Assembly (NCBI RefSeq): GCF_000209165.1
Contig: NC_009046.1
Span: 1,488,001 to 1,552,000, forward strand
Origin: Scheffersomyces stipitis CBS 6054
Taxonomy: Eukaryota > Ascomycota > Pichiomycetes > Serinales > Debaryomycetaceae
DNA: 64,000 nucleotides
Direction: 5' to 3'
Shown in pieces: positions 1 to 64,000 of the stretch. Positions within the stretch are counted from its first letter, which is position 1. Each line of letters starts with the position of its first letter. The position numbers were made by a program, and so were the translations under genes. Below the pieces are notes generated by a model, which saw nothing but the letters and a program-made list of their open reading frames with translations, was not told the DNA's origin and did no database searches.

Positions 1-586
1 CATCTCCGAAGCTCACAATGTTCAGAAGGGCGAATACGTTTTGGTATGGGCTGCTGCTGGAGGTGTTGGTAGATTCTTGGTGCAATTGATCAAGGAAAGA
101 GGTGCACACGTCATTGCTGTGGCTTCTAGTGCCGAAAAGCTTCAGATTGCCAAAGACTTGGGAGCTGAATACACTATCAACTACACCAACGAAGATGTCG
201 CTGCCAAGGTCAACGAGATTACCAAAGGTGAAGGTGTTGCAGCCGTTCTTGACTCTGTTGGAAAGGACACTTTCGAGACTTCGTTAGCCTCTCTTGGCAG
301 AAAGGGAACCTTCATTAGTTATGGTAACTCTTCTGGTACTGTCCCTCCATTGGCAATCAACAGGTTGTCGGCCAAGAACATTACTATCTCCAGACCACAA
401 GTCTTTGGATACACCGCCACTCCAGCGGAATGGGAAAAGTACACCAGGGAATTGTTCTCCAAGATTGAGACAGGTGCCCTTAAGATCGAACTCCACTCAG
501 CTCCTTTCCTGGACTACAAGAAGGTCGCTACTGACTTGGAATCCAGAAAGACCACCGGTAAGTACGTCTTGGAAATCCCACAGTAG
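1..586 (+). CDS. ZTA1: Zeta-crystallin-like NADPH:quinone oxidoreductase, 5' truncated
   Basis: C-terminal 194 codons of a medium-chain dehydrogenase/reductase of the quinone oxidoreductase (zeta-crystallin, Zta1) family; the frame is open to the left edge (first full codon at 2-4). The Rossmann motif AAAGGVG lies at codons 17-23 of the visible part, followed by the coenzyme-fold pattern (ERGAHVIAVASSAEKL, LGAEYTINY, VLDSVGKDTFE) typical of this family. Members reduce quinones with NADPH and work in the oxidative stress response, usually in cytosol and nucleus. The protein ends in TGKYVLEIPQ, close to the normal family end, so the 3' end is intact. About half of the gene, including the catalytic GroES-like domain, lies outside the window. 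The family is certain; the exact ortholog is less so because the N terminus is missing. Confidence 0.88.
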   Translation, partial: ISEAHNVQKGEYVLVWAAAGGVGRFLVQLIKERGAHVIAVASSAEKLQIAKDLGAEYTINYTNEDVAAKVNEITKGEGVAAVLDSVGKDTFETSLASLGRKGTFISYGNSSGTVPPLAINRLSAKNITISRPQVFGYTATPAEWEKYTRELFSKIETGALKIELHSAPFLDYKKVATDLESRKTTGKYVLEIPQ

Positions 587-916
587 ACTCTTTAAGTGAA
601 TAGCGTGATATTCTACATAGTGTATTTATGTTAGAGTTAATAATTCAATTGTCCTATCATATGGTAACTGTGATCTCCTCTACAATATTAGATTTTTCTA
701 ACATTAATATTCTATCATAATCATTAAACTATGTAAATGCTATGATTCGTAAGCCAGATCAATATCATTATTCATCTAAAAGCAGTATTTTTGCAGATAT
801 GACAGAGTTCAGTATCATTAGTAAATATCCACATCGCCATTAATAAATCAATATCTGACACTTTCATTACTGTATTGTCCTATTATTGTGCGATTTTCTT
901 CAATTTTTCATAGCCT
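587..916. other. Convergent intergenic region
   Basis: AT-rich 330-bp stretch between two convergent stops (ZTA1-like and CBS protein). It should hold both 3' ends; I see no gene, RNA or repeat in it. Confidence 0.6.
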
Positions 917-1468
917 TTACAACTTGGGTCTTGCCTTCTCGTACTTCATCAAATCCTCCGGAGTGGCCACACCGTACACAAAGTCGCCGTCGTCGTTGGT
1001 TATTATAGCAAAGTACATTCCCGTATTGAAGAAGTCTGCAAGCTTCTCCAAAGGTGAAAATGGTGTCAAAACATGGTACTTCTTCCCCTTAGGATTTTTG
1101 GGCTTGTAAATGGTACTATTAAGCGGAGTCTTCGAAGGCTCTTTTGCCGTTTGCCTGTGTTCTTCTTCGTAGTTCTCTCTGCCTTTCTGACTGAACCAGA
1201 GCATGAAGTTTTTAGTTATGGGCTCTAACGTGCTTTTTGGGTTCTTTTCTAATGTTTGTGCTACTTCCTCAACATTCAAAACTCCCAACAAACGTCTGTT
1301 GGACTCATGGATCACTGGCAAAAATGTGAACTCATTTTCGTATGCTATTTCCTCAGCTTCAAGAATAGAAGTAGTGGGGTTGATGGAGATGGCTGGACGG
1401 ATATCGAGATCCTCGATCGTAGCACCACGGTAATCACGAGGTTTGAATTGTGGGGTAGTAGGCGACAT
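917..1468 (-). CDS. Small CBS-domain pair protein
   Basis: 183-residue protein. I start it at the ATG at 1468; the frame extends upstream only through non-ATG codons. Residues about 15-75 form a first CBS motif (SILEAEEIAYENEFTFLPVI, then LLGVLNVEEVA) and about 130-180 a second (PLEKLADFF, YFAIITNDDGDFVYGVATPEDLMKY), separated by a basic linker. Paired CBS (Bateman) modules usually bind adenosine nucleotides or S-adenosyl compounds and regulate partners. No catalytic domain is attached and there is no signal peptide or membrane segment. Similar stand-alone CBS proteins of 180-200 residues occur in fungi, but I do not know a characterised function. The promoter (1469-2240) carries a CACGTG box and one copy each of two recurring words. 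Confidence 0.7.
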   Translation of the reverse strand: MSPTTPQFKPRDYRGATIEDLDIRPAISINPTTSILEAEEIAYENEFTFLPVIHESNRRLLGVLNVEEVAQTLEKNPKSTLEPITKNFMLWFSQKGRENYEEEHRQTAKEPSKTPLNSTIYKPKNPKGKKYHVLTPFSPLEKLADFFNTGMYFAIITNDDGDFVYGVATPEDLMKYEKARPKL

Positions 1469-1630
1469 GTCTAGGAGTCTGACCAACTTTCAAATGCAAA
1501 AATAACGCTTGAAAAGAGAACTATCGAAATCTAAAAAAGATTGCCATATTGAATTCTGAAAAATTCTAAGAGTGGTTTCTTAACTATGGGAGCCGACATA
1601 TGGTTGGTGTTGCGACATTTTGAGTCATGT

Positions 1631-1636
1631 CACGTG
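1631..1636. promoter_or_regulatory. CACGTG E-box (Cbf1/bHLH-type)
   Basis: Palindromic CACGTG inside TCACGTGA, about 165 bp upstream of the CBS-protein ATG. This is the consensus of Cbf1-like bHLH factors; occupancy is inferred. Confidence 0.35.
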
Positions 1637-1688
1637 AACATATAAAACCTATTCTACCAGTATAGAAGAATATACACTTTGTGGAAGA

Positions 1689-1712
1689 TTATAGACTTAT
1701 AGACTTATAGAC
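1689..1712. repeat. 8-bp tandem repeat, 3 copies
   Basis: Three perfect consecutive copies of TTATAGAC in the upstream region of the CBS-domain gene. A short microsatellite with no known role. Confidence 0.7.
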
Positions 1713-2240
1713 TACATATATGTGTTCAATTGGATTACTTCCAATATTCAAAGTTCGCAAACTTAATATATTTGGACAAACTGTTTAATCATGAAAGTTG
1801 ACCAGCACACGGAAATTGTGTTTTATTGATTTTGCAACTAAATTTGAAAGAGACGGCATATAGTGTTATCAATGGATCTCTTCAAGCGCTATCTTGATCC
1901 CACTATAGTTACAAAGGAATGGTTTTGAAACTAGAATTCAGATAATGGCTAATATGTGCTTGACATCCAGACCAATTTCAACTCTATATTAGAAAAATGG
2001 GCCATTTTTCAGCACCTAACGTCACTTCTTCTGACATAAGTCTACGGCATATAATCACTTCCAACTACGGCTGCGAAATTTTGACAGATTTAAAGACAAA
2101 TCTGATAATTTATTCCACAATTTAATAGAGATACGACTTCATCGAATAATTGATATAAGTTGTATATTAATTAGATTTATTAATTAGATTTCATTACGGG
2201 CGTAATAAATAATAGTCACTATCCATATAAATATATGTGG

Positions 2241-3893
2241 TCAGGCAGCTTCTGCGGTTCGATACAGCTTACTGTTGCTGTGGTGGTTAGCTTCGTCAGA
2301 CTTTTCCACCTCTCCTTCTTCTCTTGCTACTCTTCTCCACACTTCTTCGTTATTTCCTACATCCAACATGCCGATTCGCATAGTGGCCAAGAGATTGACT
2401 GCTGCTGTCAGATGGCCATATACACCTCCGTAGAATGCTTTGGTGGCATCTTTACCGTGAGAAGCTTTAAGAAGCGGGACTCCTCCGGGATGCTGGTCCA
2501 TGAACGGTGTGATATCGTGGATGATGTTTTGGATTACTATATAGATGCGGTCCTTGTTTGAAGAAGAAGCTATGATACGCTTGAAGTCATTAGGCGTAAT
2601 AAGTGGGAGCTTAGAGATGGGTGTACCCCAGTTTAGTTGCGACTTCATCCGGTTGATTACCTGTTGCTGTTGCTGGATTCTGAGCTGTATAATCAAGTTT
2701 TCCGGCGTTCTACACAATTCTTCCACTAGGCCCAATTTATCGATAGTCCAGATAAACCACTTGGTAGGATCATATGCAAAGAATGACGAGGTACCTCTGT
2801 AGTCGTGTGGAAACTCGTGGTGGTAGTTCTGATGAGCCTGGCCATATGTGAGGAACGAAACTAACGGGTTGTTGCAGTTTTGGGACGAATTCTTGTCGTT
2901 GAAGGGCTGGGTAGGAATGGTTACCTGAACACTTTTCAAGTGGCACACCGACTCCGTAGAGAGAAGTGACTGTTGGCACCAGAACAACCGCAATAAGCCT
3001 GGATAGATGATACCGTGTACTACAGTATCGCTACAGAAGAACACAGTCACCAAGACGGGTACTACAAATGATGTCAATATGAAAAGTACAAAGTAGTGTC
3101 TTTCCTGCCACGCTAGCAACTGCTGAAGCGGCTCGTCGTAATTGCTGTTGCGGGCAAAATCGTCCAGGGTGTACTCGCTGTAGTCCTGATCATCCTGATC
3201 TACGTTTACCTCGTTTACTATTGCATTCACTTCCGGATTCTTGGGGAATTCCTGTTCCATGAACTCATTGTAGAAGCTGGTGATCTTGGGTTTTCGGATC
3301 AACCACCCCCAATGAGCCCACACAAAGCCCCGCTTGATCAGATATGGGTCCTTTTCAGTATCATCCGTAAAGTGGTGATGTGCCCTATGCAATGAAGCCC
3401 ACCATCTTATGGGTCCCAAGCCTACGGAGGAGCCGAATATGGCGAAGAAGTACTTGACCCAGTTGTAGCGGACTTTAAAGGAGTTATGGGTAAAGTACTT
3501 ATGGTAGCCTGCTGTGAATGCCAACATGGTCAAGTTGTAGTAAATGCAGCAGAACACCAAGGTGTCGTTGTTCTGAGGAATGAAGCTCTCACCAGTGCGC
3601 AACAAGTATATGAATGCTAGCAATGGTAGAACTGCTACCGTGAAAGTATAGGAGTAGTTGATTCTACGCAACAAGTCTCTCTTTCTACGACGCATTTCTT
3701 TCATGTGGGTGTTCTTGAGTTGTGAAGCATGACTGATAAACTGGTTGGCAGAGCCGGAATGGGCCATCAGCAGCAGACTGGACTGGTTGTGGAGATGAGC
3801 CGAGGCCTGCGAAATCTTGACTTTTCTCTTTTGCACCTTCAGAGCGACTCGGGTCGAGCCAGTCGGACTGGGACTGCTACCCGGTTGAGTCAT
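2241..3893 (-). CDS. OLE2: Acyl-CoA delta-9-type desaturase with C-terminal cytochrome b5 domain
   Basis: 550 residues starting at the ATG at 3893. An N-terminal basic leader of about 80 residues precedes hydrophobic segments near 83-100 and 113-130. The three desaturase histidine boxes are present: HKYFTH, HRAHHHFTD (after RWWASL) and HQNYHHEFP. More membrane spans follow around residue 265. The C terminus (about 430-530) is a cytochrome b5-like domain with HPGG and the second heme histidine in GGVYGH. This fused architecture is that of fungal Ole1, the ER enzyme that makes palmitoleate and oleate. The sequence is more diverged than a true Ole1: where Ole1/SCD enzymes have NSxxH before GTQPFDD, this one has ESVCH and IPTQPFND. 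I therefore assign it to the Ole2-like paralog group of CTG-clade yeasts; its substrate may differ from stearoyl-CoA. Confidence 0.82.
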   Translation of the reverse strand: MTQPGSSPSPTGSTRVALKVQKRKVKISQASAHLHNQSSLLLMAHSGSANQFISHASQLKNTHMKEMRRRKRDLLRRINYSYTFTVAVLPLLAFIYLLRTGESFIPQNNDTLVFCCIYYNLTMLAFTAGYHKYFTHNSFKVRYNWVKYFFAIFGSSVGLGPIRWWASLHRAHHHFTDDTEKDPYLIKRGFVWAHWGWLIRKPKITSFYNEFMEQEFPKNPEVNAIVNEVNVDQDDQDYSEYTLDDFARNSNYDEPLQQLLAWQERHYFVLFILTSFVVPVLVTVFFCSDTVVHGIIYPGLLRLFWCQQSLLSTESVCHLKSVQVTIPTQPFNDKNSSQNCNNPLVSFLTYGQAHQNYHHEFPHDYRGTSSFFAYDPTKWFIWTIDKLGLVEELCRTPENLIIQLRIQQQQQVINRMKSQLNWGTPISKLPLITPNDFKRIIASSSNKDRIYIVIQNIIHDITPFMDQHPGGVPLLKASHGKDATKAFYGGVYGHLTAAVNLLATMRIGMLDVGNNEEVWRRVAREEGEVEKSDEANHHSNSKLYRTAEAA

Positions 3894-4346
3894 GTGATAC
3901 TATATGGATATTATGAAGAAGAAAGGATTTAGAGGAAAAGGATACAGAATTGAGTAGATATAGAGTGAATTAGTGATGCAAGAGTTTTAGTAGTGAAAAA
4001 TTAGATCTGTGGATAGTGCCCAAATCTGGAGAGTCTGGCTGATGTCGTTGCGCGCTTGTTGAGTAAAAAATGTCGCGCTTCACAACTCCAAATTCACCAT
4101 GAAAAAGTCTGTTGTTTCCATAATAAAGACTCTCTTTCTTCTTTCTCAAGCACAGAATACTCCAATCTCAGCCGCAAAAGCTTGTAAAATCATTCGAAAT
4201 TCACACAGATAACTGCAAAGCAACAGCATCAACAACCACTTCAATCTCATTCCCGTAGCCAAGAGAACACCGTCTTACACATTCTTCAAATTCATTTCAG
4301 ATTCTCTCAATTATCTTTTTATATTCATTACATTCGACTGCAAAAG
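3894..4346. other. Divergent promoter, OLE2 / RSC6-like
   Basis: 453-bp shared upstream region. AATGTCGC lies at 4069-4076 and a pyrimidine-rich tract at about 4130-4150. No other feature seen. Confidence 0.5.
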
Positions 4347-5741
4347 ATGCCACCAATTCCACAACGTCACGCTCCAGTCGTCAACAAACCTCGTCCTGCT
4401 ACCAATGCGACACCAGCACTCTCATACACGCCCACAGACACTTCGATCCCCCCTAGTCTCTACTCCAAGATTCCTAGCTTGGAGCTCTACAAAAAGCTTG
4501 AAGATGCTGAACGCGGAATCGATTTACTTATTCTGAGAAAAGCACTCGACTTCCAGGCCATTCAACAGAAGACGATTCACCCTTCTAATTTCAAAGGCGA
4601 GACTGGCGTGTTACGTGTCTTTGTCTACAACACCTGCGACAACCAACCTTGGCAAAAGCAATTGCTTCACGAACAGGGCATGCCTGTAGCAGATGCCACT
4701 TCGGCGGAGGCTTCGTGGACATTGCGTGTAGAAGGTCGTTTTCTCGGTGATCATAAGCAAGATGCTATCAACCCCGAAACGGAAGCATTGAAGTTCTCGT
4801 CGTTCTTGTCGGCTCTCTCAATCGACTTGCTTCCCAACGACGATTACCCGGCTCTCCAAAACTCGCAGTCCAACATCATCGAGTGGAGAAACGACCTCGT
4901 AGACCAGAAGCCCAACTCTGCCAGTTTTGATGGCTTGGATATCAAACGTAACGGTGTATTCAAGATCAACACCAAAATCGCTCTTTTGGTCAAGAGCCAT
5001 GCTGCGACATTCAAGCTCAGCGACGAAATGGCCCAGTTCACAGGAAAGCATGAATCAACACAACAGGAGTTGATCTATCTCGTATGGCAATATGTTTTGT
5101 ATAAAAATCTCTTCCGTAAAACGGAATCTCTCACCAAAGTCGATGCAGTTTCTACGTCGAACATCGTCACTGAACCCATGAACCAGGACGACGATGAGGA
5201 CGATCTCACTGTAGTTCAGGCTGACGAAGTGTTGCAGAATCTCTTGAATGTGAAAACCTTCAAGTTCTCTGATTTGTACAAGTTGTTGCAACCTCATTTC
5301 AAACCCAGGGCGCCTGTAATCATCGACTATACTGTGGATACAAGTAAGTCGTCTACTTTGGGCCAGACAGTGATTGATATTCCTATCGAGTTGCCTTTAA
5401 ATCTCTCAAAGATCCAGAAGGAGTTGGTAGATCTCAACAAGGTGGCGTTTGAAAACCTCACCAGGGCTGACAACACCATACTGCAGTTGAACTCAAGAAT
5501 TTCTTTGGGTATAGTAGCTCTTCAAAATGCTCATGGTAGAGAAAAATTCTACAGAGAGTTGAGCGAAGACCCAGTCAAGTTCATAGAGAGTTGGATTGAA
5601 ACTCAAGCTGAAACCTTGAAGGCACTTAAGAGCGACGAGGGCTACGACGAAGAGCTCGTCAGAAGAGCAAAGTATTTCGAAGACAACGAGCACTTGATCA
5701 GAGAAAAACTTGATCTTTTGCTTGGAGCAAGCAGATTCTAG
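4347..5741 (+). CDS. RSC6: SWIB-domain subunit of a SWI/SNF-family remodeler (Rsc6/Snf12, BAF60 family)
   Basis: 464 residues. After a Pro-rich leader come SIPPSLYSKIPSLELYKKLEDAERGIDLLILRK and a helical region, then SWTLRVEGRFL, both typical of the BAF60/SMARCD family. The SWIB/MDM2-like module covers about residues 215-330 (LSDEMAQFTGKHESTQQELIYLVWQYVLYKN ... FKFSDLYKLLQPHF), split by an acidic loop (DDDEDD). The C-terminal part is helical and charged (FYRELSEDPVKFIESWIETQ). BAF60 proteins are structural subunits of SWI/SNF and RSC chromatin-remodelling complexes in the nucleus. The length is closer to Rsc6 (about 480) than to Snf12 (about 570), so I prefer Rsc6; Snf12 cannot be excluded without a tree. 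It is convergent with the Ioc3-like gene, 136 bp between stops. Confidence 0.85.
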   Translation: MPPIPQRHAPVVNKPRPATNATPALSYTPTDTSIPPSLYSKIPSLELYKKLEDAERGIDLLILRKALDFQAIQQKTIHPSNFKGETGVLRVFVYNTCDNQPWQKQLLHEQGMPVADATSAEASWTLRVEGRFLGDHKQDAINPETEALKFSSFLSALSIDLLPNDDYPALQNSQSNIIEWRNDLVDQKPNSASFDGLDIKRNGVFKINTKIALLVKSHAATFKLSDEMAQFTGKHESTQQELIYLVWQYVLYKNLFRKTESLTKVDAVSTSNIVTEPMNQDDDEDDLTVVQADEVLQNLLNVKTFKFSDLYKLLQPHFKPRAPVIIDYTVDTSKSSTLGQTVIDIPIELPLNLSKIQKELVDLNKVAFENLTRADNTILQLNSRISLGIVALQNAHGREKFYRELSEDPVKFIESWIETQAETLKALKSDEGYDEELVRRAKYFEDNEHLIREKLDLLLGASRF

Positions 5742-5877
5742 AGATCCTACAGAGTATGCGAAAATTGTTTCGTTCTCATTGTATTAATATATATGTTACA
5801 ATCGTTAGCTAACCTTTTCTTCCGTAGAAATCAAGTTTTCAAATTGTTTTCTAATTTACAATAATGTACAATATCCT

Positions 5878-8562
5878 TTAATCCTCATACTCTTCTTCAT
5901 CATCGTCTTGCACTTCTAATACTTCGTCATCTTCGTAATCGTCGTCGCCCGCTTCTTCATGATGTTCAATTACCCCTTCTTCTTCTAGCATGGCAAGATA
6001 CTCTTCGGACGCCTTGGCATCACTGTAGTTGATGGATTTCAGTCTCGAGCTCCGCTTCTCTGACTTAGCAGCAGTTACTTGAAGATGTTCTTGTTCCGAT
6101 ACTAACGGCAAAACAGATGACAAGTAGTCATGAAGGTTCAACGCTGGCTTGTAGATCATTGAAGTCATAGGAATGACAGTTGGAGCAGACACATCGCTGT
6201 TTATTCCCAAACGACTGGCCAAGTAGTCTACAAAATTAGCAAGCTCTTCACTATTTGAGGCTACTTCATACCAAGTTGAACCAGGTTGCACAGTTAAAGA
6301 TTCGACTTCTTTTCCATCTTCGTCAAACTCTATTCCATCGTTAGTTAAAGCACCAACCAACATGCTATATACATCTTGAACATAGAGCTTGAAGTTCGAA
6401 GGAAGCTCTACTCGTAAGCTGGCAGAAGTGGACCAGGTGGTTTTCATCTTTTTGATGGAAGATAGACCACCGTTGTCTTCACCCCACATACGGCAGAGAA
6501 AAAACCTTCCAGCATGGAAACCCAAGTCGCCAACCAAATGCTCATTCAATCTTAGTTCCAAGCAATGGTTAAGGGGATTGGAAGTTGGATCGACATATTT
6601 GACACCTTCTTCAGATTTACGTTTAGACAACTTGATCTCTGCCTCCTTCTTTAAGGCTTCAGTGTACTTGAAACCCTTGAGAATGGAAACAGCAGCATAC
6701 TGCGAATCTTTGTCACCCGGAATGTCTTGGGCTTGGAGGTTCTGCGAAATATAGTTCTTCATCAAATCCGAGGAAGTCAAACTCCATTGAAGCAAAGTAC
6801 GCAAGAGAATCAAACGATCCACTGGGTTCTCTAAGCCTTCCAATCCATATCTTTCAAACTCAGTTGAATAAAACGGATTGTACTTAACTTTTGGCTCTAT
6901 TGTTTCTGGAATCTTAGATAAAAGAATCTCTTTACTGGGATCTACTGGACTAAACGTAACCTCTTCAATCGCAGTCTTCTCCGCTGAAGGAATCGGTTGT
7001 TCTTTCCATTCTTTGGGTAATCCAAGTACGACCGACATCGTCTTCAATTCCGCAATTGCTTTCCCATGTGAGTGGATAGGCTTTTTTCTGTTCAAAACCA
7101 AAGTAAGAAGTCTATAGAAAAGTTGATTCATTTCGTCCGATACATACTTTGGATCATACTTGCGATCTGACTGGAAGCTTTCTTCTACTTTTTCCTCATT
7201 TAGACCCTGTTCTTCATTTCCATTTTCTTCGGATTCTTTGCCTAGGGCAAAAATTGGTAAACTGAGTCCTTCCTCTATGTTTTTAGGACCTATTCCATAT
7301 ATGTCTGTCACCTTTTGAAACTTCATCAAAAATGCGACGATAGTCAAGATGTCACTAGCATAGGGTGATTCCTTAACAGGGAAACCCAATGCGATCTTTT
7401 CAGAAGTAGCGATGATGTTCTGTGGTGCATTGAGGATATTTTCATCGTACAAGTCATAATGAAGTCCAATCAATGGTCCCGGTAATTGACGACTCAAACG
7501 GTTTACTGAATTAAGAACGGTGGTTCTACTCACCGATACGAGTCTGGAATTTTTCAGTCTCTTTGAAGCAGTTTGACTATGTTTTATTTTCCTCTTCAGA
7601 GTCTCAAGTAAACTTTCAACTTGTTTACCGGTTTCTGGTTTACTACCTTCTTTTTTATTCCTCTCTGATTTAGTTGCTGTTCTCTTTTTTTCTGACTTCT
7701 TAGTCTCTTTTGGTTTCTTAGTCTTTTCTGGTAGGCTTTTAGGAGATTCAGTTACTAGATTGCCAGTGGCATCTTCTAGCAATTCTACACTTCCTTCTGC
7801 ATCGTAATCAGATCGTACATCTGGCGTACCCTGAGGTTCTGAGCTCATTTCAGAAATTACCTGCGGCGTTTCTTCGTCCTTAAGCTTAGTATAGACTGCT
7901 GTTTTTTCTTTATCTACAACGAAATTGAGTTGTTGCTGCTTCCTTTTCCTCATAGTAGAAGATGTGACACGTCCTCGTGGGCTCTTTCTACCACCCTGTC
8001 TTCCACCTCTAGAACCTGGACCCTCCAATGGCTGCGAATCCAATCTAAACTTCGATAAAATAGCTCCATTCAAATTCTTCGAAGAAGAGTTTTCAGGTGG
8101 GGCTAAACTATTAGTGATGTTTTTACGAGGACGACCCAATCTTTTAGGTTTTCCACTAGGATCGTATTCTACAAGTTTTACTATAGAGGTTGGTTTTTCA
8201 GCAGGAGGCGAGATTTCTTCGGCGTATGTTTCACTTTGAATGTAGTAGTTCGCAGCAGTATCAACACCAGAACCTCCAGAAACACCAGATGATCCACCAC
8301 CTATTACAGAAGTACCAGAATCACCAGAAACCATACTATTGAATTGGATCAATGCAGCAGTAGCAGTGCTTTCATCAGCATGGCTGTGTTCTGCAACATA
8401 TTCATTGAGACGAAAGACATTGGCGTGGTCATCTTCGTCTTCATGATGATGGACATGATCATGGTGGCGGTCTAAATCGTTGTGGATGTCGTTGCTTCTA
8501 TCAAGAGTCGAGGCATGGAAAATATCTTGCCCAGTTATAGACGGGTCTAGATTTGCATCCAT
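5878..8562 (-). CDS. IOC3: Ioc3-like chromatin-remodelling factor subunit (WHIM-type)
   Basis: 894 residues from the ATG at 8562; a GTG just before it is in frame but not used here. The order is: an N terminus rich in His, Asp and Glu; an AT-hook-like basic motif (KRLGRPRKN, about residue 140); a long Lys/Ser-rich region to about 330; a folded region from about 365 with LTIVAFLMKFQKV (DDT-like) and DRLILLRTLLQWSLTSSDLMKNYI (WHIM-like); then ELRLNEHLVGDLGFHAGRFFLCRMWG; and a very acidic tail. The arrangement matches Ioc3/Esc8, the linker-DNA-binding partner of Isw1 in the ISW1a complex, which spaces nucleosomes. Itc1 is a less likely alternative because I see no WAC domain. The assignment rests on motif recognition, so it is moderate. 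Confidence 0.68.
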   Translation of the reverse strand: MDANLDPSITGQDIFHASTLDRSNDIHNDLDRHHDHVHHHEDEDDHANVFRLNEYVAEHSHADESTATAALIQFNSMVSGDSGTSVIGGGSSGVSGGSGVDTAANYYIQSETYAEEISPPAEKPTSIVKLVEYDPSGKPKRLGRPRKNITNSLAPPENSSSKNLNGAILSKFRLDSQPLEGPGSRGGRQGGRKSPRGRVTSSTMRKRKQQQLNFVVDKEKTAVYTKLKDEETPQVISEMSSEPQGTPDVRSDYDAEGSVELLEDATGNLVTESPKSLPEKTKKPKETKKSEKKRTATKSERNKKEGSKPETGKQVESLLETLKRKIKHSQTASKRLKNSRLVSVSRTTVLNSVNRLSRQLPGPLIGLHYDLYDENILNAPQNIIATSEKIALGFPVKESPYASDILTIVAFLMKFQKVTDIYGIGPKNIEEGLSLPIFALGKESEENGNEEQGLNEEKVEESFQSDRKYDPKYVSDEMNQLFYRLLTLVLNRKKPIHSHGKAIAELKTMSVVLGLPKEWKEQPIPSAEKTAIEEVTFSPVDPSKEILLSKIPETIEPKVKYNPFYSTEFERYGLEGLENPVDRLILLRTLLQWSLTSSDLMKNYISQNLQAQDIPGDKDSQYAAVSILKGFKYTEALKKEAEIKLSKRKSEEGVKYVDPTSNPLNHCLELRLNEHLVGDLGFHAGRFFLCRMWGEDNGGLSSIKKMKTTWSTSASLRVELPSNFKLYVQDVYSMLVGALTNDGIEFDEDGKEVESLTVQPGSTWYEVASNSEELANFVDYLASRLGINSDVSAPTVIPMTSMIYKPALNLHDYLSSVLPLVSEQEHLQVTAAKSEKRSSRLKSINYSDAKASEEYLAMLEEEGVIEHHEEAGDDDYEDDEVLEVQDDDEEEYED

Positions 8563-9036
8563 CACACCTTTTTTTTTGTAAAATTACGGAAATAAATAAC
8601 AAAATTTATAGATCCACAACTCTTTTCACAATATCTCGCTGTTGAAATACAAACCGTTGTTGTTGAAAGGAGATTAGGCGTCTTATTGAATTATAGCAAG
8701 TTGGAACTTTTCACTCCAAACATAAAATGAGTTACCCGGACAAGCTTTAACCGGCCTCATAAACGTGATGAATTATGCCAAAATAAGTCGACAAAGAGGT
8801 GGGAAGTAGAAACGTTATGTATTAGAGGAAAGGGAACTGATCTACAGAATTTTAAGTGGTTTCACACATTTGTGTGTAACTTCGCTACGAGTTTATATGT
8901 ATCGGGATGAAAGTATATATATATCGAGGCTAGACAGCTGAGAATTTATATTTTATAAAGTCCACCAAAATAAACAACAATTTTACTGTAATGAATGTAG
9001 ACTCTCATCGATTTTCTCATCGATTAGTATCTGATT

Positions 9037-9063
9037 ACAACCACCTCAACAACCACCTCAACA
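9037..9063. repeat. 12-bp tandem repeat, about 2 copies
   Basis: Two adjacent copies of a CAACCACCTCAA-type unit upstream of RFA2. Too short for a class assignment. Confidence 0.6.
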
Positions 9064-9112
9064 ATCCTCTTCGCTTCAACTGATAGAACCATACTCCAGA
9101 ATTCAAGAAATT

Positions 9113-9118
9113 CACGTG
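9113..9118. promoter_or_regulatory. CACGTG box upstream of RFA2
   Basis: CACGTGAC, 113 bp upstream of the RFA2 ATG; Cbf1-type consensus. Binding is inferred. Confidence 0.35.
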
Positions 9119-9146
9119 ACCACTAACCGCGAATTTGGTGTAAGAA

Positions 9147-9152
9147 ACGCGT
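9147..9152. promoter_or_regulatory. MCB element (ACGCGT) of RFA2
   Basis: Perfect MluI cell-cycle box, 79 bp upstream of the RFA2 ATG. MCB boxes are bound by MBF (Mbp1-Swi6) and drive G1/S expression of DNA replication genes, which fits an RPA subunit. Confidence 0.6.
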
Positions 9153-9230
9153 CTTTGCCATGTAAATATTAAGAATTCATAGCTCTTTCTTATATTATCC
9201 ATCTCCAATCTTTTTATCAAAAAATACACA

Positions 9231-9974
9231 ATGGCGGATTTCTACGATGGCGAATTCAGTGGGGGTTTCACGACTGAAAATGCTCCTAACTCTCAGTCTG
9301 AACCCAGAACCAGAACCAGTTTGACTCCTGTTACTATTAAACAGATTAATGATGCTACACAGCCAATCCCAGACGGCAATTTTAAGGTCAATAACGTAGA
9401 ATTAAACATGATAAGCTTTGTTGGAATTGTGCGTAGTGTTGATCTGTTGCCCTCAGCTATTCTGGTGACAATCGAAGATGGCACCGGTACGACTAATGTC
9501 AGAAAGTGGGTAGATGAAAACTCCGGAACACCAGCTGAGGCCGAAGAAAAGTACCGCATGTACCTTGATAAATATGTCTACGTTACAGGTGCATTGAAGT
9601 CAATGTCCAACAAGAGTTACATTCAAAATGCACTGGTCATGCCTGTAAAGGACCATAACCAGGTCTTGTCGCACGTGTTAAGCGCTATTCACCATCACTT
9701 GCTTGCTCAGGGAATCAAGCCACGCCCCAAGGATGAAAAGCTGTTGTTTGTTTCCGAGTCGGCATCGACGTCCGCACCCCAATTATCTATCAAAGAACGT
9801 ATAATGAAGGTGGTTAGGGATCACAGTCCGCTGATGGTGGAAGGTGTGCCTCCAAGATTGATTTCTCAGATCGTGGGGATTGGCCAGGACGAAGTCACCA
9901 AGATTTGCACAGAATTGGTGGATAGAGGCGAACTATACGGAGGCCTGGACGACAACACATATCTCTTAGATTAA
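9231..9974 (+). CDS. RFA2: Replication protein A 32-kDa subunit
   Basis: 247 residues, ATG at 9231. The short N terminus rich in Gly, Ser and acidic residues (MADFYDGEFSGGF) is the usual phosphorylation region. It is followed by LTPVTIKQINDA and the central OB fold (about 55-165), with ISFVGIVRSVD, TIEDGTGTTNVRKW and KYVYVTGALKS. A linker leads to the C-terminal winged helix (about 185-247, IKERIMKVVRDHS ... GGLDDNTYLLD). Rfa2 is the middle subunit of the heterotrimer that coats single-stranded DNA in replication, repair and recombination. Length and ends match Rfa2/RPA32 (about 270). An MCB box 79 bp upstream suggests G1/S control. It is divergent from the Ioc3-like gene and convergent with the Irc20-like gene. 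Confidence 0.95.
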   Translation: MADFYDGEFSGGFTTENAPNSQSEPRTRTSLTPVTIKQINDATQPIPDGNFKVNNVELNMISFVGIVRSVDLLPSAILVTIEDGTGTTNVRKWVDENSGTPAEAEEKYRMYLDKYVYVTGALKSMSNKSYIQNALVMPVKDHNQVLSHVLSAIHHHLLAQGIKPRPKDEKLLFVSESASTSAPQLSIKERIMKVVRDHSPLMVEGVPPRLISQIVGIGQDEVTKICTELVDRGELYGGLDDNTYLLD

Positions 9975-10278
9975 TGAATATTCAAGCTAATAAGTGCTCA
10001 TAGTTATCTGTTTAGCACGAACAACTGATTCTTCCGAAATACAAACTTCTTAGTTCTGTCAGTGTACGCTCAATTATTGATATACTGGTGTATGCTTTAT
10101 ACTTAAACATACATAGCTAATATGTCTCAAAAAGTACTATTAGCTGGAAGTCCATAAGATCCTACCAGAGGTGTACTTATAACATTAAATATATACCAAA
10201 TATCCAGTTACATACATAGTTCAAAGGAATCTATACATGCTTAATAAGTTTCTAGTTCAAAGTCTTTCTTATCCAGCA
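9975..10278. other. Convergent intergenic region, RFA2 / IRC20
   Basis: 304 bp of AT-rich 3' flank between convergent stops; nothing else seen. Confidence 0.55.
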
Positions 10279-13200
10279 CTACGTCACCTTCGAATCCTGC
10301 AACTGTTCAAGTGGACGACTCTGAGTCCGTGCACTGAAGAAAGCAGACCAAAGATCGAAGTTGGTCACCGCCTCTCCCTGTGCCATGCCCTTGTTGATCA
10401 TGGTATCAATTCCTCCACTGTTCATCAACGCCATCGACTCTGCCTTGCTCAAGTTGATTTCTTTCGACTTTGCAATGAGAGCAGAAGCGGAAGTCGATGA
10501 AGAAGCTGTCTGATCTTCATCAACTGCAGAAGTAGCTCCTGCTTCCTCACTATCGTTTTCAAGTGTCTCTGGCGTGCTGGATTGCTGCTTCATATATTCC
10601 AACCTCTTTCCAGTCGACATAATGACAATGCTTTCCTCAACTGTGTTCTCGATGGCAAACATCCACACAGTGGTGGGCTTTGTCTGACCGATTCTGTGTA
10701 TTCTCGAGATCGCCTGTAATTCCAACGACGTATTAACCAACGGCTCACACAAGAATATATGAGTAGCATTGATCAAAGTCAATCCACTGGCCTGTGCCTT
10801 AGCATTCAACAAAAAGCAGGTGATCTTGTTACGAGGATCTTTGAACGTTTCCACAGAGTCGTACTTCTTTATGCGTCTTCCTCCTCCAATGTCTGGAGTC
10901 AAAGTTCCGTATGATCCTAAATATGAGATATCTGCTGCTTTAAAAGCAGTTCCAAGAATATAGAGCATATCCTGCCATTGGCTAAACACAACGATCTGGG
11001 CGTCTGGATTCTGGCTTCTTATATAAAGCAGTTGCTTGACGATCATATTAACCTTGGAACTGTACGACTGCTTCAATTTTATCAGTTGGATTTCATCGAT
11101 AATATCTTTTGAAATCGGCTTGTAAATCGAATACAAGATATTGTTGTTCTTATCAACCGTATTCGCATCTTCAACCTTGTTAGCCTTAAGGTCAGGTTTA
11201 TGATGTGTGAAGTTGTACACCGATGACGTAGTGATAACTGATTTACACATGGGACAACTATGGCTGTTCCTCAACCACTGCTCCAAACAATCTTTACAAT
11301 ACTTGTGGCCACATTGAGTGAGAGAACCAATAGTAATTGTAGAACGACAAATGATACACATCAAGGCTTCATCTTCATCCTTATTGATAATGTCCTCGTC
11401 ACTTCCTGTTAAACCCCTCAAATAGCGGAATTTTGCAACTGATTTATCCATCTTGAACTTGAGATGCTTGTGCAACAGCCCATAAGAAACCAACTTTGTC
11501 ATGATCTTGGAAATAACCAATTCTTCTCTGTTCATATGGAAATCAGACGTCTGCACTGTGTCCGAGATCTGTTGCAATTGCTTATAATAATCAATACGGC
11601 AATTGAAAACTGCATTACAATTGACATTCAATTCCTTTTGCAATAAGATCATGGAAAGCTTTTGGTTTTCAAACACGGTTCGAATTCGCTCTCCCAAGCT
11701 GCCAAGTAATTCCAATTGAATTCTCGTTCTCTCAGGGTCATTCTGTTCTTCGTCCTTAAGTTCCGCTTCAATTGTCTTGATGGATAAAACCAACTCTTGC
11801 AATGACAGTTTAACACGAGGTCTAATTTGTTCTCTAGCTTCAGTTAATCCAATTAGGAAGGATTCATCATTGATTTTCTGTAATTCCAAGTCTGCCTCTT
11901 TCTTTTCTTGAGCCTTTTTAATACTGACAATCTTCGTAGAATTCTCTGCACCATTAACAAATTCAGAGCGATCAGTCAACACTTGAGACAAAACGAATAA
12001 ATAACACGATACTTTATCTTGATCCTGAATAGTTTCTTCGTATTCATTACCAACAGGATTCTTATCCAGGGTCAACAAGGGAGTACATAAGATACTCACC
12101 AAATTCTGCATCCAATTGTTGATCGTATTGGCTTGTGTGTTCAATTCAAGAATCAACCTATTCAATTTGTCCACAAATAACTTAATTTTAAAAAAAATCG
12201 AATAATCAACAAAATAGTCAGTTTCAATGATTGGAATCACCATGAAGAACTTCTTCGAGTTTCTGGGTATTAAAGTGGTTCCATTATCTACAAATTCTCC
12301 TGGGCCATCGTAGTAGCGACCTCTTGTTGATATTCTTGTTTTAACAGCATTCTCCACACTGGAAATAGAACCACGCAAAATCTCTCCACGGGTAGCTTCA
12401 GCTAGATCATAGTATTTCAGTTCTAGGAATTTAAGCTTAGCCTCCTCAATCTCAGATTCCTTAATATCTGCTTCTTGAACGTATTCAGTCATAATGGGCT
12501 TCTTGGTGAATACAAAATCCTCTGGTGCTACGCCATTTACCAAAGACGCCAATTCGTCTGCTCTGGAGCCCTCTTCGTAGTGCATCATTTTCTTCACTTC
12601 TTCAAGGCTGTGAATATCTCTCTGTGACACCTGAGACTTGCTCATGATCTCCATATATTCCTTATCATATTGCTGAAAGTAGGACGAGGCAATAAGGAAA
12701 TAGAACCGATGCAAGATTATATTCCAATTTCTCATCCTAATTCTAGTCAGTTTGATTTTTTCTTCAAGTTTCTCTAAAACTTCATCTTTCACAATAGCAA
12801 GTTCTGGAGTTCCACGCTCGTCGATTCTTCCAATATCTTCGTCCTTTTCGTCACTATTCTGTAAATCCAACTTTCTGCTCTGACTTCTATAGTCCTTGAT
12901 GTACTTCTCAAGGATTAACTTCAAACGATGTATTATCTTTTCAGTTTCATCTACTCCAACAGTTAGAAAAAGAAGCGCTTCCTTGGGATTGTATATGAAT
13001 TCATAGAATTCTCCCATATCAAGATACAACAGAATAATCAGTTTTTCAATCTCTACAATCTCATTATATGCCTTGGTCAACATGTCATCCAAGAGATTTT
13101 CCAAAGTTTTCAACTGCTGAATAGCACCGAAAGTCCTGTTATAAGCATAGTTCTTCTTATACTTTCTAGATCCAAGATTGAGATTTCCAATCTGGGGATT

Positions 13201-15600
13201 ACAGCAAATTTGCCTTAGTCTCATCAACCATGTTCTCATATATGTCATAATTGTTGGAGAGGGTTCCCAATCGTTGCTTATGGGATTTCCATTGACATCC
13301 AAACAGATAGCAGCTAGACATTCTTCCAACTTTTCATTATAGAAATCTTGTTCAATAGGAGTAAAAGGAATTGTCAAAAGAACACGAGACTGAGGAGGTA
13401 ATTGAATATCGTCATGGGTCATTGCCTTGGTATGTCTGATTGCAATTGTAGTCCATAGCTTTACAAAGTCATCATTAGTATTGTTGACAACATCGGTTAT
13501 GTAGTCCCACGATAGCTTACCTACATCACCACAAAATGGCTGATATCTAAGGAAATGAAGAACTGAATGCAAATCTCCAAGATTCTTCTTGATTGGAGTA
13601 CCAGACACCCCCCAAGAATGATATCTAGGTATCAATGCTGCACTCTGGAAAGCTCTTGATATGGTCGATGACACCATTTGGACCTCATCCAAAACAACTC
13701 TCCAAAACTGACTCAACATAAGCGGAGATTCGTAGTCGACTTTCTTATAAATTTCGGGAAGTCGGTTATGGCGTATGGCCAAAGCAATCTCATCTTGTAG
13801 AGCCATTTCATAATCGGTTTCGTTGGAATCACTAGATCTAACGTTTGCAATCTTGGGCTTCTTGGAAGTAATTGCAAGTTGAAATAAAGACTTATAGTCG
13901 CTCAAGAGCGCCTGCTCATCTTGAACTACTATGTCATTTTCAGTTGAAGAGCTGGGAATTATATCTCCAGCTGATGTTTCTTCAAAGTGTTCTGATTGGG
14001 TTCTTTTTTTTGTAGCGTTTCTTGTGTTTTTACCTCTGGAAGAGTATAATGCATAGTCTAATTCCCTTGATATCACAGCATACGTCGTGAATACCACATC
14101 GAACTTTCTTAAATACTCAGCTATTAATACAGCATTATTGTCTAACTTTGGATATTTCCCCACACCTTGGTAAATAGTTACAGCTAGACTTGGAGCTAGA
14201 TGAACGATTTCTTCCACCCACTGTTTCAAGATTGAATCTGGCGCAATGACGAGTGTAGTCTTTGCTTTTATGATGGTTTTGACTTCGCCAAAAGTATGGA
14301 GTTGAACTCTTAACGGTTCATTAACCTCTTCTATAGACCTCTTGTTCATGAGCATCAATGCTGTCATTTCTACAGTTTTTCCCAACCCCATTTCTTCCGA
14401 TAGCAATGCCTGTGCTGGTAGGTATTTTGGACACATGAGCTTATCGCTATCATTGTAGTAACTATGCAAGTATTTGCACACGGATTTTCTCGAAGCCAAA
14501 TGGGCAGTATAGGCATTGAAGAAGTATTTCTCGTTGTTCAAGGAGATCCTCTTCCATCCGAAACAGAGTTTGTTCATGATGGTATAAAGAAGCGTATCGA
14601 GTTTGTCGTTGTCGGTTGGCTCATTTCTGAGTGAAGAGGTTATCAATTCGATTGCGGAATCGTCTATAAGTGGTACTTTAGTACATCTATTGCTGTGGAA
14701 GTTAAACTTGACATTCTCCTTTTCGAGGATCCAGTTCACGGTTTTCTTTTGGAAACGTATGAGGTTCGTTTCGAGCTCAGGAATGTCAAAATCCTCTTCA
14801 ATACGTGGAAGTTGCTCTGTGTTTTCAGATATGGATCTGTAGAATAGTCCACTGGTCACACTTTCTCGGTTACTATACTTATGAACCAAGTTATGAGGTT
14901 CATTATCAGTCGGACACGGCTGTGCGATATTAGCCATCAACATACGGATGTTCCTGATAACCTCTGTCTGGCAATTACGGTATAGATTAGATGTGAGCTG
15001 GATCTTGTAATGGATCGAGACTTCAATTGTGTACGTTTTGGTATTGAAAAGTAACCCTACAATTGGTTTTGAACTCAGCAAGTTGTTTTTCAACTGTGTG
15101 AGATTGGATAAATTCAACAAATACACTTCGCTCTTGAGTGTTTCGTTCTCTAGAGACTGTGCTATATTGACCGAAAGAAGTAGTCGCAGTGGTAGCTTGT
15201 CGATTTTCTTGTTTTTCACCATCAACAACTGCTGCTCTCCACTGAAAAGAAGCTTCATCTCGTCCAGAACATACTCATATACACCATTAGCGACTTCGTT
15301 CATTTTGGAAAGAAACTGGCTATGTAAGAAGAGCAGCTCGTCTTGGTTCTCAAACTTCATAGTGCGATCTACAATAGTTACGACTTCCGTATCTTCCCCG
15401 TTTTCAAGCTGTTGACTGCGAAGTAACTGCTCAGACTCCATTACATCCTGGTACTTCAAATTATCTATAGCAAGGTCCCTGTTGCGAAGCGTTAGCTTTC
15501 TTTTCTTGTGAACCTTAGGTGTAGCCAGTGCCTCGGCTGTGGCGACTCGTGAAATGGCTTGTAAATCAAAATGGATAAGCTGGAATCTTGAAGTGTCCAT
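10279..15600 (-). CDS. IRC20: Irc20-like SNF2-family ATPase with RING finger (putative E3 ligase/translocase)
   Basis: 1,773 residues from the ATG at 15600; the frame runs 32 codons further upstream but without an ATG. The N-terminal 300 residues are of unknown fold. The SNF2 ATPase starts near residue 290, with Walker A (EEMGLGKTVEM, about 405), LVIAPDSILKQWVEE, a long insertion, DEVQ (about 636) and WGVSGTPIKKN. A coiled-coil-rich section of about 600 residues separates it from a C3HC4 RING (about 1411-1453, CIICRSTI ... CGHKYCKDCLEQWL ... CPMCKS). The helicase C-terminal lobe follows (AISRIHRIGQT near 1631). This split SNF2-RING-helicase layout is that of Irc20/SHPRH, linked to recombination, replication stress and ubiquitin or SUMO signalling in the nucleus. 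GCTGCGAA lies about 360 bp upstream. Confidence 0.9.
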   Translation of the reverse strand: MDTSRFQLIHFDLQAISRVATAEALATPKVHKKRKLTLRNRDLAIDNLKYQDVMESEQLLRSQQLENGEDTEVVTIVDRTMKFENQDELLFLHSQFLSKMNEVANGVYEYVLDEMKLLFSGEQQLLMVKNKKIDKLPLRLLLSVNIAQSLENETLKSEVYLLNLSNLTQLKNNLLSSKPIVGLLFNTKTYTIEVSIHYKIQLTSNLYRNCQTEVIRNIRMLMANIAQPCPTDNEPHNLVHKYSNRESVTSGLFYRSISENTEQLPRIEEDFDIPELETNLIRFQKKTVNWILEKENVKFNFHSNRCTKVPLIDDSAIELITSSLRNEPTDNDKLDTLLYTIMNKLCFGWKRISLNNEKYFFNAYTAHLASRKSVCKYLHSYYNDSDKLMCPKYLPAQALLSEEMGLGKTVEMTALMLMNKRSIEEVNEPLRVQLHTFGEVKTIIKAKTTLVIAPDSILKQWVEEIVHLAPSLAVTIYQGVGKYPKLDNNAVLIAEYLRKFDVVFTTYAVISRELDYALYSSRGKNTRNATKKRTQSEHFEETSAGDIIPSSSTENDIVVQDEQALLSDYKSLFQLAITSKKPKIANVRSSDSNETDYEMALQDEIALAIRHNRLPEIYKKVDYESPLMLSQFWRVVLDEVQMVSSTISRAFQSAALIPRYHSWGVSGTPIKKNLGDLHSVLHFLRYQPFCGDVGKLSWDYITDVVNNTNDDFVKLWTTIAIRHTKAMTHDDIQLPPQSRVLLTIPFTPIEQDFYNEKLEECLAAICLDVNGNPISNDWEPSPTIMTYMRTWLMRLRQICCNPQIGNLNLGSRKYKKNYAYNRTFGAIQQLKTLENLLDDMLTKAYNEIVEIEKLIILLYLDMGEFYEFIYNPKEALLFLTVGVDETEKIIHRLKLILEKYIKDYRSQSRKLDLQNSDEKDEDIGRIDERGTPELAIVKDEVLEKLEEKIKLTRIRMRNWNIILHRFYFLIASSYFQQYDKEYMEIMSKSQVSQRDIHSLEEVKKMMHYEEGSRADELASLVNGVAPEDFVFTKKPIMTEYVQEADIKESEIEEAKLKFLELKYYDLAEATRGEILRGSISSVENAVKTRISTRGRYYDGPGEFVDNGTTLIPRNSKKFFMVIPIIETDYFVDYSIFFKIKLFVDKLNRLILELNTQANTINNWMQNLVSILCTPLLTLDKNPVGNEYEETIQDQDKVSCYLFVLSQVLTDRSEFVNGAENSTKIVSIKKAQEKKEADLELQKINDESFLIGLTEAREQIRPRVKLSLQELVLSIKTIEAELKDEEQNDPERTRIQLELLGSLGERIRTVFENQKLSMILLQKELNVNCNAVFNCRIDYYKQLQQISDTVQTSDFHMNREELVISKIMTKLVSYGLLHKHLKFKMDKSVAKFRYLRGLTGSDEDIINKDEDEALMCIICRSTITIGSLTQCGHKYCKDCLEQWLRNSHSCPMCKSVITTSSVYNFTHHKPDLKANKVEDANTVDKNNNILYSIYKPISKDIIDEIQLIKLKQSYSSKVNMIVKQLLYIRSQNPDAQIVVFSQWQDMLYILGTAFKAADISYLGSYGTLTPDIGGGRRIKKYDSVETFKDPRNKITCFLLNAKAQASGLTLINATHIFLCEPLVNTSLELQAISRIHRIGQTKPTTVWMFAIENTVEESIVIMSTGKRLEYMKQQSSTPETLENDSEEAGATSAVDEDQTASSSTSASALIAKSKEINLSKAESMALMNSGGIDTMINKGMAQGEAVTNFDLWSAFFSARTQSRPLEQLQDSKVT

Positions 15601-16164
15601 TTCTATGATTTCGGGAACCGCTATTGTATTGGGACAAGACGTCAGTGACAAGACGTCAGTGGCAAACGTTCGCTGCTGAAGAAGAACCAGTTGCAAAAGT
15701 GTACGATAGGAATATTGAATTTAGATAACTAAGCGTGCGCTACCATAATTGGCATATAAGCGCACTTAAGCGCATTTATGAAAAGTCATTGAAGTTACTA
15801 GAAATACATATAGAAAAGATACATTAAAATGATACACAGAAAGATACACAGAGTAGATATATAAGTCTGATGGAGGTGTGCTTATGGTATGATTTCTACC
15901 GACTACTTTCTACATTCACTTCTAAAGTTTGCTTGTAGTCGTACGTATACTAAATGGCTGCGAAAACGACTTTTAACTTGCACCACCGCGATAGCGAAGA
16001 ATTGAAGGAAATAGACACGACACAATAAACAAAGTAGAAACTAGTAGTATTGGCATGTTGTAGGTTAGGAATAGAATCGAGTGGAAATGGCAGTGCATGA
16101 TTCAGTAAGGTAATGGTAACAAGATGGTGGACAGAAGATGATATGTTTTTGAAGGAAGTAGAGT
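15601..16164. other. IRC20 promoter and RCK2 3' flank
   Basis: 564 bp. GCTGCGAA at 15957-15964 within TGGCTGCGAAAA; no gene seen. Confidence 0.5.
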
Positions 16165-17904
16165 TCAGCTCTTTACAGGAACCTGTTTGTGTTTTCTTCT
16201 TTCCAATATAGAAGCACCCCCGAGATTCAAGTCAAACATATTAGGCTGCTGGTGTTGCTTATTAAGACGAGCGTTACGTGGTGTTGTTATCTTGTGTTTA
16301 TTCAAGACCTGACCTTGGATATTGACGTCTTCTTCGATCTGGTCTTCGTCTTCTTCCTCGATTCCTTCTACGACATTATCGAAGGTGTTGATCTTAGAAA
16401 GCGCGGCTTCTTCGCCCATTCTGTGCACAGCAGTAGATATGTCGAACGCATCTCTCAAGGCTACGGCTGCTGGTGAGTACAAATCGTTGTGAGTGCCGTT
16501 GGTGTATTTCTTCGAGTATCTGTTGCTGCCGTTGTGTGTCTGTATAGGGTGCTTATCTCTGCCGGCTCTGGCACTGGCAGGCGCATCATGAGCCACTTGC
16601 ACATTGTAAGGCTTGGTGAGCCAAGGATCGTTCAAAAAGTCAGCAATGGCATATCTTTTCGAAGGATCAACAGTCAAAAGTTTTGAAACACAGTGCTTGG
16701 CACCGTCAGAAATCTCGTCCCACCATGGGCTCAAGAAAGTATACTCCCCTTTAGCGACCTTTTCAGTCAAAGTATCGATGCTCTCGTCATAGAATGGCGG
16801 AAATCCACACAAAAGCGTGTACAACACACAGCCAATAGCCCACATGTCGACTTCACGCGAGTACCTCTCGTCTCTGACGATCTCTGGAGCAGTATATCCT
16901 ACTGTTCCACAGGGTGTTTTGGTGTTGTGCTCCCAAATTTGCTTAGATAAACCGAAGTCCGCCAACTTCACCACTCCGATGCCGCCTCCGCCAACTCCAG
17001 GAACAAACTCTCCTTCGTCCAACTTGGCGTTAGGGTCGTCAGACTTACGCAATTTGGCAACTGGATTGACTGAGGGCTTTGTGTCAATGGGTACGTATAG
17101 AAGGTTCTCAGGTTTAATGTCACGATGAACAATGCCTACTTCATCGTGCAAATATTGGATGGCTTCGGCAACTTGACGGATCACATGACGGGCCAAGTCC
17201 TCTGAGAAGTAGGTGTATTTTACGATGGCTGTGAAGATCTCACCGCCCGGAGCCAACTCCTGAACGATATAGTAGTACAAGTCTGAGTCAATGAATTCAA
17301 TGAAACGCACAATGTTCGGATGGTCCAACTGTCTCATGATGGTCACTTCTTTAAGGACTGCCAGCTTCTGCGCCTGGTCCATCTGGAACTTACGTAAAAT
17401 CTTGATGGCTACGAGCTTGTTGGTAACTTTGTGTCTAGCCTTGTATACTACACTAAAGGCTCCTTCGCCGATATTCTCCAACACCTCATAGTTGTCCAAA
17501 TTGGGGTATTTGGCCGTTTTCTGTTTCTGTCTCTGGAGTCTTTCTTCCTCCACAATGTGGGTAGCTACCTTCTGGTAGTTGTTATCGTTGTAGTTATAAT
17601 TGTCAGTGTAGGTAGTCGAGTAGACATTTTGAGTATCCTTGGGTTCAGCATCAACCTGTTGGGCTCTGGCTTCGTTTTCCACAAGCGTGGCCGTCGACGG
17701 CTCGTTGCTGATGCTGTAAGCGTCTATATCGGCGTATCCTCGGGAGTTGTCGTAGGCATAGTCGTTCAAGGAGTAGTTGGTATTGTTGATGTTGGCAGCC
17801 TGGGAGGCGGAACTGGCGGCTGTAGCGGCTGCCTGTTTCTTCTTCAAGTCGTTGGCCTGTTTGCCGTGTCTGATGAAGGCCTTGAGGTTCTCGAACATTG
17901 TCAT
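16165..17904 (-). CDS. RCK2: Rck2-type CaMK/MAPKAP-like serine/threonine kinase
   Basis: 579 residues, ATG at 17904 (a second Met follows at codon 3). An Ala-, Asn- and Tyr-rich N terminus of about 135 residues precedes a complete kinase domain (139-429): glycine loop GEGAFSVV, Lys168 in VAIK, HRD with Asp262, DFG with Asp316, activation-loop Thr330 in KTPCGT, and APE. Between HRD and DFG there is a family-specific insertion ending EGEFVPGVGGGGIG, the hallmark of Rck1/Rck2 and S. pombe Srk1. These kinases are activated by the Hog1/Sty1 MAP kinase and repress translation elongation under osmotic or oxidative stress. The basic C terminus ending RRKHKQVPVKS looks like a MAPK-docking segment (inference). 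A CaM-dependent Cmk is less likely given the insertion. Confidence 0.9.
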   Translation of the reverse strand: MTMFENLKAFIRHGKQANDLKKKQAAATAASSASQAANINNTNYSLNDYAYDNSRGYADIDAYSISNEPSTATLVENEARAQQVDAEPKDTQNVYSTTYTDNYNYNDNNYQKVATHIVEEERLQRQKQKTAKYPNLDNYEVLENIGEGAFSVVYKARHKVTNKLVAIKILRKFQMDQAQKLAVLKEVTIMRQLDHPNIVRFIEFIDSDLYYYIVQELAPGGEIFTAIVKYTYFSEDLARHVIRQVAEAIQYLHDEVGIVHRDIKPENLLYVPIDTKPSVNPVAKLRKSDDPNAKLDEGEFVPGVGGGGIGVVKLADFGLSKQIWEHNTKTPCGTVGYTAPEIVRDERYSREVDMWAIGCVLYTLLCGFPPFYDESIDTLTEKVAKGEYTFLSPWWDEISDGAKHCVSKLLTVDPSKRYAIADFLNDPWLTKPYNVQVAHDAPASARAGRDKHPIQTHNGSNRYSKKYTNGTHNDLYSPAAVALRDAFDISTAVHRMGEEAALSKINTFDNVVEGIEEEDEDQIEEDVNIQGQVLNKHKITTPRNARLNKQHQQPNMFDLNLGGASILERRKHKQVPVKS

Positions 17905-19300
17905 ATAGTCAATGGGCTGGAGGTGGATTTGTCAGACGTTTCTATGGAAATGTAAAGGGGGTTCGAAAATGCGCGGTAGATGCAGAATATAATGAGAATT
18001 GAAGAAGAACGAAGTCTACCACAGATGCCGATGTAGTGCACAGAGCAATAGTAGAGAGAAGAAGTGAGAATAGAAGAGAAGCAGAAAGAAAAGCGAGAAT
18101 ACAATTGTCAAGATGAGTACCGAGAATTCACGATGAGGATCGGAATACAGGAGAAAAGTCAAAAAGAATAATGTCTTTCGATATCGTATATTGGTGCCAA
18201 CGGCTTAGGATAAGAGACCGGGATCTCAAACCGTAATCGCCTTAAGGATATCAGCGGGTTTCCAATGATGCTATAGCGTGTTGTGGAGGAGGACCACAAT
18301 ATTACCTTCCAAATACACTACTGCAACGTATATAATATTCGTGGTACGATCCCACGGAGCTTCCAAACCAAAACAGGATCATGTGGATTATGTAGAAAGA
18401 CACAGAGAGCATGCACCAGAAGCCTAACACCGTGTATTGGGCAAACACTGGTTGGTGACATCATGCTGACATCATCTTCAACTGAAATTCAGTCCGTTGT
18501 GAGCAGTGAGCTTTGAGCTTTCACCGCGGATTCTGTATGAGTCTAATCTTCTTTCTGGTATCGGCGTATTCCTTTTTTTGACACTGTATTCATTCGCTTA
18601 TCTTCACCAGTGCTTATCTTCACCAGTGCTCATTATTCTATTTCGTACTTACACTCTTGTCGTCGTCATTACGCATTAGGCATTACGCGTAGCGCCATGC
18701 CATGCCCTTCTGGCTACCCTACCTTCTTTGTAGACCCTCGCTGTAATTACTTGTAGATAAGCCTACTCCGACGGTTCCGAGCCGCACCGTGGTACATAGG
18801 CGATCCTACCTCACACAGCACTGAGTTGCCACTACCCAAACCTGTCTCAACCTAGCTGCGAGAATCAGAACTCCTGGCGAATCCTTCTAATACAAGTATA
18901 CTTGCCTGGTTGGGTCTATTTGTTGATGTTATTCATCACAATCCAACTTTCACGCTCACTCTGTATTTTTTACGTGGCCGCATACACCAGCTTATTCGCT
19001 GGCATGGTGCAGCTCATCTAAAAACGTTAAATCAACTCAAGTTCGTTAGGGCGGCTAATTATTCTGTCCTGTTGTAATTCTCATCATTTTTCACACAAAA
19101 GCAACAAAAGTGTGGATTTTGAAACACTTAGTATACATACGGACACGCCTATACCGCGCCGATGATCTTCACAAGCAAAACCTTTCACCACCTGCGTGCA
19201 TACAACATATAATGCAATATTCAAGAGTTTGACTCTTGTTGAAAAACACGAGCTCGAATAGGTTCTCTTTTGTTTCTCTATTCCCAGCTTCAAAACTATA
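17905..19300. other. Long divergent promoter, RCK2 / HAD phosphatase
   Basis: 1.4 kb without a convincing gene. It contains a 16-bp tandem duplication (18596-18630) and an ACGCGT at 18685-18690. The 18283-18516 frame lacks an ATG start and any recognisable protein. Confidence 0.5.
18596..18630. repeat. 16-bp perfect tandem duplication
   Basis: Two perfect copies of GCTTATCTTCACCAGT plus three further matching bases, in the long divergent promoter. Confidence 0.8.
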
Positions 19301-20044
19301 ATGACCACTTCTACTACTTTGCCTGCCATCGTGTTTACCGACTGGGACGGGACCGTCACCTTGCAAGACTCCAACGACTATTTGACCGATAACCTTGGTT
19401 TCGGAAAAGAAAAGAGAGCCGAAATCAACCAACACATCTTGGACGGCAAGCAGTCGTTTCGTGATGGCTTCATAGATATGTTGAACTCGATCACCACTCC
19501 ATTCCCAGAATGTATTGACTTCTTGTTGAAAAACGTCCAGTTGGATCCTGGTTTCAAGGACTTCTACCACTGGTGTGAATCTCAAGGCATTCCAGTTATC
19601 GTTGTTTCTTCAGGTATGAGACCCATAATCTACTCGTTGTTGAAGAGATTAGTGGGCCAAGAAGCCATTGATAACATCGACATCATCTCCAACGACGTTG
19701 CAATCAACGACGAAACCCAAGAGTGGAACATTGTATACAAGGACCCACAATCATCTTTCGGCCACGACAAGTCCAACTCAATTAAGGAATACTTGTCCAC
19801 CCACGGTTACGACGCCTCCAACACTCCGCTCTTGTTCTACTGTGGTGATGGTGTTTCTGACATTTCTGCTGCCAAAGAAACCAACTTGTTGTTTGCCAAG
19901 CACGGAAAGGACTTGATTAAATATTCCATCAGAGAAGGCATCCCATACACCGAGTTCAACAGTTTTGCTGAGATTTTGTCCAAGGTCCAGTCCATTGTTG
20001 CAGCCAAGGGTGCCAATATCGACCAATTTATCGAAAATAAGTAA
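19301..20044 (+). CDS. PYP1: HAD-superfamily phosphatase, YNL010W/Pyp1 type
   Basis: 247 residues, ATG at 19301. HAD motif I is FTDWDGTVT (nucleophile Asp and the acid/base Asp two positions later), motif II is IVVSSGM, and motifs III/IV are represented by a conserved Lys and FYCGDGVSDISAA, which ends the metal site. The compact helical cap and the start VFTDWDGTVTLQDSNDYL are typical of the phosphoserine-phosphatase-like subgroup that includes S. cerevisiae YNL010W (Pyp1), reported to act on small polyol phosphates. It is not Ser2, which has a different N terminus. Cytosolic, no signal or membrane segment. It lies alone between two long gaps. Confidence 0.8.
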   Translation: MTTSTTLPAIVFTDWDGTVTLQDSNDYLTDNLGFGKEKRAEINQHILDGKQSFRDGFIDMLNSITTPFPECIDFLLKNVQLDPGFKDFYHWCESQGIPVIVVSSGMRPIIYSLLKRLVGQEAIDNIDIISNDVAINDETQEWNIVYKDPQSSFGHDKSNSIKEYLSTHGYDASNTPLLFYCGDGVSDISAAKETNLLFAKHGKDLIKYSIREGIPYTEFNSFAEILSKVQSIVAAKGANIDQFIENK

Positions 20045-21301
20045 TAGACTAGAATATAGACGTGGTGATAGAGAATAGATTAGAATTAAGGGAACATGCG
20101 ACCATGGAGCTAATGCTAGGGTTGTAGATATGGGCAGAATACCATTAAATGTATAATTGGAACTACGTTATAGCTGATAAGTAATTAATAGTAGGTTTTT
20201 TAATGGCTGCGAATTGTATTCATATTTTGCTATTTTTTGTAAAAATTCTACAAATTAAAATCTACAGGCAACCAGGACAAAGCCACCAGATTTGTTAAGA
20301 TGAGCAAGATTGTACATTATTCAGATAGTACCCAAGAGTAAATCGTACGTAGTTTTAGTTGCTTTGTACGTCAGAGGGAATATTGTATTGAAAACGCCAA
20401 GAGTCATAGCCTCCTCCTTACACAAGGTAAAAAGGAGATCGTCAAATGTTACACAATTTCCTTTCAATCGACAGTTTTCAACCATGGCCTTCCTGGTTTA
20501 GAACTATAGACACAGCCTCTGATGAGGAAGGAGAAAGGGGCCCTGATAACCACCACAGTACTAAGGACAAACCCAAATACAGACAATTCAGTTAGATACA
20601 ACGAACTCTTTCACTTCTTAAAATCTGCTCTCCTCCATTGTTCGGTGTTCCTGAACAGTACAGATCCACCGTTTTGTAACGCGTTCCAGCCCTCAATTAT
20701 AATTTGGTTGTTCTCATCATCCAAACAGCAAAATGTGAAATGCCATAACGTTAACATGCCACAACGTTTCGTAACCTCTGCTTGGTTTACACTTGTCCGT
20801 AGATAAAACAACACAATCTAGAAATCCAACTTTTAGGGGTCTATCAGAGAATATAATTCGCAGCTCTTCCTTCTGCAACCGTACCTGTCGTGCCCGTTTT
20901 CAGCCGGGTGCGGATTAGTGGAATAATAAAAAAGTCTCGGCTGAAAAAGTCTTCAACTTAAATACAACCCCTTTCCCCATATTTGCATTTCTATCGGCTT
21001 AAGAAGAGTACGAGAGCAGTAGCATAGCAAAGAATAACAACAGTGTGATTGCATGCTTAAAGAACTGCTGGAAACTAGAAGTGCTATTTTCTCAAATCAA
21101 AGCTGGAATTCGATACTCTGAATCGCCAAATAATCAGCCCATATAGGATCAAGTATTGAGATACTAAGAACAAGGGCTTCATCTGAGGTTATCAACATCC
21201 TATCCCATTCACATTCACACATTCGCTATCGAGTTCAATAGTCTTGACTTCCTTCTGAACATTTTTGCATTCATATTCACTCATCATATTAGTATTTGAA
21301 A
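20045..21301. other. Upstream region of the NRAMP gene
   Basis: 1.26 kb. GCTGCGAA-type words lie at 20206-20213 (+) and 20857-20864 (reverse). A CGGGTGCGGAT box lies at 20905-20915. Small frames here lack ATG or similarity; no tRNA seen. Confidence 0.5.
20905..20915. promoter_or_regulatory. CGGGTGCGGAT box upstream of SMF
   Basis: An 11-bp word followed by TAGTGGAAT. The same 11 bp followed by AATGGAAT occur at 44406-44416 in the CoA-transferase promoter. The two CGG triplets suggest a zinc-cluster site; factor unknown. Confidence 0.3.
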
Positions 21302-22897
21302 ATGGTAGAGGGTCTGTCTAACAATATCATGGAGAACTCTCCCCAGACTCCTAACGAAAAGTCGCCAGACTATAACTGTTCCATCAAGAATCAACCGCAA
21401 CCGCATGCAAACGTTGGAGTGCGTATGAGAACTTCTCTCCGCAAGTATATGTCTTTTGTTGGCCCCGGGTTGCTTATTTCAGTTGCTTACATGGATCCTG
21501 GTAACTATGCCACAGGCATTACTGCTGGTGCTTCAAACAGATACTCGTTACTTTTCTTCGTGTTTCTCTCAAATATCATTGCTATTTTCCTCCAATCACT
21601 TTGTATCAAGTTGGGCTCGGTGACAGGTTACGATTTGGCTAGATGCTGCCGTGAATACTTGCCTCGCTGGTTAAACATCATCCTTTGGATTCTTGCGGAG
21701 TGTGCTATTATTGCTACAGATGTAGCCGAGGTTATTGGTTCCGCTATCGCCCTTAATATCTTATTGAAAGTGCCGTTACCAGCCGGTGTAGTCATCACTA
21801 TTGTCGACGTTTTGTTCGTTCTTGCTGCTTACAGAAACGACACTTCTTCGACAAAGTTCGTAAAAATGTTTGAATATGCCGTAGGTTTGTTGGTCATGGC
21901 AGTTGTTATCTGTTTTGCTATTGAGCTTTCGCAGATTCATGCCAATGCTGCACAAGTCTTCAGAGGCTTCGTCCCTTCGAAAGAGATGTTCGATGACGGA
22001 GGCATGACTATCGCCACTTCTATCATTGGTTCCACCGTCATGATCCACAGTTTGTTCTTGGGTTCGGGATTAGTACAGCCAAGGTTGAGAGAATATGACG
22101 TCGTTCATGGCCACGTCAACTTGAACGACTTGTATGACAATAGCAGTGACGAAGACGAGAAAGCAGCAGCAAAATCTAAGCGCGATGTAGAGGCAGACTA
22201 CTTTTACCATAAGTACAAACCTTCTTACCAGTCGATCAAGTACTCGTTAAAATATTCCATCATTGAGTTGACCTTGACTTTGTTGACTTTGGCACTTTTC
22301 GTGAACCTGGCCATCTTAATTGTAGCTGGTTCCTCTTTGTATGACACTCCAGAAGCTGTGGATGCTGACTTGTATACTATCCACTACTTACTTTCCAAGA
22401 ACTTGGCCCCTGTGGTGGGTACCATTTTCATGTTGGCATTGTTGTTCAGTGGTCAGAGCGCAGGTATAGTATGTACCATAGCTGGGCAAATAGTCAGTGA
22501 AGGTCACATCAATTGGACTGTCAAGCCATGGATGAGAAGATTAATCACTAGAGCTATTTCTATCATTCCATGCTTAATTATCTCGCTTTGCATAGGACGT
22601 AATGGTTTAAGTACGGCTTTGAACGTGTCCCAGATTGTCATTTCAATTCTATTGCCTCCTTTGACCGCTCCTTTAATCTACTTTACTTGTAAGAAGACGA
22701 TCATGAAGGTAGAACTCCCAGAGGAAATGAACACAGAAGGTATCAAGGGCATTGTAGAGGATAAGGATACAAAAAAGAGATACAAATACTTGGGAAACAA
22801 CTGGATCACTGCAGTGATTGCAGTTTTGATCTGGCTCTTCATCTCGGTCTTGAACGTGTATGCCATAGTGGATATGGCCATGCACGGCGTACAATAG
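21302..22897 (+). CDS. NRAMP-family divalent metal transporter (Smf)
   Basis: 531 residues. I use the ATG at 21302; a TTG two codons earlier is not a start. The N terminus is cytosolic and about 50 residues long, then eleven or so hydrophobic helices follow. Signature residues are in helix 1 (SVAYMDPGNYATGITAG, metal-binding Asp and Asn in DPGN) and helix 6 (TIIGSTVMIHSLFLGSGLV, with the Met-His pair), plus GQSAGIVCTIAGQIVSEGHI in a later loop. NRAMP proteins co-transport protons with Mn2+ or Fe2+. The yeast paralogs are Smf1/2 (Mn, plasma membrane/endosome) and Smf3 (vacuolar iron export); length and loop sequences do not decide between them. An acidic cytosolic loop (DNSSDEDEKAAAKSKRD) may be a regulatory or ubiquitination site (inference). 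In-frame CTG at 22307-22309 replaces a small residue of helix 7-8. Confidence 0.92.
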   Translation: MVEGLSNNIMENSPQTPNEKSPDYNCSIKNQPQPHANVGVRMRTSLRKYMSFVGPGLLISVAYMDPGNYATGITAGASNRYSLLFFVFLSNIIAIFLQSLCIKLGSVTGYDLARCCREYLPRWLNIILWILAECAIIATDVAEVIGSAIALNILLKVPLPAGVVITIVDVLFVLAAYRNDTSSTKFVKMFEYAVGLLVMAVVICFAIELSQIHANAAQVFRGFVPSKEMFDDGGMTIATSIIGSTVMIHSLFLGSGLVQPRLREYDVVHGHVNLNDLYDNSSDEDEKAAAKSKRDVEADYFYHKYKPSYQSIKYSLKYSIIELTLTLLTLALFVNLAILIVAGSSLYDTPEAVDADLYTIHYLLSKNLAPVVGTIFMLALLFSGQSAGIVCTIAGQIVSEGHINWTVKPWMRRLITRAISIIPCLIISLCIGRNGLSTALNVSQIVISILLPPLTAPLIYFTCKKTIMKVELPEEMNTEGIKGIVEDKDTKKRYKYLGNNWITAVIAVLIWLFISVLNVYAIVDMAMHGVQ

Positions 22898-23789
22898 AGA
22901 GTTGTCATTTACATTTTATATTTATTGGGTAATACAAGGAATACGAGAGTATTTCATACAGATCAATACATAGAATCTAACGATCTAACCGTGTTTTCAT
23001 AGTATGGATAGGTTTTGTTTAGAGTAGATCAAACCTTCCCATATTTGGGACACAATCAGTTTCATGAGATTGCAAGTTAGCGGAAAAGGATTTCAGGGAA
23101 GCCAGATTAATCTTCCTGTCTCTCGATTAAAGGTTAAATGAAAGAACAAATCCTTTTTTGCATGATAGGCTAATATTGCTGGAATTATTATCAGCACCGA
23201 AAAGGTGCAACATTATTCAAAAATCGTCTTGTTGTCTTCCAACTTAACTCTGTTCCAGCAGTGTAAGATTATTTGTGCCATCGTACAAAATTGAGCCAAC
23301 CTGCAATACTTATTCCGAGGGCTATGCAAAAGGTCTAACTTGCAATCGCATGAAATTGGTTTTGTGATTTTGTATGCAACCTGAATAACCGCAGTAAATT
23401 TTCTTGTGAGATCGACTAGACACACAGAGAATGAAACTTGGCAAGGGGGCTTAGCTCATTTATTATTTTTCCTACATAAGTTCCTGGACAAGCAAATACT
23501 CGTCGCGATCTATTGCAAAAATAAATATAATATTATCAGACTTATTTAATTATTATTAGGTAAATTGTAATGAAGACCTTCTCTATCTAAAGGTCTGTAT
23601 ATTTAAATCACAATCTCTATCTGACAAAGATATAGATGTCTATAGAAATTGAAATTTTTCATATTTTCACAGGTTATGGATATGTTAAATTTATTTTTTT
23701 ATATTCGACACATGAGTAGAAGTGACAGACATATTATTTTAAAACATAGCCAGAAAATTTCTTTTACGACTATTGTAGGGAAAACATTT

Positions 23790-23856
23790 TATATTCAAAG
23801 TTCTGACCGGAATTGGTTCAAGCGCCGGTTCAAATTATTTATACTAGGGGCCAGAA
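23790..23856 (+). repeat. Diverged LTR-like repeat, copy A
   Basis: About 67 bp, roughly three quarters identical by eye to the reverse complement of 25316-25386. The shared core is GGAATTGGTT, then CCGGT, AAATTAT and a TATA-like segment, then AGGG and CC. It may be a remnant of a solo LTR, but no target-site duplication or TG...CA ends could be defined. Confidence 0.4.
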
Positions 23857-24499
23857 GCTTCACTGAACTTCAAAATATGTTCAAACTAACCTAGAAATTG
23901 ATAAACGAAAGTGATTACTACCACAGTCTGGTAGTACTTTGAAAAATGTAATACTAAGTGTGAAGTTGTTGCTGTTAACAGAAAATCTTGGCATGCAATT
24001 ACAAACCTCTTGTAAGTTTAGATAACCGCGACATAATAAAAGTAGAAATACCCCCTCTTCGACTCAGTACTTTTACAAATTTATATGTTTTGTCATATCA
24101 TTTAGAAAAGCTCCTCTTTCAAGCTCAATTCAAGAGTCTCGAAATATGTCTGCAGATTCTTTCACAACTCTCCTGTGGAATAGCTAGAGCAGCTTCGTTG
24201 GCCCTTGGTTGTCAACTAGTCCTTATTACTCGAACATGGCTTTAACTTTACTTGGAAGCTACCCAAACTGCTCGGTACAATTTAAAGATAGGAGAGAGTA
24301 TGATTGCTAGAACACAAGTTCAAGCTCAATCAAACCGCAATAGAATATCAACGACGCCAGTGGACAGATGCGTTATCAAGAATCAAGTATTTCTGCCCCC
24401 GTTCAAGTCATGTCAGAGTCCAGACTTCTTCTTAAAGCACACTTAGAATTCTTAACAAAACCCTAGGTATAAAGTCATATTGCGTTTAAGCTTTGGTTA

Positions 24500-25036
24500 T
24501 TAGGTGGCCTGTTTGAGATCCTTCAATATGTCATAGAGGTTTAGAGTTGCGTTTTCTCCTCCATATTTTCCATATACTCTTTGCGTTAACCAGTTAGAAG
24601 TGTTTAAGGGCCCTGCCTTTTTGGCAGATATATCTTCCTCCAACTTATCAACAACAGTCTTATTCCAAATCATTTTCCTGTTGTGAGGAGTTGCAATGGA
24701 TACAGATGATCTTCCCTACTCTGTGTGCTGAAACATCTTCGTAGACCATTTCCTCCAAGTCTTTGGTATCGTAATCTACCTTTTGAGATTCTCTGTGTGC
24801 GAAACGGTTTCTTCTTTGGCAATATCTATATCGAAATCTGATCCAATATCATCTACTTCGTCCATGTCATTTTCTTGGTTTGGTGTATTTGGATGTTTGT
24901 AGTCGCTGCAGCTGAACATGCTTCCACAGGTGACATCTGTGACTCCCAAAGTCGTCATTTGGTCCAGATCTGTTACCAAGTCCGTCGATGCACCAGTAAG
25001 TACCCCCAGCATTGAAACCCATATAACTTGCAACAA
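24500..25036 (-). pseudogene. Frameshifted coding relic, unrecognised
   Basis: Three overlapping reading frames on the minus strand look like pieces of one former gene. The first (25036 to 24776) is acidic, with NQENDMDEVDDIGSDFDID. A second frame continues through DYDTKDLEEMVYEDVSAH around 24778-24718. A third runs from about 24715 to a TAA at 24500-24502 and contains NRKMIWNKTVVDKLEED and NTSNWLTQRVYGKYGG. Each frame stops shortly after its neighbour takes over, as expected from at least two small indels. Composition is protein-like, unlike the surrounding AT-rich DNA. I do not recognise the family; an intron-containing live gene is a less likely alternative, since no GTATGT/TACTAAC pair fits. 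Confidence 0.42.
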
Positions 25037-25315
25037 AGTTCTCTATACTTTTTGTTTCATACTCACATAGTGACTACTCTCTCTACCAAAAAGTTATAGT
25101 CCTGAAGTAAAGGAGGCTAAAAATTGCGGTTAAAAAATGTTGTTTTTGATAGTCCGGTTTTATTGTATTTTAACAAAACGGCACATCATCCATGTCTAAG
25201 AACAAATATGTAGTTACGAAACAGCTACAGACATGTATGGCGTAATTATAAAAAGTTGGATAGTATCGGCTGGCTGGTATAACAATTTCAATGGTCGGTT
25301 TCTGGCTCAGAAAAC

Positions 25316-25386
25316 CAATTCCGGCCCTGGTATTTATAATTTTGTACCGGTATTTAAACCAATTCCAGTTGCTAGTTTGAATAGAA
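25316..25386 (-). repeat. Diverged LTR-like repeat, copy B (inverted)
   Basis: Inverted partner of 23790-23856, about 1.5 kb away. It contains two copies of the word GGAATTGGTTT about 50 bp apart and a TATAAATACC element on the minus strand. Confidence 0.4.
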
Positions 25387-26356
25387 ATTGAAGCCTTGTA
25401 TTTTTTTACGAAGCATAAATGTATTGTCATTTTCACTTGACGTCACAAATTGTGCATATTTGTGCCTAGACAAGATACAATCACAATATGAAATTTCAGA
25501 ATTTTGATTGTATAAGCCATCTGCATTTGCATAAAATACCAAAAATAAAGTATTTTTTGTCTAAAATGTATTTTAATTTTTGTTTCAAAATTTACCACAG
25601 CAAATATATCTTCAAAACGACTTCACCCTTATCTTAACATATTCCTTATGCCTAATAATATCTGCTTCGGTAACAAAGACAGTACCATTTTATTTGAATG
25701 TTTATGAGCAGAATGAAGCCATTCTAGTTTGTTTTATACTTAATATGTATGCCTGTTAGATATTAAATACACTTGAATTAAAAGAGATATGTAAAGATAA
25801 AGCCAAACGTTTTACAGTTGCATTAATACAAATATTGGGGTCAATTGGGAGATGAAAGAGTAATTTATGATGAAGTAAAAGGTTAAAAAGAATAAGAACG
25901 CAAGATACATTATAGGAGTTGAGTATATGATTGGCTATGGTAAGGTGGGGAGACAAGGAAGAAAGTCAATATATTCTTACTACAGAAGATGGAAGACATG
26001 ACAGTACTGAAGGCGCAGCGAAGAAAACTGAAAGCTGAATGAAGGTTGATTAAGATAGTGAATGAATGGGAATGAGATGTCCTACAAGCACCTCTCTCTC
26101 TACTTCCTGTCAGGGCTTTAAGAAAAAGTACGCTTCGAAGACCTTTGTTAACTAATGAACATTTTACGTGCCTTGGGATGGCCATTACCTCAACTAATTT
26201 TCTTCAGATATTTTTTAACTTCGGCATAATCTCTGAAAACAAAGAAGACCCATTTTCTTAAAATTTTGTTAGTGGTCTTACGCCCTTTAGCCTATCTAGT
26301 AAACTTTTGTTTTCTCTTGTATCTCCTTAAAATTTACATTCGTTCACCAACTCAAG

Positions 26357-28153
26357 ATGGATTCCGCCGTGGATTATGTACGGAATTACTATGAGGACAC
26401 CCAGAGCCTCTATACTGTCACGGCGCTAATAGTGACACCCTTGTCGTTGTTTGCTCTCAAGAAAATTGTGCCTATCGCGACCTCAAGATCCCGGTCCCAA
26501 TCCAAAATCGATGGCTCCAAGATACTCCTGGGGATTTTGGTGGCTCTCATCATAGTTCTTAACCTTAATGTGTGGTACTATCTTGTCAACAGTATGATTG
26601 ACTCTCATAACATTTACAAGTCTGTCTCGGGTCCTTCATTCAACTTGTTGAACTCGCCTATTTCTGAAAAGATAGTCCTGTTGGATTATTCTGACGTCAA
26701 AATCCCTGGATATTCCTTTATTGAAAAGGGCATCGACGAAATAGAAAACTTCAAGTGTGGCGATGTTCGCTTCCACGACGACCATGGAGTCAAGGCTTCC
26801 AAGCCACATAGTCTTGACCAAAAGAGGGATATGAAAATTATCAGAGACAAGGCACTTATAATAAACGGCACGGGTGAATATCCCATTATCAGAAAATGTT
26901 TTCTTGACAAAGCCTGGGAAAAAGAAGATGTAATTGTCAAAAAGAAATGGTACAAGTTCGCTGGTTCTTCTACTTGGTTGGATAAATATCAAGTGTTCTT
27001 TCTTGTCAGCAGAGTAGCCTACAGTCACCGTTCCCTTCGTAACAAGGCAACTATCAGTATCTTGTATGCCCAAGTTTTCAACAAAAATTGGGAAGAAATA
27101 CTCGACTACCAATTTCCACAGTCTGATATTGTGTTCCCTGCCATTCTTCCAGTTAATTTAGATGAAAATCCTAGAGGAGATAATGCCTTTTTGGGAGCCG
27201 ATGATCCTCGTGTAATGTTGAGAAACTATAACGATACCACTAGTGGAACACAAGAACAAGAGCCAGTCATAATCTTCAATACCTATCGTGCCGATCTTGG
27301 CTGGAAGAGAGCTATACATGTGTATCGTCCATTGACAAATGTTAAAGAAGCCATTCCAATGAGGTTAGTTGGCATGGAACCCAGACAGAGAGAAAAGAAC
27401 TGGGCTCCTTTCTTTGACGAAGATGCTTCATCCATTAATTTCGTGTACAGTTTGAATCCTTTGCGTATTGTCAAATGCGACTTCAACAACGGAGCTTGTA
27501 ACAAGATTTCCGGTGACGATTTTGAAGAAGATGAAGCCAGACCCTTGAGAGGAGGAACCAACGTTGTCAGAATTCCAGCGTCTTTCCTTCCTAAACATCT
27601 TGCCGAAAAGAGAGAATACTGGTTTGGAATTGCTCGTTCACATGACCACAAATGTGGATGTATCGAGAGGATTTATCGCCCTCACTCTTTTGTCATTTCC
27701 AAAGCCTATAAAACTGACGACTACACAATGGACTACGTCAGTTCATTTGTCGACTTTAATATCAATACTATGGCATGGAATCCGGCGTTAGAGAAAGCGA
27801 AGTGTACGGACAGTAAGAGCGTATTAATTCCCAACTCCATTGCATACTGGGACGTCATTACTACAAAGGACAAGAATGGCAAGGATCAGCTTGAAGACAT
27901 AATGGGTGTTACATACTCAGAAGCAGATATTAACAACCGTCTTATCCACGTTAAGGGGTTCTTGCAACATGTCGCTAAGATCTTCAGTGGTCAGAAAGAA
28001 ACTGTCGTAAACCACTACGCCCAAGTTGAGACTGCCAGAGAGGAAAATAATTTGTTAAGTAATTGTGCCACCTCACTTGCCCAAGAATACTGTAAGCTGG
28101 CTGAAAAGAAGTTCAAATGGGGCTACGACAAAAACGGCAAAATGAGCACATGA
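26357..28153 (+). CDS. Beta-mannosyltransferase, BMT/GT91 family
   Basis: 598 residues, ATG at 26357. Hydrophobic stretches at 20-42 and 55-77 (KILLGILVALIIVLNLNVWYYLV) form a type II membrane anchor. The lumenal domain carries the family segments KWYKFAGSSTWLD, FLGADDPRV, EKNWAPF, LNPLRIVKC, GGTNVVRI, YWFGIARSHDHKCGC and a C-terminal Cys pair. These match the Candida/Pichia BMT (WRY, Rhd3) family, which adds beta-1,2-mannose to cell-wall phosphopeptidomannan or phospholipomannan in the Golgi. S. cerevisiae lacks it, so it supports a CTG-clade or related host. In C. albicans the family has nine members; which one this equals cannot be told by eye. The gene stands alone, next to the gene-poor region. 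Confidence 0.9.
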   Translation: MDSAVDYVRNYYEDTQSLYTVTALIVTPLSLFALKKIVPIATSRSRSQSKIDGSKILLGILVALIIVLNLNVWYYLVNSMIDSHNIYKSVSGPSFNLLNSPISEKIVLLDYSDVKIPGYSFIEKGIDEIENFKCGDVRFHDDHGVKASKPHSLDQKRDMKIIRDKALIINGTGEYPIIRKCFLDKAWEKEDVIVKKKWYKFAGSSTWLDKYQVFFLVSRVAYSHRSLRNKATISILYAQVFNKNWEEILDYQFPQSDIVFPAILPVNLDENPRGDNAFLGADDPRVMLRNYNDTTSGTQEQEPVIIFNTYRADLGWKRAIHVYRPLTNVKEAIPMRLVGMEPRQREKNWAPFFDEDASSINFVYSLNPLRIVKCDFNNGACNKISGDDFEEDEARPLRGGTNVVRIPASFLPKHLAEKREYWFGIARSHDHKCGCIERIYRPHSFVISKAYKTDDYTMDYVSSFVDFNINTMAWNPALEKAKCTDSKSVLIPNSIAYWDVITTKDKNGKDQLEDIMGVTYSEADINNRLIHVKGFLQHVAKIFSGQKETVVNHYAQVETAREENNLLSNCATSLAQEYCKLAEKKFKWGYDKNGKMST

Positions 28154-29635
28154 ATAGAATAACTTTATATCGAAGAATACCGGGAAATATACCATTTTTT
28201 AATCTATTTCTTTATTGCAAGATTCTAAGAATTCCAGTACTTAATTCGGGAACTTCAAACGTGTTCAAATCGTAAAAGAAAACTAAGCCGAAGTTGTAGA
28301 AACCCAACTCGTAAGATCCAAAATTTTCTATTTTATCGGTTCTACTTGCGCATGTTTGTTCAGTATAAAATTGTAAGACACAAATTTGTGGACAATACAG
28401 GAGGACAATTCACTTCAAATATGCCAAAACAACCAATCCAGAATCTGTCAAATATTTGTTGACAGTATCATTCCAATAATTATTGTAAATTAGTAGATTT
28501 AATGGCGCTGTGATATGTTAAGCCTAGCTGCAAATTATGCAACATGACAAAAATATGTAAGCCACTCAAAATTTACTTGATCAGACACTTTGGAATTCCC
28601 CAGGAGATTCCAGTAATGCTCACCAACCTACAAGAAAGATATTCTTGCAATTGTAGTATCTGACGATATGATAAGTTTTGAAGGTAGTTCCTTTTAGAAA
28701 GATAGACATATTTACACTACCAGAAACCAGCTCTTAACCCACCATTATTCTTCAGGGACTTGTAGTGTATATAGACACCGAGAAAACCTACTGGACAAAG
28801 ATTCTCTTGCAGATAACCACGTTAATTATCCAATCTACATCTACAAAGACCCACAGAGGAAGAAAATGTTAATAAAGAATCTAAATATTCCGTTCAAAAC
28901 GTCAATGCAAACATTTCCTTAACCGAGCTCTTTTTTGCTTTCCTGGGGTTCAGGGATTGACAGTTTCACCACGTGACAGAAAACGTGATCGAAGCTTATG
29001 CCAGCAAAATGTCGCGCGCATCCTTCATCTACTGCGACATCACCAATTTCATCATCAGTTCCCGATTTCCAGATTAAAGGGGATGTGCTTTTCCGTAAGC
29101 GTTGGCAATCTTACCTCAATTGCTTCTGCACTGTTTTCACCAGCGAATAGGAAGCGTTCAATTCGTGTTCTTCACACTGCCATCGTGGTATTCCCCGCTT
29201 TCCCGCACCAACTTCCCCAGTGTCCATCCCCACTCTTCTGCACGGATCTCACTCCCCCAACTTTGTCGTATTTCATAATAGAATCCATTTAGGAATTGTT
29301 AGAGATAGATTTGTCTTGTAGATTCTGCAAACACAATTGAAGCTGCTAATAGTTAATACAGTTGGATTTTGTTTTGAAACTGTCGTATTTGCCGTGCTGA
29401 ATAGTATAGCAAGTCTATCTGTAATAAGGAATAGATTGCTACTAAGCTTCGGAGAACAGCTTCTTTGAGATCCACAAAGCAATTATCAAAAATATCAAAC
29501 TTCCACATACATCCATAATATAACACTACAAATATTCAGAAAAGATATTGATATAATACTATTGCTACCAAATACAATCCATTCACTTCCATCCAATCCA
29601 GCATAATCAGTTGAAATCTCCTGATTCTTCTTTTG
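28154..29635. other. Long upstream region of the PKA gene
   Basis: 1.5 kb without a convincing gene. CACGTG at 28970-28975; AATGTCGC at 29008-29015 facing GCGACAT at 29034-29040. The frame 28957-29292 has no similarity I recognise. Confidence 0.5.
28970..28975. promoter_or_regulatory. CACGTG box upstream of TPK
   Basis: CACGTGAC, Cbf1/bHLH consensus, about 660 bp upstream of the PKA ATG; function inferred. Confidence 0.3.
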
Positions 29636-30925
29636 ATGCCTACGTCCAATATCTTGAAAAAGCTCCACATCACGAGACTGAACAACACCGACAACAACCT
29701 GACAAACAGCAACAACAGCAACAACTCCAATCAGAGCACAAATAGCACAAATATTCAGGCTAGCAGCAGCACCAATAGTAACAATAACAGTAACAGCAAC
29801 AACAATATGGAATTCTATCAGCAGCAGCAACAATCTCAACAACCGCAGCCAATTGCACAGCAGCACACCGAAACTCATGTGCCTCAGAGCAAGCCTGTAG
29901 TCCAGCAACGTATTGTGGATGCTGTACAGCAGTCCTTGTTGCCTCAGCGTTCCACCGTATCGAAAGGAAAGTACTCGTTGACCGATTTTTCCATTATGAG
30001 AACGTTGGGGACCGGCTCCTTTGGCCGTGTCCACTTGGTTCGTTCTGTTCACAACGGCAGATACTATGCCATCAAGGTGTTAAAGAAACACCAAGTTGTC
30101 AAGATGAAACAGGTGGAACACACCAACGATGAACGGAGAATGTTGAAGTTAGTGGAGCACCCTTTTCTCATCAGAATGTGGGGTACTTTCCAGGACTCCA
30201 AGAACTTGTTCATGGTGATGGACTACATTGAAGGTGGTGAATTGTTCTCGTTGTTGAGAAAGTCGCAGCGATTCCCCAACCCTGTAGCCAAGTTTTACGC
30301 CGCTGAAGTGACTTTGGCGCTTGAATACTTGCACAACCACGACATTATCTACCGTGACTTGAAGCCCGAAAATATCTTGCTTGACAGAAACGGCCATATC
30401 AAAATCACTGATTTCGGTTTTGCCAAGGAAGTCAGCACTGTGACATGGACACTTTGTGGAACACCTGACTACATCGCTCCCGAGGTGATTACCACCAAAC
30501 CATATAACAAATCTGTGGACTGGTGGTCGTTGGGCGTGTTAATATTCGAAATGTTGGCCGGTTACACTCCATTCTATGATTCTACCCCGATGAAGACCTA
30601 TGAAAAGATTTTGTCAGGAAAGATCCACTATCCCAGCTTCTTTGGGGCTGACGTTATAGACTTGTTGTCCAACTTGATAACAGCCGACTTGACGAGAAGA
30701 TTGGGTAATTTGATTAACGGGCCTGCTGACATCAGAAACCATCCATGGTTTCAAGAAGTTGTCTGGGAGAAGTTGTTGGCCAAAGATATTGAAACTCCAT
30801 ACGAACCTCCCATTACTGCTGGTGTCGGTGATTCTTCGCTCTTTGACATTTATGCCGAAGATAAATCTGAAGACTACGGTTCTGCTGGTGACGATCCATA
30901 CGCCGAGTTCTTCGGCGACTTCTAG
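29636..30925 (+). CDS. TPK2: cAMP-dependent protein kinase catalytic subunit
   Basis: 429 residues from the ATG at 29636 (a TTG just before is in frame). The first about 105 residues are low complexity (Asn/Ser, then Gln runs), as in Candida Tpk1 and Tpk2. The kinase domain follows: [10 protein letters not shown], Lys147 in [13 protein letters not shown] with Asp240-241, DFGFAKE, activation-loop Thr272 in [14 protein letters not shown], and the AGC C-tail ending in EFFGDF (the FxxF that docks onto the N lobe). PKA mediates cAMP control of growth, stress and filamentation. TPK1 versus TPK2 cannot be resolved by eye; I give TPK2 tentatively. The very long 5' region suggests complex control. Confidence 0.9.
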
Positions 30926-31302
30926 TTGGTAGAAGCAGCTTCACTTCATACTCTTTCCTTTTTGAAGTTATTGACTTTGAAGATTTTCTATATTATCAGT
31001 TTACATGCGTTTGCTCCGATTTTTCTTTACTTTTTTTATTTTAATGTATGATCGTATAACTACTAATGCGGATAGATACTCCGGTAGAATTGAACTATTG
31101 TACATGATTATTATGACAAAAACCCTTTTTAACATTAAAGTTAAAAGTGTCTATGTGAACTAGCGGGCTTCACCAATTCATGAATTCCATAGCCTCATAG
31201 AGATTCGCAGATAACCACGAAGTTGTTTATATTGGAATTCGTGTTAAAGTTTGATCTCCTATGAGATCATAAACTTCTAGAGACTTTTGATTCAGATTCA
31301 TA
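30926..31302. other. Convergent intergenic region, TPK / RPB9
   Basis: 377 bp between convergent stops. A short hairpin (7-bp perfect stem, 4-base loop) lies at 31252-31269 near the RPB9 3' end; otherwise AT-rich with nothing recognised. Confidence 0.5.
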
Positions 31303-31641
31303 TTACGCCTGGAAAACTGTCTTACAGTTCAAGCAGACATAAAACAATATCATAGAGGTATCCTTTCTTCTCTGTTGTGACTGGAAGAAAACACACTCTT
31401 TGTTACCACATTTTGTACATTCCTTATCAGATCTGGGTAAAGTAGGATCACTTCCAATGTCCTGGACAACCCCAGCAGTTTCTCCGATGTTTGTAATCAA
31501 CTCGTGTCTGTACACTTTTGGGTTTTCTGCCAACTCAGTATAGCCACAATTACGACAGGCATAGAGTAATCTCTGGCCATCCTTGTCTTCTTTTGGATAT
31601 AACATGTTGTTGCATTCTGCGCAGAAACGGAACGAGGCCAT
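31303..31641 (-). CDS. RPB9: RNA polymerase II subunit Rpb9
   Basis: 112 residues, ATG at 31641. Two zinc ribbons: N-terminal C7-x2-C10 ... C29-x2-C32 ([13 protein letters not shown] ... ACRNCGY) and C-terminal [36 protein letters not shown]. This is diagnostic for Rpb9 (122 residues in S. cerevisiae). Rpb9 lies on the jaw/lobe of Pol II and affects start-site choice, transcription fidelity and TFIIS response. Unlike RPA12 at 51214, the C-terminal ribbon lacks the acidic DE hairpin tip, as expected. It is divergent from MNP1. Confidence 0.96.
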
Positions 31642-32260
31642 TGTGATGTGAATATATGTTGATTAAGATGAAGTTGAATTGAAAAAGGAATGAAAATTGA
31701 AATCAAATATGGAAAAAATTGATATGCTTGAAAATATATTGGAATAAACAATCAGCAGATGAAGTTGTAAAGTTCTGTGGAAGTTCTTCTTAACGAAATG
31801 GGATTGGAACAGTTGACTTCTATCGTTCTTTTCGGATTAATTGTGGATTCAAAGAATTCCTGGTAGTTCTTGTTAGTGAAATCTTGAACTTTCTCACCTT
31901 GAGTTTTTCAGCTGACCTCAGCGCTGACGTAAGACAAATGATAGGAATAGGAAAAGAGGAAACTACAGAAAGTGCACCGTTCAAGCAATTATGTACAAAC
32001 AAACCTATATGATTCATGAAGTATATCGACCTAATGATATAGCAATCTTAGAAATTACATTTGCTAGCTTTATTAGTCCTTTATTCCAGTTCTTTCAGCT
32101 GTCTCTTTTCTCCATATTGAACTCTCAATACAAAGTCTGGTACTCGACGTGCGCGGCCCAATTTTCACATTCAAAAATTTTTCAATTGTGCCATAGTTAA
32201 GAGGTGAACGTCTACTTACCAATTAAACAACCTTCCTTTCATCACCACAACCATTCCACC
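31642..32260. other. Divergent promoter, RPB9 / MNP1
   Basis: 619 bp; no open frame with an ATG and no repeat that I could identify. Confidence 0.45.
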
Positions 32261-32776
32261 ATGTCCTTATTACGTCAAACTGTCAGACCAGTCTTGAGAA
32301 TTGCTTCCAGAAGAGCTGCTCCAATCGCTGTGCGTTTCAACGCTACTGTTGCTGCTCCAGCTGAGTCTGCTCCAGTTGATCCAAAGATCTCTGCTATCGT
32401 TGACCAGATCTCTACTTTGACATTGTTAGAGACCTCAGCTTTAGTGACAGAATTGAAGCAAAGATTGAACATTTCTGATATCGCTCTTCCAGCTGCTGGT
32501 GCTGCCCCAGCTGCACAAGCCGCACCTGTCGAAGAAGAAGTCAAGGAAGTTGTCGAAGAAAAGACTATCTTCTCCATCAAGTTGGAATCCTTTGACGCCA
32601 AATCTAAGCCTAAGATCATCAAGGAAGTCAAGGCTATGTTGGGCTTGTCTTTGGTCGAGTCCAAGAAGTTCGTCGAATCTGCTCCTAAGGTGTTGAAGGA
32701 AAACGTCGCCAAAGAAGATGCTGACAAGATAAAGGCTACTTTGGAAGGCTTGGGTGCCAAGGTATCTTTGGAATAA
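32261..32776 (+). CDS. MNP1: Mitochondrial ribosomal protein bL12m
   Basis: 171 residues from the ATG at 32261 (MSLLRQTVRPVLR); upstream in-frame codons start only with GTG and are excluded. Residues 1-30 are a basic, acid-free presequence. The L7/L12 N-terminal dimerisation region (DPKISAIVDQISTLTLLETSALVTELKQRL) is followed by an Ala/Pro hinge and the C-terminal domain (KTIFSIKLESFDAKSKPKIIKEVKAMLGLSLVESKKFVE ... LGAKVSLE). This forms the flexible stalk of the mitochondrial large subunit that recruits translation GTPases. Codon use is strongly biased to preferred codons, fitting high expression. Confidence 0.95.
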   Translation: MSLLRQTVRPVLRIASRRAAPIAVRFNATVAAPAESAPVDPKISAIVDQISTLTLLETSALVTELKQRLNISDIALPAAGAAPAAQAAPVEEEVKEVVEEKTIFSIKLESFDAKSKPKIIKEVKAMLGLSLVESKKFVESAPKVLKENVAKEDADKIKATLEGLGAKVSLE

Positions 32777-33027
32777 GCAACATGAATATTTGAGAATTGT
32801 TGTATTGATATGATATTGAAAAGAGCTTTAATGTAGTAATTTTGAGCTTACTTGAGGTAATCTACATCTTCGGCTTTATCACATCCTTCAACCAGTCCTA
32901 TTTATCGAACCTTGCTCATAGCATGTACATCGCAGATGTTTCTTGCATGGTCATATATAAATGTCCCTAGGGACTTTATCTTGTACATATACATTAATAT
33001 TATACTTCTTCTGTCAGCATAATTAGT

Positions 33028-33717
33028 CTATAATTCATCTTCAAATTCACTGTCTGAGTCTTGCGTGTTTTCTTTAGTTTTTGTAGGGAATGGCATACGT
33101 ACAGCAATACTCTCATCATAGAACGAGCGTGTTGATATTGACGGCGACAAATTGACTGATAGGTCGTGGAAATAGTGATTTCTGGGCTCGTCCTTATCAA
33201 CTTCTTCAGTAGTGATAGATGAACTAAACGTTATAAGATTGTGAATTGACTCTATAGTTCGTACTACTTGGATACTAATAGGTCTCTCGTTATCTTGTCC
33301 TATCTCCTGCTTTTCAATGCCGTCAACAAAGGATTGCAATGACAACACAAGCTCCACTATTGCCTCCTTCTGTTTCTGACTCAAATTGATACTGGAAACA
33401 GTCAACTCATACAATGTCTGAAGCGAATCATGAATTCGTTGGCTGGATACCGCGGTATCAAGTCCAATATTGCTCTCAACAATTCTGTCATAGTTATCAG
33501 AATCGATATTGTTACGGACAGCACTTCGGGGTTCATTAGCATCACTATTGATATATTTGTTGTTGGTTTTCTTAGCACTGCCCATCTGTGAACGACTGTC
33601 TAGGACATTTTTATTTCGGGTAGGAGAAATCAAAGAGAGTCCTCTCGTAGGGCTGACATGAAATGCGTCTGGCACTTTCCGATATCCCACTGAGAATATC
33701 AGTGATGTAGATGACAT
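33028..33717 (-). CDS. Hypothetical protein, 229 residues
   Basis: Start taken at the ATG at 33717; the frame before it opens with GTG only. The N-terminal about 110 residues are Ser/Asn/Arg-rich and probably disordered, with SPTRG and SPTRN (two SPxR sites, possible CDK targets). Residues about 115-190 are predicted helical (RIHDSLQTLYELTVSSINLSQ, QKEAIVELVLSLQSFVDGIEKQ, VVRTIESIHNLITF). The C terminus is acidic (SDSEFEDEL). No signal peptide, membrane segment or recognised domain. A GCTGCGAA word (reverse) sits about 100 bp upstream. The length, ATG and composition favour a real gene, but I do not know the family. Confidence 0.6.
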   Translation of the reverse strand: MSSTSLIFSVGYRKVPDAFHVSPTRGLSLISPTRNKNVLDSRSQMGSAKKTNNKYINSDANEPRSAVRNNIDSDNYDRIVESNIGLDTAVSSQRIHDSLQTLYELTVSSINLSQKQKEAIVELVLSLQSFVDGIEKQEIGQDNERPISIQVVRTIESIHNLITFSSSITTEEVDKDEPRNHYFHDLSVNLSPSISTRSFYDESIAVRMPFPTKTKENTQDSDSEFEDEL

Positions 33718-34525
33718 TTGGAAAGAATACACCTATTTTTGTAGTGATTGATAGGAACACAAGAAAACGAAGAATTCTACGAAACAAGATTTCGCAATCA
33801 TGTGTCGCTAATTTTTCGCAGCTCTGGTACTGTTAGTGGATGATGGCTGGTTATGGATTGAGGACGATTGGTGACATAGAATTCCACTCAGAGAAAACTG
33901 TCCTGATGGAAAGTACTTTGCATCTACTGATATAAACTATACAATTTAGTTCTTAGTCGTAACTCGGCAATTACCGACAAAAAAGAAGAGCCGATTGAAG
34001 CCATTGATAAACCGAGAGAAGCGCACACTTTGTGAGAAGCCGTACAGAATTTATCAACACTTTGACTCAGAATTTTTATAAAATTCACACACAAGCACAC
34101 ATAGAAGTTCTACATTTGAGCCTCACGATGTCATATAAAGGTTTCCACCATTAAACCACTTCTTGACGTAGAAATCACAGCCAATTAGCTGTACTCCACA
34201 TTTCGTGGTAATTTTCAGGCGCATCACTATCGGGAAAAATATATGCATTACGCAGTCGTACTCCTTAGAATTTGTAGATATTTATTGTTCTTCTGTCCAT
34301 TAACACCTTTCTTCTGTCTGTATTTTTTTAAATTGGGTATTCTCTTGTATATCTTTGTTGCTTCTTCAATTCTCATCCAAATCAATCCAAGTTTATTCGG
34401 TCAGCCATTAGTCCAGTGGTCCGTTCCTACAATCCATCCTCCACAACCAATTAGTTTCACATTTCATACAATTCGCATATCACATCTTCTTTTCTAGCAC
34501 CCGTAATTCTATATGCTCCCATAAC
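33718..34525. other. Divergent promoter, hypothetical / Aft-like regulator
   Basis: 808 bp. TTCGCAGC at 33815-33822. An ATG-initiated 84-codon frame (34243-34497) ends 29 bp before the Aft-like ATG and could be an upstream ORF. No other feature. Confidence 0.45.
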
Positions 34526-36796
34526 ATGGCCAAACAGCTCTACCTGTGTTCGCTAGCCGAACTCAAGTTAGACCTGCAGCGTTTCCACAACAAGAACGAC
34601 ATAAAGCCCTGGCTCCTGGAAAAGCTTCGTGAGATAGCCGGACTTCAAATTGTCATCGAGCGTTCAGATACTTCCAAAATCGTTTTCAAATGTAAAAACA
34701 ACGCCAAAAAGGAGATTGTAGAGGCAAAAACATCGAACTGCAAAGTGGCTTCACGTCGCCAGATCACATGTCCCTTCAGAATTAGGGCCAATTTCTCCCA
34801 GAGAAGCCAATGGTGGGCCCTTGTAGTTATCAACGATACCCACGACCACGAAATCCCTGGAAAAGGCATTCCAGTATCGCCAGCCAGCGGAGAACAAGGT
34901 CATACTGTAAACTCAGGTAATAGTTCAAGTAGTAGTATGGAGACGATCAACCAGAATACTAGAAAAATCGATACTATGGAAATAGACAGCTTGAACAATA
35001 ACATGAATAACAACATCAACAACATTAATAACATCAACAATAACAACATCCACAACATCAATAACAATATAAACAGCAATAATAATGTGAGAAATATTGA
35101 CCATGTATCAAATGTCTCGTATAGTCCCAATGGAGTGAACCATATTCCTATTAATAACAACCATAATGTCAATTATTCTTCCCACAATAGCCCAATCAAC
35201 ATCAACCATTCCTCGAACCACAACGCCACGATCAGTCATATAAATGCTGTTAGCCATAGTCGGTACTTCGAGTCGCCTACTGACAATCCTGCGTTTGTGC
35301 ATAACATCCTCAACTCAGATGATCCAGTTTCGTCTTCTTCTCATTCTACGAAATCATCGTCTTCTGATGTTTTTAGTCTCATAGGATCATCCACGACGCT
35401 TAATTCGACAATGCTATCATCTCACACTACGCCTCGTGACAATAATAACTCTATCTTTCTGAATGGACTAGATGAATCGTTTTCTCCCTCTAATGCAATT
35501 TTGAACAGTTCGCCTAAGAGAAAACGACCTTCTGGATCACTTCCTGGATTCAAAAGTAAACGAGTCTCTGATATTCCGAAATCTAGCCCCAAGATAAAAC
35601 TGTTGTCTCTGTCTGAAATGGTGATGTTGGCATCATCAACTGCTGGCACTCGCAGCAATAATTCTGTATCTAACTCTAATGCTTCCACGTCTACAAAGAG
35701 AGCAAAGCAAATGGACGATGTCACTCTGATGATGCGTAACGAAATCAATTCCATCATCCAGCGCCATCTAATCAATAACAAGGGCCTCAAGAGGGACCAA
35801 AAGCTTGCAGTGTTGGATTCACTCATGTCGCAGCTAGTTGTAGATCATGAATTGTTGAACAAACAGCTTTTGAACCCATTTGAAAACTCTCATTCAACAA
35901 AAAACGCCCATTCCGTGGACCACTCGCTTGTAAAGAATAGAGAACTTGACCAAGTTCTGCTGCTGCTGAATCTGAATCACTTGTCACTAAAAAAATCTGC
36001 GTTTAGTAACTGGCTCAATAACCCCAACCAGGTACATACTGTGGGTGGAAACCCTAGTGCTAACCTCATTCCATTATCACCATTATTGAATGATTCTGAT
36101 ACAGAATACAACTCTAGCAACACTGCATCCTTGAATAACAACTCCATCGATACGTTGACTCATCTTCCACCGAATATCACACCTACTAATGTGATGTCTG
36201 TAGTCAATTCTCATTCTTTGTCCAACTTCAGCAACTTTGTTACTCCAAGTCAGGTTCTGCAGATTCAGAACCAGAACCAGCAGTTGCCGTCGTTTAACTC
36301 GATTCAACACAAGCTTCCGCTATCACCTGGTGGTAGTGGTGGTGTCACTAGTAGTAGTGGAGTCAGCAGTGCGTTGATTCCTCCCATCAGTAACTCTATT
36401 CCCAGTACTACTTTGAATCCTTCCCATCTCTTGAAGTCCAATACGAAAAGTTTGAACTTCAATTCTGGCCAGCCATCGTCTTTTTTGACTGAAGCCAAGA
36501 ACAATAGCTACTTCACCAGTCAGCTGTTCAGTAGTAGCCATACATACAGTGGAGGATTGGGCCAGTTTAGCACTTCTTCGTTACTTTCTGGCTTGAGCAT
36601 TCCGACGGCTCAATCGACTTCTGCTAACAATAACAACAATATTAACAATACTAGTCTTGCTTTTGGTAGCAGCAACATTCTGACAAACATTGGCTCTGGC
36701 TCCAATAGAGACAATCTGTCAGTCGGAAACACCTCCAATCTCCTGAGTCTGGGAATTCTTAACAATGTAGGCAATTTCAGCGAGTCTGGATGGTGA
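34526..36796 (+). CDS. Aft1/Aft2-like WRKY-GCM1 transcription factor
   Basis: 756 residues, ATG at 34526. Residues about 20-110 match the Aft DNA-binding domain: NDIKPWLLEKLREIAGLQIVIERSD, IVFKCK and CPFRIRANFSQRSQWWALVVINDTHDHEI, with zinc ligands expected among C56, C72, C82, H106 and H108. In S. cerevisiae, Aft1/2 activate the iron regulon and sense Fe-S clusters through a CDC motif. Here no Cys occurs after C82, so that motif is absent. The rest is Ser/Asn-rich low-complexity sequence, including a long Asn/Ile tract (about 155-195), and a helical segment DDVTLMMRNEINSIIQRHLINN. The gene is a nuclear regulator with high confidence; iron-responsiveness is doubtful. Candida Aft2 or Rbf1-like factors are candidate orthologs. 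Confidence 0.8.
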   Translation: MAKQLYLCSLAELKLDLQRFHNKNDIKPWLLEKLREIAGLQIVIERSDTSKIVFKCKNNAKKEIVEAKTSNCKVASRRQITCPFRIRANFSQRSQWWALVVINDTHDHEIPGKGIPVSPASGEQGHTVNSGNSSSSSMETINQNTRKIDTMEIDSLNNNMNNNINNINNINNNNIHNINNNINSNNNVRNIDHVSNVSYSPNGVNHIPINNNHNVNYSSHNSPININHSSNHNATISHINAVSHSRYFESPTDNPAFVHNILNSDDPVSSSSHSTKSSSSDVFSLIGSSTTLNSTMLSSHTTPRDNNNSIFLNGLDESFSPSNAILNSSPKRKRPSGSLPGFKSKRVSDIPKSSPKIKLLSLSEMVMLASSTAGTRSNNSVSNSNASTSTKRAKQMDDVTLMMRNEINSIIQRHLINNKGLKRDQKLAVLDSLMSQLVVDHELLNKQLLNPFENSHSTKNAHSVDHSLVKNRELDQVLLLLNLNHLSLKKSAFSNWLNNPNQVHTVGGNPSANLIPLSPLLNDSDTEYNSSNTASLNNNSIDTLTHLPPNITPTNVMSVVNSHSLSNFSNFVTPSQVLQIQNQNQQLPSFNSIQHKLPLSPGGSGGVTSSSGVSSALIPPISNSIPSTTLNPSHLLKSNTKSLNFNSGQPSSFLTEAKNNSYFTSQLFSSSHTYSGGLGQFSTSSLLSGLSIPTAQSTSANNNNNINNTSLAFGSSNILTNIGSGSNRDNLSVGNTSNLLSLGILNNVGNFSESGW

Positions 36797-37475
36797 CTAC
36801 GTTTTTAACGATTACCGTTTCAATTCTTCGACATCTCGTTTAATTTCAATTTTAATTCTGATTCTAATTCTAAATCTAATACTAATTTATGGTTTCATTT
36901 CTTGTGATAGTTTGGTGAAGTGTTTATAGAGCGAATATAGAAAGATAATGCTGTAAGTAAAAGAAGGCGAAAGTTAAAGTAGTCTATGAGATATACTGCA
37001 ATATACATTATTACTTAAGTATTCCACCATATTTCTGGATTGATATCAATCCTGGAATACGAATTAATTTATTGAAGTGGCTGCGAAAAGATAGAGTTGC
37101 TATTATAGACACAGTACTCCACAGTAAATAGTCGAGTAAGCTATTTCACAACAACTGGCATCCATATGTCTATAGTATTACTAATCTAGGAATATTCACT
37201 ATGGCTCTTGCTTTCATATGCTTAATGTATTTCAGCTGACTCACCAATTTTGACTCATTCCAGAGATAACCAGTATGGAAATCGTGGTTCCAGTCGCACA
37301 CATCAACATGCAGGTGCAAAAATACATCACCTAATCTCTAAAAATAATATAAACGCATGGAAATTGTGAATTTTCCACTGCCTATCTCTCTTCTTCGAAA
37401 ATCTATCCAAAAGCAATTTAGACGATTTCTTCTGGAGATTCAGCCAATTGGCCCGCTACAATCGTTCTATTCTTC
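36797..37475. other. 3' flank of the Aft-like gene and ADD66 promoter
   Basis: 679 bp. A degenerate TCTAAT-rich run at about 36849-36885 and GCTGCGAA at 37080-37087; no gene seen. Confidence 0.45.
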
Positions 37476-38264
37476 ATGATCCTGGTTCTGGCCTTCCGGC
37501 CCGTTTCCTCTGGCTCTTCGTCTTTTGCTAGCCAACTCCAACACTCTACCCTTGTAATTCCAGCCATCTCCATTGGAAACATTCCCCAATTCACTGTGGA
37601 CTTGTTGATCCATACGTTTGATTTCGTAAAGATTGGGACTCTAGACGACTCCTTCTTGTACCCATTCGCATCTCCCGAAGATCATGCTACCAACAAACCT
37701 GTTGCTCACGGAGTGTCCAACGCCATCGAGGTGTACTACAGTGATAAGCTTAACAAGACGGTGATCCAGCAAAGATCGCCTATCATACCCAGCTTTATTG
37801 CCACTCATGTCAATGATATCATTTTGCCATTTGTGGTCAAGTCAGGTTTCGATAAAGTGGTTATCTTAGACTCCTCAGATGCCGGGCTTGTAGAACACAT
37901 TACCCCAGGCTCGATCCAGGTATATACCAATGAAGACTTGTTGAACAAGTCGTTGGAAAGCTTAAAATTGCTGAAATACCTGGATATATCACTTCAGGAA
38001 ACACCATATGAACACTCCAGCTATGTGCGTGCCTTGATAGCAGCACTTGACTCATCTCCTGCCCATTCACATGCTGAAGTTAATGTGCTTGTAACTTACG
38101 TTTACGAAGGCGACAACTTCGCTGATAGTGAAATCTTGGCCAACAAGTTGCTCAATGTCTTGGAGATCGATCATATCAAAAATTGGACAAGACCAATAAG
38201 CTGGTACGGTGCCTACGGTGACAAGCCTGTTCCTTCAGCTATGGAAGAAGGACTATTCGGTTGA
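37476..38264 (+). CDS. ADD66: Proteasome assembly chaperone 2
   Basis: 262 residues, ATG at 37476. The PAC2 signature appears early (STLVIPAISIGNIPQFTVDLLIHTFDFVKIGTLDDSFLYP), followed by IIPSFIATHVNDIILPFV, GFDKVVILDSSDAG and a C-terminal helical part. Pac2/Add66 (human PSMG2) pairs with Pba1 and guides assembly of the 20S alpha ring in the cytosol. S. cerevisiae Add66 is about 267 residues, an excellent match. Two CTG codons lie within the first five; under CUG=Ser the N terminus is more polar than standard-code translation suggests. Convergent with the zinc-cluster regulator, stops 132 bp apart. Confidence 0.88.
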   Translation: MILVLAFRPVSSGSSSFASQLQHSTLVIPAISIGNIPQFTVDLLIHTFDFVKIGTLDDSFLYPFASPEDHATNKPVAHGVSNAIEVYYSDKLNKTVIQQRSPIIPSFIATHVNDIILPFVVKSGFDKVVILDSSDAGLVEHITPGSIQVYTNEDLLNKSLESLKLLKYLDISLQETPYEHSSYVRALIAALDSSPAHSHAEVNVLVTYVYEGDNFADSEILANKLLNVLEIDHIKNWTRPISWYGAYGDKPVPSAMEEGLFG

Positions 38265-38396
38265 ACTAATATACGATACTACTATGAACGATAACTATGA
38301 GCGAGAAGTATGAACGACACTATTGGACAAACTTTGAAAGATCGTTTAATACTAAAATAATAATAATACAGAATACTGTTACTTAATATATATATA

Positions 38397-41384
38397 CTAA
38401 TGATAGTGCTTTTGGTTCTTTTCAGCCATCTTCAGCAAGTACTCGTGTAATCCTATGCTGTTGATATCACTACTGGTGGCTATCTCCTGTTTGATAACAA
38501 TATGTTGTTCCTGCTGTTGATGCTGATTTTGAAGCTGCTGTTGATGCTGATCTGGATCTTGGTGTTGCTGTTGTTGAAGCTGCTGCATAGTATTTCTGTC
38601 AGTATCCTTCATCGCAATCTCATGACCTTCAGGGCCTCTCTCATTACTCACATTATTATTTCGAATGTAGCCTAGATTCGTCATGAACTTCTCCATACGG
38701 GTATCCCTCTTGACAGAATCGTTGTCAACCATGAAAAGATCAATTTCTTCTCTTGATGAGGGCGAGGCCAAATGCGAAGAAAATCGGGACCGTGATTCAA
38801 TTTCGAATACAGGTTTTGCCTTCGACTTGGACATTTCACCAATTGATAAATTTGACTTTGTTCTGTCTGCTGAACTGATATCTTTGTCAGGAGAAATCGA
38901 AGACGGGTTATTCAACAAATTAACAAGGTTGTTTGACGAAGGAGAAGCTTTAGTATGAGGAAGAATTGAGGTGTATGATGTTGGGGCTTGTAGGGGTGGT
39001 TGCAACGAGTACCTATTTAGGTTTGATTCCATGTGATCTACTCTTTTCCTTTTCTTTTTGGAAGTAAGGTCATTAGACATGGTAGCTAGCAAATCATCTT
39101 CTACGTCATTCATGATCTTATATAGGTCCCATGATATTCTGCAGGGAATTGAGATCAAAGCAGCGTTGACTAGGAAACTTCTAAAATCCTCACAATGACT
39201 CTTTTTGACTAACTCGGAATTCTCTCCCTCAAAGAGCATCATCTTTGGAAAGTTAAAGGCCATGAGAATACAGTAGTCGATGAAAGGGTAGTATTTCAAG
39301 TTCTTCAACGAATTAACATTGATGATCTTCTTGATTGACTTAATTGCCTTAGTGTATTGTAAATCACGAGAACGTACAATCTTGTCTTTAACTGTATTTC
39401 CTCCTGGAGATGCCTTCAAAGCACTTAATCTGACAGCCAATACACACCATGTTAAATCTCTAGCCAAATGTAAGAATGCAATCATAGGAGGAATTTTGCT
39501 TGGGGATTCGTAGCTTTCAAGATAACAGTAGTCTGGCAACAGCGTAAACCATTCCTGGAGACTCTTCTTAAAATATGCAATGGTCAATTTATTCGAATTC
39601 CGTCGATCATCTGGAGTGATTTTGATATCAGGAACGTCTATTTCTTCCAGGTCTTCCAACATTCCTTGAGAGGTGTCTATAGTTGAAGTCAAGGCCAAGT
39701 TCAATATTGAAATAACTTTGATGAACTCATTGAAGGTCAGTAAGAATCTTCCACTGTTCAATTGAATAGTTTCAGGAGAATGAAAACACTTCCAAGCTTC
39801 CCACTCTTCCCATCCCTCGTTGTTTATAACGGGAGTTGGCCAGTCCATAGCCCTTACCACCGGAGATCTTCCCATTCTAGCAGCTAGCAAGGTGTTAACT
39901 ATATAGACTGTAGCCCAAGTTCTTTCTCTATTGATGTTATTGAGAGTTGTAGAAGAATTGGACTTCCTGGATGTTCCAGCATCGTCGCTAGCAGCAGCAG
40001 GCGTCATCAATCTGACATCGATAGCCATTCTGGAACCTGACGAAATCAAAACCCAGGAGAAATCCCATTGGCCAAGCTGATAGAAGTAAAGTCCCAAAAG
40101 TACCTGAGCCTGGATAGTCTCGATTGTCGAAGTGAATGAATTTTCAAGTGCCATGATGGCATTCTTTGCAAAGGAAGCTGTGAGTTTATTGTTGCTACTG
40201 GCATTTGCCGCAGATGTGGATGAACCTAGTTGGCCTAATGCCATGATAGCCCAAACCAATGCAATCATGGTGCAGTCTGAACCATGTAATTTAGATTTGT
40301 CTGTCTTGCTATTGAAAGATTGAAGATGGTGTACTTGTCGCAAGATGGATACACGATCTAGCATGGGAAGCCAAGTATGGTAAATTTGAAAATAGCAGTC
40401 GACCACTTTTCGGATATTATCCGGAAACTGGAAGATCTCCATGGGAAGCTTAACTGTATTAGAAATCGCAGCAGTAATAGCCGCAGATGAAACGTTGAAA
40501 ATAGAACCTACACGAAACGGATTCTTATGGCTAACAAGCAATCTATTGTTGTATTGTTGAACGGATTTTATAGTAAACCCCGAAATTAACGAAGATAATC
40601 CATGGTATTGTAGGGCCACAGGCTCCCAATTATCAGCAGACTCTTCGAGTTCGTCTGAAATGAACTGGAAGATGTCGTCATTTAGGAAGAAGGAAGGATC
40701 GTTGATCAAGCTGAAGTCCTGTGGGCCTGCTGGATGACCCACTTCAAAAATGGGATTGTTAAGCAAATTAGCGAGCAGACTATTTGCTGCTGTTGGCTCC
40801 AATTTGACATTTGCCTGGTTTTCCGAATCTTGAACAGAACTTTCAGTTCCATGCAGCTGTAGCTGCTGCTGACTATTCTGACTGACAAGGGAATTCGAAG
40901 GGTTCAGCTGACTTGCTATTGGCAACTCACTTGGTTGTGAACTGACGGATTGTAATGCGGTCGTCAGAACTTTAGCCTCGTGTATTACTTTGCCATGTTC
41001 GACAATGAACTTGTTGAGGAGGTGCGATATTGAATGAGCATCCCATAGCACCTCGAAACGCCCAATATTTTCTATAAATTTAGAAGACTCTTCTGGGTCT
41101 GTCAAAGAGGTCATTATCCGTTCTTCTAACGACCTGCCGTGGTCCAGATCATTACTTAGTATGCTGGCAAAGAGTGCTTGGAACATTAGTACCTTCCTCT
41201 CTAAATCATGGATGTACCCAGTAGGAAGACCTCTACGCTTGGCACTTTGTGTGTAAGTACACGTCATATCCATCAGCATACAAGTGGAGCATTTCGGCGA
41301 CTTTCCATCACATCTAGCCTTCTTGGACCGACAGTAGTCACACGCCTGTCTGACTCTTCTCTTTTTTTGAGAATCGTCAGACAT
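38397..41384 (-). CDS. Zn(II)2Cys6 transcription factor, putative aromatic-cluster regulator
   Basis: 995 residues, ATG at 41384. The zinc cluster is C15-x2-C18-x6-C25-x6-C32-x2-C35-x6-C42, framed by basic residues and followed by the linker SAKRRGLPTGYIHDLERKV. A fungal-specific TF domain covers about 320-620 (VVDCYFQIYHTWLPMLDRVSILRQV, IALVWAIMALGQLG, RERTWATVYIVNTLLAARMGR). The C terminus has Ser/Asn stretches and a Gln/His tract. Such proteins bind CGG-containing sites and often control the adjacent catabolic genes. Its start lies 1.4 kb from the CoA-transferase gene of the putative 3-oxoadipate cluster. Zinc-cluster regulators of hydroxyaromatic degradation (Otf1, Gtf1) are known in C. 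parapsilosis; whether this is an ortholog is an inference from position. Confidence 0.85.
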   Translation of the reverse strand: MSDDSQKKRRVRQACDYCRSKKARCDGKSPKCSTCMLMDMTCTYTQSAKRRGLPTGYIHDLERKVLMFQALFASILSNDLDHGRSLEERIMTSLTDPEESSKFIENIGRFEVLWDAHSISHLLNKFIVEHGKVIHEAKVLTTALQSVSSQPSELPIASQLNPSNSLVSQNSQQQLQLHGTESSVQDSENQANVKLEPTAANSLLANLLNNPIFEVGHPAGPQDFSLINDPSFFLNDDIFQFISDELEESADNWEPVALQYHGLSSLISGFTIKSVQQYNNRLLVSHKNPFRVGSIFNVSSAAITAAISNTVKLPMEIFQFPDNIRKVVDCYFQIYHTWLPMLDRVSILRQVHHLQSFNSKTDKSKLHGSDCTMIALVWAIMALGQLGSSTSAANASSNNKLTASFAKNAIMALENSFTSTIETIQAQVLLGLYFYQLGQWDFSWVLISSGSRMAIDVRLMTPAAASDDAGTSRKSNSSTTLNNINRERTWATVYIVNTLLAARMGRSPVVRAMDWPTPVINNEGWEEWEAWKCFHSPETIQLNSGRFLLTFNEFIKVISILNLALTSTIDTSQGMLEDLEEIDVPDIKITPDDRRNSNKLTIAYFKKSLQEWFTLLPDYCYLESYESPSKIPPMIAFLHLARDLTWCVLAVRLSALKASPGGNTVKDKIVRSRDLQYTKAIKSIKKIINVNSLKNLKYYPFIDYCILMAFNFPKMMLFEGENSELVKKSHCEDFRSFLVNAALISIPCRISWDLYKIMNDVEDDLLATMSNDLTSKKKRKRVDHMESNLNRYSLQPPLQAPTSYTSILPHTKASPSSNNLVNLLNNPSSISPDKDISSADRTKSNLSIGEMSKSKAKPVFEIESRSRFSSHLASPSSREEIDLFMVDNDSVKRDTRMEKFMTNLGYIRNNNVSNERGPEGHEIAMKDTDRNTMQQLQQQQHQDPDQHQQQLQNQHQQQEQHIVIKQEIATSSDINSIGLHEYLLKMAEKNQKHYH

Positions 41385-42760
41385 GGTTTACTGTGACTCT
41401 GTATAATATTTCTATTTTCTATTTGGAAGATCTAAAAATCTTTCTGAATACGCTTTGTTTACGTCTAACTACGAACTTCCCACTTCCAAGATGATGCGTT
41501 CTTCTATTTTATTGCGGTGTGTTCGAAGGTCTGGTCAACTTGATTTCTCCACAAAGAACAATTGCGCCGGTTAAGGATTATGCCGGGCCGGAAAAACAAA
41601 ATTTTCTGAACTCGATGTCTGGGATGCGCCTATGATTATGCACTATTTGTCCGGGGTCTTATCGAAATCTAAAGCAACAATTTGGGCAAAGGCGAGATGT
41701 GGAGTTTTGGGTGCGATGGCCAACCTTTATAAATAAAGGACAGCACGCAAGAACGGTGACCTATTAAATGAGAAATGCACATTTCCAAAAAATACAGCCT
41801 TGTCTTCAATATAAATACAAAACCCATCTCAGCCGATCGATGGTTCACAGCGAATCCACCTGTACGGATTGGTTTCCCAAATAAGCATATCCTTTGTGCA
41901 CCTGATACGGAATTAATAATTTTACGACCATATCACGAACAATAGCTCATGTCTTTTTGGCTGAAAATGTCTCTTCTAAAGTAGACGTAAATATCTTGAT
42001 GGTTTTTTATTCTCGAAATATTCGTCACGGTGCATCTGAGATCTCAACTAAAACTTGGTCGTCACCACCTCATCAGCTCAGGTGGCAGGCGCTGTAGACT
42101 CAAAGCCACACTCCTATTCAGGATGAATATTTGGCTACTTCGAGGATCTTAGTAATCGTTACTAACTAAATAGTTAAATAAAGAGCCGAGAACTGCGAAA
42201 GACAAAGTGTGACATTCCAAATTGGGATAAGCCACTTAGTCAACTACAGTTTAAGCTTCTTTGGCCGATGTAACATGATTCACTAACGACCCCCACATCA
42301 GTACAGATGGCAGCTATTATATTGCCATGAGTGATTGGACGTGAAAAGAGAGCTTATGGCTGTGGTAAAAGCTTTAAGCAAGGTGCATGATAGTGCAGTT
42401 TAAATCTGCACGAAAGCGCATCGAACATTTACAGCGGGTAATCCTTTATTCTGAATTTTATTATACATTTACGACAGTGTGTATTTGAATGTGACATTTT
42501 CACATTTTATTCAGGAGAAATTTCACCGTATTTTAAGTTTCTCAATTGCTAAGCGTATAAAACTCACCGGTGACCGGTTCTTGTTCCAGATAGGAAATCT
42601 TACCGAAACTTGCGCCCGTGTTTGCGTTTGGGTATCAGTCCTAGTTTCATTGTTACGTTTATGTTGTTAAAGGTCTTCGTATGTATTATCTTAGTAATGT
42701 AGTTTATAGTAAATACATATGAATAGATTATGCATAAATGATCTGATATTTATTCCCAGA
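41385..42760. other. Upstream region of the zinc-cluster gene
   Basis: 1.38 kb without a gene. CCGG words at 41567-41570, 41583-41586 and 41588-41591; an overlapping double site ACCGGTGACCGGTT at 42566-42579. No ATG-initiated frame of note. Confidence 0.5.
42566..42579. promoter_or_regulatory. Double CCGG site, candidate zinc-cluster operator
   Basis: ACCGGTGACCGGTT contains two CCGG half-sites. The word ACCGGTGA recurs at 46106-46113 upstream of the dioxygenase gene. Suggests a shared regulator of the cluster; inferred only. Confidence 0.3.
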
Positions 42761-44278
42761 TCAGATTTCGATGGACTTCAAATTTGGAGACACCTCGAAC
42801 TCCGCTTCAGTTTTGCTCTTAACTTCCTCGACGCTGGAGGAGGGGTCTATTTCTATCAACACCAATTTTCCATCAACCACATCGAAAACGGCTAAGTCGG
42901 TGATGATTCTGGAAACACATTCCTTACCAGTCAATGGGAATTTACACTCGTTTAATATCTTGGCCCTACCCTTCTTATCTACATGTTCCATGACAACCAC
43001 TACTCTTGTAGCCTTGGGGTTGCTCACTAAATCCATGGCACCTCCCATACCCTTAACTCTGCCTGGTAAACCCCAGTTGGCCAAGTCTCCCTTGGCTGAC
43101 ACCTGTAAGCCACCAAGGATCGTCAAATCGATCTTTCCTCCTCTTATCATCCCAAACGATTCTTCGGAGCCGAAGAGTGAAGCACCGGGAGCAAGTGTCA
43201 CCGTTTCCTTACCTGCGTTGATCATATCTGGGTCCTCCTCGCCTTTCTTGGGGTAAGGCCCCAAACCAAGGATCCCATTTTCTGACTGCAAGGTGACATT
43301 AATAGTGTCAGGCAAGAAGTTGGGGGCTAATGTGGGCATACCGATTCCCAAATTCGCAAAGGAACCATCTTGGAATTCTTGAGCAGCTCTCTTGACGATC
43401 TTCTGTCTTTTCAATTCTGCTTCTGAAACTTCTGAAGAAGCATTCTCTGTAGTTTGCTCTTCAGAATATTTGTGAATCTCAATTTCTTTAGGTGTAGAAG
43501 ATTGTATGACTCTATCAACGTAAATAGATGGTAAATGGACGTCTTCAGGAGTAATTTCGCCTGGTTCGACAATATTTTCTGCTTCAACAATAGTCAACTT
43601 GGCATTTCTGCCCATGACCGAGTTGAAATTTCTCGAGGCTCCTCTGAACCAGCAGTTCCCTAAAGTGTCTGCCTTGTATGCTTTGACAAAAGCTACATCA
43701 CCAACAATAGCTGGCTCCAATAAGTACTTTTTACCATTAAATTCTCTAACCTCTCTGGGAACACTCGACTTGAGTACCTTCGTCCCTGTTTCATCGTATC
43801 TGACAGGTAACTTTCCTTCTTCCAACCAAGTTCCCACACCAGTAGGCGAGTAGAAGGCTGGAATCCCTGCAGCACCAGCTCTGACTCGTTCTGCAAGGTT
43901 ACCTTGTGGAGTCAATTCAAGATCGATTTTTCCAGTCAAATACATCTTCTCAAATGTTCTGTTTCCACCAATGTAGGATGAAATCATCTTGGTGATTTGT
44001 CCTGTGACAAGCAACTGGGAAAGGCCTCTTCCATCCAACCCAGCATTGTTCGAAACCGCAGTGATATTCTGAATATGTGATTTTTCTTTCAAGGCATTGA
44101 TAATTGTGTCTGGTACTCCACTCAACCCAAAGCCTCCAGACAATAAGGTGATATTGGACTCGATACCTTCAAGAGCTTCGTCTGTAGTTTGAACCACTTT
44201 CGATCTAGCAGTAGCCAAATGTCTGACTACGACAACTTCGTAGCTGACAGTAGTCCGTATGACCGATCTGAATAACAT
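42761..44278 (-). CDS. OCT1: Succinyl-CoA:3-ketoacid (3-oxoadipate) CoA-transferase
   Basis: 505 residues, ATG at 44278. Alpha and beta CoA-transferase family I subunits are fused in one chain. The alpha half has GGFGLSGVPDTII, VSNNAGLDGRGL, ELTPQGNLAERVRAG and AFYSPTGVGT; the beta half begins near 290 with ANLGIGMPTLAPNFLP and carries the catalytic Glu333 in QSENGILGLGPYP. An N-terminal basic segment suggests mitochondrial import. The family transfers CoA from succinyl-CoA to acetoacetate (SCOT) or 3-oxoadipate. S. cerevisiae has no SCOT. Neighbouring dioxygenase and dehydroquinase genes favour 3-oxoadipate as substrate, making 3-oxoadipyl-CoA for thiolysis to acetyl-CoA and succinyl-CoA. 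The substrate is inferred from context. Confidence 0.9.
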   Translation of the reverse strand: MLFRSVIRTTVSYEVVVVRHLATARSKVVQTTDEALEGIESNITLLSGGFGLSGVPDTIINALKEKSHIQNITAVSNNAGLDGRGLSQLLVTGQITKMISSYIGGNRTFEKMYLTGKIDLELTPQGNLAERVRAGAAGIPAFYSPTGVGTWLEEGKLPVRYDETGTKVLKSSVPREVREFNGKKYLLEPAIVGDVAFVKAYKADTLGNCWFRGASRNFNSVMGRNAKLTIVEAENIVEPGEITPEDVHLPSIYVDRVIQSSTPKEIEIHKYSEEQTTENASSEVSEAELKRQKIVKRAAQEFQDGSFANLGIGMPTLAPNFLPDTINVTLQSENGILGLGPYPKKGEEDPDMINAGKETVTLAPGASLFGSEESFGMIRGGKIDLTILGGLQVSAKGDLANWGLPGRVKGMGGAMDLVSNPKATRVVVVMEHVDKKGRAKILNECKFPLTGKECVSRIITDLAVFDVVDGKLVLIEIDPSSSVEEVKSKTEAEFEVSPNLKSIEI

Positions 44279-44826
44279 TCTTTGCGTAAAAGCTTATAGT
44301 CCAGACAAGATGCTTTGCCTGCTGCTCGTCTTCTGTGTTCTGAATTCCTCAGAAGCGAGATAATGTTCTTCTGGACTTCTTTTATATATTGTACAAATGC
44401 CTGAGCGGGTGCGGATAATGGAATATGCGGAAATACAACAGAGTACCCCGGAAAAAGAAGCCCCGGTCAATGGACAAGTATCTTTCCCCTTAAAAAGCGA
44501 ATTTCTGCTGACTAGATGTCACAGACGGGTGCGTGTGTATTTGTGTGACTCCCTGAGTTTCTTATATTTTTACGTAGTTTTCAGTTTACTGAGATTACTA
44601 AAGATCTCATCTATGCGGTTTATTTATGAATTCTGGGGTAATTTTATTTATCCGCACTTCTACATACATTATATTTTTCATTTCATAAAACCTGGGTGCA
44701 AAATAAGTTGCGGAAATAGGCGACTTCAGCTGATTGAGTGTATCTCAATATTATTGGCGAAACATATTTTAAACATGTTCTCTGCTTATTTAGGCGAACG
44801 TATCTCGGTTTCCCGGGTCTCCTTCC
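44279..44826. other. CoA-transferase promoter
   Basis: 548 bp between the CoA-transferase ATG and the dioxygenase stop. Five CGG triplets lie within 44406-44466, 128-188 bp upstream of the ATG; no other gene seen. Confidence 0.5.
44406..44466. promoter_or_regulatory. CGG cluster in the CoA-transferase promoter
   Basis: CGG triplets at 44406, 44412, 44428, 44449 and 44464. The first two form CGGGTGCGGAT, also seen in the SMF promoter. Zinc-cluster proteins typically bind paired CGG, and one is encoded next door. Binding is inferred. Confidence 0.35.
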
Positions 44827-45813
44827 TCAGTCCAATGGTGCAGCCTCTGGAAGTCCATCTTCGTTGATGGTAAATCTGACATTCACCTTCTTTAAGGCTT
44901 CTGTATTTTTCTCTTCTACTAACTTTTTGGATTCTGCGGCAGTAATGATTTTGAAATGCCATTGTAAGAGCCAGTCGTCTTGTTTCATCCCGTATTTTTC
45001 TGCTCTGTCCTTTCCAATTCTGTCCAACTCAAAAAGTAGAGGAGTCTTGACTCCAAAGACAGCATCAGAAGTCTCATAGGGATCACCCCTGTGATACAAT
45101 GCTGTCACCAAACTATCGTATCCTTCCTTTTCAATAATGAAATGAATATGTGCTGGTCTATAAGGATGACGCTCAAGCTTCTGGAGTAACTTTCCTACAG
45201 GTCCATCATGGGGAATTGGATATGGTACAGGTTTGGTAGCCTTAATCACGAATGATCCATCAGCTTTCGACTTGTATATTCCTCTCATATCTGGGCCACT
45301 TCTATCAATGTACTGAGTATCATAGAAACCATCTTTGTCACAGTGCCACAAGTCAATAGTGGCACCTTCAATAGGGTTACCGCGAATGTCAGTTAGTTTT
45401 CCCTCTATTAAAAGTGGTTCACCTTTATCTGCGGAAGTGATGGAAGTTCCACTTTCATGTTCTTCAGCATCGTGGGTGTGGAAGGGCCCAAGCAAAGTAC
45501 CAATTGTTGCTTCCTCTGGCTTTGGATGGGAGATGCTATCTACTAACACAGAAAACCCCATAATATCAGAAAGGAGAACAAACTCTTGTCTTATATCGGA
45601 AGACATTTTCCCAGTCTGAGTCAAGAACTCGATTCCAGCTTCCCATTCTTTAGTAGTCAATCTCGTTTCTCTGGCAAAGTCGTGGAGGTGTTGGACAAGG
45701 CTGTTCAATATAAACTTGAATCTGGCATTGTTATGTTGAGAATTGATGGCTATGGTGTTCTGGGTGATGGTTTCATCACTCATATCTACAATTTTCAACT
45801 TCTGAGAGGGCAT
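44827..45813 (-). CDS. HQD2: Intradiol ring-cleavage dioxygenase (hydroxyquinol/catechol 1,2-dioxygenase)
   Basis: 328 residues, ATG at 45813 (a second Met at codon 11 is an alternative start). The N-terminal helical domain (FKFILNSLVQHLHDFARETRLTTKEWEAGIEFL) is the dimerisation region of catechol-type dioxygenases. The catalytic beta-sandwich has the four non-heme Fe(III) ligands: Tyr164 (DGFYD), Tyr198 (VPYPIPHDGPVG), His222 and His224 (RPAHIHF). Such enzymes open catechol to muconate or hydroxyquinol to maleylacetate in the cytosol. Fungal relatives in the 3-oxoadipate pathway are hydroxyquinol dioxygenases, and the adjacent CoA-transferase agrees, but catechol cannot be excluded. Part of a same-strand run with the CoA-transferase and dehydroquinase genes. 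Confidence 0.92.
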   Translation of the reverse strand: MPSQKLKIVDMSDETITQNTIAINSQHNNARFKFILNSLVQHLHDFARETRLTTKEWEAGIEFLTQTGKMSSDIRQEFVLLSDIMGFSVLVDSISHPKPEEATIGTLLGPFHTHDAEEHESGTSITSADKGEPLLIEGKLTDIRGNPIEGATIDLWHCDKDGFYDTQYIDRSGPDMRGIYKSKADGSFVIKATKPVPYPIPHDGPVGKLLQKLERHPYRPAHIHFIIEKEGYDSLVTALYHRGDPYETSDAVFGVKTPLLFELDRIGKDRAEKYGMKQDDWLLQWHFKIITAAESKKLVEEKNTEALKKVNVRFTINEDGLPEAAPLD

Positions 45814-46440
45814 GCTTTATACAATTGTGGAAAAACTGAGACTGAAATGACAAAATAAGATCAATTTGTGGTTATTAGGGGAGTGGATCTACGAAATAAT
45901 CTACAGAGAGACGTCTACTTGAGTTTTATATCTACGAATCAATTACATTGTAGGGTGTGCTTCAATCTAAATCAGTAAGGAATTTGTAATGGTGAGGAAA
46001 AGAGTTTTTCCGACATAGTGTATGGATAAACAGGCAGCCGAATTTGAGCGTTTTTGTGGGGTAGAGTGAGGGACCGTATTTGACAGACTAGACTGGAAGA
46101 CTCGGACCGGTGAGCTTCTTGCTTCCGATAGGAAACACTGTAGCGAGATTCCTTGAACCGTATAGAGTCTGAGGTTGGAAGAACAACTGATAGGAGGAAG
46201 TAGTAGCAAGAGACTTCTTTGTAAGAAAGGTGTGCCCGCCAATAGAAATCCAGAAATGTTCATGAGGAATTGCCAATTTGCGAGGCGAGTCTTCCACTCT
46301 ATGAAATGTAGTCTTCAATAATCTTCGATATCGTCATAGCATCACTCAGAAAGGTCCCTGGCCATTTGCAATTTCTTGAAATACTCTAATCTACAAGATA
46401 GCTATACGTTTATGAATTCGACTTCTATAATCAATATGTA
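45814..46440. other. Upstream region of the dioxygenase gene
   Basis: 627 bp; ACCGGTGA at 46106-46113, 293 bp upstream of the ATG. Minus-strand frames here have no recognised protein content. Confidence 0.45.
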
Positions 46441-46881
46441 CTAGTAGTTCAAGGCGTACTCTACGGAAGCAGTGTAGCCGTAGACACCCAATCCGCAAAT
46501 TACTGCTACTGCCTTGTCGCTCAAGTAAGACTGGTGTCTGAATGGTTCTCTCTGGTGGACATTAGTAATGTGCACTTCGATAAATGGAATGGCTGTTCCC
46601 AAAAGGGCATCCCTTATACCCACTGACGTGTGAGTATAAGCTCCAGCATTTATTATTATGAATCCTACACCCTCTTGCTTGGCGAGGTGGATACGATCGA
46701 TAATGAAACCTTCGGTGTTGTTCTGGTAAACCAACACTTCAGAGCCATCTTGTTTGGCAGTAGCCTGGTTCTGAGCCGCCTGTTCAATATCTTTCAATGA
46801 GGTCGTTCCATATTTTTCAGGCTCTCTGGTTCCCAACAAGTTCAAGTTGGGGCCGTTGATCAACAACACTTTCTTAACCAT
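46441..46881 (-). CDS. DQD1: Type II 3-dehydroquinate dehydratase (catabolic dehydroquinase)
   Basis: 146 residues, ATG at 46881. Complete type II dehydroquinase: [20 protein letters not shown] with the catalytic Arg19 and Tyr24 on the mobile loop, [10 protein letters not shown] with Asn78, [15 protein letters not shown] with His104 and Arg111. It converts 3-dehydroquinate to 3-dehydroshikimate. In fungi the biosynthetic reaction is done by the type I domain of the pentafunctional AROM protein, whereas the separate small type II enzyme serves quinate catabolism (QutE/Qa-2). Its place beside an intradiol dioxygenase and a CoA-transferase supports a catabolic role. It is divergent from the flavin-reductase-like gene. 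Confidence 0.95.
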
Positions 46882-47801
46882 TGCGATATGTGGACGTGGA
46901 TATATGAGGTCGTGCGAACGTATATGCCAGTAGACAATTAACAGTTAGCGTTCTTCTGCTGGAGTTCAAAGAATAGTACTACTTCGAACTCTGTAGTGAA
47001 ATTTTCGTTGTGGGTCTTATGACTCAACTAGCGCCTGTATGGAGGAGAACACGAAGGAAGACACTGAAGACAGAGAGAAACAGAGATTGACAAAGAGATG
47101 GATATATGAAAGGGGAAATATGAAAAACCGGGAGGGAGAAGCAGACAATATAGAATACACCAGCTAGCTGGATTAGAGAAGAAGTGTGGAACAAAAAAGT
47201 TAGATTCTCCAGCGACAAGAGCGAAGACTAATGTTGGTTTCTTATTCGCAGCTCAGACGAAGTCGTATTTTGCTAGCGCGCTATTCCGTCGCTATTTCTC
47301 GCTATTTCTCGCTAGCTCCCGCTCACCTCAACTTCCCTCACTATTTCTCGCTAAGCTCTCTTGTCTCCTCAAACTTTGCTATTCTCTGCTACTTTCATGG
47401 AAATTGTAGAATTCTCTCTCTCCATGTTGTTTTCTTCCATTTTTCTTTCACGGTAACTTCTACACAGTTGCTACTACTCGTCAATACCTCCGAGTTTCCG
47501 CCTCCCCTCTGCCTGCTTTAGCCTCTCGGACTCCTGTATAGCACCGATAGAGCCGGATGGTTTTGTGGAGTAGGAATTGCTCTTAGCCACACTGACAGTC
47601 GGAATATATATCCGTTATTGAGGCTGCTTAGTAACCCAAACTTTTCCACCACAGTATTTATATTCATCCATCCCAACCCCATAAATACCCAACGATCGCG
47701 TATCTGGATTGCGTATACGTGAAATACAACAAGGGAAAAACTGTGTTTTCACAATTAAGTCGTTTCGTTCCATTCCTCGAAGCTTTCACCGATTCCTTAC
47801 T
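46882..47801. other. Divergent promoter, DQD1 / flavin-reductase-like
   Basis: 920 bp. TTCGCAGC at 47245-47252 and a tandem repeat at 47289-47318. The ATG-initiated frame 47231-47521 is compositionally biased and probably not coding. Confidence 0.5.
47289..47318. repeat. 10-bp imperfect tandem repeat
   Basis: TCGCTATTTC repeated twice, then a diverged third unit TCGCTAGCTC; another CTATTTCTCGCTA occurs at 47341-47353. Confidence 0.65.
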
Positions 47802-48665
47802 ATGTCGGCTCCCAACAGTAAGACAGCCGAGAGACCTGGTTTGGAGGCACAGATCCAGAGAAACCCTCATCCGGACTTCCGCAAGGTTGAAAGGGAAAGA
47901 CCTCCATTTGAATCCGATATCTCGTGGAAATACACCCAAATTCCCAAGACGGACTGGAAAATCGGTGATGGGGCCAATGACACCGAGTGGAAAAAGCATA
48001 AAAAGATCCAGATTGATCCTTATGGAGACCTGAGAAAACCTGTGGATAACTACAAGACGCTAATCAGTGCTGTAACACCAAGACCAATTGGGTTTGTTTC
48101 CACTGTTAATCGCAAAGGCGAGAGAAACTTGGCTCCATTCTCGTATTTCTCAGTGGTTAATCACGATCCTCCACTTTTCACGATTGGCTTTTCTGGAGGC
48201 TTGGATAACCCCAAGGATTCAGCCAAAAACGTCATTGAGACTGGTGAATTGACCATCAACATCATCAGTGAATGGTTTATAGAAGCTGCCAACTTCTGCT
48301 CCACTAACTCTCCGTTTGGAGTAGACGAATGGAAGTTGTCAGGTTTGACTCCTGCAGAGTCCACTATTGTAAAGCCTCCTCATGTTGCCGAATCTGCCTT
48401 TTCTATAGAAGCCAAGTTGGTCACCCACCACGAATGGAAATCCAAACTTGACCCTAACAAGTCTACTGGTACCTTGGTTATTGTGGAAGGTGTCAACTTC
48501 CATGTTAGAGAGGATGTCATCAACGACGACTTGAACATCATCGACATCGCCAAATTGAAACCCGTTTCGAGATTAGGAGGAATCACCTACGGTAGATCCA
48601 TTACTGGGTATGAGAGCTTGAGACCAGATTACGAAAAGGATGTTGTTAATGTGAACAAAATTTAG
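47802..48665 (+). CDS. FMN-binding flavin-reductase-like protein (split-barrel)
   Basis: 287 residues from the ATG at 47802; the frame extends upstream only through non-ATG codons. The core of the flavin reductase-like domain (PF01613 type) is at about 80-230: KTLISAVTPRPIGFVSTVNRKGERNLAPFSYFSVVNHDPPLFTIGFSGG, DSAKNVIETGELTINI and LVTHHEWKSKLDP, ending in RLGGITYGR. Such proteins bind FMN and either reduce flavin for two-component monooxygenases or act as small oxidoreductases. The location next to DQD1 and the dioxygenase suggests it supplies reduced flavin for hydroxylation of aromatic substrates, but no monooxygenase is in the window, so this is inference. No transmembrane or signal sequence. 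Confidence 0.85.
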   Translation: MSAPNSKTAERPGLEAQIQRNPHPDFRKVERERPPFESDISWKYTQIPKTDWKIGDGANDTEWKKHKKIQIDPYGDLRKPVDNYKTLISAVTPRPIGFVSTVNRKGERNLAPFSYFSVVNHDPPLFTIGFSGGLDNPKDSAKNVIETGELTINIISEWFIEAANFCSTNSPFGVDEWKLSGLTPAESTIVKPPHVAESAFSIEAKLVTHHEWKSKLDPNKSTGTLVIVEGVNFHVREDVINDDLNIIDIAKLKPVSRLGGITYGRSITGYESLRPDYEKDVVNVNKI

Positions 48666-49139
48666 ATATAATGTGAGAAAATCTGATTTATACAAACTAT
48701 TAGATCAAATAGAGAAAGCTATAAACGAACATCGTGTAATATTAAAGTATTTTATGTCATATCCACTACATAAAAGCTGGACCAGAGTATTAGATAGACC
48801 AATATGTTGAAAATCTCACCGAATAGTCTATGCATTTTGCAACCATTTTCTAACTTTATGGTTAGATAAGAAAAATACCCATGTAGGCAAGACGCATTTA
48901 GAGGTTCCGTAAGGATAACAAATGCAGGCACTCTTCATATAAAGTGCCACAAGGTTTGTCAGCCATTAGTAACTTGACCATAGTGGGCGAAGGGGTCACC
49001 TGACTTAATCAATAACGATTACGCTATCAGAACAATGAGGAAATAATATAAAGGTAGCTGCGAAATTCTCGATGGCTGCGAAATCAGAAGAAAATCATTT
49101 ACGTACAATAAGTAAATATTGAATTTCTTTCTTGTGAAT
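48666..49139. other. Promoter of the macrodomain-sirtuin gene
   Basis: 474 bp. A TATAAA (49047-49052) is followed by two direct GCTGCGAA words (49057-49064, 49075-49082); the ATG is at 49140. No other gene. Confidence 0.55.
49057..49082. promoter_or_regulatory. Paired GCTGCGAA elements behind a TATA box
   Basis: Two same-strand copies 18 bp apart (start to start), 58-83 bp upstream of the macro-SirTM ATG and immediately 3' of TATAAA. Factor unknown. Confidence 0.4.
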
Positions 49140-50891
49140 ATGTCTTCCCCTGATATTGTCAAAGTGTTACTGTATCTTGTTCAGGAGTCGGAAAATACCT
49201 CTCTTGAAAGATATACTGCTGCTGCCCTAGAATCTTCCGAGGTCTACACTCAACTTCAGCTCTTGAAATATATGCTAACCGTGAGAAGTCCAGATCCACC
49301 ATTACCAACAGAAATCAATCAGGATATAAATAGAATACTTTTTCACCGATCACATAATAAACTCTTTACTTCGAGGCACTCTATAAAAGAAAAGCTCCGT
49401 TTTGCTGATTTATCTCCAAAACTATCCATTTGGAAGGGAGATATCACCACTATTTCTGATGTCACAGCCATAGTAAACGCAGCGAATTCAGCCCTTTTGG
49501 GCTGTTTCCAGCCTAGTCACCGTTGCATTGATAATATCATCCACGCTGCCGCTGGGCCAGATTTACGTCGTGCTTGTTATAATCTTGTTGAGCAAAGAGA
49601 TTTTACTCAAGAACCAGTCGGAAGTGCCCAAATTACGCCTGGATTTAATTTACCTGCCAAAATGGTAATACATACAGTTGGTCCCCTGCTTCTCCCTGGA
49701 AGTGAACCTAATCAAGAAGAAATATCACAGTTGGCAGCTTGTTACACTTCTAGTTTAGCAAAGTTGGAAGAACAAGAAGAGGACGGGAACGACAAGTCGA
49801 TTGTTTTTTGTTGCATTTCCACAGGCTTGTTTTCTTTTCCAAATGATATTGCTTCAAATATTGCAATAGAATCTGTGAGAAATTACTTCTCTGAACATCC
49901 ACACTCTTCTATTTCTGAAGTTATTTTCAACGTATTCACTGAAACGAATCTCAAGTTGTATCGGCAAAATTTTGCTGAATACCAAGAGAGGGAAATTCTT
50001 GTGCCAATTGAACAACCCATATTTGAAACACATCACCCAATTATAGAAGTTTCGAAAAAGTTAATTCAAGATACAGATTACCTTATTGTTAGTGCTGGGG
50101 CTGGATTGTCAGCTAGTGTGGGACTCGATTACTCTTCTAATGAAGTGTTCGACAAACACTATAGAAATTTTAAAAAGTACGGACCAACAAGGCTCTACGA
50201 GACAATCGGTCATCAATGGCCATCTAAGCTAGTAGAATGGAGTTTCTGGTTCCATCATTATGAAACTGTTTCCCGTTGGCCAGCATCTGAGAGCTATCAG
50301 AAGTTGGTAAGAATGTTGAATTGTGCAACTAATTCCTTTGTCATTACAAGCAATGCAGATGGCTTTTTTATAAAGAACGGATATGATCCTAAGAAGGTTT
50401 ACAGTATCCAAGGAAACTATTATTGGATACAGTGTCCAATAAAGTGTACACAAGATTCTTTCAGGCCTATGGATGCTGAACTTCAGAAAGTTAAACCATA
50501 CATTGATCTCTCTACGAACTTATTGATGGATTCCTCTCACATTCCAAGGTGCGAGAATTGTGGACATATTATGACTATGTGCCTCAGGGGAGGTTGGAAA
50601 TTTAATGATACACCCATGGAGACAGAGAAAAAGAAGTATAAGGAACTTTTGAATAAAATAGTGAGAGAGAACCAAAAAGCAGTGTTATTAGAGTTTGGAG
50701 TTGGTCTCAACACTCCAAGTGTTTTGAGATGGCCCAATGAAGAATTGGCAAGTGAAAACGAAAATAATTTCACTTTGATAAGGGTTGGTAATGGTCCAAG
50801 TAGTACAGTGCCTATCGAATACATAGAGAAGGAGAATTTCATAGTGATAGATGCTGATGCCAGCGAAGTGATCGACTTATTGGTTTCTTGA
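49140..50891 (+). CDS. Macrodomain-SirTM fusion: ADP-ribosyl hydrolase plus class M sirtuin ADP-ribosyltransferase
   Basis: 583 residues from the ATG at 49140 (an in-frame TTG seven codons earlier is not used). After about 90 helical residues, a macrodomain spans about 95-265: GDITTISDVTAIVNAANSALLG, then C122, H127 and C129 in GCFQPSHRCIDN, the zinc site of Zn-type macrodomains, and HTVGPLL and ISTGLFSFP. A Sir2 domain spans about 300-583: SAGAGLSAS (about 317-325), TSNADGF with Asn405, IQG with Gln424 in place of the usual catalytic His of HG, and four zinc Cys (432, 436, 471, 474). The His-to-Gln change and this pairing are marks of SirTM, which in bacteria mono-ADP-ribosylates lipoylated GcvH-L while the macrodomain removes the mark. 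Here both are one protein. Substrate in yeast unknown; lipoyl proteins are the obvious guess. Confidence 0.88.
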   Translation: MSSPDIVKVLLYLVQESENTSLERYTAAALESSEVYTQLQLLKYMLTVRSPDPPLPTEINQDINRILFHRSHNKLFTSRHSIKEKLRFADLSPKLSIWKGDITTISDVTAIVNAANSALLGCFQPSHRCIDNIIHAAAGPDLRRACYNLVEQRDFTQEPVGSAQITPGFNLPAKMVIHTVGPLLLPGSEPNQEEISQLAACYTSSLAKLEEQEEDGNDKSIVFCCISTGLFSFPNDIASNIAIESVRNYFSEHPHSSISEVIFNVFTETNLKLYRQNFAEYQEREILVPIEQPIFETHHPIIEVSKKLIQDTDYLIVSAGAGLSASVGLDYSSNEVFDKHYRNFKKYGPTRLYETIGHQWPSKLVEWSFWFHHYETVSRWPASESYQKLVRMLNCATNSFVITSNADGFFIKNGYDPKKVYSIQGNYYWIQCPIKCTQDSFRPMDAELQKVKPYIDLSTNLLMDSSHIPRCENCGHIMTMCLRGGWKFNDTPMETEKKKYKELLNKIVRENQKAVLLEFGVGLNTPSVLRWPNEELASENENNFTLIRVGNGPSSTVPIEYIEKENFIVIDADASEVIDLLVS

Positions 50892-51213
50892 AATTCGAAA
50901 AAAAAAAGTCCTAGCTGAGGAAACTAATGTTTAAAAGTGCAGTTTTGGTTTTTTATATTTATGTACACTCATATGTATACCATTAGTAATTTATTATAAA
51001 AGCCAGATATGAATTGTTTTCAGATGTACGATTCCCCTATTTGGATATATCAACTATTGCAGAGGTCTCATTATTTCGCAGCCAAATGGTGCACGTGACC
51101 TCATCGAAAAAATTCAAATTTGTATGCCAGAGCGATTCCAAATGCTTAATGAATTTTTCAACTTCTTCAAACTTGCTGCTCTTATCTTCATAACAACCAT
51201 ACAAACACAAAAC
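50892..51213. other. RPA12 promoter
   Basis: 322 bp. TTCGCAGC at 51075-51082 and CACGTG at 51092-51097, 10 bp apart, about 120-140 bp upstream of the RPA12 ATG. Nothing else seen. Confidence 0.5.
51092..51097. promoter_or_regulatory. CACGTG box upstream of RPA12
   Basis: CACGTGAC; Cbf1-type consensus next to a GCTGCGAA word. In CTG-clade yeasts Cbf1 takes part in ribosome-related regulation, so a role at a Pol I subunit gene is plausible. Confidence 0.4.
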
Positions 51214-51585
51214 ATGTCAGTTGTCGGCTCGCTAATATTCTGTACCTTCTGTGGTAATCTTTTGGACGCTACCAGCAGCACCAACGAAATAAAATGCGGT
51301 TTGTGTTCTGCTGGATATCCTAAATCTAAATTTGCCAACTTGAAAGTTGTAACGACTTCGTCAGAGGACGCCTTTCCTTCCGTTTTAAAGATGAACAGAT
51401 CCGTAGTGAAGACTTCTTTGAAGAAGGATGAATTGGACGACGGTGCCACCATCAAGGAAAAATGTCCTAAGTGTGGAAACGAAGAAATGCAATATCATAC
51501 ATTACAGTTGAGATCTGCTGATGAAGGTGCTACTGTCTTTTACACATGTACCTCATGTGGGTACCGTTTCAGAACCAACAACTGA
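51214..51585 (+). CDS. RPA12: RNA polymerase I subunit A12.2
   Basis: 123 residues from the ATG at 51214 (MSVVGSLIFC). An in-frame ATG 30 codons earlier (51124) would add a hydrophobic extension not seen in the family, so it is rejected. The N-terminal zinc ribbon uses C10, C13, C28 and C31. The C-terminal TFIIS-like ribbon has CPKCGNEEM and LRSADEGATVFYTCTSCGYRFRTNN with the acidic DE pair needed for RNA cleavage. The length matches S. cerevisiae Rpa12 (125). A12.2 supports proofreading and termination by Pol I in the nucleolus. Confidence 0.97.
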   Translation: MSVVGSLIFCTFCGNLLDATSSTNEIKCGLCSAGYPKSKFANLKVVTTSSEDAFPSVLKMNRSVVKTSLKKDELDDGATIKEKCPKCGNEEMQYHTLQLRSADEGATVFYTCTSCGYRFRTNN

Positions 51586-51782
51586 TCTAGAAGAAAGGTT
51601 GTATCATTGTACTATAGAAGAGCTCGCTCTGTTTCGCATAGACCTCATAATATAAGCATACTGAGAGTAGATGAAAATGTAGGAAGACATTTGCAGAGAA
51701 TTTCACACGCAGAGAGTACTTGAACTAGTTTCGATAATTCTTAAACCTTCGTATTATACATTAACCATAAACTGCAAACTAT

Positions 51783-52739
51783 CTAATTGCTTTTGATGGT
51801 GGCATATTCCATCTCGGTCGAGTTCTCGTACTCGTACATGTCCAATGCAACCACAGCCGACTCTCTAACTACTGTTTCCTTGTCGTTGAGGAAAGACTCC
51901 AAAACTGGCAAACATTCATCTGTAGCAATGGAACCCAAAGCCTCAGCTGCTTCGTGTCTAACCATACCAGCTTCCGATTCGTCTTTCAATACTTTGATCA
52001 ATGATGGAACAGTTACAGGGTTACACAACTGACCAAAGACGTAAGCAATTTCATGCTTAAACAATGCAGATTCATCAGCAAACCCCGAAGCAAGAGCCAA
52101 GCAGGCTTCATCAGTTCCCAAGTCTCTCAATCTGAACATTGCTCTGTATCTCTCAAATAATGGAGTATCCTGGTCGTTTAAGATTTGCTGTAATTTTTCC
52201 ACTTTGGATTCCACATCGGTAGCCATTGGAGGGGCTGGGTCAATGGAGGTATAAGCAGAAGTTTCCAACTTTTCGGTCTTGGAAGCCTCGGACTGTTCCC
52301 ATTTTATTCTTTCTATGGCCAACTCACAGGTCTGTCTAATTTCAATCAAAGGATCGTTCTTAAAGTAGTCTTGCAATAATTCTAAGGATTCTACATCTCC
52401 AATAGCACCCAAAGCTTCGGCAGCTTCATGTCTAACCATACATTGCTGTTGGTCGTTCTTGAGCACATCCCTCAAGTATGGAGCAGCTTCAAGCTTCTTA
52501 GTTTGACCTAAAACGTAGGCGACCTCATGTTTTAACAACTCAGAGTCGTCTTGGAAGCATTCTGCAATGTACTTAAGAGCCTTGGAGACATCCTCAGGGA
52601 CTTGAGATTCAGCTCCAATACATTTCAAGTTGAATAGAGCTCTGAATCTGTTAGCTAACTTGATGTCCCCAGATTTGTTCACAAGCACATCCCTCAACTG
52701 CTCCAAGGAAGCAGAGTCGATATCGATTTCAGTAGTCAT
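51783..52739 (-). CDS. LIA1: Deoxyhypusine hydroxylase
   Basis: 318 residues, ATG at 52739. Eight HEAT-like repeats in two halves carry the four His-Glu iron-binding motifs: [38 protein letters not shown] and [14 protein letters not shown]. These coordinate the diiron centre that hydroxylates deoxyhypusine on eIF5A to give hypusine. Length and motif spacing match Lia1 (325 residues). A low-complexity linker ([18 protein letters not shown]) separates the halves. Cytosolic housekeeping enzyme. Confidence 0.97.
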
Positions 52740-53721
52740 TGTGGATTTCGGCAGCTTTTATTGAAGTAGGAAAAGTATACAAAAGTCGAATATAGAAAAA
52801 AAAAAGAACACAAGTGCAGCTTATTCTATTTTTCACCTTTTGATAATGCAACAGCGCAGGCTCAATCTGCTCATCATAAATTTTTTTCTGAAAAATCGTG
52901 CGGCTCACTTGGTAGCGCTTCTCCAGACTCGGACTTGGCCCCAGCAAACTATACCGTCACAGATGTTTCTTGCCAGCCTAATATAAAGACCATTTTGCGA
53001 GGTATCATACTTGATTTACACTTACAAACGCGGTATAAATCACCTTCTCTGATTTATAATGTAATTTTCGTTACGTTCTATTTGGCATGTTAGAGAAAGA
53101 AAGACTGAAAAATTAGCCGAATATTTGTACGACTTGCATAATGTGATAATTGATATACAGTACCACCGGTTGCAAATGTTTTTCAAGTTCATCTTAAGAT
53201 AAGCACCACAAACAGTGTCTTAATGAAGATGGGAATTAAAAGAGTTGAAAGAGCTGAAATGTGCTTTTCGGATCTTTCAAAACAATTTTGATAATCCAGC
53301 AGTAGAAATAACGACTTGTTACGACTTCTTAATTACTCTGCACTTGGAAGTTCCTATTTAACTAAATGGGACTCCACCAAATATTGGAATGCCATGATAG
53401 AACTACTTATTGGTTTAAAAGTATACCTAAACTGACACAAACGATGCTGAAAGTTGGAAGTTCCTTAGCAGGATATGGACACTTCTGTCACATTCGAATA
53501 TGGTAGCGCGCTATATTTCTAAGTGTCGCATATTTTGCCTTCCACACTATTCTATCGTCGACAAATGTCGCTGATATGTCGCGTCGATTTTTCTACGCGC
53601 CCACCGTGCGACATTTATCATGATTTGAAAAAATGTCTAGCAATGAAAGATTCTTCAATATTCATAGAATCCTTTTCTAGCATTCTCTTCACCAAAGCTA
53701 CCCGTTTACCTCACAAGCAAC
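52740..53721. other. Divergent promoter, LIA1 / CCT5
   Basis: 982 bp. ATGTCGC-type words at 53564-53571, 53576-53582 and reversed at 53608-53615, all 100-160 bp upstream of CCT5. No gene seen. Confidence 0.55.
53564..53615. promoter_or_regulatory. Clustered ATGTCGC elements upstream of CCT5
   Basis: Two forward copies and one inverted copy within 52 bp. The same word occurs upstream of TOR1, TPK, OLE2/RSC6 and the CBS gene. Factor unknown. Confidence 0.4.
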
Positions 53722-55374
53722 ATGGCTGCACCCGCTGGATTGCCGGACATGTCCAACGCCATTATGGCGCAAGACGAAATGGGAAGACCTTTCATTATTG
53801 TCAGAGATCAAGGCAAAAAGCAGAGAAAGCATGGGCTTGAAGCTACAAAATCGCATATTTTAGCTGCCAGATCTGTAGCCTCCATTGTGAAAACTTCGCT
53901 TGGGCCCCGTGGATTGGACAAGATCTTAATTTCGCAAGATGGAGATATCACCATCACCAACGATGGAGCCACTATCTTGTCGCAAATGGATTTGGACAAT
54001 GAGATTGCTAAGCTTCTTGTAGAATTGCTGAAGTCACAAGATGACGAAATTGGTGATGGGACCACTGGTGTTGTCGTTTTGGCTGGTGCTCTTTTGGACC
54101 AAGCGCTTGAGTTGATCGAGAAGGGTATCCATCCCATAAAAGTGGCTAATGGCTTTGACGAAGCTTGTAAGATTGCTGTTCAACAGTTGGACGATGTTGC
54201 AGACGACATAAACATCAGCACCGAATCGTCAGACTCCAACCTTTTGAAAGCAGCCAAGACATCCTTAGGCTCCAAAATCGTTTCTAAGTCCCATGATCAT
54301 TTTGCCCAGATGGCTGTAGACGCTGTTTTGGCAGTGGCTGACTTCGAAAGAAAAGATGTTGATTTCGAATTGATCAAGATTGAGAAGAAGGTTGGTGGTT
54401 CCATTGAGGACTCGAGTTTGATCCGTGGAGTTTTACTCGACAAGGACTTCTCCCATCCCCAAATGCCTAAACACGTAGAAGACTGTAGAATTGCCATTTT
54501 GACATGTCCATTTGAACCTCCTAAGCCTAAGACCAAGCACAAGTTGGACATTTCCACTGTTGAAGAGTTCAAGGTGTTGCAAGAATACGAGCAAAAGAAA
54601 TTCCAGGAGATGATCGACCAGGTCAAGGAATCTGGTGCCAATGTTGTCGCATGTCAGTGGGGTTTCGACGATGAAGCTAACCACTTGCTTTTAGCCAATG
54701 GACTCAATGCCATCAGATGGATCGGAGGTTCAGAGTTGGAGTTGTTAGCCATCGCTACCAATGGCCGTATTGTGCCCAGATTCGAAGATTTGACAGCAGA
54801 AAAGCTCGGTAGGGCTGGAACCATCAAGGAATTGGAATTTGGTACAACCAGAGACCGCATGTTGGTGATTGAAGATTGTTCCAATACAAAAGCTGTAACC
54901 TGTTTCATCAGAGGCTCCAACGAGATGATAGCGGCTGAAGGAGTGAGAGCCTTGCACGACTCTATCTGTGTGGTGCGTAATTTGGTCAGAGACAGCCGTG
55001 TCGTCTACGGTGGTGGTGCTTCGGAGTTGACCTGTTCGATAGCTGTGTCTGAAGCTGCTGACAAGCAAAAAGGTATAGATCAATATGCATTCAGAGCATT
55101 CGCCGCTGCCTTGGATACTATTCCTATGACATTGGCTGAGAATTCAGGCTTGGACCCTATTGAAACGTTGTCAAGCTTGAAGGCTAAACAGGCTATCGAG
55201 AAGTCCAGTTATTTGGGTGTCGACTGTCTCGGAAAGGGCACTAACGATATGAAGGAGTTGTTTGTCGTTGATCCTTTGATCGGCAAGAAACAGCAATTGT
55301 TGTTGGCCACGCAGTTGACGAGAATGATCTTGAAGATCAATGATGTTATCATCAGCGGCAAGGATGAGTACTGA
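53722..55374 (+). CDS. CCT5: TCP-1 ring complex chaperonin, epsilon subunit
   Basis: 550 residues, ATG at 53722. Group II chaperonin with equatorial ATP site ([42 protein letters not shown]), apical segments specific for epsilon ([41 protein letters not shown]) and the C-terminal [15 protein letters not shown] ... [17 protein letters not shown]/TRiC folds actin, tubulin and WD proteins in the cytosol; ARP3 follows directly. The only in-frame CTG I found is codon 103 (54028-54030), in [14 protein letters not shown], where other CCT5 proteins have Ser. This is direct evidence for CUG=Ser. Confidence 0.97.
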
Positions 55375-56252
55375 TAGAATAATTGTAGTTCATAGTTCAT
55401 GTATTTAATATACTATACACTGACAAGATGTAGTTCATTGGTCACAGGCAACAAAGATATTCTATTTAGACCAGGAAAAGGAGTTTCTCTCTACCTGAAT
55501 TGTTGAAGCTCATATCTTATCACATTTAGTCTGTCATTGGGCTTCAGCATTTGAAAGTATAGTGAACTTAGTTATCTAGTTTACAGTAGGTACAGTAGTT
55601 AGAATGCGTACATAGTTAAGAAGAGAAAAGCTCAATTTGCACAATAGGAAATGAATTTTATTCTTTTAATAGAAGTAAAAGTCCAAAAACTTCTCTTCGC
55701 TGTTCTGGAGATCTACTTGATTGTTTATATATAAATAGAAAGACCATATTTTCACTATCATTATCCCATCCTTGTAGTCTTCCATTCTTAACTCTCCCCA
55801 TACAAATCTTTGGTCGTGCCACTACCACCTCTCCCGGAAACAGAGGCACTGCCATTATAGGAGATTCTAATTCGAAATCATCTTCCACTTCTTTCCATTT
55901 CATCAACAATCGACGGTTTCGGAGACATCTGAAGTTATTCGGAGGTCGTATACATCCAATTGGAGACAAGTAGCGTACAGCTGAGCTTTTCTGCTTTTTC
56001 TATTGATTGGAATAGACAACTTTTAATAGTTCTATATCTAGGTTGGATACGTTGGAAAGCAATTGACTAGATTGTCACTACCAATTCTATCAATTGACAT
56101 TACGTTTCAATTAATTCATCCCGAATCGCTTCGTTTGAATCAATTGCACCAAAATCTTCATTGCTTTCATTTGAGATATTGGTAATATTCAAATTTTAAG
56201 ATTTTCTTCCATTGAAATTTCACACCACATCTTAAATTAATTTCCTACTAAA
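55375..56252. other. CCT5 3' flank and ARP3 promoter
   Basis: 878 bp, AT-rich. A minus-strand frame (55658-55969) lacks an early ATG and is not accepted as a gene; nothing else seen. Confidence 0.45.
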
Positions 56253-57512
56253 ATGTCGTCAATGGGAACACCCGCTGTTGTCATGGACAATGGTACCGGG
56301 CTTACCAAGTTAGGTTTTGCCGGAAACGATTCGCCATCGTTTGTGTTTCCTACAGCTATTGCCACGTCGTCAGCTTCTTCCAAAGGTGGTAGAAACGCCA
56401 GAAATGCTGGAAATGTCGCTTCGAAACGAGGTTTGGAAGACTTGGACTTCTTCATTGGCGATGAGGCACTTGAAGCTGCCAACGGACCCAACTACGGCTT
56501 GCTGTACCCAATCAAACACGGTCAGATCGAAGACTGGGACCACATGGAAAGATTTTGGGAAAGCTCCATTTTCAAATACTTGAGATGTGAACCAGAGGAT
56601 CACTACTTCTTGTTGACTGAACCTCCTTTAAATCCACCAGAAAACAGAGAAAGTACAGCAGAAATCATGTTTGAGTCTTTCAACTGTGCTGGTTTGTATA
56701 TCGCTGTTCAAGCCGTGTTGGCTTTAGCAGCTTCGTGGACTTCTCCTAAAGTTCAGGACAGATCGTTAAGTGGTACTGTCATCGATTCTGGAGATGGTGT
56801 GACTCACGTAATTCCAGTGGCTGAAGGTTATGTCATTGGCACAGCCATCAAAAACATCCCTTTGGCTGGTAGAGACATCACTTTGTTCATCCAACAGTTG
56901 TTGAGAGACCGTGGAGAAGTGGACACCTCATTACAGACGGCCGAAAAGATCAAGCAGCAGTTCTGTTACGTATGTCCTGACGTTGTTCAGGAATTCAACA
57001 AATTTGACCAGTATCCGCAAGAAAAGTTTGCCCAATACATAGTCGAATATACCGAGAGAAAGGCTACTGTTGACGTTGGATATGAAAGATTCTTGGCTCC
57101 AGAAATCTTCTTCAACCCTGAGATCTGCTCATCAGACTACTTGACACCTTTGCCTACTGTTGTAGACCAGGTTATCCAATCATCTCCTATTGATGTGCGT
57201 AAAAAGTTATACAAGAACATTGTGTTGTCTGGAGGTTCAACAATGTTCAAGGACTTTGGAAAGAGATTGCAGAGAGACTTGAAGGGCATTGTCAACGAAA
57301 GAGTTCACAGAAGTGAGCAATTGAGTGGTGTACAGAGCAGCGGTGTTGATGTGCAAGTGATTTCTCACAAGAAGCAGCGTTATGCTGTGTGGTTCGGAGG
57401 TTCATTGTTGGCCCAGACGGCCGAGTTCAAGAGCTACTGCTACACCAAGAGCGAATATGATGAATACGGACCAGGTATCGTGAGAAACTTCTCCTTGTTC
57501 TCTGTGCCATAG
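56253..57512 (+). CDS. ARP3: Actin-related protein 3 (Arp2/3 complex)
   Basis: 419 residues, ATG at 56253. Actin fold with phosphate loop 1 [16 protein letters not shown], phosphate loop 2 [18 protein letters not shown], adenosine site [12 protein letters not shown] and C-terminal [13 protein letters not shown]. Arp3-specific features are [37 protein letters not shown] and [12 protein letters not shown]. Arp3 with Arp2 nucleates branched actin at endocytic patches. The Ser/Gly/Asn-rich insert at about 32-55 is shorter or different from that in S. cerevisiae (449 residues). Codon 84 is CTG (56502-56504). Confidence 0.97.
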
Positions 57513-58104
57513 ACGGAAAGAGTAAAAGTACAACATTAGTAGAATAACAATGCAACGAATAGAAAAGTCCTAAATGTGATATTGTAGAGGTATACAGAAC
57601 GTAGAATAAACAAACATGGATGAAGTCAGTGGAGGGGACTGGTAGTGGCTTGCGAGAAGAGGGTTATATATATAGATTTTGGCTGAATATTGTCGGTTAC
57701 GATATTAAAATTTTATACGATAGTTGACTCTAGCAAACTTAGCAATAGTTAACAAGGTTTTCAAAACCTTCCTCCTAAATATCAACGAAATTTTACAATG
57801 CCTACTACCAACTTTCTTCATTCCTGGGAAGTAAAGTATTGTGCCAATCACTTCAGTGTCTGTGAGCAGAGAATTGAGAATGTCGCAGTTTTTTCATATC
57901 GCACAATTCGTTGCACAATGTCTCACCTGAATAATCCAATAATGTCGCATGTCACCGAGATAAGCAATGACGGTAGGTCAATAATTTCCATTCTCCAACG
58001 ACTTCTACTTTTCATCAATTTCGTTAAACCACCCTTTTTACCTTGTTCCAGTGGTTAGTACCACTCTAAATACTATTTCCAACGACACATAACTGCGTGC
58101 AGGC
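57513..58104. other. ARP3 3' flank and TOR1 promoter/leader
   Basis: 592 bp. AATGTCGC at 57879-57886 and 57941-57948. An ATG-initiated 86-codon frame (57798-58058) ends 46 bp before the TOR1 ATG and could be an upstream ORF or simply chance. Confidence 0.45.
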
Positions 58105-61100
58105 ATGTCTTCTACCCAATTGCAAGTGGTCGATGGAGTTGCGCTTGCGCAGATTTTCAACGGGCTCAAATCGGCCAAAGACGATGATCGTACTCGCTAT
58201 GCTGTAGAATTACGTAACTATTTGGAGCTGATCGCGCGCGATCTCTCGCCAGAGCAATTCAACCGGTACAACAACGAAATCAATAAGACGATTTTTGAGT
58301 TGCTCCACGGTAAAGAGACATCTGAAAAGCTTGGAGGTATAGCTGCTTTGAATGCACTTATTGACTTTGACTCTGGAGTAGGCGAGGAAAATGCCACCAA
58401 GACAGCCCGGTTTTCCAACTATTTGAGTTCTTTGATTCTTCTGAATGACTTGGTGATTATGAAACAGTCTACTAAGACGTTAGGAAAATTGGCGACGCCC
58501 GGAGGAGCTCTCACTGGTGATTTCGTGGATTCGGAAGCCAAAAGAGCCATGGAATGGCTCCTGTCGGACAACAAACAACACGAAAACCGTCGTCATGCAG
58601 CCATATTGATCATAACAGCCTTAGCAGATAATGCTCCAACATTGTTGTACAACTATATTAGCCAGATCTTGGATCATCTTTGGGTTCCTCTTCGTGATCA
58701 CAAGTTGATAATAAGAGAAGATACCGCCAAAGCACTCCAGAAGAGTATGCACATAATCTATGACAGAGATATCAATGCTAGAACATACTGGATTAAGAAG
58801 ATGATCGATATGGCACTGAAAATTCTTAACGAAAATGATAGTGTAGACTACAGCGATGCGAATGCCCCTTCTGCGTACAACTTAATCGCTTCGACGACGT
58901 CGCAATCGAATGAAAGTATCCACGGGTCACTTCTAGTGTACCGTGAGTTGATCAGATACCACAAAGACCCCTACATCATTTCCAAGTTTGAGCAGATATA
59001 CGAAAATACCATGCTCTACAAAAATCACAAACTCGCCATCATAAGGCAGGAGTTGACCAACATCTTCCCCTTACTCTGTAAGGTCAATCCCGAGCTTTTT
59101 GTGGAGAAATACTTGCATCGAACACTCTACTACTATTTATCTCAGCTCAAGAAGCTCAAAAATCTGCATAATGAAACTTCCAATTCGGACAAAAGTGCCA
59201 TTTTCCGAAGCATCGGCCTCATATCTTTGGAAGTGGGTAACCAGATGGCGACTTACCTAGATGCCATCCTTGATAATATCAGAGAAGGCTTATCGTATGC
59301 CACCAACTCCAGCGTCCAGCTGATTCTTGTCAATGCTGTATCCAGTGACCTGAATGCTCCCACTGCTGCTGGTATCAATACCATCTCTACTTCCTCGGCA
59401 AACTCTTCCAAATACCGTGCCAGTCGTAAAGAAACAGAACCAGCTATTTTCGACTGTATAGGCAAACTCTCTATTGCTGTAGGACCTGCATTAACCAAGC
59501 ATTTGCAAAGAGATATCTTGGACATGATGTTCACCAACTGCTCTTTGTCAACTCACATGCAAGTAGTGTTGCAAATCCTCATCACTAACATTCCAACTTT
59601 GACTAACTTGATCAACATGAAGTTACTCAACTTGCTTAGTTTTGTCTTGTCGGGAAAGAGCTTTCAGCCTCCAGGATCTCCCTATGGATCAGTCAAGATG
59701 AACGATTCCCTAGCAAGAGACTACAGACTTTTAATGATTTCAAGAGATACTGGATCCAGTATTAACAGTATTCTTCTGAATAACGAAACTTACAAGGCGT
59801 ACGATGGAGCAATTTTGATTCAAGCACTTGAGATGCTAGCTGCCTTCAAATTTGAAAACTATCAACTTAACGAGTTCATCAGATATTGTACAATCACATA
59901 TTTGGAACACAGCGATGCCAAAGTTAGACAGACGGCTACCGTTACGTCATGTGAAATCTTTGTTAAGGATCCCATTTGCCAACAAACAAGTGTAAACGCG
60001 CTCAATGCTGTCAATGAAGTCTTGGATAAACTCTTGTCTATCTCGATTACTGATCCGATTCCAGAGATCCGATTAGAAGGTCTCAATTGCTTGGGCGATG
60101 CTGGCAATTTCGATCCTCAATTGTCACAAGCTGATAATGTGAGACTATTATTCATTGCATTGAACGATGAAGTATTCAGCATACGAAAAACTGCCATCAG
60201 AATATTAGGAAGATTATCTTCCATTAACCCCGCCTACATTGTACCTTCATTGAGGAAAACGCTCATTCAGTTGTTATCCAGATTAGATTACTCCTCTACA
60301 AGTCGGAAAAAGGAGGAAAGTGCCATATTGTTGTCCTTGCTCATCAGCAACTCAAAGGAGTTGACAAGGCCATACGTGAAACCCATTGTTGAGACTTTAT
60401 TGCCAAAAGCAAAAGACTTGAGCTCCTCTGTAGCATCTAGTGCAATTAATTGTATTGGGGAGTTGGCTGTTGTAGGAGGAGAAGATTTAAAGAGTTTCAT
60501 TCCTGATTTAATGCCTTTGATTTTGGACACTTTCCAGGACCAAAGTTCATCATACAAACGTGATGCCGCATTGAAGACCTTGGGGCAACTAGCTAGTTCT
60601 TCTGGCTACGTTATTCAGCCTTTGCTTGAGTATCCGCAGTTGCTAGGAATGTTAGTAGGAATCTTGAAACTGGAGACTTCTCCTCAAATTAGGAGAGAAA
60701 CTGTCAGATTGCTTGGTATCTTGGGTGCTCTTGATCCATACAAGTATAGAGAAGTAGAGCAAAACTCCAAGAATATCCCTGTTGAACAGAATGCTCCTCC
60801 GGTAGATGTAGCTCTCCTTATGCAAGGGATGTCACCATCCAATGATGAATACTATCCTACAGTTGCAATCACTAACTTATTGAAGATTCTCAAAGATACT
60901 TCATTGAGCACTCACCACACAAAGGTAATCCAAGCTATAATGTACATTTTCCAGACTTTGGGATTGAGATGTGTTTCGTTTTTACCACAAATCATTCCTG
61001 GTATTATTAATGTTATGCATACGTGCCAACCCTCAATGCTAAAGTTCTATTTCCAACAGTTGGGAGCTTTGATATTGATTGTTAAACAGCACATTAGACC

Positions 61101-64000
61101 TTTCCTTCTGGAGATTTTTGAGGTCATAAAGGAGTTCTTCAATGTGAACAGTCAATTGAATATACAGGTCATCATCATTAGTTTGATTGAGTCCATTTCG
61201 AGAGCTTTAGATGGTGAGTTCAAGATGTATTTACCAGATGTCTTGACGTTAATGTTGGATGTGTTCGAGGAAGACAAGTCTCCAAAAAGGGAACCTACCT
61301 TACATGTTTTGAAGAGTTTTGTTGTCTTTGGAAGCAACATAGAAGAATATGTGCATATAATTGTTCCAAACATTGTTAAGATGTTTGAAGTAGGACCGTT
61401 CAACTTGCGTAAGGCTGCCATTGAAACGATTGGAAGATTGTCAAGAAACGTTTTATTAAATGATATGGCTTCTAGAATTATTCACCCCATATTAAGAGTG
61501 TTACGTCAAGGGAATGATGAATTAAGAGGCACTGCTATCAACACATTAAGCTACTTGTTGTTGCAATTAGGATCCGAATTCAGCGTTTTCATTCCTGTTA
61601 TTAAGAAGGTGTTGATTCAACAGAAGATACATGCTCCAAAGTTTGAACAATTGGTTGGAAAGCTTATCAGTGGAGATCCTTTGCCTCCACATTTGGACAT
61701 TTACAAGGATTATGATTCACACCTGCCTCATTTTGACATCTCAGATGTCGACTTACCTTCCAAGAAATTGCCTGTGAATCAAGGAGCCTTGAAGACTGCT
61801 TGGGATTGCGGCCAGCGCAGAAGTAAAGAAGATTGGCAAGAGTGGATTGGAAGATTGAGTAAGGAATTGTTGAAACAAAGTCCTTCTCATGCAATCAGAG
61901 CCTGTGCTCGTTTAGCATCGGATTATTACCCATTGGCTAAGGATTTGTTCAACGCCAGTTTTGCCAGTTGTTGGAGTGAATTGTATTCTCAGCATCAAGA
62001 AGAACTTGTTCAATCATTTTGTGTTGCATTATCTTCACCAAATAATCCGCCAGAGATTCATCAGATCTTGTTAAACTTGGCTGAATTCATGGAACACGAT
62101 GATAAATCGCTACCTATAGCGATCACTACTTTAGGCCAGTATGCTCAACGTTGCCATGCTTTTGCCAAGGCATTGCATTATAAGGAACTTGAGTTCTACG
62201 AAGAGCCAACGACGCCTACCATTGAGTCATTGATCAGTATCAATAACCAATTGCAACAGTCAGACGCAGCAATCGGTATTTTGAAGCATGCTCAATTGCA
62301 CCACGACCTCCAATTAAAGGAAACATGGTATGAGAAGTTGCAGCGTTGGGATGATGCTCTCAGAGCGTATAATGAACGTGAGAAGCATGAGCCTAACAAC
62401 ATGGAAATAACCATGGGTAAGATGAGATGTTTACACGCGTTGGGAGAGTGGGAACAGTTATCTGAATTAGCACGCAGTAAATGGGACGACTCATCCAGTG
62501 ACATCAAGAGAAGTGTAGCACCATTAGCAGCAGCTGCTTCTTGGGGTTTGGGCCAATGGGATCGTATGGATTCTTGTATCAAGGTAATGAAGTCTGAGTC
62601 TCCTGATAAGGCTTTCTTCAACGCCATCTTGTCTCTACACAGAAACAACTTCGAAGATGCATCCAATCATATCTCGAAAGCTAGGGATTTGCTTGTTACT
62701 GAAATTACTGCATTGGTCAGTGAAAGTTATAACAGAGCATATGGCGTGGTAGTCAGAGTCCAAATGTTAGCTGAATTGGAAGAAATCATTAAGTATAAGT
62801 GCCTACCACAGGGTTCGGAAAAGAGAGCTGTTATGAGAAAGACTTGGAATACGAGACTCTTAGGATGTCAGCGTAATGTAGATATTTGGCAAAGAATGTT
62901 GAAGGTGAGAGCTCTAGTTATCAAGCCAAAGCAAGATATGGACATGTGGATCAAATTTGCCAACTTGTGCCGTAAATCTGGAAGATTGAATTTGGCAGAA
63001 AAGTCCTTGAATTCCTTGTTAGAAGAGGGATCTCCAGAGAACCCTTCCAGGGCTCCACCACAAGTAGTTTATGCTCAGCTTAAGTATATGTGGGCTAAAG
63101 GACAACAGAAGGAAGCTTTACGACACTTAGTTGATTTCACGACCAGAATGTCTCAAGATCTCGGATTGAATCCAAACGATTTGATCACCCAACCTTTGCC
63201 GTCTGAAGGCCCAGGTATTCCTAAACATGTAGAGGAATATACCAAGTTGTTAGCACGTTGTTTCCTTAAGCAGGGTGAATGGCAGATTGCCTTAAATAAC
63301 AACTGGCGTACTGAGACCTCTGAGATCATTTTAGGTGCCTATCTTTTAGCCACTCATTTCGACAACAAGTGGTATAAGGCATGGCATAATTGGGCTCTTG
63401 CCAATTTTGAGGTTATCTCTGTTTACACTACTCAAAGCAATACTTCTTCTAGCGCTGGTAACAGCAATTTCGGAAGTCAAGGTGACATTGTAGAGCAAAA
63501 CGATCAAATCAAGCTTTCCTCTGCACAAGAGACTGGGGCAAATCCAAAATTACAACCAGCAAATATGATTCCTATGGAAGCAGTGCAGAGACATGTTATT
63601 CCTTCCATTAAGGGTTTCTTCCATTCTATTGCGTTGTCAAGTTCTAACTCATTGCAAGATATGTTGAGATTACTCACGTTGTGGTTCAAGTTTGGAGGCA
63701 TTCCTGAAGCAGCTCAGGCAATGACTGAGGGCTTCAACATGGTTAAAATTGACAACTGGTTAGAAGTTGTTCCCCAACTTATCTCGCGTATCCATCAACC
63801 AAATCAAATTGTGAGTAGGTCGTTATTTGGCTTGCTCGCTGATTTGGGTAAGGCTCATCCACAAGCATTGGTGTATCCTTTAGCTGTTGCCGTTACCTCT
63901 GAGTCGGTTAACAGAAAAATGGCTGCTGAGTCGATCATAGAGAAAATGCGTCTTCATTCATCTAACTTGGTTGATCAGGCTGAGTTGGTCTCTCACGAAT
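58105..64000 (+). CDS. TOR1: TOR kinase, 3' truncated by window end
   Basis: Frame open from the ATG at 58105 to the right edge, 1,965 complete codons with no stop. The N terminus (VALAQIFNGLKSAKDDDRTRYAVELRNYLE) and a long array of HEAT repeats (to about 1,230), including ENRRHAAILIITALADNAPTLL and ETVRLLGILGALDPYKYR, are those of Tor1/Tor2. The FAT domain begins near 1,290 (ALKTAWDCGQRRSKEDWQEW) and contains MRKTWNTRLLGCQRNVDIWQRML. The visible part ends at SSNLVDQAELVSHE, just before the FRB and the PI3K-like kinase domain. Full Tor proteins are about 2,470 residues. TOR is the core kinase of TORC1/TORC2, controlling growth by nutrients. One TOR gene is usual in CTG-clade yeasts, so I call it TOR1. 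Confidence 0.95.
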   Translation, partial: MSSTQLQVVDGVALAQIFNGLKSAKDDDRTRYAVELRNYLELIARDLSPEQFNRYNNEINKTIFELLHGKETSEKLGGIAALNALIDFDSGVGEENATKTARFSNYLSSLILLNDLVIMKQSTKTLGKLATPGGALTGDFVDSEAKRAMEWLLSDNKQHENRRHAAILIITALADNAPTLLYNYISQILDHLWVPLRDHKLIIREDTAKALQKSMHIIYDRDINARTYWIKKMIDMALKILNENDSVDYSDANAPSAYNLIASTTSQSNESIHGSLLVYRELIRYHKDPYIISKFEQIYENTMLYKNHKLAIIRQELTNIFPLLCKVNPELFVEKYLHRTLYYYLSQLKKLKNLHNETSNSDKSAIFRSIGLISLEVGNQMATYLDAILDNIREGLSYATNSSVQLILVNAVSSDLNAPTAAGINTISTSSANSSKYRASRKETEPAIFDCIGKLSIAVGPALTKHLQRDILDMMFTNCSLSTHMQVVLQILITNIPTLTNLINMKLLNLLSFVLSGKSFQPPGSPYGSVKMNDSLARDYRLLMISRDTGSSINSILLNNETYKAYDGAILIQALEMLAAFKFENYQLNEFIRYCTITYLEHSDAKVRQTATVTSCEIFVKDPICQQTSVNALNAVNEVLDKLLSISITDPIPEIRLEGLNCLGDAGNFDPQLSQADNVRLLFIALNDEVFSIRKTAIRILGRLSSINPAYIVPSLRKTLIQLLSRLDYSSTSRKKEESAILLSLLISNSKELTRPYVKPIVETLLPKAKDLSSSVASSAINCIGELAVVGGEDLKSFIPDLMPLILDTFQDQSSSYKRDAALKTLGQLASSSGYVIQPLLEYPQLLGMLVGILKLETSPQIRRETVRLLGILGALDPYKYREVEQNSKNIPVEQNAPPVDVALLMQGMSPSNDEYYPTVAITNLLKILKDTSLSTHHTKVIQAIMYIFQTLGLRCVSFLPQIIPGIINVMHTCQPSMLKFYFQQLGALILIVKQHIRPFLLEIFEVIKEFFNVNSQLNIQVIIISLIESISRALDGEFKMYLPDVLTLMLDVFEEDKSPKREPTLHVLKSFVVFGSNIEEYVHIIVPNIVKMFEVGPFNLRKAAIETIGRLSRNVLLNDMASRIIHPILRVLRQGNDELRGTAINTLSYLLLQLGSEFSVFIPVIKKVLIQQKIHAPKFEQLVGKLISGDPLPPHLDIYKDYDSHLPHFDISDVDLPSKKLPVNQGALKTAWDCGQRRSKEDWQEWIGRLSKELLKQSPSHAIRACARLASDYYPLAKDLFNASFASCWSELYSQHQEELVQSFCVALSSPNNPPEIHQILLNLAEFMEHDDKSLPIAITTLGQYAQRCHAFAKALHYKELEFYEEPTTPTIESLISINNQLQQSDAAIGILKHAQLHHDLQLKETWYEKLQRWDDALRAYNEREKHEPNNMEITMGKMRCLHALGEWEQLSELARSKWDDSSSDIKRSVAPLAAAASWGLGQWDRMDSCIKVMKSESPDKAFFNAILSLHRNNFEDASNHISKARDLLVTEITALVSESYNRAYGVVVRVQMLAELEEIIKYKCLPQGSEKRAVMRKTWNTRLLGCQRNVDIWQRMLKVRALVIKPKQDMDMWIKFANLCRKSGRLNLAEKSLNSLLEEGSPENPSRAPPQVVYAQLKYMWAKGQQKEALRHLVDFTTRMSQDLGLNPNDLITQPLPSEGPGIPKHVEEYTKLLARCFLKQGEWQIALNNNWRTETSEIILGAYLLATHFDNKWYKAWHNWALANFEVISVYTTQSNTSSSAGNSNFGSQGDIVEQNDQIKLSSAQETGANPKLQPANMIPMEAVQRHVIPSIKGFFHSIALSSSNSLQDMLRLLTLWFKFGGIPEAAQAMTEGFNMVKIDNWLEVVPQLISRIHQPNQIVSRSLFGLLADLGKAHPQALVYPLAVAVTSESVNRKMAAESIIEKMRLHSSNLVDQAELVSHE

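Follow-up and report, generated by a model that had tools for sequence, protein, structure and literature searches.

The open reading frame at the centre of this study is almost certainly the Scheffersomyces stipitis ortholog of MFS1, and its product carries a zinc macrodomain (Zn-Macro) and a class M sirtuin (SirTM) on a single chain, with the macrodomain first, as seen by phmmer and in the structure model. Judged from its sequence, this one protein probably both attaches ADP-ribose to other proteins and removes it, and the write-and-erase chemistry proposed in the initial annotation is supported as likely. Our overall reading, in which we have good confidence, is that of an MFS1 ortholog performing reversible mono-ADP-ribosylation on a target that probably is no lipoyl protein and resides outside the mitochondrial matrix; the non-lipoyl nature of the target, taken by itself, is favoured with moderate confidence. 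The sequence, predicted fold, residues, single copy, and genome content come from this analysis, both chemistries, the stress induction, and the Candida albicans deletion phenotype come from published relatives, and the activity of yeast Mfs1 and its target are what we infer.

Fusion enzymes of this family are already known in fungi. The 2015 paper that named the class M sirtuins also named the fungal fusion, Mfs1, and listed it in Candida, Aspergillus, and Fusarium, among others (PMC4518038). The same paper describes it as the fungal form; of the earlier remark that fusions occur “in some fungi”, the fusion stands and the rarity does not. A 2024 paper reports the structure 8RSN (PMC11490716), that of Mfs1 from Fusarium oxysporum f. 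sp. cubense (Foc1Mfs1), which the yeast protein matches over nearly its whole length. C. albicans Mfs1 (orf19.2285) is another close known system, likened here by its published description: its deletion gave better growth in H2O2 (PMC4518038), and the gene was up 17.6-fold at 30 min with a compound triggering a Cap1-type response (PMC3639977). S. stipitis itself is not a known pathogen. The 2024 paper leaves open which protein Mfs1 modifies physiologically (PMC11490716). Because fusion, structure, and stress induction have already been published, the yeast protein is a further member of the known Mfs1 family. We also note that C. albicans orf19.2283 is a putative 3-dehydroquinate dehydratase.

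Table 1. Features of the MFS1 locus, numbered from the first letter of the window, i.e., the whole 64,000-nucleotide stretch of S. stipitis DNA that was analysed.
Feature	Position	Strand	Basis or remark
Upstream gene, Flavin_Reduct (PF01613)	47802..48665	+	Pfam; same strand as MFS1, directly before it
TTAGTAA	48966..48972	+	Putative AP-1/Cap1 site
Two copies of promoter element, AGCTGCGAAAT and GGCTGCGAAAT	49056..49084	+	One exact (49074-49084), one with 1 mismatch (49056-49066)
Complete Mfs1 CDS, 583 aa, code 12	49140..50891	+	ATG at 49140 to stop at 50891, unbroken ORF
N-terminal helical bundle, aa 1-92	49140..49415	+	Model; helix starts at residue 6, without presequence-like tail
MacroD-type zinc macrodomain, aa 93-283	49416..49988	+
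Zinc loop C122, H127, C129, D131, H135	49503..49544	+	Identical in 119/119 rows
Class M sirtuin domain, aa 298-583	50031..50888	+
Asn405 (SpySirTM Asn118)	50352..50354	+	SirTM profile and 119/119 rows
Gln424 (SpySirTM Gln137; His in other sirtuins)	50409..50411	+	SirTM profile and 119/119 rows
Structural zinc cysteines C432, C436, C471, C474	50433..50561	+	Identical in 119/119 rows
Arg483 (SpySirTM Arg192)	50586..50588	+	SirTM profile and 119/119 rows
GVGLNTP, fitting GVGx[NT]TP (motif from PMC4518038)	50697..50717	+	Sequence
Exact inverted copy of promoter element	51073..51083	-	Between MFS1 and the next gene

The gene is present once in the 15.44-Mb genome (8 contigs), and code 12 turns its two CTG codons, 11 and 183, into Ser11 and Ser183. 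Among the matches listed, the best 120 of 577, the closest named relative is that of Scheffersomyces xylosifermentans (60%). Pfam recognizes the macrodomain (Macro, E 5.9e-30) and gives no SIR2 match for the sirtuin half; this miss is a gap of the Pfam model, because both the SirTM profile and the fold detect a sirtuin there. When compared with the PDB by phmmer, residues 16-581 align to Fusarium Mfs1 (8RSN, E 1.5e-130) and residues 306-544 to SpySirTM (5A3A, E 2.9e-18), and the predicted structure (pLDDT 88.2) is helical from residue 6; a three-helix bundle is a feature of Zn-Macros (PMC11490716). Two records deserve a separate remark: 8RSN has Ala at the position of the catalytic Asn, where Mfs1 relatives including one from Fusarium (P0080) have Asn, and is perhaps an engineered inactive form, and an Aspergillus record (P0098) has a zinc-cluster transcription factor fused ahead of Mfs1, perhaps through a merged gene model.

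The family assignment made in the initial annotation is borne out by these matches and by the residues themselves. In the 119 aligned rows, drawn from the best 120 of 577 matches, the named ones being fungi and many others unnamed, N405, D407, Q424, R483, and the four zinc cysteines of the sirtuin are identical throughout, window included, as are C122, H127, C129, D131 (of the Dx3H motif), and H135 of the macrodomain. By counting along 5A3A, Asn405, Gln424, and Arg483 correspond to Asn118, Gln137, and Arg192 of SpySirTM, and in the tree set, which has 38 prokaryotic SirTMs, Asn and Gln occur in all 38, the latter always as QG, and Arg in 36. The placement of Gln424 relative to the catalytic His had been chosen beforehand as the point on which the assignment should turn: a SirTM profile built from the window protein and 13 prokaryotic sequences, which also recovers canonical sirtuins (E 2e-4 to 1e-2), aligns its QG onto the HG of Sir2p and SIRT5, so that Gln424 does replace the deacetylase His, as claimed. 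In SpySirTM, mutating Asn118, Gln137, or Arg192 strongly cut activity, and changing Gln137 to His abolished it (PMC4518038).

With writer and eraser on one chain, a single molecule could both set a mono-ADP-ribose mark and reverse it. The C-terminal SirTM domain would consume NAD+, Asn405 and a bound water would aid the release of nicotinamide, Gln424 and Arg483 would position the ribose, and the ADP-ribose would end up on a side chain in a partner protein. It would then be taken off again by the N-terminal zinc macrodomain, with Zn2+ on C122, H127, and C129 serving as a Lewis acid and the D131/H135 motif helping to grip the distal ribose. The mark would arise mainly under oxidative or electrophile stress, probably on an acidic residue or thiol of a non-lipoyl redox enzyme outside the mitochondrial matrix. 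At the position packing against the zinc loop (Asn46 of SauMacro), the yeast differs from most of its Mfs1 relatives in having Thr47, where 111 of the 119 rows have Cys; in a comparison by type, it is Asn in 78 of 79 prokaryotic rows, and 110 of 117 fungal-type rows have Cys there. The macrodomain zinc is missing from the Fusarium Mfs1 crystal (PMC11490716), and because of this and of Thr47 in place of the usual Cys, the eraser activity of the yeast protein could be weak.

The initial annotation had proposed a lipoyl carrier as the target, i.e., mitochondrial GcvH or the E2 of a 2-oxoacid dehydrogenase, a reading that we now regard as unlikely. According to the 2024 paper, no SirTM substrate other than GcvH-L is known (PMC11490716), and the modification requires prior lipoylation; the tested SirTMs were absolutely selective, accepting GcvH-L when lipoylated but not canonical GcvH, from either S. 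aureus or E. coli, in its lipoylated form (PMC4518038). Furthermore, the Zn-Macros of Mfs1 fusions failed to demodify SpyGcvH-L, yet demodified PARP1 E988Q (PMC11490716); in these published assays, GcvH-L and canonical GcvH both came from bacteria, rather than fungal Mfs1 being paired with lipoyl proteins from fungi. Carriers are available in the yeast, since it encodes GcvH along with two E2s and one other lipoyl protein, three more PF00364 matches in long frames being taken for biotin enzymes, but the search of the full genome for a GcvH-L paralog returned a single GCV_H match (C1:3286052, contig 1, in an ORF of 177 residues) and no second GcvH. As had been stated, neither GcvH-L nor a lipoate ligase adjoins MFS1: the GCV_H match is on another contig, and of the two lipoate ligase-family matches, one is on contig 4 and the other at C6:702227, ∼835 kb from MFS1. 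Two columns of the basic patch for GcvH-L docking, which flanks the active site of the macrodomain, are Leu and Pro in the window protein; they are basic in only 5/17 and 3/17 extended-operon rows and thus do not discriminate.

The N-termini also count against a lipoyl target. Mitochondrial presequences lack acidic residues, and the first 25 residues of all four lipoyl proteins have none and are net positive (+3 to +6), whereas those of Mfs1 include four acidic and two basic residues. At least one acidic residue occurs there in 117 of 118 Mfs1 rows and a net positive charge in 43 of 118, the window protein being counted twice in both. Because the lipoyl N-termini are non-acidic and that of Mfs1 is acidic and helical from residue 6, different compartments are suggested, the charge count being a crude proxy for a targeting predictor; matrix import of Mfs1 without a presequence is possible.

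Sir2-fold NADases occur in defence, and Mfs1 could by analogy be a defence or self-limiting NADase that mainly burns NAD+, which we consider very improbable. The better growth of the C. albicans deletion in H2O2 is what the loss of a costly enzyme could produce (PMC4518038), but Mfs1 has no PADLOC match at E 0.001, its eraser domain and SirTM catalytic set are conserved, and NAD+ was stable in the SpySirTM assay condition (PMC4518038). A conventional NAD-dependent deacylase is scarcely credible, for although the sirtuin half has the sirtuin fold and NAD site and draws weak matches, far under the cut-offs, from NCBIfam deacylase models, the invariant Gln424 stands where the catalytic His should be, and tested SirTMs gave no appreciable deacylation in published assays.

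Reversible modification of a non-lipoyl target, the reading that we prefer, may also be viewed against the prokaryotic relatives. A scan of prokaryotic contigs with the single sequence found no relative, but one with the fungal alignment succeeded, giving 478, of which the best 80 (L009-L088) were analysed; in none of these 80 does one ORF hold both domains. A SirTM lies nearby in 60 loci, 17 with GcvH-L and LplA and 43 without. The former are of the type of the extended bacterial SirTM operon (Staphylococcaceae, Lactobacillales, and Bacillaceae), comprising GcvH-L, Zn-Macro, SirTM, LplA, OYE, and LLM, which equals yeast Mfs1 in its Zn-Macro and SirTM residues but consists of separate genes and has GcvH-L and LplA inside, whereas the GcvH and lipoate ligase-family genes of the yeast are elsewhere. 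The minimal pairs, found in Methanobrevibacter, Desulfovibrio, and Clostridia, have Zn-Macros 38-42% identical to that of the yeast (13 aligned), and in 35 of the 43 loci without GcvH-L the macrodomain precedes the SirTM, as in Mfs1, although they remain two genes, sometimes abutting or overlapping.

In both domain trees the fungal rows (13) form one group, with support of 100/99 each, and since they group together in both, the sequences are in line with one fungal fusion event. The apparent sister of this group differs by domain, being Mailhella in the macrodomain tree (89/96) and Brevibacterium in the sirtuin tree (99/96), where both rows are long. In the Brevibacterium locus (L035), the macrodomain adjoining the SirTM is split over two frames. 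A Lipomyces protein (P0020) falls with Aspergillus in both trees and not with other yeasts, which may reflect either gene transfer from one fungus to another or an artefact of the trees. The viral collection gave one relative among 41 pattern-matching stretches, a lone Zn-Macro (L138, 4734-5534), next to ORFs that were judged by eye to be serine recombinase-like and ParA/ParB-like.

The prokaryotic cassettes without GcvH-L often have redox-type neighbours, which by analogy may count towards a non-lipoyl target. Of the 80 loci, 32 have an HxlR-family gene no more than 3 kb from the cassette, namely 28/43 pairs without GcvH-L, 0/17 with it, and 4/20 loci without a close SirTM. Such genes came first from gene calling in 25 loci, and five of them, used as blastp queries against all ORFs, retrieved 33 ORFs, 32 within 3 kb, leaving only one further such ORF in the loci, a count that HxlRs unlike the five queries would escape and in which the matches of L017 and L059 are short fragments; Pfam confirmed all seven members tested. 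The distance is at most 200 bp from the cassette in 27 loci, and from the macrodomain gene itself in 26; counted more crudely, an HxlR is as close to 30 of 1046 other genes in these loci, many of them necessarily being its other neighbours. Methanobrevibacter dominates the link, with 18/19 pairs versus 10/24 in the others, and the arrangement varies: most Methanobrevibacter show a divergent one, Clostridia and L024 one with overlap in the same direction, and in Desulfovibrio the HxlR gene is one gene away. An N-terminal Cys-Pro, at the position of the redox Cys of YodB-type regulators, is kept in 31 of the 33 HxlR ORFs. Three further cassettes lie by Rrf2 regulators, and five by NAD(P)H-binding proteins. 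No paper joining HxlR with macrodomain and sirtuin was found in a literature search that mostly did not cover subscription papers, and the link to GcvH-L-free pairs is possibly new.

A bolder and rather doubtful extension would make the Zn-Macro/SirTM pair an ancestral, lipoate-independent module of thiol-redox or electrophile stress, from which the GcvH-L operon is derived. Fungal Mfs1 would then keep this older, lipoyl-free mode, with a redox flavoprotein or a regulator as its substrate in the cytosol or the nucleus, and would be controlled by redox transcription factors, which seems to be the case for its prokaryotic relatives (HxlR, Rrf2). If this were true, the flavin reductase-like gene directly upstream would be the first candidate partner or target. 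The genome has one other PF01613 match besides this gene. Among the prokaryotic loci, the start of the Zn-Macro is overlapped by a PF01613 gene in L058, L066, L074, and L077, and L063 and L075 have one no more than 3 kb away; five of these six are without a detected SirTM, some contigs being short, and the SirTM of L063 is 2.5 kb off. A PF01613 neighbour also occurs for 10 of 1063 other genes, and blastp of the yeast protein against the clostridial PF01613 proteins gave no alignment; as a partner of Mfs1 it is possible, a lead. The case against lipoyl targets, together with the HxlR/Rrf2 and flavin-enzyme neighbours, would steer the target search to redox proteins, for which the single MFS1 copy and the 8-contig genome make this yeast convenient.

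Regarding the promoter, TTAGTAA fits the AP-1/Cap1 consensus, and AP-1 control of MFS1 is possible from this site, although AP-1-type sites in the window are at chance (11 found versus 10.63 expected). The two copies of an unassigned element reported earlier are indeed present, one with a mismatch, and the 11-mer occurs in the window also at 2069. With at most one mismatch, the window holds 8 copies versus 0.66 expected from a shuffle control, which is fairer than the genome-wide contrast of 148 exact copies of GGCTGCGAAAT versus 2 of the reversed word, flattered because that control has extra CpG. The 10-mers of the element were not found as words in the literature covered, which mostly excluded subscription papers. 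No pathway can be assigned to it, because the genes near GGCTGCGAAAT, compared by eye, are varied and share no common theme. In 40 genome stretches, 31 of 42 copies lie outside called ORFs; GGCTGCGAAAT thus looks like a general promoter site that would say little about Mfs1, and the factor bound there may be one of the general regulatory factors that CUG-clade yeasts have.
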